IMG/VR virus record: IMGVR_UViG_3300042445_000468
Location: 1 to 31,478 of that record
Source: a virus
DNA length: 31,478 bases
Reading direction: 5' to 3' (one strand)
The stretch's first letter is position 1, and every line of letters begins with the position of its first letter. The notes below the pieces were generated by a model that saw only the letters and a list, made by a program, of their open reading frames with translations, had not been told where the DNA came from and ran no database searches. Both the position numbers and the translations under genes were made by a program. Below, piece after piece: positions 1-31,478 of the stretch.

Positions 1-126
1 AGGTGCTTCATTTTATGTGCAAGCCGCAGGCCAACACCAATGGTTCAACGCCCCATCAGGCACGGCTGGAAACGCTATCAGCTTTACCCAAGCGATGACC
101 TTAACCAACACAGGCAACCTGCTAGT
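1..126. repeat. Direct repeat A, contig-end copy (matches 30769-30894)
   Basis: Bases 1-126 are identical to 30769-30894. The first mismatch is at 127 (C here, A at 30895), after which the two copies remain similar to about base 180. Both copies lie in the tail-fibre reading frame. See the finding on two fibre alleles. Confidence 0.95.
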
Positions 127-748
127 CGGCACAACCACAGACAACGGAGCAAGGTTGCAGGTTAGTGGGACGGCTACGTTTAGCGATAATGTAACAATTA
201 CCGCAAGTACTGGAAATAGTCCATTAAGATTTACAAGTACAACCGCATCGAGTAAAATTGGTTATTTATATGCCGATGCAAGTATTATTGGAATTACTGA
301 CACTTTAAACGCTGGTGTTGCTTTAGATGGAATATTTTTTAATTCCACAACTAAACAAACCTTTTTGTTTAATAACGGTAGTATATCTTTAAGTTTAGCG
401 TTATCAGGCGCAGCGACCTTTAGCAGTTTAGGAACTGGCACTGTATATTCTAACGGCGGAACGTTAACAAATACTAACCCGTCCGATTTTAACTTAAAGG
501 AAAACATAGCGCCAATTAATTACGGGCTAGGTGAAATTTTGCAACTAAATCCAGTTACTTTTAGCTGGAAAAATGACACAATTAACCAAGGCAAGCAATA
601 CGGATTTATTGCGCAAGAGGTAGAAAAGATAATGCCAGACCTAGTTAAAAAGGGCGAGTATTTAGGGCTAGATAAGGAGGCAATATTTACAACCTTGGTA
701 AAAGCAATTCAGGAATTAAAACAAGAAATAGACACTTTAAAAAACTAA
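2..748 (+). CDS. Tail fibre protein, 3' part, with C-terminal peptidase S74 intramolecular chaperone
   Basis: This is the C-terminal end of the tail fibre whose 5' part starts at 28841; the reading frame is already open at base 2. The first ~60 residues repeat the module GNLLVGTTTDNG seen near the other contig end. From about base 479 the protein ends in an S74-type chaperone domain: the motif SDFNLKENI, then FIAQEVEKIMP and a C-terminal coiled coil. In S74 proteins (known from endosialidases and phage fibres) this domain drives trimer folding and then cleaves itself off with a Ser/Lys pair. Here Ser (codon 482-484) and Lys five residues later (codon 497-499) have the expected spacing. The mature fibre would therefore end just before this Ser. 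S74 identity is confident; receptor specificity is unknown. Confidence 0.9.
   Translation, partial: GASFYVQAAGQHQWFNAPSGTAGNAISFTQAMTLTNTGNLLVGTTTDNGARLQVSGTATFSDNVTITASTGNSPLRFTSTTASSKIGYLYADASIIGITDTLNAGVALDGIFFNSTTKQTFLFNNGSISLSLALSGAATFSSLGTGTVYSNGGTLTNTNPSDFNLKENIAPINYGLGEILQLNPVTFSWKNDTINQGKQYGFIAQEVEKIMPDLVKKGEYLGLDKEAIFTTLVKAIQELKQEIDTLKN
122..248. repeat. Direct repeat B, contig-end copy (matches 31352-31478)
   Basis: Bases 122-248 are identical (127 bases) to the last 127 bases of the window. The sequence to the left differs: base 121 is G here and C at 31351. The repeat therefore marks the join of a circular assembly and is unlikely to be a physical terminal repeat. Confidence 0.95.
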
Positions 749-752
749 TAAA

Positions 753-1040
753 ATGAAACAAATTCAACCTGTAACAATCTGGAAAAACGGCGAAAGCCAA
801 GAGGCGAACCTACTAAACGCCGTGATTATTAACGACAACCTAGCAACGTCGTGCAGCTTCTACTACCAGCTATGCGCAAGCGGTGAAGGTACAGAGGCAA
901 TTCCGCTAGTTATCGGACAGACTTTGGCAGAAGGTAACCTAACAATGGACGGCGAAAACTACCTAGGCTGGGACGGCGCAAATGATTACGCGTTTACCTA
1001 TATTGCCGAAAAATTAAACCTAACCCTAATAAACGAATGA
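753..1040 (+). CDS. Hypothetical protein downstream of tail fibre
   Basis: A 95-residue acidic protein that starts 4 bases after the fibre stop codon and overlaps the next gene by 4 bases (ATGA). The sequence suggests a mostly beta-strand soluble domain, with patches such as WKNGESQEAN and YLGWDGANDYAF; there is no signal peptide or membrane segment. The position directly after the fibre fits a fibre-associated or assembly-related small protein, but no family is recognised. A complete, co-oriented, coupled frame makes it a real gene. Confidence 0.8.
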   Translation: MKQIQPVTIWKNGESQEANLLNAVIINDNLATSCSFYYQLCASGEGTEAIPLVIGQTLAEGNLTMDGENYLGWDGANDYAFTYIAEKLNLTLINE

Positions 1041-1324
1041 TTGTAAACCTAGCAATTGCCTTAACTGATATTGAAGGCAACAAAATTACAAATGAAAACG
1101 GCGACCAGATGTTTCTTAACAAAATGGTCGGAAACGCTTTGTTTTCAGCTGAGGAAAAAGAAGACCCGATTCGACTTTACGAGCTGGCTAAAAAGGTTTA
1201 TTACGCAGAAGGCGAAATGGAACTAAGCAAAAGCGACGCGGATTTAATCAAAGAAAAGGTAAAGGCTAAAGGCTTTACTGTGCTTGTTTTAGGGCCGCTT
1301 TACGAGGCGTTAAAAGAAAAGTAA
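1037..1324 (+). CDS. Hypothetical protein, last gene of the tail operon
   Basis: A 95-residue, charged protein whose start codon overlaps the previous stop (ATGA). The N-terminal third looks beta-rich (IALTDIEGNKITNENGDQ) and the C-terminal half helical and Lys/Glu-rich. No known family is recognised. A strong terminator follows 25 bases downstream, so it closes the late structural transcript. Its constant pairing with the upstream 95-residue gene suggests a joint role, possibly in tail tip or fibre assembly; this is inference from position only. Confidence 0.8.
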   Translation: MIVNLAIALTDIEGNKITNENGDQMFLNKMVGNALFSAEEKEDPIRLYELAKKVYYAEGEMELSKSDADLIKEKVKAKGFTVLVLGPLYEALKEK

Positions 1325-1349
1325 TGTTAAACCACCACCAACAATTTAG

Positions 1350-1373
1350 AGGGCTAGAAATAGCCCTTTTTTA
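1350..1373 (+). terminator. Rho-independent terminator after tail genes
   Basis: The inverted repeat GGGCTA-GAAA-TAGCCC has a 6-bp stem (7 with a flanking A-T pair) and a GAAA loop, followed by six T residues. It lies directly behind the last gene of the structural operon and separates it from the lysis region. Confidence 0.85.
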
Positions 1374-1423
1374 TTTCCTATTAAATGCCTTATTTTTATG
1401 AAACGAAAACGAGAAAAATAAAA

Positions 1424-1633
1424 ATGAATCATATACCACCATTCGAACAGGTTTTAGGATTAGGGCTAATTGGAACGCTTGCAAGTATTTTAGATATGAA
1501 TGAAGCCCTCAAGTTTATGATTCTAATTTTAACGTTTTCTGGTTTGGTCATAAAGCTTTGGGAGCAAATTAAAAAGAGCGAACATTTTTTACCAGACCTT
1601 AAAAAAATCTGGGATAAAGTAAGCAAAAAATAA
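1424..1633 (+). CDS. Holin-like small membrane protein
   Basis: A 69-residue protein with two hydrophobic stretches (roughly VLGLGLIGTLASIL and LKFMILILTFSGLVIKL), then a basic, charged C-terminus. This shape fits a class II-like holin or another small lysis-region membrane protein, and it lies just upstream of the amidase module. The same frame also has an ATG at 1385, which would add 13 residues rich in Lys and Tyr. I prefer 1424 because an A-rich leader (AGAAAAATAAAA) precedes it and the hydrophobic region then starts near the N-terminus. The stop codon overlaps the next start (TAATG). Holin function is inferred from context and topology. Confidence 0.65.
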   Translation: MNHIPPFEQVLGLGLIGTLASILDMNEALKFMILILTFSGLVIKLWEQIKKSEHFLPDLKKIWDKVSKK

Positions 1634-1755
1634 TGGCAAAGGCGGTACAAGCAAACAAGCCAACGGCATTTGGCAAACGTAGAAACGGAAAGGCAAAAAA
1701 GAGCTATTCTAAAACTGAGCAAACGCCAAAAAGATATCGTGGACAAGGTCGATAA
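1633..1755 (+). CDS. Small basic protein, KYRGQGR-like C-terminus
   Basis: A 40-residue, strongly basic protein that starts in the TAATG overlap with the preceding stop codon. It contains FGKRRNGKAKKSY and ends in RYRGQGR, a pattern I associate with small basic proteins of Bacteroidota phages. It overlaps the following membrane protein in a different frame. No enzymatic motif is visible; the charge suggests nucleic-acid or membrane-surface binding, without proof. Stop-start coupling and the conserved-looking tail support a real gene despite the overlap. Confidence 0.6.
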   Translation: MAKAVQANKPTAFGKRRNGKAKKSYSKTEQTPKRYRGQGR

Positions 1756-1894
1756 ATCAAAAGCAATCCGCCTCGGAATCTGGGCGGTTTTTTTAATTAT
1801 AATAGGCGCAATAGCTGCGTTTTTTTTACCAGAACATAGCGTTGGGTCTTTCTTTGACCTACTTAAAGCAATAATCACATCGTTAATTCTATAA
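1670..1894 (+). CDS. Small single-span membrane protein, holin-like
   Basis: The frame encodes up to 74 residues: a charged N-terminus, a clear transmembrane helix (LGIWAVFLIIIGAIAAFFL) and an amphipathic hydrophobic tail. There is no ATG; possible starts are TTG at 1670 or GTG at 1739. GTG would give a compact 51-residue protein and reduce the overlap with the basic gene ending at 1755. The stop is adjacent to the ATG of the phosphoesterase, so translation is probably coupled. A holin or pinholin role is plausible beside the other lysis genes, but the start site and function are both uncertain. Confidence 0.6.
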   Translation: MANVETERQKRAILKLSKRQKDIVDKVDKSKAIRLGIWAVFLIIIGAIAAFFLPEHSVGSFFDLLKAIITSLIL

Positions 1895-2617
1895 ATGGAA
1901 GAATTCAGACCAAGATTAAACCGCGCGGAATGGGAAATTATTAAAGGACTCAGAAACGCGCAAGGGGGGGGTGGGGTCTTAGAAATAGGTGACCTACATG
2001 AGCCGTTTTGCCTAGACGAATACCTAGAATTCTGCATTGAGCAAAAGAAGCGCTATAAATGCGAAAAGGTTGTTTTCTTAGGTGACGTAATTGACAACCA
2101 TTACGCGTCTTATCACGAAACCGACCCAGACGGATTGAGCGCGGTTGATGAGTTAAATATTGCAATCGAACGGATTAGGCGTTGGCGCGATGCGTTCCCA
2201 GAGGCGGTTGTAATCATTGGCAATCACGACCGATTGGTAATGAGAAAAGCCTACACGGCTGGAATCTCAAAGAAATGGATTAAGACGTACAAAGAGGTAT
2301 TAGAGACACCTAATTGGGAGTTTAAAGAGGAGCATATTTTGTATGATAATCTTTACGTACACGGCGAACAAGGCGGAGCAATTGCTAGAGCCAAATCCGA
2401 CCTAATATCAACAATCCAAGGCCATCGCCACACGGAGGCTTATACCGATTTCGCGGTCGGTAAAAACTTTAAATTATTTGGGAAGCAAGTTGGTTGCGGA
2501 ATAGACCGAAATAGCTACGCAATGGCCTACGCTAAGGCTGGAAAAAAGCCAGCGATTGGAGTTGGTATTACGTTGGATTATGGGAAGCTCCCATTTAACG
2601 TGATGATGGAATTATAA
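1895..2617 (+). CDS. Calcineurin-like metallophosphoesterase
   Basis: A 240-residue protein with the complete metallophosphoesterase signature: D33-x-H35 (GDLHEP), G-D64-x-x-D67-N-H (GDVIDNH), G-N110-H111-D112 (GNHDR), H156 (YVHGE) and G-H177-x-H179 (GHRH). These residues bind two metal ions in this superfamily. Substrates range from phosphoproteins to nucleotides and nucleic acids, so the phage substrate cannot be named. It starts directly after the stop of the membrane gene and precedes the amidase. A run of eight G near 1964 encodes Gly-Gly-Gly-Gly and keeps the frame. Family assignment is firm; role in infection is unknown. Confidence 0.92.
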   Translation: MEEFRPRLNRAEWEIIKGLRNAQGGGGVLEIGDLHEPFCLDEYLEFCIEQKKRYKCEKVVFLGDVIDNHYASYHETDPDGLSAVDELNIAIERIRRWRDAFPEAVVIIGNHDRLVMRKAYTAGISKKWIKTYKEVLETPNWEFKEEHILYDNLYVHGEQGGAIARAKSDLISTIQGHRHTEAYTDFAVGKNFKLFGKQVGCGIDRNSYAMAYAKAGKKPAIGVGITLDYGKLPFNVMMEL

Positions 2618-2624
2618 CCTTTCT

Positions 2625-2632
2625 TATATTTG
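2625..2632 (+). promoter_or_regulatory. -7 element TATATTTG before the amidase gene
   Basis: A perfect match to the Bacteroidota -7 consensus TAnnTTTG in the 19-base gap before the amidase. Only 4 bases separate it from ATG at 2637, so a transcript starting about 7 bases downstream would be leaderless or nearly so. No TTG is seen at the -33 spacing. Confidence 0.5.
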
Positions 2633-2636
2633 TCTC

Positions 2637-3062
2637 ATGAAACGACGCATTCAATATATCGCAATCCATTGTACAGCAAGCCAGCAAAGTGCAACGCCAG
2701 CGGCTATTTTGCGCTACTGGAGAAACCATTTGGGCTGGAAAAACCCAGGATACCATTTGCTTGTCGACGCGGCTGGTCGCGTGCATCGTTTACTAGATTT
2801 CAACCTAATTGCCAACGGCGTTCGGGGCTTTAACCAAACCAGCGTCCACATTTCATACATTGGCGGAATTGACCGAAATGGCAAAGGATTCGACAACCGA
2901 ACCGAAGCGCAAAAGAAAGCAATTATCGATTGTATAAATGAGGTTATCGCATGGTCTGACAATAAGAAACTAATTATCCAAGGTCATCGAGATTTCCCAC
3001 ATCAAAACAAGGCTTGCCCATGTTTCGACGCAATTTCGGAATATAAACATCTTGTCAAATGA
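2637..3062 (+). CDS. N-acetylmuramoyl-L-alanine amidase (endolysin, Amidase_2 / T7 lysozyme-like)
   Basis: A 141-residue single-domain amidase that hydrolyses the bond between N-acetylmuramic acid and L-alanine in peptidoglycan. Zinc ligands are visible: H11 in IAIHCTA, H117 in QGHRDF and C127 in ACPCF. Further family hallmarks are W.NPGYHLLVD after residue 35 and a Tyr-His pair. No cell-wall-binding domain or signal peptide is present, so it needs a holin to reach the wall. Length matches compact T7-lysozyme-type enzymes (about 150 residues). It overlaps the next gene by 4 bases. One unusual point is CPC where the family usually has CPG. Confidence 0.93.
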   Translation: MKRRIQYIAIHCTASQQSATPAAILRYWRNHLGWKNPGYHLLVDAAGRVHRLLDFNLIANGVRGFNQTSVHISYIGGIDRNGKGFDNRTEAQKKAIIDCINEVIAWSDNKKLIIQGHRDFPHQNKACPCFDAISEYKHLVK

Positions 3063-3280
3063 AGGCGGTTTTGGAATTTGATTTGCCCGAGGATAATAAG
3101 GATTTTGAAACTGCTATAAACGGACATAAATATAAAAGCGCTCATTGGGATTTTGACCAATTGTTGCGCTCTGAAATAAAGTACAAAGACTTATCTGAAG
3201 ATACTTACAAGGCTTATAAGTTTTGCCGCGAAGAGTTGAGAAAGATACTAGCAGAGGACAATTTATTTATCGAGCAATAA
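3059..3280 (+). CDS. Conserved phage hypothetical protein (LEFDLPED family)
   Basis: A 73-residue acidic protein starting in an ATGA overlap with the amidase. The pattern VLEFDLPED, a central FDQLLRSEIKY and a helical C-terminus with CREELRKIL is one I recognise from small conserved phage proteins without assigned function. It has no membrane segment. Its place in the lysis cluster says little about function because several unrelated tiny genes are packed here. Confidence 0.75.
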   Translation: MKAVLEFDLPEDNKDFETAINGHKYKSAHWDFDQLLRSEIKYKDLSEDTYKAYKFCREELRKILAEDNLFIEQ

Positions 3281-3423
3281 TGCCGTTACCAAAACCAAAA
3301 CCAGCCGAAAGCCAAAGCGATTTTGTAGGTCGTTGCGTATCCGACCCAATAATGGAGCGCGAGTTTCCTAGAATGGAACAAAGGCTGGTTGTTTGTTACG
3401 TTCAATATACTGGCAAAAAATGA
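3280..3423 (+). CDS. Conserved small Cys-containing phage protein (MPLPKPK type)
   Basis: A 47-residue protein starting at the ATG in a TAATG overlap; a longer frame exists upstream but overlaps the previous gene. The order MPLPKPK, ESQSDFVGRC, then EFP and QRLVVCYVQY matches a short conserved module that also occurs fused to or beside phage head proteins. Two Cys (in GRCVSD and VVCYVQ) and the QRL-VCY segment are its hallmarks. Function is unknown. The start at 3280 is preferred because the module in other phages begins with MPLP. Confidence 0.75.
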   Translation: MPLPKPKPAESQSDFVGRCVSDPIMEREFPRMEQRLVVCYVQYTGKK

Positions 3424-3503
3424 GAAAAATTAAAGCTATTCTAAATCAAATCTGGCTTGGCTTTACAATTGCTAATCAAAACCGAACTTTTGGTAAATTA
3501 TGA
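3420..3503 (+). CDS. Tiny coupled ORF (27 residues)
   Basis: ATG at 3420 overlaps the preceding stop and its TGA at 3501-3503 overlaps the next ATG at 3500, so it is coupled on both sides. The product is basic with an amphipathic middle (ILNQIWLGFTIANQ). It may encode a micro-protein or serve mainly to carry ribosomes to the next gene. Confidence 0.45.
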   Translation: MRKIKAILNQIWLGFTIANQNRTFGKL

Positions 3504-4048
3504 AAGAGTTACTAGACGACGAGCGGATTAGAATCGCGACCATTTCTTTTTTGATTGGAGTATTTCTGGCGTTCGTTATTTACCCAAAGCCAGAGATTGA
3601 AACCATTTACAAAACGGAAACCGTGACAAAAACAGACACTTTGTTTGTCGACAAATTGGAGACGGTTTACATTCCTAAAACTAGCATAAAGACAAAGGTT
3701 ATTAGGGACACAATCCTAATCGATTATAAGCCTAAAATTAGCCTATTTGAGACGTCTTTTCCTTTCGAGCATGGAAGTACTAAGGTTAGCGGAGAAGTCC
3801 TAGGAGAAGTGCTAAAAATGACCGCTACGAACGATTATAAATTGCCAGTCGTTACGAATACGATAACCGAGACAAAAACTGAGACAATCGTAAAGAAACC
3901 GAAAGGAATATATTTGGGCGCTGGGGTCAACTCTTTGTTAAATCCGAGCGCATCGGTTTCGTACTTGGACAATAAATACTTGTTCCAATATCAGTTCCAG
4001 CCATTGCAGAACGTTCACCAAATCGGAGTAGCTAAAAAGCTATTCTAA
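3500..4048 (+). CDS. Membrane-anchored, spanin-like protein
   Basis: A 182-residue protein with a short charged N-terminus, one transmembrane helix at about residues 12-30 (IATISFLIGVFLAFVIY) and a periplasmic part rich in Thr, Lys and beta-strand-forming residues. The C-terminus (KYLFQYQFQP ... IGVAKKLF, ending in Phe) resembles strands that interact with an outer membrane. An inner-membrane anchor plus a long extended periplasmic region in a lysis cluster fits a spanin that joins inner and outer membranes of a Gram-negative host. No lipobox is seen, so it is not a classical o-spanin. The assignment is by topology and context only. Confidence 0.6.
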   Translation: MKELLDDERIRIATISFLIGVFLAFVIYPKPEIETIYKTETVTKTDTLFVDKLETVYIPKTSIKTKVIRDTILIDYKPKISLFETSFPFEHGSTKVSGEVLGEVLKMTATNDYKLPVVTNTITETKTETIVKKPKGIYLGAGVNSLLNPSASVSYLDNKYLFQYQFQPLQNVHQIGVAKKLF

Positions 4049-4085
4049 AGGTTAACAAAGGTCTTTAATCTGTAATCCTATAGGT

Positions 4086-4286
4086 TTATTTTGGCTTAAC
4101 AATATCCTTTAGCTGGTTAAAAATAGCCTCGCTTAAATCTCCCCAGTACATTTCGCATTTGCCATCCTTAATAGGCGGAACTGAGAAATAGCTTTGCTGA
4201 TACTCGCTTGGCTCTGATGTGTAGCGGTAACAAGTTTCTTTGTAGGGACAATTTGTCCCCAGACATTTCGCGATATCTGGACTCAT
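4086..4286 (-). CDS. Four-cysteine mini-protein, paralogue of the gene at 19140
   Basis: A 66-residue protein read from an ATG at 4286; a longer frame would need TTG at 4310. Cys residues C8, C13, C19 and C44 follow the pattern C-x4-C-x5-C-x24-C, with R-Y-T after the third Cys, then SYF, P, and CEMYW. The same layout occurs in the 58-residue product at 19140-19316. Four Cys suggest a small metal-binding or disulfide fold; zinc binding is plausible but unproven. It is the last gene of a minus-strand group and converges on the lysis operon, with 37 bases between stop codons and no obvious strong terminator there. Confidence 0.75.
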   Translation of the reverse strand: MSPDIAKCLGTNCPYKETCYRYTSEPSEYQQSYFSVPPIKDGKCEMYWGDLSEAIFNQLKDIVKPK

Positions 4287-4357
4287 ATTTTTATATTTAA
4301 ATGCATACAATTAAACTCAATTTGTCCGATTTATACGGCATTGCATATAAAAAGAGC

Positions 4358-4371
4358 CTTTAATGTTAAAG
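4358..4371. repeat. Short inverted repeat CTTTAA-TG-TTAAAG
   Basis: A 6-bp perfect inverted repeat with a 2-base centre in the 127-base gap between two minus-strand genes (4287-4413). On the minus strand it is followed by GCTCTTTTT, so it may be a weak terminator for the upstream minus-strand genes or an operator. Otherwise this gap is AT-rich and shows no other structure. Confidence 0.35.
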
Positions 4372-4413
4372 ATATCATACATTAATTAGCCTTTTTGTAA
4401 AGCTTGGTTGACG

Positions 4414-4674
4414 TTATCCGATAATCTTTAATAGGACAAGGTATCCGATTAAATCGTTTATAACGTCCTCATCGTCTTTTTCTAACGAGCCGTTTTTAAT
4501 CCGCTTTAGTTTGTCATCGATTCGAACCAGTAGTCCCTCTCTAGCGGACAACTGGCTAAAGACCCCAAGCGGCTCAAGTGCTGAGTTGCCGTACTTTTGA
4601 TTTTTGGCTATTAGTAAGTCGTTTATCTCGTCTAGTACAAGGCCAACTTGGACGGCAAAGAAATTTTTATCCAT
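4414..4674 (-). CDS. Conserved phage protein resembling DUF1599 / nucleotide-modification-associated domain
   Basis: An 86-residue, mostly helical protein with NQKYGNS near residue 24, then EPLGVFSQ, RIDDKLKRI and a C-terminal DEDVINDLIGYLVLL. This pattern (KYG-S, RI-DK, then D-IGYLVLL) is one I associate with a phage family close to DUF1599, described as nucleotide-modification-associated. The acidic and basic residues in the RIDDK and EDVINDL segments recall all-alpha NTP pyrophosphatases of the MazG type, but I cannot confirm catalysis. It lies 11 bases behind the next minus-strand gene and is probably co-transcribed with it. Confidence 0.65.
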   Translation of the reverse strand: MDKNFFAVQVGLVLDEINDLLIAKNQKYGNSALEPLGVFSQLSAREGLLVRIDDKLKRIKNGSLEKDDEDVINDLIGYLVLLKIIG

Positions 4675-4685
4675 TGCTTATTATT

Positions 4686-4994
4686 TTAATCAATGATACC
4701 ATGAGCAATCCAAGCCCAATCAGCGTTGGGGTCATTCTTAAAAGTCTTTTTTTCGTCATAATATTCAGTAAATGATTTGTACTGGTCGCCAAACGTGTAC
4801 TGGCTTGATTTAAATTTAGACCGTCCCTTTTTGACTAGCAAGCCGTCGCCAAACAAAACGTAAAACTCATTTTCTTCTACTGGTTGATTTGTAGCCAAGT
4901 ACTCAGACCAAAAATCAGCCGTCTTTCTGTTTTCGTCGATTACCTTGGATGCAACCAAGTAGCCGAATGGGTTTATAATTTCTGCATTTTCCAT
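4686..4994 (-). CDS. Hypothetical protein, first gene of minus-strand group
   Basis: A 102-residue soluble protein read from ATG at 4994; the frame can be extended only to a TTG. It is rich in aromatic and charged residues (ADFWSEYLATNQ, YKSFTEYYDEKK, ADWAWIAHGI). No recognised family. It is divergent from the early genes starting at 5134, across a 139-base AT-rich intergenic region that must hold promoters for both directions. Confidence 0.75.
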   Translation of the reverse strand: MENAEIINPFGYLVASKVIDENRKTADFWSEYLATNQPVEENEFYVLFGDGLLVKKGRSKFKSSQYTFGDQYKSFTEYYDEKKTFKNDPNADWAWIAHGIID

Positions 4995-5069
4995 ACGCAA
5001 GATAAAAGCATAAAAACCGACACTTGAAAAAAATATTCACTTTTGATTAAAATATTTTTACAAATTGTT

Positions 5070-5099
5070 TTGTTTCTAACTTATTTCTTATTTTCTTTG
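5070..5099 (+). promoter_or_regulatory. Possible early promoter in divergent intergenic region
   Basis: The AT-rich region 4995-5133 separates divergent genes. On the plus strand TTG at 5070-5072, a 19-base spacer and TTTCTTTG at 5092-5099 form a near match to TTG...TAnnTTTG (A to T at the second base). No convincing minus-strand element was found by eye. Confidence 0.35.
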
Positions 5100-5133
5100 T
5101 CATACAAAACAAGCACATCTAACCAAAAGCACT

Positions 5134-5370
5134 ATGAATACTCTAAAATTTAAAAAAGGCGAAGCACACAACTACGAAGCATCAATCAAAGTAAATGGCA
5201 ATTTTTATGAATTTGGAATTAATAGTGGTAGTTCCAAATATTGGGGAATCAACATTTACAGAAATGGATTTCCTATTCATTTTGATGGGTACAATAACTC
5301 AACCAAAAAGGATTGGGTAAGAATGGCAAACTATTTTGCTGAGGATTTATTGGAAGGCAAAACAAAATAA
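5134..5370 (+). CDS. Hypothetical early protein
   Basis: A 78-residue protein with alternating charged and aromatic beta-like strands (FYEFGINSGSSKYWGINIYRNG) and a short acidic C-terminal helix. It is the first gene of the rightward early region and is followed by its own UUCG hairpin, so it may form a single-gene transcript. Such a small first early gene often encodes a host-takeover factor, but nothing in the sequence shows this. No family recognised. Confidence 0.75.
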   Translation: MNTLKFKKGEAHNYEASIKVNGNFYEFGINSGSSKYWGINIYRNGFPIHFDGYNNSTKKDWVRMANYFAEDLLEGKTK

Positions 5371-5375
5371 ATCAC

Positions 5376-5396
5376 AGCCCTTCGGGGCTTTACTTT
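5376..5396 (+). terminator. Hairpin with UUCG loop after first early gene
   Basis: AGCCC-TTCG-GGGCT forms a 5-bp stem with a very stable UUCG-type tetraloop, followed by TTACTTT. The T tract is interrupted, so it may act as a weak terminator, an attenuator or an mRNA-stabilising hairpin. Confidence 0.5.
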
Positions 5397-5415
5397 AACC
5401 ATAAACAAAAACCCT

Positions 5416-5691
5416 ATGAGCTACTCAGAAAACGAAACGGAACACTTTTACGACCAGCGCGTAGACTTTACCTATGAGGGACGCGACTACATTTGGTATG
5501 GCGACTACAAAGTAGAAACGACAGGCGACCCAGGAGACTACGACGTGCCAGCATATTACGAAACGGAGGTAGAAGTAACCGACACTAATTTTTGTACTTA
5601 TTACGATGAGACAACCGACGAGGTCGTAGAAGTTGAGCCAACACGAAGCATACTTTGCCAGATAGAATTACAAATTGAACGAAACCTTTAA
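5416..5691 (+). CDS. Hypothetical acidic early protein
   Basis: A 91-residue, extremely acidic protein (many Asp, Glu and Tyr) with segments such as YDQRVDFTYEGRDYIWYGDY and EVEVTDTNF. The high negative charge and beta-rich appearance would suit a DNA-mimic or a binder of basic proteins; this is speculation from composition. The gene has an AAAACCCT leader directly before ATG, like several early genes here. No known family recognised. Confidence 0.75.
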   Translation: MSYSENETEHFYDQRVDFTYEGRDYIWYGDYKVETTGDPGDYDVPAYYETEVEVTDTNFCTYYDETTDEVVEVEPTRSILCQIELQIERNL

Positions 5692-5706
5692 ACAATCAAA
5701 ACACCT

Positions 5707-6174
5707 ATGAAGACACATTTTAAGAAGTTAAAAAACACAGAGTTTCTGGGCAGCTGGGACTTAATCGATGACAAAGGCCAGACTAAAAACATTGTCGCGA
5801 CCATTAAGGAAATTAAAAAGCAAATGGTTCACGATGGTAAAGGCGGACAAAGCGAGTGCATCGTCTTATTCTTTAACGAATACAAGCCAATGATTGTAAA
5901 CGCTACCAATCTAAAAGTAACGTCTAAAATCATGGGCTCGAATTACATTGAGGATTGGATTGGTAAGAAAATCGAAATCTCAACCGAAAAGGTGAGAGCT
6001 TTTGGAGAAATGCATGACGCGCTTAGGATTGTTAAAACATCGCTAGACCTTACGCCTCAGCATCCTAAATGGAACGGTGCTAAAGAGGCTATAAAGTCTC
6101 AAAAAGTAACCATTGACCAAATCAAAAAGCAATTCAGCATTTCACCAGAAAACGAGAAACTCCTATGCAACTAA
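5707..6174 (+). CDS. Conserved phage protein of a recombination/replication cassette
   Basis: A 155-residue protein matching a phage family I recognise by layout: LKNTEFLGSWDL at the start, then CIVLFFNEYKPMIVNATN, the segment YIEDWIGKKIEI, RAFGEMHDALRI, and a short helical C-terminal region beginning HPKWNGAKEAI. Members are commonly found beside phage exonuclease or SSB genes. The N-terminal part looks like a beta-barrel that could bind nucleic acid. It overlaps the following nuclease gene by 10 bases, which supports a shared process, possibly strand annealing or end processing. Exact activity is unknown. Confidence 0.75.
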   Translation: MKTHFKKLKNTEFLGSWDLIDDKGQTKNIVATIKEIKKQMVHDGKGGQSECIVLFFNEYKPMIVNATNLKVTSKIMGSNYIEDWIGKKIEISTEKVRAFGEMHDALRIVKTSLDLTPQHPKWNGAKEAIKSQKVTIDQIKKQFSISPENEKLLCN

Positions 6175-6779
6175 ACGAATTTAAAATAAGATGTTCGGCA
6201 ATCGGTCTAATCATGACCGAGGCCAGAGCCAAAAGCGAGCCGTTATCCGCTACTTGCATTAGCTACTTAGAGCAATGGGTAAAGGAGCAATTGTACAACA
6301 CTAAAAAGCAAATCAATTCCAAGTATTTGACCAAAGGAAACGAGGTCGAGATTGAGGCGATTGAGTATTATGCAGAGGCCAAAGACTTAGGCTTTGTACT
6401 TAAAAACCAAGACTATTTCGAAAACGATTTTATTACTGGAACGCCAGACCTAATCACAAACGGAATTGTCTACGATTTTAAGTCGTCTTGGGATTGCTTT
6501 ACCTTTCCCCTATTCGAGACCAAGGTTGATAAAAATTACGAGGCTCAGCTACAAGGATACATGAATTTGACTGGCTTAAAAAAGGCGAAATTGGTTTACA
6601 CTTTGCAGAATACTCCAGACCAGTTGCAATGGGACGAGCCAATTGATTATAGTATATACCCAGAGTATCTACGGATAAAAGAGTTTGAAATTGCCTACGA
6701 TTCCGACTTTATCGAGCGCGTAAATAACCGCGTGATTGAGTGCCGTAATTATATTAAAACTAACCTCGATATAAAATGA
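6165..6779 (+). CDS. YqaJ / lambda-exonuclease-like PD-(D/E)XK nuclease
   Basis: A 204-residue nuclease. The core motifs of the PD-(D/E)XK fold are visible in order: a Glu-containing helix (LTKGNEVEIEAI), G92-T-P94-D95 in the sequence TGTPDLI, D104-F-K106 in YDFKSS, and Q128 in AQLQGYM followed by KKAKLVY. In lambda-type exonucleases these residues bind Mg2+ and degrade one strand of linear duplex DNA to feed recombination. The partner annealing protein is probably the overlapping gene upstream. The protein begins with MRCSAIGLIMTE-like residues typical of YqaJ recombinases (here IRCSAIGLIMTEA). Confident at superfamily level. Confidence 0.85.
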   Translation: MQLNEFKIRCSAIGLIMTEARAKSEPLSATCISYLEQWVKEQLYNTKKQINSKYLTKGNEVEIEAIEYYAEAKDLGFVLKNQDYFENDFITGTPDLITNGIVYDFKSSWDCFTFPLFETKVDKNYEAQLQGYMNLTGLKKAKLVYTLQNTPDQLQWDEPIDYSIYPEYLRIKEFEIAYDSDFIERVNNRVIECRNYIKTNLDIK

Positions 6780-6904
6780 AATACTTAGGAACAAAGATAC
6801 AGACCCCAGGCGACCTAAAGCCGAAAGGTGTTCGCTCAACATACCAAACCGAAAGACTACCATTTAACCAAACCTTTGAGAGATTATGGAAACTAGCGAG
6901 ATAA
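6776..6904 (+). CDS. Small basic hypothetical protein
   Basis: A 42-residue basic protein coupled to the nuclease by an ATGA overlap and to the next gene by a TAATG overlap at its stop. It contains GTKIQTPGDLKPKG and ends FNQTFERLWKLAR. No family recognised; tight coupling on both sides is the main support. Confidence 0.6.
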   Translation: MKYLGTKIQTPGDLKPKGVRSTYQTERLPFNQTFERLWKLAR

Positions 6905-7218
6905 TGCAGCAAGTAAAGAATCTATATCTTGAGGGATTGACTCGAAAAAAGATAGCTAAAACTTTAGGTATCGATGCGCAAAGGGTTGGCTACTTGTTAT
7001 ATAGCAAAATGCGGTTGCATGAAATTTACCCAAGAAAGCTAATGGAGGAAAACATTTTCCAGATACTAACCGACCACCAGATAAATCGAATTTTAACGCT
7101 GGCGACTTATGGTTACGGAATAAAGGAAATTTGCGAAGACCAGCAACTAGAATTGCGCAAGGTTAAAAAATTGCTAGAGGTTGCCGAGTCTAGAAATATG
7201 ATTGAAAAAAAGGTATAA
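6904..7218 (+). CDS. Helix-turn-helix DNA-binding protein
   Basis: A 104-residue protein (110 if translation starts at ATG 6886). The N-terminal part, MQQVKNLYLEGLTRKKIAKT followed by LGIDAQRVGYLLY, is a clear helix-turn-helix of the resolvase/sigma-like type. A second, weaker helix-turn-helix lies near the C-terminus (GYGIKEICEDQQLELRKVKK). I prefer 6904 because it overlaps the previous stop as TAATG, a layout used repeatedly here. It probably regulates early or middle transcription. A gap of 58 bases and a weak -7-like TAATATTG (7246-7253) follow. Confidence 0.75.
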   Translation: MQQVKNLYLEGLTRKKIAKTLGIDAQRVGYLLYSKMRLHEIYPRKLMEENIFQILTDHQINRILTLATYGYGIKEICEDQQLELRKVKKLLEVAESRNMIEKKV

Positions 7219-7276
7219 AATATTTTTTATTTCTTAGATTATAATTAATATTGCTAAACATTTAAACCAAACACCT

Positions 7277-7420
7277 ATGGAGAATCAAATTTATTACGGC
7301 CCATTTACAAAGCAAGACGCAAAATATTGGTATTCCTACTATTCTGCTGAGTCAGCTATTGGCTCAATTGAATGGCCAGTCGCAAAACGATTAATGAACT
7401 TTTACAAAAGCTACTTATGA
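7277..7420 (+). CDS. Small hypothetical protein, Tyr-rich
   Basis: A 47-residue protein with TKQDAKYWYSYYSAES and a helical end (AKRLMNFYKSYL). It has the AAACACCT leader immediately before ATG and overlaps the next gene by 4 bases. No family recognised. Confidence 0.6.
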   Translation: MENQIYYGPFTKQDAKYWYSYYSAESAIGSIEWPVAKRLMNFYKSYL

Positions 7421-7509
7421 AAATCCTAAAAGACATCCTTTACTTTATCGTAGGCTTCGCGCCTTTGTTCATCTTTTGCTACATGATTGGCAAACATATT
7501 TCAAACTAA
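7417..7509 (+). CDS. Micro membrane protein
   Basis: A 30-residue protein with one transmembrane helix (LYFIVGFAPLFIFCYMI) flanked by Lys residues. It begins in an ATGA overlap with the previous gene. It could alter the host inner membrane, for example in superinfection exclusion, but that is speculation from size and topology. Confidence 0.55.
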   Translation: MKILKDILYFIVGFAPLFIFCYMIGKHISN

Positions 7510-7528
7510 AACCCCAAAAACAACACCT

Positions 7529-7816
7529 ATGGCACGCTACCTAATCAAAACCACAAAAGTACTAGAACTCAATATGGAGGTTCCTAAGTACTTTAAAATT
7601 AATCACTTTAATTACATGATGTTAAACCACGACGAGGTTCTAGTTGTGAAACCGTTGTACGAATCTAGCCTATTAGTTTATCCAGAGATTCGAGTTGATA
7701 TGGTCACATACCTAGCCGACTTTTGGGCTAAAAATACACTTGAGCCAATGACCGAGTCGGAATTTCGCCAAGTATATACCGATACTACTTTGGAACTTGA
7801 AAAACTTATGAACTGA
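7529..7816 (+). CDS. Hypothetical early protein
   Basis: A 95-residue soluble protein read from the ATG preceded by AACACCT; the open frame extends upstream only to a TTG inside the micro membrane gene. It shows a beta-rich N-terminal part (LIKTTKVLELNMEV, HFNYMMLNHDEVLVV) and a helical acidic C-terminus. Only one base separates its stop from the next ATG, so it is translationally linked to the nuclease-like gene. No family recognised. Confidence 0.75.
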   Translation: MARYLIKTTKVLELNMEVPKYFKINHFNYMMLNHDEVLVVKPLYESSLLVYPEIRVDMVTYLADFWAKNTLEPMTESEFRQVYTDTTLELEKLMN

Positions 7817-7817
7817 A

Positions 7818-8177
7818 ATGAATTACAATAATGATTTTCGATATGACCTAGAGTTTGGCGTTGTCGAGGGTGAAACTTGGTTTCATAACATTGTAAGCAA
7901 CTCAAAGATTGAGGTTAAAACCGACCGAATGACGGAGGTAACTGGCAACGTTTACATCGAATACCAAAGCCGAGGCAAACCCTCTGGAATAAAAACAACG
8001 CAAGCCGATTACTGGGTTTATAAAGTCGGTAAAGGGAAAGCAATCGTAATCGAAACGCTGGAGCTAAAAAAGTTATTGAGAGAATTAATTATTGATAAAA
8101 GAGCAATTACAAACGTCAAAGGAGGCGACGACAATACCAGCCTTGGCGTATTGGTTAAACTAGAAGATTTATTATGA
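7818..8177 (+). CDS. PD-(D/E)XK nuclease-like phage protein
   Basis: A 119-residue protein with the arrangement of a small PD-(D/E)XK fold: Glu in FGVVEGETW (E17/E19), then E32-V-K34 in KIEVKTDR, followed by a conserved-looking block TGNVYIEY, SRGKPSGI and TQADYWVYKV. The Thr-Gly-Asn and Ala-Asp-Tyr-Trp segments are typical of a phage family related to resolvase-like or restriction-type nucleases. If active, it would cut branched or double-stranded DNA during replication or host DNA breakdown. Function within the superfamily is not resolved. It overlaps the following gene by 4 bases. Confidence 0.75.
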   Translation: MNYNNDFRYDLEFGVVEGETWFHNIVSNSKIEVKTDRMTEVTGNVYIEYQSRGKPSGIKTTQADYWVYKVGKGKAIVIETLELKKLLRELIIDKRAITNVKGGDDNTSLGVLVKLEDLL

Positions 8178-8539
8178 CAAAAGAGGAAATTATTAAAGAG
8201 CTGCAACATAGAGCGACCCAGAAATATCTAATTTATCTGGCGCTACAAGAAATCATGTTGGATAATTACGAGGATTGTAAGTTTCTCAAAGATTACGATT
8301 TCTACATTACGACCAAGCATAAAAACCTAATTGCAGACCTAAAACGAAACGCTACAAAGGCTTTTAGATTTCTGGAGGGATACGATGATGGAGAGAAAAC
8401 AATAAAGCAATTCCACGAATTCGTTACCTTATTTGAGCGCTTACACGAATCAATCGACCAAGGCGGCTCGTTGTTTCACGATTGCCTAAATGCCATTGAA
8501 CAAATACTAAACGACCATGAGAGCGCCAAATCTAACTGA
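8174..8539 (+). CDS. Hypothetical helical protein
   Basis: A 121-residue, predominantly helical, charged protein with segments KYLIYLALQEIMLDNYEDCK and LIADLKRNATKAFRFLEGY, and a C-terminal helix rich in Glu and His. No membrane segment or known motif. It is coupled by ATGA to the nuclease-like gene upstream and overlaps the following HTH gene by 23 bases in another frame. Confidence 0.75.
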   Translation: MTKEEIIKELQHRATQKYLIYLALQEIMLDNYEDCKFLKDYDFYITTKHKNLIADLKRNATKAFRFLEGYDDGEKTIKQFHEFVTLFERLHESIDQGGSLFHDCLNAIEQILNDHESAKSN

Positions 8540-8666
8540 TTACCAGAAAGAGCTAATCTTCGAGAAATGGCAAGACCGAAAATCAATTAAAGTAATTGCA
8601 ATTGAAATCGGACGGTCTTATTCTTGCGTTTATTTTCACCTAAAGAGCCGTTGTTTAGTTGGTTAA
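8517..8666 (+). CDS. Small HTH protein
   Basis: A 49-residue protein consisting almost only of a helix-turn-helix: LTDYQKELIFEKWQDRKS, IKVIAIEIGRSYSCVYFHL, then a short end. It overlaps the previous gene by 23 bases and is the last gene before the non-coding gap at 8667-8793. It could bind the nearby promoter or origin region; this is inferred from position. Confidence 0.6.
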   Translation: MRAPNLTDYQKELIFEKWQDRKSIKVIAIEIGRSYSCVYFHLKSRCLVG

Positions 8667-8686
8667 ATAGAAAAGAGTTATATTTA
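8659..8686 (+). promoter_or_regulatory. Promoter TTG-N17-TATATTTA before the non-coding RNA
   Basis: TTG at 8659-8661, exactly 17 bases, then TATATTTA at 8679-8686. This matches the TTG-N17-TATATTTG architecture of the other promoters here apart from the last base. A start of transcription about 7 bases downstream (near 8693) would give an RNA that begins in the non-coding gap. Confidence 0.5.
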
Positions 8687-8692
8687 CTTATT

Positions 8693-8784
8693 GAATGTAA
8701 CGTTTAAGAGGTCGGAGCCTTAGACGTTTCATAGGTGAAAACCAACCCAGCCCCATCGTCTCCGACCCGATTGGGGCTTTTTTA
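8693..8784 (+). ncRNA. Candidate structured small RNA or attenuator leader
   Basis: The gap between the HTH gene and the initiator gene holds no usable ORF; the only ATG (8695) is followed at once by TAA. Three structural elements are visible. GGTCGGAG at 8710-8717 is fully complementary to CTCCGACC at 8760-8767. TTTCA-TAGG-TGAAA (8728-8739 region) can form a small hairpin. CTCCGACC lies in the loop of the terminator hairpin at 8749-8778. The 5' segment can therefore pair with the terminator loop, either as a pseudoknot or as an alternative pairing. With the promoter upstream and the T tract at 8778-8783, a ~90-base RNA is predicted. Confidence 0.5.
8749..8784 (+). terminator. Rho-independent terminator with loop complementary to upstream RNA
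   Basis: AGCCCCATCG pairs with CGATTGGGGCT (one bulged T), giving a 10-bp stem with a 9-base loop TCTCCGACC, followed by a T6 tract, A and more T. It ends 10 bases before the initiator ATG, so it would terminate upstream transcription or regulate entry into the replication genes. Confidence 0.8.
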
Positions 8785-8793
8785 TTTTCTATT

Positions 8794-9507
8794 ATGAGCG
8801 GATGGATTAAGGTACACAGGCAATTATCAAACCATTGGATATGGGAGAAACCCGAGTATCTCAAGTGGTGGATGGATATTTTAATGCAAGCCAACATAGA
8901 ACCAAAAAAGGTTTTAATTAAAGGCCAGCTAATTGAGGTCGGTAGAGGTGAGGTAATTTATTCTTATGAAACTTGGGCTAATCGCTGGAAAATTAACAAG
9001 TCTAAGGTTTTGAGGTTTTTAAAAATGCTGGAGAAAGATTCGATGATTGTGTTAAAAAGCGAAACGGTTACGACACGGCTAAGTATCTGTAAATATGATA
9101 CTTACCAAGGTGAGCGAAACGATAGTGAAACGCAAGTGAAACGCACGCGAAACGATAGTGAAACGCAAGTGAAACCAACTAAAGAAGTTAAAGAATTAGA
9201 GAATGTAATAAGTAAAGAAACGTTTCTATCTCTGGTAGAAATAGGCGAAGAGATGGCAAAGGAAAAGCCAATGCATAGACCATACTTTAACAGAATGCAA
9301 GAGCTTTACAACCTAGACGATAAGACGGTAAAGGAATCGTTTAGAAAGTGGAAAATATTGAAAGAAGGCGAAACCATGACAATAAGCAAAGCCCAAAACT
9401 CATTTAACCTTTACTTGAAAAATAGTTTAAGTACTGGCTACAATGAAAGCAAGGGAACGGAAACGCCTAAGTACCCAAAATCAACAATACAAGACAATTG
9501 GTGGTAA
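8794..9507 (+). CDS. Replication initiator-like winged-helix protein
   Basis: A 237-residue protein with the layout of phage replication proteins of the O/DnaD type. The N-terminal part is GWIKVHRQLSNHWIW, then PEYLKWWMDILMQAN, IEVGRGEVIYSYETWANRW and a winged helix ending in LEKDSMIV and ICKYDTYQG. Residues ~107-128 are two tandem copies of an 11-residue unit (RNDSETQVK core) encoded by an iteron array. The C-terminal part is helical and ends DNWW. Such proteins bind origin repeats with the N-terminal domain and recruit the helicase with the C-terminal domain. The helicase-like ATPase two genes downstream supports this. Confidence 0.8.
   Translation: MSGWIKVHRQLSNHWIWEKPEYLKWWMDILMQANIEPKKVLIKGQLIEVGRGEVIYSYETWANRWKINKSKVLRFLKMLEKDSMIVLKSETVTTRLSICKYDTYQGERNDSETQVKRTRNDSETQVKPTKEVKELENVISKETFLSLVEIGEEMAKEKPMHRPYFNRMQELYNLDDKTVKESFRKWKILKEGETMTISKAQNSFNLYLKNSLSTGYNESKGTETPKYPKSTIQDNWW
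9116..9176. repeat. Iteron array, six GAAAC(G/C) units with 11-bp period: candidate replication origin
   Basis: GAAACG starts at 9116, 9127, 9138, 9149 and 9160, and GAAACC at 9171, each exactly 11 bases apart. A further GAAACG at 9061 is 55 bases (5 x 11) upstream, in phase. The array consists of two 33-base direct repeats within the initiator gene. Placement inside the initiator gene is as in lambda O. Confidence 0.6.
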
Positions 9508-9508
9508 G

Positions 9509-9811
9509 ATGGACGATATAAGAAAGTTAAACGAGCTGAACCGAGATATCTGGGGATTAATAGTACAAGCCCAGAAAGCGCAAAACATGGCCTTAATAGA
9601 AGTAAACCTAAAAAGGCTCTATTCACTACAGAAAAAGTATATCAACATTATTAATTTACAGGATTACGAGATAAAAGGCCTTAAATTGATTGTCCAAGAT
9701 GAGAAACGTCAAAAGGCATTTTTTGAGAAAGAGTGGTTTGTAGGAGTTGCACAAAGGAGCAACAATTACCAACACCTAAAAGAGGAAATCGATAAATACT
9801 TTTCGGAATGA
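9509..9811 (+). CDS. Coiled-coil hypothetical protein between initiator and helicase genes
   Basis: A 100-residue, highly helical protein with heptad-like leucines (LNELNRDIWGLIVQAQKAQN, LKRLYSLQKKYINIINLQ). It starts one base after the initiator stop and overlaps the helicase start by 4 bases. The location is that of a helicase loader in several phages, but no ATPase or loader motif is visible, so this is only a possibility. ATG at 9509 was chosen over an upstream in-frame ATG at 9443 that would overlap the initiator by 65 bases. Confidence 0.75.
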   Translation: MDDIRKLNELNRDIWGLIVQAQKAQNMALIEVNLKRLYSLQKKYINIINLQDYEIKGLKLIVQDEKRQKAFFEKEWFVGVAQRSNNYQHLKEEIDKYFSE

Positions 9812-10851
9812 GAAAGCACAACAAAATATTCGACCTAGACTTTTGCGAGTCATCAATAAAGACATTTGCTGGCCAACGCGAGTCGATGCTGCATAACTTT
9901 CGCAAAGGCAAAGAGGCTGGCTCTAAGACTTACGTTAGAGATATAGACAACATTCAGAGCGGAGGTATTCAGAATAAGATGTGGAGCTGGAAAGCTGGAG
10001 AGTTTAACCTTTGGACTGGATACAACAACGAAGGAAAGTCGCAGTTTCTAATTTTCCTATGTGTCCTAAAGGCAATAAACGAAGGCTGGAAATTCGCTTT
10101 TTTTAGCCCAGAGAATTATCCGCCAGACGAGTTTTTCGATGACATAATTCATACAATAACGGGGAAGAGTACCGACCGAGCTTACAAAAACTTTGACCTA
10201 ACAGAGGACGAGTATTTAGCCGCGTTTGACTTGGTGAAAGACAATTTCTTTTTTGTTTACCCAGAGAAAGACGGAATCCCAGATTTTAGGATTGAACAAA
10301 TCGAAAGCGTCTTTGAGTACCTAGTTTGGGAGAAAGGAGTAAAGGCCGTAATTGTAGACCCTTATATTAAAATTAGGCACGAGATGAGTCCAGGCGAACA
10401 GGAACACCTTTACGCGTCTAGATTCATGATGGATAGGATTAATTTTACTCGTAAAAACAATGTGTCTTATCATTTGGTAATGCATCAAACAACACCACGT
10501 AAAGAGAAAGACGGCAATTATCCGCCTCCCTCTCTCTATCAAATAAAGGGGGGGGGTACCTTTGCAGATTCGACCGACAACACAATTTCTGTTTGGAGAC
10601 CAAATAGAGCAACAGACCCGAACGATACAACGGTAATAATTAAGACCGATAAGATTAAGAAACAAAAGCTAGTAGGCGTTCCATTTGAAATCACAATAGA
10701 TTTTAACAGAAAGCGAAACCGATACATTGGTAAAGATGGATTCGATTACTTTGCAAACGCAAACATAAAAAGCAACCAATTTCCAGCGGTTGAAAAGTTT
10801 CCCAACTTGGGAACAAATGATTTTGAAACAGAAACTCAATTACCATTTTAA
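9808..10851 (+). CDS. DnaB/RecA-fold replicative helicase-like ATPase
   Basis: A 347-residue P-loop ATPase lacking the N-terminal domain of full DnaB. Walker A is TGYNNEGKSQF (K77, S78), followed by FAFFSPENYP, a Walker B strand VKAVIVDPY with D184, VMHQTTPRKEK (sensor-like strand), and a segment FADSTDNTISVWRPN typical of the DnaB C-terminal or KaiC-like fold. It would unwind DNA at the phage fork, loaded by the initiator. The extreme C-terminus is acidic and ends QLPF, like the SSB tip. A run of eight G near 10548 encodes GGG and is in frame. The unusual NNEGKS form of the P loop is noted. Confidence 0.85.
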   Translation: MRKHNKIFDLDFCESSIKTFAGQRESMLHNFRKGKEAGSKTYVRDIDNIQSGGIQNKMWSWKAGEFNLWTGYNNEGKSQFLIFLCVLKAINEGWKFAFFSPENYPPDEFFDDIIHTITGKSTDRAYKNFDLTEDEYLAAFDLVKDNFFFVYPEKDGIPDFRIEQIESVFEYLVWEKGVKAVIVDPYIKIRHEMSPGEQEHLYASRFMMDRINFTRKNNVSYHLVMHQTTPRKEKDGNYPPPSLYQIKGGGTFADSTDNTISVWRPNRATDPNDTTVIIKTDKIKKQKLVGVPFEITIDFNRKRNRYIGKDGFDYFANANIKSNQFPAVEKFPNLGTNDFETETQLPF

Positions 10852-10871
10852 ACAACTAAAACAAAACAATT

Positions 10872-11147
10872 ATGAGCAACAAAATTTATTCTGGTTCAGC
10901 AAAGGTCGTACAAACTAAGTTCGGCGAAATGTGGAAAGTATCATTCTCCAAAAGTGATTTGGCCAAGTTGGTTCAATATCAAAATGACAACGATACCGAA
11001 TGGGTAAACCTAGTAATTAAGGAAAAACAACAAAAGGTCGAAGGTAAACCAACGCATTACCTAGAGGTGGACGAATGGAAGCCAGTAGAGGTGGCAAACA
11101 AGCCCACCACGGCACGAACTATGGAAAGTGATGCATTACCATTCTAA
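10872..11147 (+). CDS. Small SSB-like protein with acidic DALPF tail
   Basis: A 91-residue protein made mainly of predicted beta strands (KIYSGSAKVVQTKFGEMWKV, TEWVNLVIKEK, THYLEVDEW), compatible with an OB-like fold, followed by a linker and the C-terminal ESDALPF. Bacterial SSB ends in DDDIPF and uses that tip to recruit partners, so the tail and genomic place next to the helicase suggest a short single-strand DNA-binding protein. Length is below typical SSB (over 110 residues). Assignment is moderate; the body has no diagnostic motif I can name. Confidence 0.6.
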   Translation: MSNKIYSGSAKVVQTKFGEMWKVSFSKSDLAKLVQYQNDNDTEWVNLVIKEKQQKVEGKPTHYLEVDEWKPVEVANKPTTARTMESDALPF

Positions 11148-11297
11148 ATGAAAAAGAAAGACTTATTCGCAATCTTTGCAGCGCTGGTAGGAATTACCCT
11201 ACTGGCTCTGCTAAAGGTTTCGGGATTGCTACCTTTTATGGTTTTGCTTTCCCTCTGGACTTTGGGTTGGTCGTGGATTTATAACCGTTGTAAATGA
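11148..11297 (+). CDS. Small two-span membrane protein
   Basis: A 49-residue protein with a Lys-rich start and two hydrophobic helices (LFAIFAALVGITLLALL and LPFMVLLSLWTLGWSWIY). It follows the SSB-like stop directly (TAAATG) and overlaps the RusA gene by 4 bases. Membrane location in a replication operon is unusual; a role in exclusion or in membrane tethering is possible but unsupported. Confidence 0.65.
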   Translation: MKKKDLFAIFAALVGITLLALLKVSGLLPFMVLLSLWTLGWSWIYNRCK

Positions 11298-11635
11298 TAC
11301 AATTTAAAATAAACGAGAAGCCGTTGAGCGTAAACCAAGCTTGGCAAGGTAAACGCTTTAAAACCCCTATTTACAAAGCCTACGAAAAGGAAATGTTGCT
11401 AAGGATGCCAGCTGGAAAGATAGACCTAGACCAAATGCTAAGAGTTGAGTTTTTCTTTGGATTTAGCAATAAAGCCTCAGACGTTGACAATCCCGTAAAA
11501 TTACTTATCGATATTGCCCAAAAGAAATACGGATTTAATGATATGAATATTTACGAGATTAACATTCGCAAGTGCATTGTAAAGAAAGGAGATGATTTTA
11601 TACACATGGGGATTTATTATCTGTTACCTTTTTAA
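11294..11635 (+). CDS. rusA: RusA-type Holliday junction resolvase
   Basis: A 113-residue RusA-family endonuclease that cuts four-way DNA junctions. Visible hallmarks are SVNQAWQGKRFKT near the N-terminus, then D63-V-D65-N-x-x-K69 in SDVDNPVK, D73, and FND83. The D-x-D-x3-K spacing is the same as in Escherichia coli RusA (D70, D72, K76). Role: resolving recombination or replication intermediates before packaging. Length fits the family (about 120 residues). It is the last gene of the replication operon and ends in YLLPF. A promoter lies in the 64-base gap downstream. Confidence 0.9.
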   Translation: MIQFKINEKPLSVNQAWQGKRFKTPIYKAYEKEMLLRMPAGKIDLDQMLRVEFFFGFSNKASDVDNPVKLLIDIAQKKYGFNDMNIYEINIRKCIVKKGDDFIHMGIYYLLPF

Positions 11636-11655
11636 ACAAAATAGTTACAAATAAC

Positions 11656-11683
11656 TTGGATATTAATTTCAATCCTATATTTG
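11656..11683 (+). promoter_or_regulatory. Promoter TTG-N17-TATATTTG before the XRE regulator
   Basis: TTG at 11656-11658, a 17-base spacer and a perfect TATATTTG at 11676-11683. Exactly 16 bases (CGTAAACATTAAGCAA) separate the element from ATG at 11700, the same distance as at 13899, 17092 and 22903. Confidence 0.7.
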
Positions 11684-11699
11684 CGTAAACATTAAGCAA

Positions 11700-11921
11700 A
11701 TGAGCATTTACGAGGGACTTTTGATACGGAAAGCACGCAAAGCCGCTGGTTATACTCAGCTCGAACTTTGCGATAAATTAGGACTATCTCACGCGCCTAT
11801 AAACCAAGTCGAAAACGGATTGGAATCGATTAGCCTAAACAGGCTGAGAACAATTTGCGACGCGATTGGTTTGGAGGTTGTAATAAGACAAAAAGATGCC
11901 GAAAGGATTGCCAATAACTAA
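11700..11921 (+). CDS. XRE-family HTH transcriptional regulator
   Basis: A 73-residue protein that is essentially one Cro/CI-type helix-turn-helix domain: LIRKARKAAGYTQLELCDKL, then GLSHAPINQVENG and ISLNRLRTICDAIGLEV. It has its own promoter and lies between the replication and packaging operons, so it may control the switch to late genes. No integrase accompanies it, so it need not be a lysogeny repressor. It overlaps the next gene by 26 bases. Confidence 0.85.
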   Translation: MSIYEGLLIRKARKAAGYTQLELCDKLGLSHAPINQVENGLESISLNRLRTICDAIGLEVVIRQKDAERIANN

Positions 11922-12147
11922 GCCAGATTACTCTCTGGAAATTCGTTACCGATTACGAGACGGCCAATGGTCTCAATGGTCGAACAAAGGGAAAGGTAAG
12001 TTCGAATCAATCGAGCTTGTACAACGTCAAATTAGGACTTTAGCCAGCGCGTATCAAATGCGCGAGAAAGAGGTTCGATTTGAATGGAACGGAAAGCTTT
12101 GCGACTTTACAGGTAATCCAACTGGAACAGTAATAACTTTAAGGTAG
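11896..12147 (+). CDS. Hypothetical basic protein coupled to XRE regulator
   Basis: An 83-residue basic, beta-rich protein (YSLEIRYRLRDGQWSQWSNK, KEVRFEWNGKLCDF). It overlaps the regulator by 26 bases and is followed by a strong terminator, so the two form a two-gene transcript. The sequence WSQWSNKGKGKF suggests a repeated aromatic-strand fold. No family recognised. It might be a partner or modulator of the regulator, inferred from coupling only. Confidence 0.75.
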   Translation: MPKGLPITKPDYSLEIRYRLRDGQWSQWSNKGKGKFESIELVQRQIRTLASAYQMREKEVRFEWNGKLCDFTGNPTGTVITLR

Positions 12148-12173
12148 ATTATTTTGGGTTTGATTGACAAAAG

Positions 12174-12204
12174 GACTTGGCCGCGTGGCTGAGTCTTTTT
12201 TTTT
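12174..12204 (+). terminator. Rho-independent terminator after XRE operon
   Basis: A 9-bp stem with two G-T wobbles and a GCGT loop (GACTTGGCC / GGCTGAGTC), followed by nine T. It insulates the regulator operon from the packaging genes. Confidence 0.85.
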
Positions 12205-12205
12205 A

Positions 12206-12213
12206 TACCTTTG
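12206..12213 (+). promoter_or_regulatory. -7 element TACCTTTG before the terminase genes
   Basis: A perfect TAnnTTTG match directly after the terminator T tract, 24 bases before ATG at 12238. No clear TTG lies at the 17-base spacing because the terminator stem occupies that region, so strength is uncertain. Confidence 0.5.
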
Positions 12214-12237
12214 AACTGAATAAACAGATTTTATCAC

Positions 12238-12495
12238 ATGGGACAAAATGGAGGAGCAAGGCCAGGAGCTGGCAGACCGCCAAAGGCGGACGAGATAAAA
12301 GTGATTGAGCAAATGGACGCCGTAGCCGTTCCAGAAAAGATTTGGAAAGCGTTACTCGACCGCTGCGAGAATGGTGATACCCAAGCCATTAAGACTTGGT
12401 TGAATTACCGATTCGGAATGCCTAAGCAGACCGTTGACGTTACAAGTTTAGGAGAAAAGGTAACGCCTCCGATTGAGTGGCTTAAATCCAAATAA
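12238..12495 (+). CDS. terS: Small terminase subunit (putative)
   Basis: An 85-residue protein that begins with GGARPGAGRPPK, an AT-hook-like basic stretch typical of the N-terminus of many phage small terminases, followed by a helical core (IWKALLDRCENGDTQAIKTW) and RFGMPKQTVDV. It lies directly before, and shares one base with, the large terminase gene. It would recognise phage DNA and deliver it to the motor. It is shorter than typical TerS (over 120 residues), so the oligomerisation part is small. The call depends strongly on context. Confidence 0.75.
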   Translation: MGQNGGARPGAGRPPKADEIKVIEQMDAVAVPEKIWKALLDRCENGDTQAIKTWLNYRFGMPKQTVDVTSLGEKVTPPIEWLKSK

Positions 12496-13712
12496 TGGAA
12501 TCGATAAAGCTATTAGACAAATACCAACCGCTTTTCTTTGAGCAGCCTAAGACGCGCTATTATTTGATTACTGGCGGTCGAGGCTCTGGTAAGTCTTGGA
12601 CTTTGTCTTTGTTTCTGTTAAACCTAACCTATGAGGAAGGCCACGTAATATTATTTACGCGTTGGACTTTAACGAGTGCGTTTATTTCGATTATCCCCGA
12701 ATTCATTGACAAAATCGAGTTAATGAATAAAGCGGAGGATTTCGAGATAACGCAATCTGAAATCATCAACAAAGCTACTGGCTCAAAAATCCTATTTCGT
12801 GGCATTAAGACCAGCCAAGGCACGGCCACGGCTAACCTCAAATCAATTGCTGGAGTTACAACCTTTATTCTAGATGAGTCCGAGGAATTAATGGATGAGG
12901 ATGTATTTGACCGCATCGACCTATCTATTCGAGCCGTAAACAAGCCCAACCGCGTAATTTTGGTAATGAATCCTAGCTACAAATCGCATTGGATTTATAC
13001 GCGATTTGTGAAGCATCCACGGGAAGACACAAATTACATTCATACAACCTATCTGGACAACCAGCTAAACCTCAGTAAATCATTTGTTGAGCAAGCCGAG
13101 CGGACACGACGCGAAAACCTACACCGCTACAACCATTTATTTCTTGGTGAGTGGCTCGAGGACGCTGAAGGTATGTTGTGGAATAGGCAAATAATAGAAC
13201 GTCTTAGAATGGCTAATCCGCCACAATTAGAACGCATCGTGGTATCGGTTGACCCAGCGGCATCGGCTAACCTAGACTCAGATGAGACTGGTATAATTGT
13301 TTGCGCCAAAGATTCAAACGGAAACGGCTACGTTTTAGAAGACTTGAGCGGAAAGTATTCACCTAGTCAATGGGCTTCGATTGCGGTTAAAGCATTTGAG
13401 CGCTGGAACTGCGACTGCATTGTAGCGGAAAAAAACATGGGTGGCGACATGGTCGAGAGCGTTTTGAGGTCGCAAAACACAAACGCACGAATAAAATTAG
13501 TAAATGCAACAAAGGGAAAGTACGTGCGAGCCGAGCCAATCTACTCTCTTTATGAGCAAAATAAAATTTATCACATTGGCCAATTTCCAATCCTAGAAAA
13601 TCAAATGATTACATTTGACCCAGATAAAGGCAAATCCCCAGATAGAGTAGACGCCTTGGTTTGGGGCTTTACCGAACTACTTTTGGGTTCTAAATTCACG
13701 TTTTCAATATGA
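12495..13712 (+). CDS. terL: Large terminase subunit, ATPase and nuclease
   Basis: A 405-residue packaging motor. Walker A is GGRGSGKS (K33), Walker B TFILDESEE (D127, E128). The C-terminal RNase H-like nuclease shows D253 in SVDPAAS, E312 in VAEKNMGG, and D383/D386 in SPDRVDAL. This order is that of the Terminase_3 / PBSX-type family. It pumps DNA into the prohead at the portal and cuts it. Length (around 400) is normal. Its stop overlaps the next ATG. All catalytic residues appear intact. Confidence 0.95.
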   Translation: MESIKLLDKYQPLFFEQPKTRYYLITGGRGSGKSWTLSLFLLNLTYEEGHVILFTRWTLTSAFISIIPEFIDKIELMNKAEDFEITQSEIINKATGSKILFRGIKTSQGTATANLKSIAGVTTFILDESEELMDEDVFDRIDLSIRAVNKPNRVILVMNPSYKSHWIYTRFVKHPREDTNYIHTTYLDNQLNLSKSFVEQAERTRRENLHRYNHLFLGEWLEDAEGMLWNRQIIERLRMANPPQLERIVVSVDPAASANLDSDETGIIVCAKDSNGNGYVLEDLSGKYSPSQWASIAVKAFERWNCDCIVAEKNMGGDMVESVLRSQNTNARIKLVNATKGKYVRAEPIYSLYEQNKIYHIGQFPILENQMITFDPDKGKSPDRVDALVWGFTELLLGSKFTFSI

Positions 13713-13873
13713 GCAAAGAAACAATCGCCTCCCTAATCCTAATGTTTATTAGCTACGTTCTAATCGCATTTGTAACGCTAGATTTTAATCCGTTAAGCTG
13801 GCATTGGATTGCTCGAGCCGTAATGGTTATAATTTGGTTTTATGGCCTTGCATTTTTAGAGAAAAATAAATAG
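13709..13873 (+). CDS. Small two-span membrane protein between terminase and portal genes
   Basis: A 54-residue protein with two hydrophobic helices (IASLILMFISYVLIAFVTL and WIARAVMVIIWFYGLAFL) and a Lys-rich end. It overlaps the terminase stop by 4 bases. Right after its stop comes the portal promoter. Function unknown; it is one of three tiny double-span proteins in this genome. Confidence 0.65.
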   Translation: MSKETIASLILMFISYVLIAFVTLDFNPLSWHWIARAVMVIIWFYGLAFLEKNK

Positions 13874-13874
13874 G

Positions 13875-13882
13875 TATATTTG
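13875..13882 (+). promoter_or_regulatory. Promoter -7 element TATATTTG before portal gene
   Basis: A perfect TATATTTG, followed by TTAAAACGAATATGCT, exactly 16 bases, and then ATG 13899. The AAACGAATA segment recurs at 17079-17087 and 22890-22898. At the -33 position there is TTT rather than TTG. Confidence 0.65.
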
Positions 13883-13898
13883 TTAAAACGAATATGCT

Positions 13899-15281
13899 AT
13901 GTTATTGAAGGCCTTACAAAATTACATTAAGCCGCAAGTGATGCCAACCGTCACTTATCCAGACGTCAACTTACTTAACCAGATACTTTACGGCCAGTTT
14001 ACGGCCTCAACGCTTGTTGTTTGGTACGATGCCAACCAGCAAACATTTATCGACCAAGGTTACAAGGGAAACGCTTTGGTTTACTCAATCATTCGCAAAA
14101 TCGCCGAGAAAGGTAAGCAATGCCCGACCTACGTTTATAAGGAAACCGAAGCGGCTAAGAAATACAGAGGCGGAAAGTACAACTCTAAAGAGCTTAACAG
14201 ATTACAAAGCATAGCATTTCGCAAAAAGGAATTAGAAGACGTTAGCTATTCCGACCCAGTAAACCAGCTAATTAAGAACCCGAATCCAATGCAAACTTGG
14301 TCGGAGTTTCTTGATTCGATGCTGACGTGGTACAATACCAGCGGTGAAATATTCGTTTACGGATTCGCTCCAGCTGATGGCCTAAATAAGGGCAAAATAA
14401 AGGAAATGTACGTAATGCCGTCCAACTATGTGGAGATAGTAGCTGGAAACTTATTCGAGCCAGTACGAGGCTATAAATTGATAATTGGCGACCAGAACAT
14501 TGAGATACCAGCCGACCAAGTATTGCACATTAAAAACACGAACCTAACTTGGGATTTGAACGGCGCACAATTGCGCGGAATGCCGCCGCTTTTGGCTGGT
14601 TTAAAGACATTACAAGCCAACAACGAAGCAACCGAAGCAAAGCAAAAGACTTTCCAGAACGGCGGCGCTAAAGGCATTATTTCGCCTAATATAACAAACC
14701 CTGAGTTCTGGCCGTCTCCAGACCAACGCGCTAAAATGGACGAGCGTATTGACGAGAGAATAAACGGAAATAAAAACATCAACAAAATTGTTGCCTCTTC
14801 AATTCCTTTGCGCTATGATGCAATTGGATTGAGTCCAGTTGCAATGGATATTATTAACTCTCAAAACATGGACTTGCAAACGCTTTGCGGTCTGTGGGGA
14901 GTTAACCCAGTTCTATTCAGCTCCAATGCAACTTTTGCCAACCTAGAACACGCGCAAAAGGCTTTGGTTACCGATGTAATCATGCCTCAGCTCCAGATGA
15001 TTGAGGAAAAGTTTACTCAGTTCCTCGGCAAATCTTACGGCATGGATTACGTTGTGGACTTTGATATTAGCAGCTTTTCCGAGTTGCAACCAGACGTCCA
15101 AGTAATTCTGGATACTTACGGCAAATCTCCGTACTTTACTGGTAACGAGGTTAGAAGCCTACTTAACTGGCACGCAAGCGAAGACCCAGCCATGGACGTG
15201 CATTGGATTCCTAGCAACGTGATTCCAAGCGAGGAAGCTTTAGGTAATGCAACAACTGATTTTAGCGATTTCCCAGCGTAA
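13899..15281 (+). CDS. Portal protein, HK97/SPP1-like
   Basis: A 460-residue portal forming the dodecameric DNA entry ring. Typical features are NALVYSIIRKIAEKG near residue 60, NPNPMQTWSEFLDSMLTWYN (residues ~126-148, wing/stem), a YVMPSNYVEIV strand, HIKNTNLTWDLN, GMPPLLAGLKTLQANNEA (the long stem helix), and GVNPVLFSSNATFANLEHA near residue 345. Such motifs are standard for HK97-type portals. It has its own promoter and precedes the MuF-type gene by three bases. Length fits the family. Confidence 0.93.
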   Translation: MLLKALQNYIKPQVMPTVTYPDVNLLNQILYGQFTASTLVVWYDANQQTFIDQGYKGNALVYSIIRKIAEKGKQCPTYVYKETEAAKKYRGGKYNSKELNRLQSIAFRKKELEDVSYSDPVNQLIKNPNPMQTWSEFLDSMLTWYNTSGEIFVYGFAPADGLNKGKIKEMYVMPSNYVEIVAGNLFEPVRGYKLIIGDQNIEIPADQVLHIKNTNLTWDLNGAQLRGMPPLLAGLKTLQANNEATEAKQKTFQNGGAKGIISPNITNPEFWPSPDQRAKMDERIDERINGNKNINKIVASSIPLRYDAIGLSPVAMDIINSQNMDLQTLCGLWGVNPVLFSSNATFANLEHAQKALVTDVIMPQLQMIEEKFTQFLGKSYGMDYVVDFDISSFSELQPDVQVILDTYGKSPYFTGNEVRSLLNWHASEDPAMDVHWIPSNVIPSEEALGNATTDFSDFPA

Positions 15282-15284
15282 AAA

Positions 15285-16820
15285 ATGAAGCTAATAAATT
15301 ATGCCAAGGAAAGAAGGTCGGCACAAGCCGACTTGAAGAGATACGAACGCCTTGGTATTAAAATATTTACTGCGGCTTTAAAGCTACAAGCTAAGCCAAA
15401 TCCGTCGCCTTTGCCAATGCAAGAGGCTTACATTAAGTTTTATCAAACGGTCTTTGTTGAGTCGGCGACAAAAGAGTTTAACAGAATAAGAGAATACAAC
15501 CAAGCGAAAGCATACGTCCCAGACGGCTTCTTTCTTAACACTTGGAAAGAGTGGATTAAGGACTGGGTTTTGCAAAACCTTGGAACGCTAATAACTGGCG
15601 TAAACAATAACACATTAGAGCAAATACAAAAGATACTTGGCGAAGGTATCGAGCAAGGTTTAAACCCATTCCAGCTTGAGAAACTTTTACTTGAGCAAAT
15701 ACCAAACATTGCTAGAGCTAGAGCCATTGCCAGAACAGAATCAACGCGCGCTTACAATGAAGGTAAAAAGCGTTCGGCTCAAGACTGGGCAAGCCAAACA
15801 GGCACAACACTTTGGAAAATCTGGTTGCACGGCGGTTCACGAGAGCCAAGGTTTCAACACATACAAGCGCAAGACAAGCCGATAAGAGCCGACCAACCTT
15901 TTGTCTTTACTACTAAAGGCGTCGAGGTATTCATGGACAAACCAGGAGACCAGAACGGCGGAGCGGCTCAGACTATTAATTGCAGTTGCGTTGTGGTGTA
16001 TATTTCCGAGGCATACGCGCGTCGAAACTTTCCTAATACGTTTACTGCTTTACCTCCTTTGACTCGACCAGCTGCGCCTTTAACGGCTCCAGTTATAACG
16101 CCAGCATTGCCTCAGCAATTAGATGGTTTTAGATATGCCACAACATTGAAAGAGGCTAAAGAAATATCAGCTAATATAATTAACCAAAATACCCCATTAA
16201 AGGTAAAAAGCACATTTATTAGCGATGAGATGACTTTGGATAAGTTAAATCGATATAATGAGCAATTAAATAAATTGACCAAAGAATATAATTTATCCCC
16301 TCATTTAGATGATAAAAGCCAAATTGAATTACTTTATCAATCAACAAAAAAATCTTATGGATTTGTAGAGTCTTACCCTAGTAGGATTTCAATAGTAAAT
16401 TTTGGGCATTCAACTGCAACTAAAGCACGATTAGGCCCGAGAGTTGATAGAAGTACTTATTTTGCAACGTATGCAACAAAGTCAAAAGCAGACGAAAGCA
16501 ATGTTGAATTGGCAACATTAACGCACGAATTTGCGCACGTTATTTCCATTAAAAATGATTTTGCTATATACAAATATCCCCAAATGAAATCGTTTTGGGA
16601 CGAAATGGCTAAATTAAAACGCAAATACAGAAAGGATGTAAAAAGCCTAATTTTAGATAAAAATTATACTGATTTGGAAAACGTGTATTTAGGAGATTAT
16701 GCAGATAAAAACTTAAACGAGTTTATGGCTGAGGGATTTGCAGAGTATAAATTGTCATCGAATCCAACAAAATACGCCAAAGAAATTGGTGAATTAATTG
16801 ATAGATACTTTAAGAAATAA
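15285..16820 (+). CDS. MuF-type minor head protein fused to a HExxH metalloprotease-like C-terminal domain
   Basis: A 511-residue fusion. Residues ~1-240 are a Phage_Mu_F head protein: RARAIARTESTRAYNEGKKR, TTLWKIWLHGGSREPRFQH, then DKPGDQNGGA and INCSC, which bind the portal inside the head. A Pro/Ala-rich linker (about 250-270) leads to an unrelated domain with H414-E415-F-A-H418 and downstream E479-F-M-A-E483, the ligand set of a zincin metalloprotease. MuF proteins with C-terminal toxin domains are known in temperate phages; this may be such an injected effector. DNA of the domain is much more AT-rich (25-27% GC in sampled 60-base lines against 52% upstream), a sign of separate origin. 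Confidence 0.85.
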   Translation: MKLINYAKERRSAQADLKRYERLGIKIFTAALKLQAKPNPSPLPMQEAYIKFYQTVFVESATKEFNRIREYNQAKAYVPDGFFLNTWKEWIKDWVLQNLGTLITGVNNNTLEQIQKILGEGIEQGLNPFQLEKLLLEQIPNIARARAIARTESTRAYNEGKKRSAQDWASQTGTTLWKIWLHGGSREPRFQHIQAQDKPIRADQPFVFTTKGVEVFMDKPGDQNGGAAQTINCSCVVVYISEAYARRNFPNTFTALPPLTRPAAPLTAPVITPALPQQLDGFRYATTLKEAKEISANIINQNTPLKVKSTFISDEMTLDKLNRYNEQLNKLTKEYNLSPHLDDKSQIELLYQSTKKSYGFVESYPSRISIVNFGHSTATKARLGPRVDRSTYFATYATKSKADESNVELATLTHEFAHVISIKNDFAIYKYPQMKSFWDEMAKLKRKYRKDVKSLILDKNYTDLENVYLGDYADKNLNEFMAEGFAEYKLSSNPTKYAKEIGELIDRYFKK

Positions 16821-16822
16821 AA

Positions 16823-17026
16823 ATGGAAGCGGTAAATCTAGTCTGTTTTAGATGCAAAAATTATAGAAGGTTTAAAGGTGGTTGTTTGGCTTTTCCAAAT
16901 GGAATACCAGACCAAATTGTAAGCGGAGAAAACGAGCATTCTAAGCCATTAAAAGGCCAAAGAAATAAAATTGTATTTGAGCAAATGGTTGAAAGCGATT
17001 TAGAGCAAATCAATAGCTTTGATTGA
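16823..17026 (+). CDS. Small Cys-containing protein following the MuF fusion
   Basis: A 67-residue protein with C8-x2-C11 and C21 (VCFRCKNYRRFKGGCLAFP), then GIPDQIVSG, NEHSKPL and KIVFEQ. I recognise the pattern C-x2-C, CxAFPxGIP, H-P from small proteins of phages and other bacteria, often near MuF-type or secreted effectors. Three Cys plus H39 could hold a zinc ion. It begins two bases after the MuF stop. A role as immunity or chaperone for the metalloprotease domain is possible but not shown. Confidence 0.7.
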   Translation: MEAVNLVCFRCKNYRRFKGGCLAFPNGIPDQIVSGENEHSKPLKGQRNKIVFEQMVESDLEQINSFD

Positions 17027-17046
17027 TTGAGCCATTTAGCCTTTTG

Positions 17047-17075
17047 TTTGGTAATAATTTTTATCTGTATATTTG
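17047..17075 (+). promoter_or_regulatory. Promoter TTTG-N17-TATATTTG before the head protease and capsid genes
   Basis: TTTG at 17047-17050, a 17-base spacer and TATATTTG at 17068-17075. The 16-base leader TCTAAACGAATATACG follows, then ATG 17092. It probably drives the strongly expressed protease-capsid operon, which ends at the terminator near 19092. Confidence 0.75.
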
Positions 17076-17091
17076 TCTAAACGAATATACG

Positions 17092-17775
17092 ATGTTAAAG
17101 AAAGGACTCAACCAAGGCTTTGCCGACTCAGATACCAAGCAAGGGATTGTATCTGGCTATTTTGCCATGTTTGGCAACAAAGACCTAGACGGAGACGTAA
17201 TCGAGCAAGGCGCGTTTACCAAGACGGTAATGGAACGCGGCCCCGAGGGAAAGCAATTGATTAAGTATTTACTTGACCACGACAAGAACAAGGTAGTAGC
17301 TAAGATTACAAACCTTTATGAGGATAACAAAGGCTTGCGTTACGAGGCTAAAATTGGAACTCACGCAGCTGGTCAAGACTTTCAGAAAATGATTGAGAGC
17401 GAACTAATTAACCAGCATTCATTTGGCTTTAGAACTATTAAGGAGCAATTCGATTCTGATGCCAAAGCAAACCTAATTAAAGAGGTTATGATGTACGAAG
17501 GCTCAGCAGTTCAGTTCTTAGGAGCTAATCCAGAGACCACGTTTATTGACCTTAAAAGCGAGGCGGACGCGTTTGAGTACCTTGGCAGACTAGAAAAGTT
17601 TGTAAAGACATCCGACGCAACCGACGAAACATTGGAAAAACTAGAAAATCAACTCAAATCACTTTTGGACGTTCTAAAGCCAGCCGAAGCTACTTTGGAA
17701 ATTAAGGAAGCCGACGCGGTCGAAATAATAACAATTAACGAACTTAAAAAACAATTTGAATCATGGAAAATTTAA
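17092..17775 (+). CDS. Prohead protease (peptidase S78/U35 type)
   Basis: A 227-residue HK97-type head maturation protease. The N-terminal VSGYFAMFGNKDLDGDVI and GAF follow the family pattern. Catalytic His is H63 in YLLDHDKN and the nucleophile is S110 in NQHSFGF, close to the HK97 pair (H65, S114). The C-terminal third is helical and likely acts as a scaffold. It cleaves the delta domain of the capsid protein and itself during prohead maturation. ATG at 17092 is chosen because it follows the promoter by 16 bases; longer frames begin with TTG upstream of the promoter. It overlaps the capsid gene by 13 bases. Confidence 0.92.
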   Translation: MLKKGLNQGFADSDTKQGIVSGYFAMFGNKDLDGDVIEQGAFTKTVMERGPEGKQLIKYLLDHDKNKVVAKITNLYEDNKGLRYEAKIGTHAAGQDFQKMIESELINQHSFGFRTIKEQFDSDAKANLIKEVMMYEGSAVQFLGANPETTFIDLKSEADAFEYLGRLEKFVKTSDATDETLEKLENQLKSLLDVLKPAEATLEIKEADAVEIITINELKKQFESWKI

Positions 17776-19034
17776 CAATTGATGCCGTTAAAGCGGTAAT
17801 TGCTGAGGCTGGTGAGGCCATTAAGGCAAAGGCGTTCAACGCCGAAGTAAAAGCTACTGAAGCTTTTGACAAAGCTGAGGCTTTGCTAAAGTCTTTTGCT
17901 GGTGTTGTAACCAAAGAGGAAGCAGCTGAAATGCAAAAGCAACTTGATAAGCTTGACATTGCTCTACAAAAGAATGCAGTAGAGAAAGAAGTAAGCGCAG
18001 AAGATTTTAAGTCTGCATTTATGAAGGCTTACGCTCCAGTTAAAGCTGAAATCGAAAGATTGAAGTCTGAGCCTAACGCTCGTCTTAAGGCTCCTTTGGT
18101 ATTCGAAATCAGCGAGAAAGCAGTTGGAACTATTACCCTAGCATCCACAATCGCTAACGAAGCGTCTTCTGGACAAGTAACTATCTCTGAGTTTACAGGT
18201 GTTGTTTCTCCTATCCGTCAGCGTTTGTTGACTTACTTGGCTAACGCTTCAGTTGGTGCAATCGGTACTCAGTATGCAGTATGGGTTGAAGAGTACGACC
18301 AAGAAGGAACTCCAGTAATGATTGGCGAAGGAACTGAGAAAACTCAGTTGGACGTTCAATACAAAGAGCAGAGAGCTAAGGTTGAGAAAATCGGTGTACA
18401 CATGAAGGTTTCTATGGAAATGTTGGAAGATGCCGCTTACTTGGCTTCTTACATCCAATCCAATGGCGTTAAGCGCGTTGAGACTGTAATTGAAAACCAA
18501 TTGTTTACTGGTAACGGAACTTCTCCTCAGCTTGCTGGTTTGTTGTCTAAGTCTACTACTTTCACTGGTTCTACTATGGCTGGTAAGGTTGAAGCTGCTA
18601 CTAACTGGGATGTTATCCACGGAATCATCGCTCAGGTTAAAGCTGCTAACGGAACCGCTACTGGCGTATTCGTTGAGACTGGAGCTTACCACGTTATGCT
18701 TTCTGAGAAAGACGGCGACAAGAATTATATCCTACCAGCTGGCGTTACTTTCAACGCTAACGGCGGAATCAATGCTTGGGGCGTTCAGATTATCCCAACC
18801 AACGCTTTGACTGGAACTGCTGCTGATTTCGTAGGTGGTGACCTTTCAGTAATCAACGTACGTTTGAGAAGCGGACTTCAGGTTGCAATTGGAGAGTCTG
18901 GCGATGACTTCATCGACAACTTGAAGACTGTAAGAATTGAGCAGCGTTTGGTGCAGTTTATCTCTGCTAACGATACTCCAGTATTGGTTAAGGGTGTTTT
19001 TGCAACTGCAAAGGCTCTTCTTGAGACCACTTAA
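17763..19034 (+). CDS. Major capsid protein, HK97 fold
   Basis: A 423-residue capsid protein. The first ~100 residues are a Glu/Lys/Ala-rich coiled coil (VKAVIAEAGEAIKAKAFNAE), the delta domain acting as internal scaffold and removed by the upstream protease. The mature part contains TLASTIANEASSGQVTISEF, SVGAIGTQYAVWVEEYD (E-loop region), VHMKVSMEMLEDAAYLASY (spine helix) and GNGTSPQLAGLL, all typical of HK97-like capsids. Codon usage is markedly biased towards GCT, GTT and TTG, as expected for the most expressed gene of the phage. A strong terminator follows. Confidence 0.95.
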   Translation: MENLTIDAVKAVIAEAGEAIKAKAFNAEVKATEAFDKAEALLKSFAGVVTKEEAAEMQKQLDKLDIALQKNAVEKEVSAEDFKSAFMKAYAPVKAEIERLKSEPNARLKAPLVFEISEKAVGTITLASTIANEASSGQVTISEFTGVVSPIRQRLLTYLANASVGAIGTQYAVWVEEYDQEGTPVMIGEGTEKTQLDVQYKEQRAKVEKIGVHMKVSMEMLEDAAYLASYIQSNGVKRVETVIENQLFTGNGTSPQLAGLLSKSTTFTGSTMAGKVEAATNWDVIHGIIAQVKAANGTATGVFVETGAYHVMLSEKDGDKNYILPAGVTFNANGGINAWGVQIIPTNALTGTAADFVGGDLSVINVRLRSGLQVAIGESGDDFIDNLKTVRIEQRLVQFISANDTPVLVKGVFATAKALLETT

Positions 19035-19063
19035 TAGTGTTTTGTGTTTAGTGTTTAGTGTAA

Positions 19064-19092
19064 AAGGGCGGGAATTTTTCCCGCCTTTTTTT
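19064..19092 (+). terminator. Strong rho-independent terminator after capsid gene
   Basis: GGCGGGAA-TTT-TTCCCGCC forms an 8-bp stem, followed by seven T. It limits the capsid transcript and separates it from the accessory cassette, for which no good promoter was found in 19093-19139. Confidence 0.92.
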
Positions 19093-19139
19093 GTTTAACT
19101 AATTGAAAATGATTTACTTTAAATATTAAAAAATTAATT

Positions 19140-19316
19140 ATGGCAACATTTACAATGTGTAAGCCTCAAAGATGCAAGCTTAAACTAACTTGCGAGCGCT
19201 ACACGGCTAAAGCTGGCGATATGCAAATTTACTTTGATAAGGAGCCAAGCAACCCAGATGGAACTGGGTGCGAAATGTATTTTAAGAAAAATTGTAAGCC
19301 TTGCGGCGAAATCTAA
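19140..19316 (+). CDS. Cys-rich mini-protein, paralogue of the minus-strand gene at 4086
   Basis: A 58-residue protein with six Cys: C7, C12, C18, C44, C52 and C55. C-x4-C-x5-C-x25-C, ERYT after the third Cys, IYF, then GCEMYF match the minus-strand product at 4086-4286, so the two are paralogues. The last pair (NCKPCGE) is extra here. It may be a zinc-bound or disulfide-stabilised fold; location right after the capsid gene allows a virion decoration role, which is inference. Leader is AT-rich without Shine-Dalgarno. Confidence 0.75.
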   Translation: MATFTMCKPQRCKLKLTCERYTAKAGDMQIYFDKEPSNPDGTGCEMYFKKNCKPCGEI

Positions 19317-19326
19317 ACAACTAAAT

Positions 19327-19860
19327 ATGAATATTACCGAAGACGATTTCTTAAAAGCGGAAATCGAAAGCTTAAATTTAACCTTTGCCAATCGACAATT
19401 TGTGGCATTAGCTCAAGAAGTTTCCGATTATTGCAAGACTTTAAACCCCAAAACCGTCTTGGACTATGGTTGCGGGACTGGCGTTTATGCTGAGGTGTTG
19501 CGACAAAATGGTTTTGATATTACGGCGCAAGATATATTTAAATCTCACCGCGATTATTGCAAGGCGAATTACCCAGATTTAAAGGTAATACAAAAGCCAA
19601 AGCAAGCCGACCTTATGTTGTGGATTGAGGTTGCCGAACACATGACCGACGAGGAAATAGCCAAGGCATTAAAGGCGGTAAATCCTAATTACATTCTGTT
19701 TTCATCAACTCCAGAAACGACAGATTTTGACGCTGATTGGGGACACATAAACATTAAGCAACCTAAAGAATGGGTCGATATGTTTAAAGCGTTTGGTTAC
19801 AAAATGATTGACGAGCCAAAAACACCTACACAATGGGCGCTCACGTTCCAAAAAATCTAA
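19327..19860 (+). CDS. Class I SAM-dependent methyltransferase
   Basis: A 177-residue methyltransferase. Motif I is VLDYGCGTGVYAEVL (D46, G48, G50, G52), with ITAQDIFKSHRDYC after it (acidic residue of motif II) and LMLWIEVAEHM (motif IV region, then helix). This fold resembles small-molecule or sugar methyltransferases such as UbiE/FkbM-like types more than DNA methylases, which would carry DPPY/NPPY. Context with two glycosyltransferases suggests methylation of a sugar. ATG 19327 is used; upstream in-frame codons overlap the Cys-rich gene. The acceptor is unknown. Confidence 0.85.
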   Translation: MNITEDDFLKAEIESLNLTFANRQFVALAQEVSDYCKTLNPKTVLDYGCGTGVYAEVLRQNGFDITAQDIFKSHRDYCKANYPDLKVIQKPKQADLMLWIEVAEHMTDEEIAKALKAVNPNYILFSSTPETTDFDADWGHINIKQPKEWVDMFKAFGYKMIDEPKTPTQWALTFQKI

Positions 19861-20474
19861 TTTACTTCATTTACTACGGCGGAAAGATAACGCATTACCA
19901 CAGGCTTAATTTGGCTTACCTAAACAAGTATTGGAATTTGTTTGATGGGCAAAAGGTAGTAAAGGTTGCGATTGATTTGGGATACAATGCCAAGCCAATA
20001 TTGGGGCTATTGCCAAAGGACTGCAAGGTTGAATTTGTAGAAAATAATAGAACGTTTGGAGAGGCCGTACACTTTGCCGACTCAATTAAAAGAATGAGCA
20101 ATGGCATTACCTTTTATAGCCATTGTAAAGGCGTCTCACGTCCTGTAATGCGTGGACTAGACAAATGGATAGCTCATTTATACGAGGCTAATTTAGGGGC
20201 TATTCCAGACCTCTCAGAGAATCTATTCTCTGGGACTTGCGGTAAGCTTTTGCCGTGTCCGCCTTACGTTCCGCAACACTTTCATTACTCTGGCTCTTTC
20301 TATTGGTTTAATACGGATAAAGTAAAAGCAAAAATTAAGGAGCTACCAATGGACAGATATTTAAGCGAAAGGTTTCCAGCCATAATCGCAAATGAAAGCG
20401 AATGCCTATTTAAGTATCCTAGCTTTAATAAGAATTTGAATTACTACGACGAGCGCACATGGGCGACCCTTTAA
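19833..20474 (+). CDS. Glycosyltransferase-like protein
   Basis: A 213-residue protein overlapping the methyltransferase by 28 bases. The features TFYSHCKGVSRP, the pair HYSGSFYWFNTDKV and the C-terminal ECLFKYPSFN match a family of glycosyltransferase-like proteins in bacterial polysaccharide and phage clusters, with H-x-KG and YSGSFYWF as recognisable blocks. No DxD is obvious. It would transfer a sugar to a protein or to surface polysaccharide; the acceptor cannot be read from sequence. The next gene is also a glycosyltransferase with a 16-base overlap, so they are probably translated together. Confidence 0.7.
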   Translation: MGAHVPKNLIYFIYYGGKITHYHRLNLAYLNKYWNLFDGQKVVKVAIDLGYNAKPILGLLPKDCKVEFVENNRTFGEAVHFADSIKRMSNGITFYSHCKGVSRPVMRGLDKWIAHLYEANLGAIPDLSENLFSGTCGKLLPCPPYVPQHFHYSGSFYWFNTDKVKAKIKELPMDRYLSERFPAIIANESECLFKYPSFNKNLNYYDERTWATL

Positions 20475-21013
20475 AAATATTTTATTCAAACCCGTTTGAC
20501 TTAGATAAAAATATAGGTAAAGCCTACAACCAATACTTGTCTAGCCTAAATGCAGCCGACGACGATTGGATTGTAATGCAAGATGGTGACATTTTGTATT
20601 TAACTCCAGACTGGGGCAAAAGGATACACGATGCATTGTCTATAGATGGAGACAAATTCGGTTTGGTTGGATGTTATACTAATAGGCTAAGGTCTAAGCA
20701 TCAGTTGCACAATAAAGCCTTTAGTTACGATTTGGACGTGCGCAATCACTACGAAATCTCGATGGCTTACCAAGGCCAAGGCATTGAGGAAATAAAATTG
20801 TATATCGCGGGATTCTTTATGGCCTTTCAGTACAAGACTTGGAAAAAAATTAAGTTTGCCGAGAATAGCCTAGCTTTTGATTCGTTGTTTTCGATGCGAG
20901 TTAAAGAGCTAGGTTTAAAGGTTGGCCTAATTCGTTCGCTTTACGTTTTCCATAGTTACCGACTTTGGTCGGACAATGAGCCGTGGAATGAGAAAAAACA
21001 TTTACTAAAATAA
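20459..21013 (+). CDS. GT-A fold glycosyltransferase
   Basis: A 184-residue protein with the metal and nucleotide-sugar binding motif D42-G-D44 in WIVMQDGDILYL, an IGKAYNQYLSSLNAADDDW stretch before it and a catalytic-region segment AFDSLFSMRVKELGLKVG, then YVFHSYRLW. This is the shape of a family 2-like glycosyltransferase. Shorter than many GT2 enzymes, but the central Rossmann-like part is complete. The third gene of the methyltransferase and glycosyltransferase cassette. Likely target is the capsid or another virion protein, given location between capsid and connector genes; modification of host glycans remains possible. Confidence 0.8.
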   Translation: MGDPLKIFYSNPFDLDKNIGKAYNQYLSSLNAADDDWIVMQDGDILYLTPDWGKRIHDALSIDGDKFGLVGCYTNRLRSKHQLHNKAFSYDLDVRNHYEISMAYQGQGIEEIKLYIAGFFMAFQYKTWKKIKFAENSLAFDSLFSMRVKELGLKVGLIRSLYVFHSYRLWSDNEPWNEKKHLLK

Positions 21014-21024
21014 ATAGTATCTTT

Positions 21025-21165
21025 ATGATAAAATTATTGGTTGACCTAGAGCCGTTTGAGAAAGGCCAAATTGTTAGCGTGGGCAAAACCTACGACACGT
21101 ATTTGGTTGACAAAGGATTGGCAGTCTGGGTTAAAATGGACAAACAAGACTTTAAAACGAAATGA
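21025..21165 (+). CDS. Small head-completion-region protein
   Basis: A 46-residue protein with LEPFEKGQIVSVGKTYDTYL and VDKGLAVWV, resembling short beta-rich phage proteins found just before connector genes. It overlaps the connector ATG by 4 bases. Function not known. Confidence 0.65.
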   Translation: MIKLLVDLEPFEKGQIVSVGKTYDTYLVDKGLAVWVKMDKQDFKTK

Positions 21166-21629
21166 GTACGACCAAACCTTTACAAATTGTCTACAATTAC
21201 CAAGTAGCTACAGAGCCAATCACTTTGGCAGAGGCTAAGGCTTGGTTGCAAATCGACTTTAACGACTGGGATTCGTTGCTAACTGGTCAATTGATTCCAG
21301 CGGCTAGAATCGAATCTGAGAAAGCCAGCGGAATGCTTTACGTTCAAAGGAATGTGACCGTGTCAAATAACAAGCGCGACGAAAGGATTTATCCAATCGG
21401 GCCTTGGGTTGCAGACGTTACAACCGACGAAACCGAGATTGAAAATTACACTTATTCAGCTGGTTTTAATTCGACAAACCTTTTGCCGCAAGACCTACGA
21501 ATTGCAATGCTTAAAAGGATTGCAACTGATTTCGCGTATCGACAAAACATGATTAGCGTGCAGGAGCAATACTTGCAAAAGGCCAGCATTACAACCGAGT
21601 TAAAATATAGAGCGGACTTATTCGTATGA
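21162..21629 (+). CDS. Head-tail connector (gp6/gp15-like adaptor)
   Basis: A 155-residue protein with the family hallmark PITLAEAKAWLQID followed by LIPAARIESEKASG, typical of HK97 gp6/SPP1 gp15-type adaptors that form a ring below the portal. The C-terminal helix (LRIAMLKRIATDFAYRQ) completes the helical bundle. It is coupled to the next connector gene by an ATGA overlap, in the canonical order connector, stopper, tail completion, terminator. Confidence 0.88.
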   Translation: MSTTKPLQIVYNYQVATEPITLAEAKAWLQIDFNDWDSLLTGQLIPAARIESEKASGMLYVQRNVTVSNNKRDERIYPIGPWVADVTTDETEIENYTYSAGFNSTNLLPQDLRIAMLKRIATDFAYRQNMISVQEQYLQKASITTELKYRADLFV

Positions 21630-21952
21630 TAAACTTTGGCAAATACGACCAGAAAGTTGAGTTTATATCCTTTCAGACAATTAGCGACGGCGCTGGAGGC
21701 ACAATTGTAAGCCCAACAACGCTTTTAAGTACGTTCGCGTCAGTTAAGCAGACTAGAGGAAATAACGCCTTAGAATCTGGGGAAATGGTATTGCCGAACA
21801 CTTACCAAATTGCAATCCAGTATCGAGCGTCTTTTGTCCCAAGCGAGATTTACCAAGTACTTTATCGAACAAGATATTACAAGATTACTGGCGTGCAATT
21901 GAACGACGAGAGAATGCACAAAGAGTACATTATTAACATGGTTGGAGTGTAA
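21626..21952 (+). CDS. Head closure / stopper protein (SPP1 gp16-like)
   Basis: A 108-residue beta-barrel type protein: INFGKYDQKVEFISFQ, DGAGGTIVSPTTLLSTFASV, a variable loop, YQIAIQYRASF and YKITGVQLNDER with a C-terminal YIINMVGV. This pattern is that of head-tail joining proteins which plug the connector after packaging. It shares one base with the next gene. Length fits the family (about 110). Confidence 0.88.
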   Translation: MINFGKYDQKVEFISFQTISDGAGGTIVSPTTLLSTFASVKQTRGNNALESGEMVLPNTYQIAIQYRASFVPSEIYQVLYRTRYYKITGVQLNDERMHKEYIINMVGV

Positions 21953-22416
21953 TGGCGGTTACGGTAAAAGGATTGGATGCGGCTTTAAAAGACTTGGACA
22001 AGCAAGAGCAAGTTGTCATCGATGCCGTTAAAGATATTTTAGCAAGTACTGCAACCGATATTGAAATAGAGGCCATTAGAAACGCTCCTAGTAACTGGGA
22101 AGGCCAGCCTTTAAACATTAAGCAAAGGATTGATAAAGTAGCTGAAAATAATGGTTTAGGTTGGCGCGTAGGTGTTCAATCTGGCGACCCAGTCTTTGAG
22201 ATTGAGGCTTGGTTGGAGTTTGGAACTGGACTAAGCGCGAGAGAGATTTTAAGCAATCCACAATACACGCAAGAGGTTCGCGACATTGCCAGACGCTTTT
22301 ACAGAAACGGACGCGGTCGAATTGTTGGCCAGCCTTACCTTATGCCAGCTTTCTTTAGGAATACGGCTAATTTAGTTACTGATATTGAAAACGAGATAAA
22401 CAAAGATTTAGGATGA
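21952..22416 (+). CDS. Tail completion protein, HK97 gp10-like
   Basis: A 154-residue protein with VTVKGLDAALKDLDKQEQV, a WLEFGTG motif near residue 87 and a C-terminal GQPYLMPAFFR, all hallmarks of the HK97 gp10 family that links the connector to the tail terminator. It overlaps the next gene by 4 bases. Family call is strong because WLEFGTG and PYLMPAF occur at the expected spacing. Confidence 0.9.
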   Translation: MAVTVKGLDAALKDLDKQEQVVIDAVKDILASTATDIEIEAIRNAPSNWEGQPLNIKQRIDKVAENNGLGWRVGVQSGDPVFEIEAWLEFGTGLSAREILSNPQYTQEVRDIARRFYRNGRGRIVGQPYLMPAFFRNTANLVTDIENEINKDLG

Positions 22417-22862
22417 GAGATATAGCAACCGATATAAGAAAGGCCGTAATTTCCGCGATTTCACCTTTGACACTTAGTGGCGTGACTATTCCAGTAAGAG
22501 ATACGGAATTGCCTCCAGGAATAAATCCAGCTAACTACCAAGGCTCGGCTGCTTTTGTGTTGATTACCGACCAGAACGAAGCGGAAACAACAAACAATGA
22601 TTGTTCGGTAAGACAAAACGCAACGTTTCAGATTAACATTGTAACAAAGTTTGCCCAAGGTAACGGAGGTAAATTATTGTCGGAAAATATTTCTAATGCT
22701 ATTCAGCTAAAAATGAATCTTGACGATTTAGTTTTGCCAGCGGATTTGCAAGCGGTAAACATCCGTAAAAACTTTAGCCGCGTACAAATTGAGCAAGGGT
22801 CTAGCCAAATAGCTTACCAGAAAATTTTGTCTTACACATTGGATATTTTCCAAGTGTCTTGA
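22413..22862 (+). CDS. Tail terminator-like protein
   Basis: A 149-residue protein in the position of the tail terminator (gpU/gp17-like). It has the pattern IATDIRKAVISAISPLTL at the start, a central strand set (AAFVLITDQNEAET, CSVRQNATFQINIVTKF) and a C-terminal QKILSYTLDIFQV. This alpha/beta layout suits a DUF3168-type or similar ring protein that ends tail polymerisation. Evidence is largely positional, with supportive fold-like pattern. The promoter of the tail tube overlaps its end. Confidence 0.75.
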   Translation: MRDIATDIRKAVISAISPLTLSGVTIPVRDTELPPGINPANYQGSAAFVLITDQNEAETTNNDCSVRQNATFQINIVTKFAQGNGGKLLSENISNAIQLKMNLDDLVLPADLQAVNIRKNFSRVQIEQGSSQIAYQKILSYTLDIFQVS

Positions 22863-22886
22863 TAAATAAAAATTTATGTATATTTG
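22859..22886 (+). promoter_or_regulatory. Promoter TTG-N17-TATATTTG before tail tube gene
   Basis: TTG at 22859-22861 (across the previous stop), 17 bases, TATATTTG at 22879-22886, then the 16-base leader TTAAAACGAATAAGCA and ATG 22903. Same architecture as at the capsid and portal genes. Confidence 0.75.
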
Positions 22887-22902
22887 TTAAAACGAATAAG
22901 CA

Positions 22903-23319
22903 ATGGCAACATATCAATTAGGCAACTTCTTTACCTTCGAGTGGAACAATCTTCCAGTCGTTTGTAAAACCTCAGCTTCTGTTTCAATTTCCAACGAAGG
23001 AGTAACCGTGCGAAACGATTGTACTGGTGACTACGGAGTTAGACTTGAAGGCGGCGATAAATCTGGCTCTTTCTCTTTCTCTGGAGACCTAGACTTTTCC
23101 TCAACTGGCTCAACCAACCTTTCCGCTTTCGACCTTTTCGAGGAAATCGGAAAAGTATTTGAGCTTGTATTTGGTGGAACTGAATCTGGCGACAAAATTA
23201 TAACCGTTGACGCTCAACTAAACTCAGTTGAAATTACTGCGGAAAGAAACTCTCAAGTATCTTTCTCTGGAACTTTCGACTTTGCTGGCGCTCCAGTTAT
23301 CACGGTAATACCAACCTAA
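22903..23319 (+). CDS. Major tail tube protein
   Basis: A 138-residue beta-rich protein with the tail-tube pattern: LPVVCKTSASVSISNEGV, VRNDCTGDYGVRLEGGDKSG, SFSFSGDLDF, a central helix (LFEEIGKVFELVF) and a C-terminal set of strands (NSQVSFSGTFDFAG). It polymerises around the tape measure. Gene position between tail terminator and tail chaperone is canonical, and it has its own strong promoter as expected for an abundant protein. Confidence 0.88.
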   Translation: MATYQLGNFFTFEWNNLPVVCKTSASVSISNEGVTVRNDCTGDYGVRLEGGDKSGSFSFSGDLDFSSTGSTNLSAFDLFEEIGKVFELVFGGTESGDKIITVDAQLNSVEITAERNSQVSFSGTFDFAGAPVITVIPT

Positions 23320-23328
23320 ACTAAATAT

Positions 23329-23655
23329 ATGGCTAAATACCATTCAGCTCCTTTTAAAGAAGGGGAGATTTTCTTTTACCCAAATTTGGGCGCTTTGGCG
23401 AACTTTGAGGATTTTACAGGACTTGGAATTGCAACGGCTTTTGATGGCCAAGCAATACCTAAAATAGATTTGATTTATGCTTTGTTGCATGAGTGCCACA
23501 AAGTTGCTTGTTTGCGTAAATCAACTAGCCCAGTAAGCCTCGACGAGTTAAAAGTTTGGATTGAGGGTAAAGATGTAATGAAACTATTTAACGACGTTTT
23601 GGCCGACTTGCTTTTAGAGTTAGGCATTGGTGAAAGCCAAGAAAAAAAAACGTAA
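23329..23655 (+). CDS. Tail assembly chaperone, unshifted product (G-like)
   Basis: A 108-residue helical protein (LGALANFEDFTGLGIATAFD, IYALLHECHKVACLR) in the position of lambda G. It ends at TAA 23653-23655, right after a nine-A run that forms a -1 slippery site. In long-tailed phages this chaperone is produced in a short and a frameshifted long form in a fixed ratio; both bind the tape measure and tube subunits. The continuation is annotated in the next entry. Confidence 0.85.
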   Translation: MAKYHSAPFKEGEIFFYPNLGALANFEDFTGLGIATAFDGQAIPKIDLIYALLHECHKVACLRKSTSPVSLDELKVWIEGKDVMKLFNDVLADLLLELGIGESQEKKT

Positions 23656-24014
23656 GTGAAGACGAGACCGAGGAATATTCGGCTCGTGAAAATTTAATGC
23701 TGCTCGTAGGACGGACTAAGGTTCCCTATGAGCAGCTTTTTTGTTTAAGCCGTAAAGAGTTAAAGGCATTGGTAAAAGGTCATGAGATAGACCAAAAAGA
23801 CATGATTGAGGCCATGAGAGTACAAGCCGTAATTGGTTTGCATCCACATTTAAAAAAGGGAGCTAATTTAGACCCAACTAAACTTTGGCCTTTGCCTTGG
23901 GACAATAAGATTAAGCCTTTGGAGTCTACCCCTCAAGACTTTGCTAAAGCGAGGAAATTGTTGGAAATTGCAAGTAAACTAGAGAAAAATGGCAAATCCA
24001 AGAATAGAGGTTGA
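23329..24014 (+). CDS. Tail assembly chaperone, -1 frameshift fusion (GT-like)
   Basis: A -1 shift on the A run (about 23643-23649) joins the first ORF to the frame that is open from 23649 to 24014, giving about 228 residues. The joined sequence continues NVSEDETEEYSAREN and then LLVGRTKVPYEQLFCLSRKE. The second frame has its own ATG at 23697, but the open frame extends back to the slip site, as expected for a GT fusion. It overlaps the tape-measure start by 26 bases. Confidence 0.85.
23642..23687 (+). promoter_or_regulatory. Programmed -1 frameshift site with downstream hairpin
   Basis: Nine A residues (23642-23650) contain A AAA AAA in the zero frame. Twelve bases downstream, ACGAG-A-CCGA (23662-23671) pairs with TCGG-CTCGT (23679-23687): a 9-bp stem with one bulged A and a 7-base loop, suitable as the stimulatory structure. 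Confidence 0.8.
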
Positions 24015-25782
24015 AATAGGCGCAAACGTAGCTGGGTTAACCGCTGGCGTTAATAAAGCCACTACAGACCTAGACAAATTAGGCAAAGCGGCACAAACAA
24101 CCGCGCCTCAAGTTCAGAAATTAGCACAGGCCACGAGCGGTTATAATTCAGTTGGCGTAGACTTTGCCCGAATTGTACAAGATGCCCCATTTGGTATTAT
24201 TGGCGTTGGTAACAACATTACTCAGTTAGCTGGGTCTTTCCAGGTGTTAAAAAATCAAACTGGGTCAACTTCTACGGCTTTAAAATCAGCATTCGCCTCA
24301 ATTTTTAGCTCTGGTAACGCTTTAATTTTAGGTATTTCAGTTTTAACAACGGCCTTTACTATTCTCCAGCAAAAGGGATTCTTTAAATCTGAAGAGGCTG
24401 CAAAGTCTTTAAATGAGCAATTAGAAGATTATAGAGAAAAATTAGATGGAATTACAAAAGCAAATTTAGAGGGAGCAATTAGCGCTCAAAAGGAAATATC
24501 AAATCTTAAGCTATTACAAACCCAAGCTGAAAACACAAATCTTAGTCTTGAGAAAAGATTAGCAGCGGTTAATGAATTAAAGAAAATAGCGCCTGAATAT
24601 TTAAAGAATTTATCGGACGAGCAAATATTAACTGGTAATGTGGGCGATGCTTACAAGTCTCTAACCAATGATATTTTGGCATTGGCAAAGGCTAAAGCGT
24701 TTTCAGCACAAATAGATAAAAACTCAGCAGATACTTTAACTTTATTATTACAAGAAGAGCAAAGGGCAATTGTAATTAGTCAAAAAAGACAAGACCAAGA
24801 AAGAGCAAGAAGAGAAGACGAGCAAAGAAGGGCAATCGGTACTGCTGCTGGTGGTTTTGGTTCTGCTGCAATTTCTGAGGCTGCAAGTATTGAAAGTGAA
24901 ATAAACAAACTAATTAACGAGCAGGTTAAAAGCTCACAACAAAGAGTAGTTTTAGCAGAGCAAAATTTAAAATTAGAATCTGGAATTGTAGGATTTAGTT
25001 CCCAAGGCGCAAGCTTTGCAAAGGTTAAAGTTGAAACAACAAAGGAATTAAACAAAGAAAAGCTAAAAGGACTAACATTAGAAGATGATTCAATAAAAAA
25101 TGTAGAATTTGGTAATCAGCTACAGGATGAAGCAAAGAAAAAGCTACAGTCGTTAATTCCAGAGCTAGAAAACGTAAAAAATAAATTTGCAGATATTAAC
25201 TTAACTGGCGCCCCAGTTTTAGAAATAGCAGATATTGATGACTCAAAATTAACCGAATTTGTTTTACGATTGGCTGAATTTAATGCTCAAGTTGCTGAGG
25301 TAATTCAAAATGGCGCTCAACAAACTTTAGGTGATTTTGCTTTTTCAATTGGAGACGCTTTAGGTAGTGGTGGTAATGTTTTAAAGGCCGCAGGAGCTAG
25401 TTTACTTGGAGGTCTTGCTGGTATATTAAACCAGTTAGGCCAGTTGGCAATTGGAGCTGGATTAGCTATAGAAGGTATAAAAAAAGCATTACAAACCTTA
25501 AATGGGCCAGTAGCAATTGCGGCTGGAGTTGCATTAATTGGATTGGCTGGTTTTGTAAGCTCAAAAGCTAAAAGTTTAGGTGGCTCAATGAAAGGAGGAG
25601 GCGGCGGAGGTGGAGCCTCAGTTGGTAGCTCTGGAGCTGGCGCTGGTAGCGCTTTCTCTGGAGGTGGCGCCCAAGGTGGTTTATTTCAGCAAAACAGAGA
25701 CCTTAACGGCGAGTTAGTTGTTAGAGGTCAAGATTTAGTTTACGTTTTTGGACAAGCTAGTAACAGAATAAACAAAGGATAA
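23989..25782 (+). CDS. Tape measure protein
   Basis: A 597-residue protein starting with IEVEIGANVAGLTAGVNKATTDLDKLGKAA, the common N-terminus of tape measures in Bacteroidota phages, followed by long helical stretches rich in Glu, Lys and Gln (about 130-400), hydrophobic segments (LGGLAGILNQLGQLAIGAGL, AIAAGVALIGLAGFVSSKA) and a Gly-rich tail (GGGGGGGASVGSSGAGAGS). At the usual 0.15 nm per residue its length predicts a tail near 90 nm. It shares one base with the tail-tip gene. The 24361-25140 portion is more AT-rich than neighbours. Confidence 0.9.
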   Translation: MANPRIEVEIGANVAGLTAGVNKATTDLDKLGKAAQTTAPQVQKLAQATSGYNSVGVDFARIVQDAPFGIIGVGNNITQLAGSFQVLKNQTGSTSTALKSAFASIFSSGNALILGISVLTTAFTILQQKGFFKSEEAAKSLNEQLEDYREKLDGITKANLEGAISAQKEISNLKLLQTQAENTNLSLEKRLAAVNELKKIAPEYLKNLSDEQILTGNVGDAYKSLTNDILALAKAKAFSAQIDKNSADTLTLLLQEEQRAIVISQKRQDQERARREDEQRRAIGTAAGGFGSAAISEAASIESEINKLINEQVKSSQQRVVLAEQNLKLESGIVGFSSQGASFAKVKVETTKELNKEKLKGLTLEDDSIKNVEFGNQLQDEAKKKLQSLIPELENVKNKFADINLTGAPVLEIADIDDSKLTEFVLRLAEFNAQVAEVIQNGAQQTLGDFAFSIGDALGSGGNVLKAAGASLLGGLAGILNQLGQLAIGAGLAIEGIKKALQTLNGPVAIAAGVALIGLAGFVSSKAKSLGGSMKGGGGGGGASVGSSGAGAGSAFSGGGAQGGLFQQNRDLNGELVVRGQDLVYVFGQASNRINKG

Positions 25783-28700
25783 TGGCAAATGATTTTAGGT
25801 TACAAGCGGCGGTTAGAACTGGCCTTGGCACAATCACAATTAACGGAGTTGCTCCAGTCCAATTTTATACAGAGGGAGCGACGTTAACAATTGCAGTTAG
25901 TCCAGATTCGGGATTTCATACGGCCAAATGGTACGCGAGTCCAGGAAATAATTTGATTAGTTCGGCTTTGTCTTTCAGCTTTACGATGCCGTCAAACGAC
26001 GTCAAATTAGCCGTTGAGTTGAGCGGCCAAAATACGCCAGTTAACGACTACGGCTTAAAGTATGAAGGCGGATACGCGACTAACTACGGCGGTCTAGTTT
26101 GGAACTTGCAAATACTAAGGACTGGCTATTCTGGAGCCGTTACGCCTTTGTCTATTAATGATATAACTTACAACTGGGGAAATACTGGAGACGACCCATT
26201 AAATACAATTGTCGGCTCTTCAGTAGACTTTACGATTGCTGGAGAAACCAACGCTTTTAACGAGTTTCTAGTTGGTGGAAATCGGACTTGGAGAGTATTG
26301 CTGAATCAGATTAGCGAAAACAATGATATTACGGATTGGCAAGGTGTTAACGTTACCAATTTTTATAAAAGCGTAGCGTATGGTAATGGCGTTTTTGTAG
26401 CTACTTTCGGCCCATTTAGAGCCTATTCATTAGACGGAATTACTTGGAATGAGTCAACGCCAATTGGTTGGCAAGCTAACGCCATAACCTATGGAAATGG
26501 CTTATTTGTTGCCGTTGGATATGCCATTGTTGTTGGGGTTCCAACTGCATTTGTTTTTACTTCAATTGATGGAATAAATTGGACTTCTAGAACTCCAGCC
26601 GCGACTAATAATTGGGTAAACGTCGCTTATGGAAATGGTTTATTTGTTGCAGTTTCTTCAAATGGAGCGAGTAATAGAATTATGACTTCGCCAGATGGGA
26701 TTACTTGGACGGCTAGGAATAGCGGCATAAATCCTGATTTTAGCGCGGTTGCTTATGGTAATGGTATTTGGGTTGCAATTTCTACGGCGTCAACTGGAGG
26801 TACTGTATTTACCTCTTATGATGGAATAGTTTGGACTGAGCAAGCCGAAACATTTTCTCAATCATCAATTGCTTTTGGCAATGGCATATTTACTACTGGT
26901 AATTATAATTCAACAGACGGAATAAATTGGAATGTAAATGCCTTTGGAACTATTGCTAGAGGCATAACATTTGGTAACGGTTATTTTATTGCCATTACTG
27001 ATGGAGGAACAAATAGAGTTTTATATAGTACTAATGCATTAAGCTGGACTCAAATACCAGCCGCTTCAACTGCGTCATTTAAAGCAATAGCATTTGGTGA
27101 AAATACTTTTGTTGCAGTTGCCGATGGAGGCGCTACAAATAGAATAAACTACCTTTTATTCGAAGGAGTACAACCTTTCTTTAGCGGTTACATTGCCCCC
27201 GACTTTATCACGTCTCAATTTAAGAGCGGAGTTAAACTATTTGAGTTTACTGCAATCGATGGTTTAAAAGGTTTGGATTCTATTAGGTCAAGTTTTACCT
27301 CATGGCCAGACCCTAGAACGCAAGCGATTTCTGGAATTGTCGGAGCTTTAAACCAGTCGTTTATTGATAAGCGCCAAGTTTTAGTTGGTTGCGAGGTTCA
27401 CGAAACTAGAATGGATTCCGATGTAAGCGTTTTCCGTCAATTTAACGTACCTCCTAACGCAATTTATACCGATGGAGAGGTAGCTAAGTTTAGCAACGGC
27501 GTAAGGATTGAAAACGAGCAACTTTACTTGAAGGATACAATCGAGAGAATGGTAAATCCGTTTCTTTGCCGTGTCTTTTTGTGGAAAGATAAGTTTTACG
27601 TTATCCGTTTAAATGAGTTCAACAAGACCTCTTTTAAGACCTACACGTTCAACCCAGACACGTCGGTTGAGTCAACTCAAATGATTATCAACGGCGACGA
27701 TATAAACGCCGATATAAACAAACCAGAGGAAACGGCTAGAAGAGTATTTACCGAGTTTAACGCGTTCCTTAATCTGGGTATCCTAGACCAAGATTCCCAA
27801 GGCGGAGTATTTGACGCTAAGTTTGAAGAGACCGAATGGAATCTAAACGGAGTAGGCTCCCCTTACGACGGAATATTTCAATTAAAGCTTTGGCAATACT
27901 TTAACGCTATTCCAACCAACCAACCAACCAGCGTTCCAAGTGGCGCAACGGCCTTGGTTCAATACGTGGCAGATGGGAGCGGCGAATACGTGCAAATCTG
28001 GACGACTACCACAACGGATGGAATAGACGACCCTAATATTAGTTATATCTCAGCGAATACAAATAGTACTGGCGGAGCGATTACAATTGCCCAAGAAACT
28101 GCTAATACTATTTCTTTGACGTTTAAATACATGGTCGAGCGAGTTGGCTCAGCTTTCCCAATAACCCCAGGAGCGCACGCAGTTGGATTAATGGTTAAGA
28201 TTGGAAACCAATACTTGTCTCGTAGTGGCGCAACAACCTTTTCTTGGACTGGAACGGAAACGGTAATGGAGTTTTCGGTAACGGCTGGGTCTGTTTGGAA
28301 TAGTATCGCAATCAATAACGTTCTAGTCCCAGTTGATGGGGACGTTGAGATTAGACTTTATCAATTGATTTGTAATGGTGGAACTCCTAACAGATATGTT
28401 GTTAGGTACGATGATTTATCGCTAAAGATTGAGAAAACAAGCGGTTTATCTTTGGCAAAGCTTGGCGTTAAAGGCGTGACTGGCTCACCTTATGCGAACG
28501 TTCATCCAGATTACAACACGTTTATAGGAGACGCGGTTACCAGCAACTCAGCCTCAGCGATTAGATTGATTAACCTTGATAACGTGGTTTCTGAAGGCTG
28601 GTCTCGAGATGGAGTAGAGGATATGCCATTGCTGGATATTATCGTGCAAGAATTGGCTAACCTTAAAGGCCGAACCAATTACCGAGTTTTAGCAACCTTG

Positions 28701-28838
28701 GAACGACGACCGATTGACCCATTTAGAGCGTTTTTATTTAACGAGCGTTATTGGGCTTTGGTTAGTTATCAGTTAAATTGCAGGACTGGAACGGCACAAA
28801 TTGAGCTTTACGATTTAGGAATAGAACCGACAACATAA
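25782..28838 (+). CDS. Large tail-tip (distal tail/hub) protein with inserted seven-blade propeller-like domain
   Basis: A 1018-residue protein after the tape measure. Residues ~11-82 resemble an InlB B-repeat-like bacterial repeat (GVAPVQFYTEGATLTIAV ... FTMPSNDVKLAVEL). Residues ~83-183 and from ~465 on form the tail-tip part; the break lies between WRVLLNQ and FFSGYIAPDF. Between them (about 184-460) are seven repeats of the form A-YGNG-F-A followed by TS-DGI-WT, a YCF48/BNR-like propeller. N-terminal ITDWQG may close the last blade. The C-terminal part (FTAIDGLKGLDSIR, VLATLERRPIDPFRAF) fits hub proteins. Likely role: baseplate hub and glycan binding. Confidence 0.85.
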   Translation: MANDFRLQAAVRTGLGTITINGVAPVQFYTEGATLTIAVSPDSGFHTAKWYASPGNNLISSALSFSFTMPSNDVKLAVELSGQNTPVNDYGLKYEGGYATNYGGLVWNLQILRTGYSGAVTPLSINDITYNWGNTGDDPLNTIVGSSVDFTIAGETNAFNEFLVGGNRTWRVLLNQISENNDITDWQGVNVTNFYKSVAYGNGVFVATFGPFRAYSLDGITWNESTPIGWQANAITYGNGLFVAVGYAIVVGVPTAFVFTSIDGINWTSRTPAATNNWVNVAYGNGLFVAVSSNGASNRIMTSPDGITWTARNSGINPDFSAVAYGNGIWVAISTASTGGTVFTSYDGIVWTEQAETFSQSSIAFGNGIFTTGNYNSTDGINWNVNAFGTIARGITFGNGYFIAITDGGTNRVLYSTNALSWTQIPAASTASFKAIAFGENTFVAVADGGATNRINYLLFEGVQPFFSGYIAPDFITSQFKSGVKLFEFTAIDGLKGLDSIRSSFTSWPDPRTQAISGIVGALNQSFIDKRQVLVGCEVHETRMDSDVSVFRQFNVPPNAIYTDGEVAKFSNGVRIENEQLYLKDTIERMVNPFLCRVFLWKDKFYVIRLNEFNKTSFKTYTFNPDTSVESTQMIINGDDINADINKPEETARRVFTEFNAFLNLGILDQDSQGGVFDAKFEETEWNLNGVGSPYDGIFQLKLWQYFNAIPTNQPTSVPSGATALVQYVADGSGEYVQIWTTTTTDGIDDPNISYISANTNSTGGAITIAQETANTISLTFKYMVERVGSAFPITPGAHAVGLMVKIGNQYLSRSGATTFSWTGTETVMEFSVTAGSVWNSIAINNVLVPVDGDVEIRLYQLICNGGTPNRYVVRYDDLSLKIEKTSGLSLAKLGVKGVTGSPYANVHPDYNTFIGDAVTSNSASAIRLINLDNVVSEGWSRDGVEDMPLLDIIVQELANLKGRTNYRVLATLERRPIDPFRAFLFNERYWALVSYQLNCRTGTAQIELYDLGIEPTT

Positions 28839-28840
28839 TA

Positions 28841-31478
28841 ATGGCAGACGTAGATATAAGTAAATATAGGGCGCAAGTGGTTAGGGATGGCTTTAGGCCA
28901 TCCAATCCAGGCTTTGTGGAAAGCGAAGGACAAAATCCAGTCGACCCAGCTGGCAGCGGTCAAAACCATTTACCAGTTACAATCGCGGCCGTATCTACTG
29001 GCTTGGCCATTACAGACGCTCAAGTTTTGGGCGGAGCTGGTACGGTTGGACAATATATTAGGGGAGATGGTAGTTTAGCAGATTTTCCAGCTTCTACTGG
29101 CGGCGGTTCGTCTGTTAGCTATTATTTGAACGGCTCTGTTAGCCAAGGGACTATTGGCGCAATAGATTATAAAGAATTGAGCAAAGCGCCAGTTTTTGGC
29201 ACAGGTACTGATATTTCTATAAATGCAGACGGATATATAGCTTCGTTTTTAACAGATGCAAATGACCCTAACCTGCTAGAAATCCCTGGCGGAAACTGGA
29301 ATTTAGAAACGTATTTTAGCGCGTCTAGTAGTGGTGGTAATCCTAGTTTCTACGTAGAATTATACAAGTACAACGGCACGACATTTACGCTAATTGCGTC
29401 TAGCCAAAGCGCGCCAGAGTTAATTGCGTTTGGCACTAATTTAACGCCGTACTTTTCTACTTTGGCAGTGCCTACTACTACGCTGGCGGCTACAGATAGG
29501 CTGGCGATGAGATACTACGTTACGCATTCAGGCAGGACTATTACGCTACATACTGAAAACAATCACCTTTGCCAGGTTATTACAACGTTTACAACTGGTT
29601 TAACTGCGTTAAATGGCTTAACAGACCAAGTACAATTTTTGCAGGTAGGCACGTCTGGAACTGATTTTAACATTAGCAGCGCGTCTAGCACGCATACTTT
29701 TAACCTACCTACAGCAAGCGCGACTAATAGAGGCGCTTTAAGTAGCGCGGACTGGACAACCTTTAATAATAAAATGCCAGCGATTACCTTTAATGCTCCT
29801 TTATTTATTGCGAGTGGCGGCGAGGTAGGTATTACGCAAGCAAGTGGCAGCGCAAACGGATTCTTATCTAGTACTGATTGGACGACGTTTAACAATAAAC
29901 AGAACGCGTTGGGCTTTACGCCAGTCCCTCAAACTAGAACGCTAACCATAAACGGGAATGCTTACGATTTATCTGTTGATAGGTCTTGGACTGTTGGCGA
30001 TATGTTGTTAAATACTTATCAAGTAGTAACTGGTACTAAGGTATTTGACCCAGCTCGTTTAATAATGGCTGGCGATGGAACTGCGCAACCTACTAGTTTA
30101 GCAAATACTCAAACAAGTAATTCAGCTTTGGCTAGTCATAACTCTTTTGGGTTTAATGGCTCAAACAATATTTACTTTAATAAAGGAACGACTGCAAACG
30201 GCGGAATCTTCGCATTTAGCAACGCAGCTACTAGAACCTACACGTTAAAAGACGCCTCTGGAACGCTGGCCTTTACTAGCGATATTCCAAGCCTTAGCGG
30301 CTATGTGCAAGGCACAGGCACGACTAACTACCTGCCTAAGTTTACGGGAGCGTCTACGATTGGAAACTCCCAAGTTTTTGACAATGGTACGAACGTTGGG
30401 ATTAATCAAGCAATCCCAACTAGAACATTAGATATTTTAGGAGCATCTGGAATTGGAACAGTCCTTAAATTACAAGGGGCAAGCGGGACAACTACTTATT
30501 TGCAATTAGCCTACAATGGGGCAACAAATGCACAAAGTGGTTATATTGGTTATAATAGCAGTAGTCAAATGCAATTTTTTACCAATGATACTCTTGCATT
30601 AACTATTGATTCCAATAGAAACCTTGGCTTGGGAGTAACACCAAGTGCGTGGGGTTCTGCATTAAGAGTAATTCAAGGGCCTAATTCAGATTTTGTATTT
30701 ACAAGCCGATACCCATATGTTTTAAGTAATGGGTTTTTTGATACCTCTTGGAAATATGTAAATAGTGAAGGTGCTTCATTTTATGTGCAAGCCGCAGGCC
30801 AACACCAATGGTTCAACGCCCCATCAGGCACGGCTGGAAACGCTATCAGCTTTACCCAAGCGATGACCTTAACCAACACAGGCAACCTGCTAGTAGGCAC
30901 AACCACAGACAACGGAGCAAAGTTGCAAGTTAGTGGGACGGCTACTTTTAGTAGCAACGTGACGGCCGCGAGTATTGCTTCAAATAATGGAGGTTTTAGA
31001 TTAAAAGAATCAACAGTAACGTCTTCAAGAAACTGGATTATTGGAAACGATTGGCTAGTATATGGAGATTTAGCAATTGGTCAAAGTACAACTCAAACTG
31101 GAGCAACATATACTTATCCAATATATATTAACCCAAGCGGAAACGTTGGAATTGGTACAACGAGTCCTGAAAGCGGTTGGAAGTTTGATGTAGCTGGTTT
31201 TGCTACAATGGGAGGAACTGCTGGTAATGGTAGGCTTTATATTTCAAGCGAAGGGACTACAAACGGAGCAACCTATGTACAGGCTAGAAATTTAAGTGTT
31301 GGTACTCCATTAAGATTCTTTTCCTCTGTAAATATATTTGATAGCAACCTCCTAGTCGGCACAACCACAGACAACGGAGCAAGGTTGCAGGTTAGTGGGA
31401 CGGCTACGTTTAGCGATAATGTAACAATTACCGCAAGTACTGGAAATAGTCCATTAAGATTTACAAGTACAACCGCAT
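28841..31478 (+). CDS. Tail fibre protein, 5' part (open to window end)
   Basis: An open frame from ATG 28841, two bases after the tail-tip stop, to the end of the window; it continues in frame at base 249 (or, in the short form, from 30894 to 127). Joined lengths are 1045 or 891 residues. It contains a collagen-free beta-rich N-terminus and two copies of LSS-DWTTFNNK (residues ~300 and ~340) with LGFTPVP. It then has VQGTGTTNYLPKFTGAST, VFDNGTNVGI and repeated GNLLVGTTTDNGA-LQVSGTATFS units before the S74 chaperone at 482-748. These repeats are typical of receptor-binding fibres of Bacteroidota phages. Virion role: host recognition. Confidence 0.92.
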   Translation, partial: MADVDISKYRAQVVRDGFRPSNPGFVESEGQNPVDPAGSGQNHLPVTIAAVSTGLAITDAQVLGGAGTVGQYIRGDGSLADFPASTGGGSSVSYYLNGSVSQGTIGAIDYKELSKAPVFGTGTDISINADGYIASFLTDANDPNLLEIPGGNWNLETYFSASSSGGNPSFYVELYKYNGTTFTLIASSQSAPELIAFGTNLTPYFSTLAVPTTTLAATDRLAMRYYVTHSGRTITLHTENNHLCQVITTFTTGLTALNGLTDQVQFLQVGTSGTDFNISSASSTHTFNLPTASATNRGALSSADWTTFNNKMPAITFNAPLFIASGGEVGITQASGSANGFLSSTDWTTFNNKQNALGFTPVPQTRTLTINGNAYDLSVDRSWTVGDMLLNTYQVVTGTKVFDPARLIMAGDGTAQPTSLANTQTSNSALASHNSFGFNGSNNIYFNKGTTANGGIFAFSNAATRTYTLKDASGTLAFTSDIPSLSGYVQGTGTTNYLPKFTGASTIGNSQVFDNGTNVGINQAIPTRTLDILGASGIGTVLKLQGASGTTTYLQLAYNGATNAQSGYIGYNSSSQMQFFTNDTLALTIDSNRNLGLGVTPSAWGSALRVIQGPNSDFVFTSRYPYVLSNGFFDTSWKYVNSEGASFYVQAAGQHQWFNAPSGTAGNAISFTQAMTLTNTGNLLVGTTTDNGAKLQVSGTATFSSNVTAASIASNNGGFRLKESTVTSSRNWIIGNDWLVYGDLAIGQSTTQTGATYTYPIYINPSGNVGIGTTSPESGWKFDVAGFATMGGTAGNGRLYISSEGTTNGATYVQARNLSVGTPLRFFSSVNIFDSNLLVGTTTDNGARLQVSGTATFSDNVTITASTGNSPLRFTSTTA
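30769..30894. repeat. Direct repeat A, internal copy (matches 1-126)
   Basis: Identical to bases 1-126. Beyond 30894 the internal copy continues as a diverged version of repeat B (differences at 30895 and several later positions to about 30950). Confidence 0.95.
31352..31478. repeat. Direct repeat B, contig-end copy (matches 122-248)
   Basis: The last 127 bases equal 122-248 exactly and extend the fibre frame onto the start of the window. The 68-base core of this unit (GGCACAACCACAGACAACGG onward) also occurs, diverged, at 30882-30950, so the fibre gene contains two copies of it. Confidence 0.95.

Follow-up and report, generated by a model that had tools for sequence, protein, structure and literature searches.

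In plasmid ColE1, RNAI and RNAII are two RNAs from opposite strands that meet through kissing loops of about seven bases, and these kissing loops are bound by the protein Rom. A c4 antisense RNA occurs in phages P1 and P7 (Rfam RF01695; Citron and Schuster 1990, cited in PMC8201110). It shares its strand and its promoter with its target, pairs near the downstream translation start and is cut out of a longer transcript; in phage P1 the target is an antirepressor, and we know of no kissing terminator loop in c4. For plasmid replication genes, the pT181-type attenuator works through a separate antisense RNA bound to an antiterminator hairpin (PMC4878617), and Rli51, the leader of the Listeria mpl gene, is a terminator/antiterminator switch bound by another sRNA (PMC11394854).

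The locus presented here lies in a virus record of 31,478 bases that was analysed over its whole length (the window). Judged from its letters and from those of its relatives, it very probably holds a genuine RNA element, not described before, that controls early genes of phages. Among the loci collected for comparison, a different virus record (L301, IMGVR_UViG_3300036985_000856) also has 31,478 bases; its similarity to the window is only partial and the shared length is probably a coincidence.

Structure of the RNA in the window

The RNA occupies a gap of 127 bp (8667-8793) between an HTH ORF of 49 amino acids (8517-8666) and a DnaD-like replication gene. The initial annotation had described an ORF-free gap directly before an initiator gene. 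Such a gap is present, though its true start is shifted to 8667 by the HTH ORF, and the adjoining gene is indeed of the replication kind by its match to phrog_2514; a Pfam search with its protein gave no match. The features are:

8659-8686, plus strand: candidate promoter, TTG-N17-TATATTTA (Bacteroidota-type TTG / TAnnTTTG), from sequence inspection and conservation of the box
8693-8783, plus strand: predicted terminated RNA of about 90 nt with a putative start, from the folding z and the distance to the T-run in relatives
8699-8728, plus strand: hairpin P1, a 10-bp stem (8699-8708/8719-8728) with a 10-nt loop (8709-8718, AGGTCGGAGC), from folding and compensated stem changes in relatives
8710-8717, plus strand: kissing arm L1, GGTCGGAG, perfect complement of 8760-8767, covarying in relatives
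8734-8743, plus strand: small hairpin P2 (GGT/ACC) within the linker, from folding, weak in the window
8749-8783, plus strand: intrinsic terminator P3 with a 9-nt loop (8759-8767) and a T-run (8778-8783), -14.3 kcal/mol
8760-8767, plus strand: kissing arm L3 in the terminator loop, CTCCGACC, complement of L1, covarying in relatives
8794-9507, plus strand: gene for a DnaD-like helicase loader / replication initiator (phrog_2514, E 5e-31)

The TTG of the promoter (8659-8661) is followed by the N17 spacer and by the second element at 8679-8686, so that the letters and positions of the promoter-like box proposed earlier are exact; the TTG, however, overlaps the last codons of the upstream HTH ORF and is not clearly conserved. 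A TATATTTG-like box is retained in nearly all relatives, in which it stands 73-91 nt ahead of the T-run. We take the TAnnTTTG box to be the Bacteroidota promoter type, and the failure of a sigma-70 promoter scan to find any promoter is expected for a promoter of this kind. The only ATG in the RNA is, as had been noted, a start-stop (ATG TAA at 8695-8700).

With the kiss left out of account, the 98-nt RNA outdid all 200 shuffles in folding (z -2.97). The P3 stem pairs 8749-8758 with 8768-8770 and 8772-8778. A 5′ segment complementary to the terminator loop had been proposed; the two 8-mers are exact complements, but the 5′ one is not free, being held in the loop of P1. According to the folding model, the contact between L1 and L3 is a loop-loop kiss of two hairpins that pair with each other only through their loops, and the L1-L3 duplex is calculated at -14.0 kcal/mol. 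When the loop letters were shuffled, at least 8 complementary bases arose in 254 of 200,000 trials (about 0.13%).

P2 is longer in relatives (AGGTTA/TAACCT). An 18-nt inverted repeat, 83% complementary, links the P2 region of the window (8732-8749) to the end of the upstream HTH ORF (8625-8642), and P2 could pair with the upstream gene in a read-in transcript. The iterons that had been reported downstream of the RNA are found about 310 bases after it, within the replication gene, as 11-bp units around GCGAAACGATA/GTGAAACGCAA with 11-bp spacing (9103-9175).

Conservation and covariation of the kissing loops

Relatives were fetched through the replication protein alone (L001-L036; upstream DNA present, n = 35), so that the selection of loci was blind to the RNA. 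In all 35, the terminator loop as defined by folding is perfectly matched by 7 or more complementary nucleotides in the 5′ part. Within the close group the kiss occurs in several co-varying versions (GTCGGAG/CTCCGAC, GTAGGAG/CTCCTAC, GTGAGAG/CTCTCAC, GTGGAAG/CTTCCAC and GTGGTAG/CTACCAC), and the compensated pairs include GGTAGGAG/CTCCTACC, GTGGAAG/CTTCCAC, GGTGAGAG/CTCTCACC and GGTGGTAG/CTACCACC. A clean double compensation on the same backbone, from GTCGGAG/CTCCGAC to GTCGCAG/CTGCGAC, is found in L033, where the RNA stands before an inserted gene that has replaced the usual gene behind it. Compensated changes are also visible in the P1 stem, and in dozens of other phages the kiss is retained with its letters altered. 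For the window's type a joint count of such changes was dropped, the automatic alignment shifting loops of unequal length.

The initial annotation had proposed a structured RNA whose 5′ segment pairs at long range with the terminator loop, and had fixed in advance compensatory changes between 8710-8717 and 8760-8767 as the decisive test. Such changes are present in the relatives, in the several versions given above. Comparative evidence of this kind makes it almost certain that the element is a real, conserved structured RNA with kissing loops.

Further types and database searches

A terminator-side pattern with two loop positions left free, together with a P1-side pattern, found the same RNA before other genes. 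Our own finder, which looks for the box, a P1 whose loop contains a k-mer complementary to the terminator loop, and the T-run, returned 249 matches in 5.4 Mb of fetched DNA versus 75 in control DNA (10.9 Mb, reversed or shuffled), a ratio that is not a genome-wide rate because the fetched DNA is enriched for relatives; its low-scoring matches include chance ones. Two further types share the architecture and have no clear sequence similarity to the window's type. RNAs of the GCAG type have a short P1, often AGGT/ACCT, whose loop of 6-9 nt ends with GCAG; beneath the kissing hairpin of the terminator lies an AGUA/GAA internal loop. In the third type, P1 resembles GGTTC/GAACC and the internal loop is UGAA/GGA. 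Among 17 sequences of the third type, two-sided changes occur in 23 of 28 pairs and in 6 of the 8 pairs of the kissing helix; none of 500 shuffles reached any of the measures, and slid controls remained far below.

Most of the third-type sequences came from the finder, which demands complementarity, and two less biased tests therefore weigh more. A covariance model built without the kiss retrieved four members outside its training set, all four of which bear the kiss, one of them with a G-U pair. For the GCAG type, a pattern restricted to the terminator side was accompanied by a matching 5′ loop in 37 of 37 cases with the box and the T-run and in 1 of 53 without the T-run. A single case on the contig shared by L060 and L122 (L060 from position 1168 onward) may be a further type; there the same layout, with loop GTTCCACGC and terminator loop GCGTGGAAC behind a TAAATTTG box, precedes a gene distantly related to the replication gene. 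Six contigs (L197, L212, L239, L243, L306 and L343) have two RNAs each, which differ in type and loop letters and stand before different genes. No second RNA was found within the window, where model R1 gave no match and R2 one at chance level.

Rfam 15 gave no match at threshold for the window, for 16 loci or for 6 loci, and the best hit of a permissive Rfam scan of 8600-8850 was suhB, with 16.5 bits versus a threshold of 41 (E 0.37). The window's type shows no large, conserved unpaired core of the sort that might bind a riboswitch ligand; the other types have small conserved internal loops. Comparison of the gap with cultured phages by DNA similarity yielded no convincing counterpart of the window's type; Tenacibaculum phage Gundel_1, the one cultured carrier found, has a different type, at positions 33901-33999 of its record. 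Plasmids searched with a GCAG-type query gave nothing credible, and models R1 and R2 had no matches in 395 bacterial genomes of one class, a search that ran without a positive control and shows little. We found no description of the architecture in the literature compared, including passages of two large RNA-motif papers (PMC2864571 and PMC8040213); a 2017 paper with 224 motifs lies outside this comparison.

Position before early genes

In 100 of 105 non-identical finder matches, the T-run is followed on the same strand by an ORF whose ATG lies 7-30 nt from the T-run's start (median 16); the remaining five look like chance matches. In the window the ATG of the replication gene stands 16 nt past this point. 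A distance of 7-30 nt leaves no space for a promoter, and the next gene must therefore be transcribed through the terminator. The RNA is thus likely to be the leader of the gene that follows. These 100 loci have the anatomy, and the anatomy only, of a transcription attenuator, namely an intrinsic terminator within the leader of a gene. The attenuator role that had been suggested is, on sequence grounds, compatible with this position before the start codon.

The proteins encoded downstream comprise DnaD-like loaders, replication proteins with Lin1244_N and HTH_36 matches, an O-like initiator, a BT4734/PriCT primase, DUF6291 proteins, NUMOD4-HNH endonucleases and an HSDR_N-like protein; in Gundel_1 the RNA precedes an AntA/KilAC antirepressor gene. 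Since these proteins belong to unrelated families, the RNA is not tied to one initiator protein, and the element is not specific to replication entry, given the same architecture before HNH endonuclease, antirepressor and other genes. Kissing-loop leaders precede homing-type HNH (NUMOD4) genes in L306 and L343 (minus strand), L134, L166 and L206, which suggests control of mobile genes too. The carriers are presumably phages of Bacteroidota, to judge from their TAnnTTTG box and from one carrier that infects Tenacibaculum. A protein of the structural region (window 21952-22413) was present in only 2 of 22 phages (G002-G422) that mostly share the window's replication region or RNA architecture, indicating that replication and structural modules are exchanged.

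Many GCAG-type RNAs have a third complementary site, an NNGCAG copy of the P1 loop between the T-run and the ATG. The copies matched the loop of their own RNA in 23 of 23 cases, in six versions (GT, AA, AT, AG, GA or TT before GCAG), and permutation of the loops among the RNAs gave a mean of 4.1 and a maximum of 11 matches (20,000 trials); the permutation overstates independence because the sequences are related, and the six separate versions remain. ATGTTGCAGATG is also found in many RNAs with the loop GTTGCAG. In L099 the third copy does not match its own loop, and many GCAG-type RNAs are without a copy. By complementarity, the GCAG-type terminator loop has two alternative pairing partners, P1 and the ribosome-binding region. 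In the window's type there is no third copy before the ATG, the longest shared stretch in the window's RNA being 4 nt.

A search for L1-like sites across the window gave no convincing target in trans. One candidate, GGTTGGAG (window 21940-21955, before the ATG at 21952), was rejected, its letters being codons of the conserved Met-Val-Gly-Val end of the preceding gene; the site reads exactly GGTCGGAG in two relatives and had no visible link to the RNA in the homologues inspected. Another, GAGGTCGG at codons 49-51 of the replication gene, was likewise rejected, as it is not retained in L001, L004 and other relatives.

Possible mechanisms

The mechanism that we propose tentatively, and rate at a little short of an even chance, is a leader attenuator that keeps expression of the following gene low. 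Polymerase starting from the box promoter would mostly stop at P3 and free a stable RNA of about 90 nt, with a minority reading through into the replication gene, and the kissing loops would set the balance between termination and read-through. Each released RNA carries both loops, so pairing in trans with nascent or read-through copies is possible, which would amount to negative feedback on the replication gene; by analogy, more genomes would mean more small RNA and less initiator. Translation might also be blocked in the GCAG type, by the terminator loop acting on the ribosome-binding region as an antisense from the same strand. The third site being absent from the window's type, only the transcriptional part would apply there. 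A wider reading, doubtful at present, would see in these elements self-antisense leader RNAs of Bacteroidota phages, in which one strand and one promoter give both the early-gene message and a small RNA for copy-number control; the terminator loop may then recognise the leader of its own message and, in one type, the ribosome-binding site as well.

Other explanations bear on the same observations. An unlikely one is that a protein of phage or host recognises the shape of the kissing complex, whatever its letters, and permits or blocks read-through, much as Rom binds the kissing loops of RNAI and RNAII. In line with this reading, the architecture is retained while the loop letters drift, and the non-Watson-Crick internal loops of two types (AGUA/GAA and UGAA/GGA) resemble protein or tertiary contact sites; the window's type, however, has neither of these loops, and in an unsystematic look we noticed no gene common to all carriers. 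Its own promoter box, compact stable fold and terminator would equally suit a small RNA acting in trans on other targets, placed before genes by tight packing only, but the same-strand ATG 7-30 nt behind 100 of 105 matches and the lack of a convincing L1-like target within the window make this quite improbable. We consider it about as improbable that P3 is a reinforced terminator without regulation, in which the kiss stabilises the RNA end or sharpens the termination of upstream transcription. Both RNA ends lie in hairpins and the kiss is compatible with a closed terminator, in agreement with such a role, yet the element has its own promoter box directly upstream, no other promoter would fit before the next gene, and a covarying third copy in one type implies more than stability.

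There is only a slim chance that the element is a classical terminator/antiterminator switch whose terminator cannot form once L1 and L3 are paired. The order of the elements would allow it, as L3 emerges before the 3′ arm of P3 and L1 could take L3 first. However, in the window the complementary stretch does not extend past the edges of the loops, in none of the types does it reach appreciably beyond them, and no alternative pairing with the arms of P3 was seen. Because the pairing stays inside the loops, P1, the kiss and a closed P3 can coexist, which counts against a plain switch and against the alternative pairing in competition with the terminator that the initial annotation had considered. 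Least probable by far is a DNA element, such as an origin hairpin or operator repeats, in place of an RNA; there are iterons nearby in the window and the motif recurs as direct and inverted copies, but P1 and P3 covary as stems, the promoter box and the T-run are retained, and the element is also found before HNH and antirepressor genes.

Comparison with known systems

This element adds a common and apparently undescribed class of structured RNA to Bacteroidota phages, whose RNA biology is thinly studied. Its loop letters drift while its shape is retained and different replication genes stand alongside, so that it looks like a portable control module. The loops occur as natural compensated pairs, which makes the mechanism directly testable by natural swaps.

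Like RNAI and RNAII of ColE1, it would link an RNA to replication control through kissing loops of about seven bases, but here there is one RNA from one strand. As regards c4, many GCAG-type RNAs have a covarying same-strand complementarity to the downstream start region (in the window's RNA the longest shared stretch is 4 nt), and the Gundel_1 RNA precedes an antirepressor gene. Unlike c4, the RNA would have its end made by a terminator, the window's RNA has no third site, and the RF01695 model was matched neither by the window nor by the loci scanned. With the pT181-type attenuator it shares a leader before a replication gene, an intrinsic terminator and a loop-loop contact (PMC4878617); it differs in that both loops are in one RNA, with complementarity within one strand and confined to the loops, and no antiterminator helix involving the 5′ terminator arm was seen. 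In Rli51, premature termination of a leader frees a small RNA that also acts in trans (PMC11394854), as may happen here, although Rli51 is bacterial and without a kissing terminator loop (PMC11394854). If the proposed mechanism is true, one strand encodes a message plus its own antisense regulator. On the wider reading, copy-number control would be built into these phages through loop codes specific to each phage, much as in plasmid incompatibility but without a counter-transcript.
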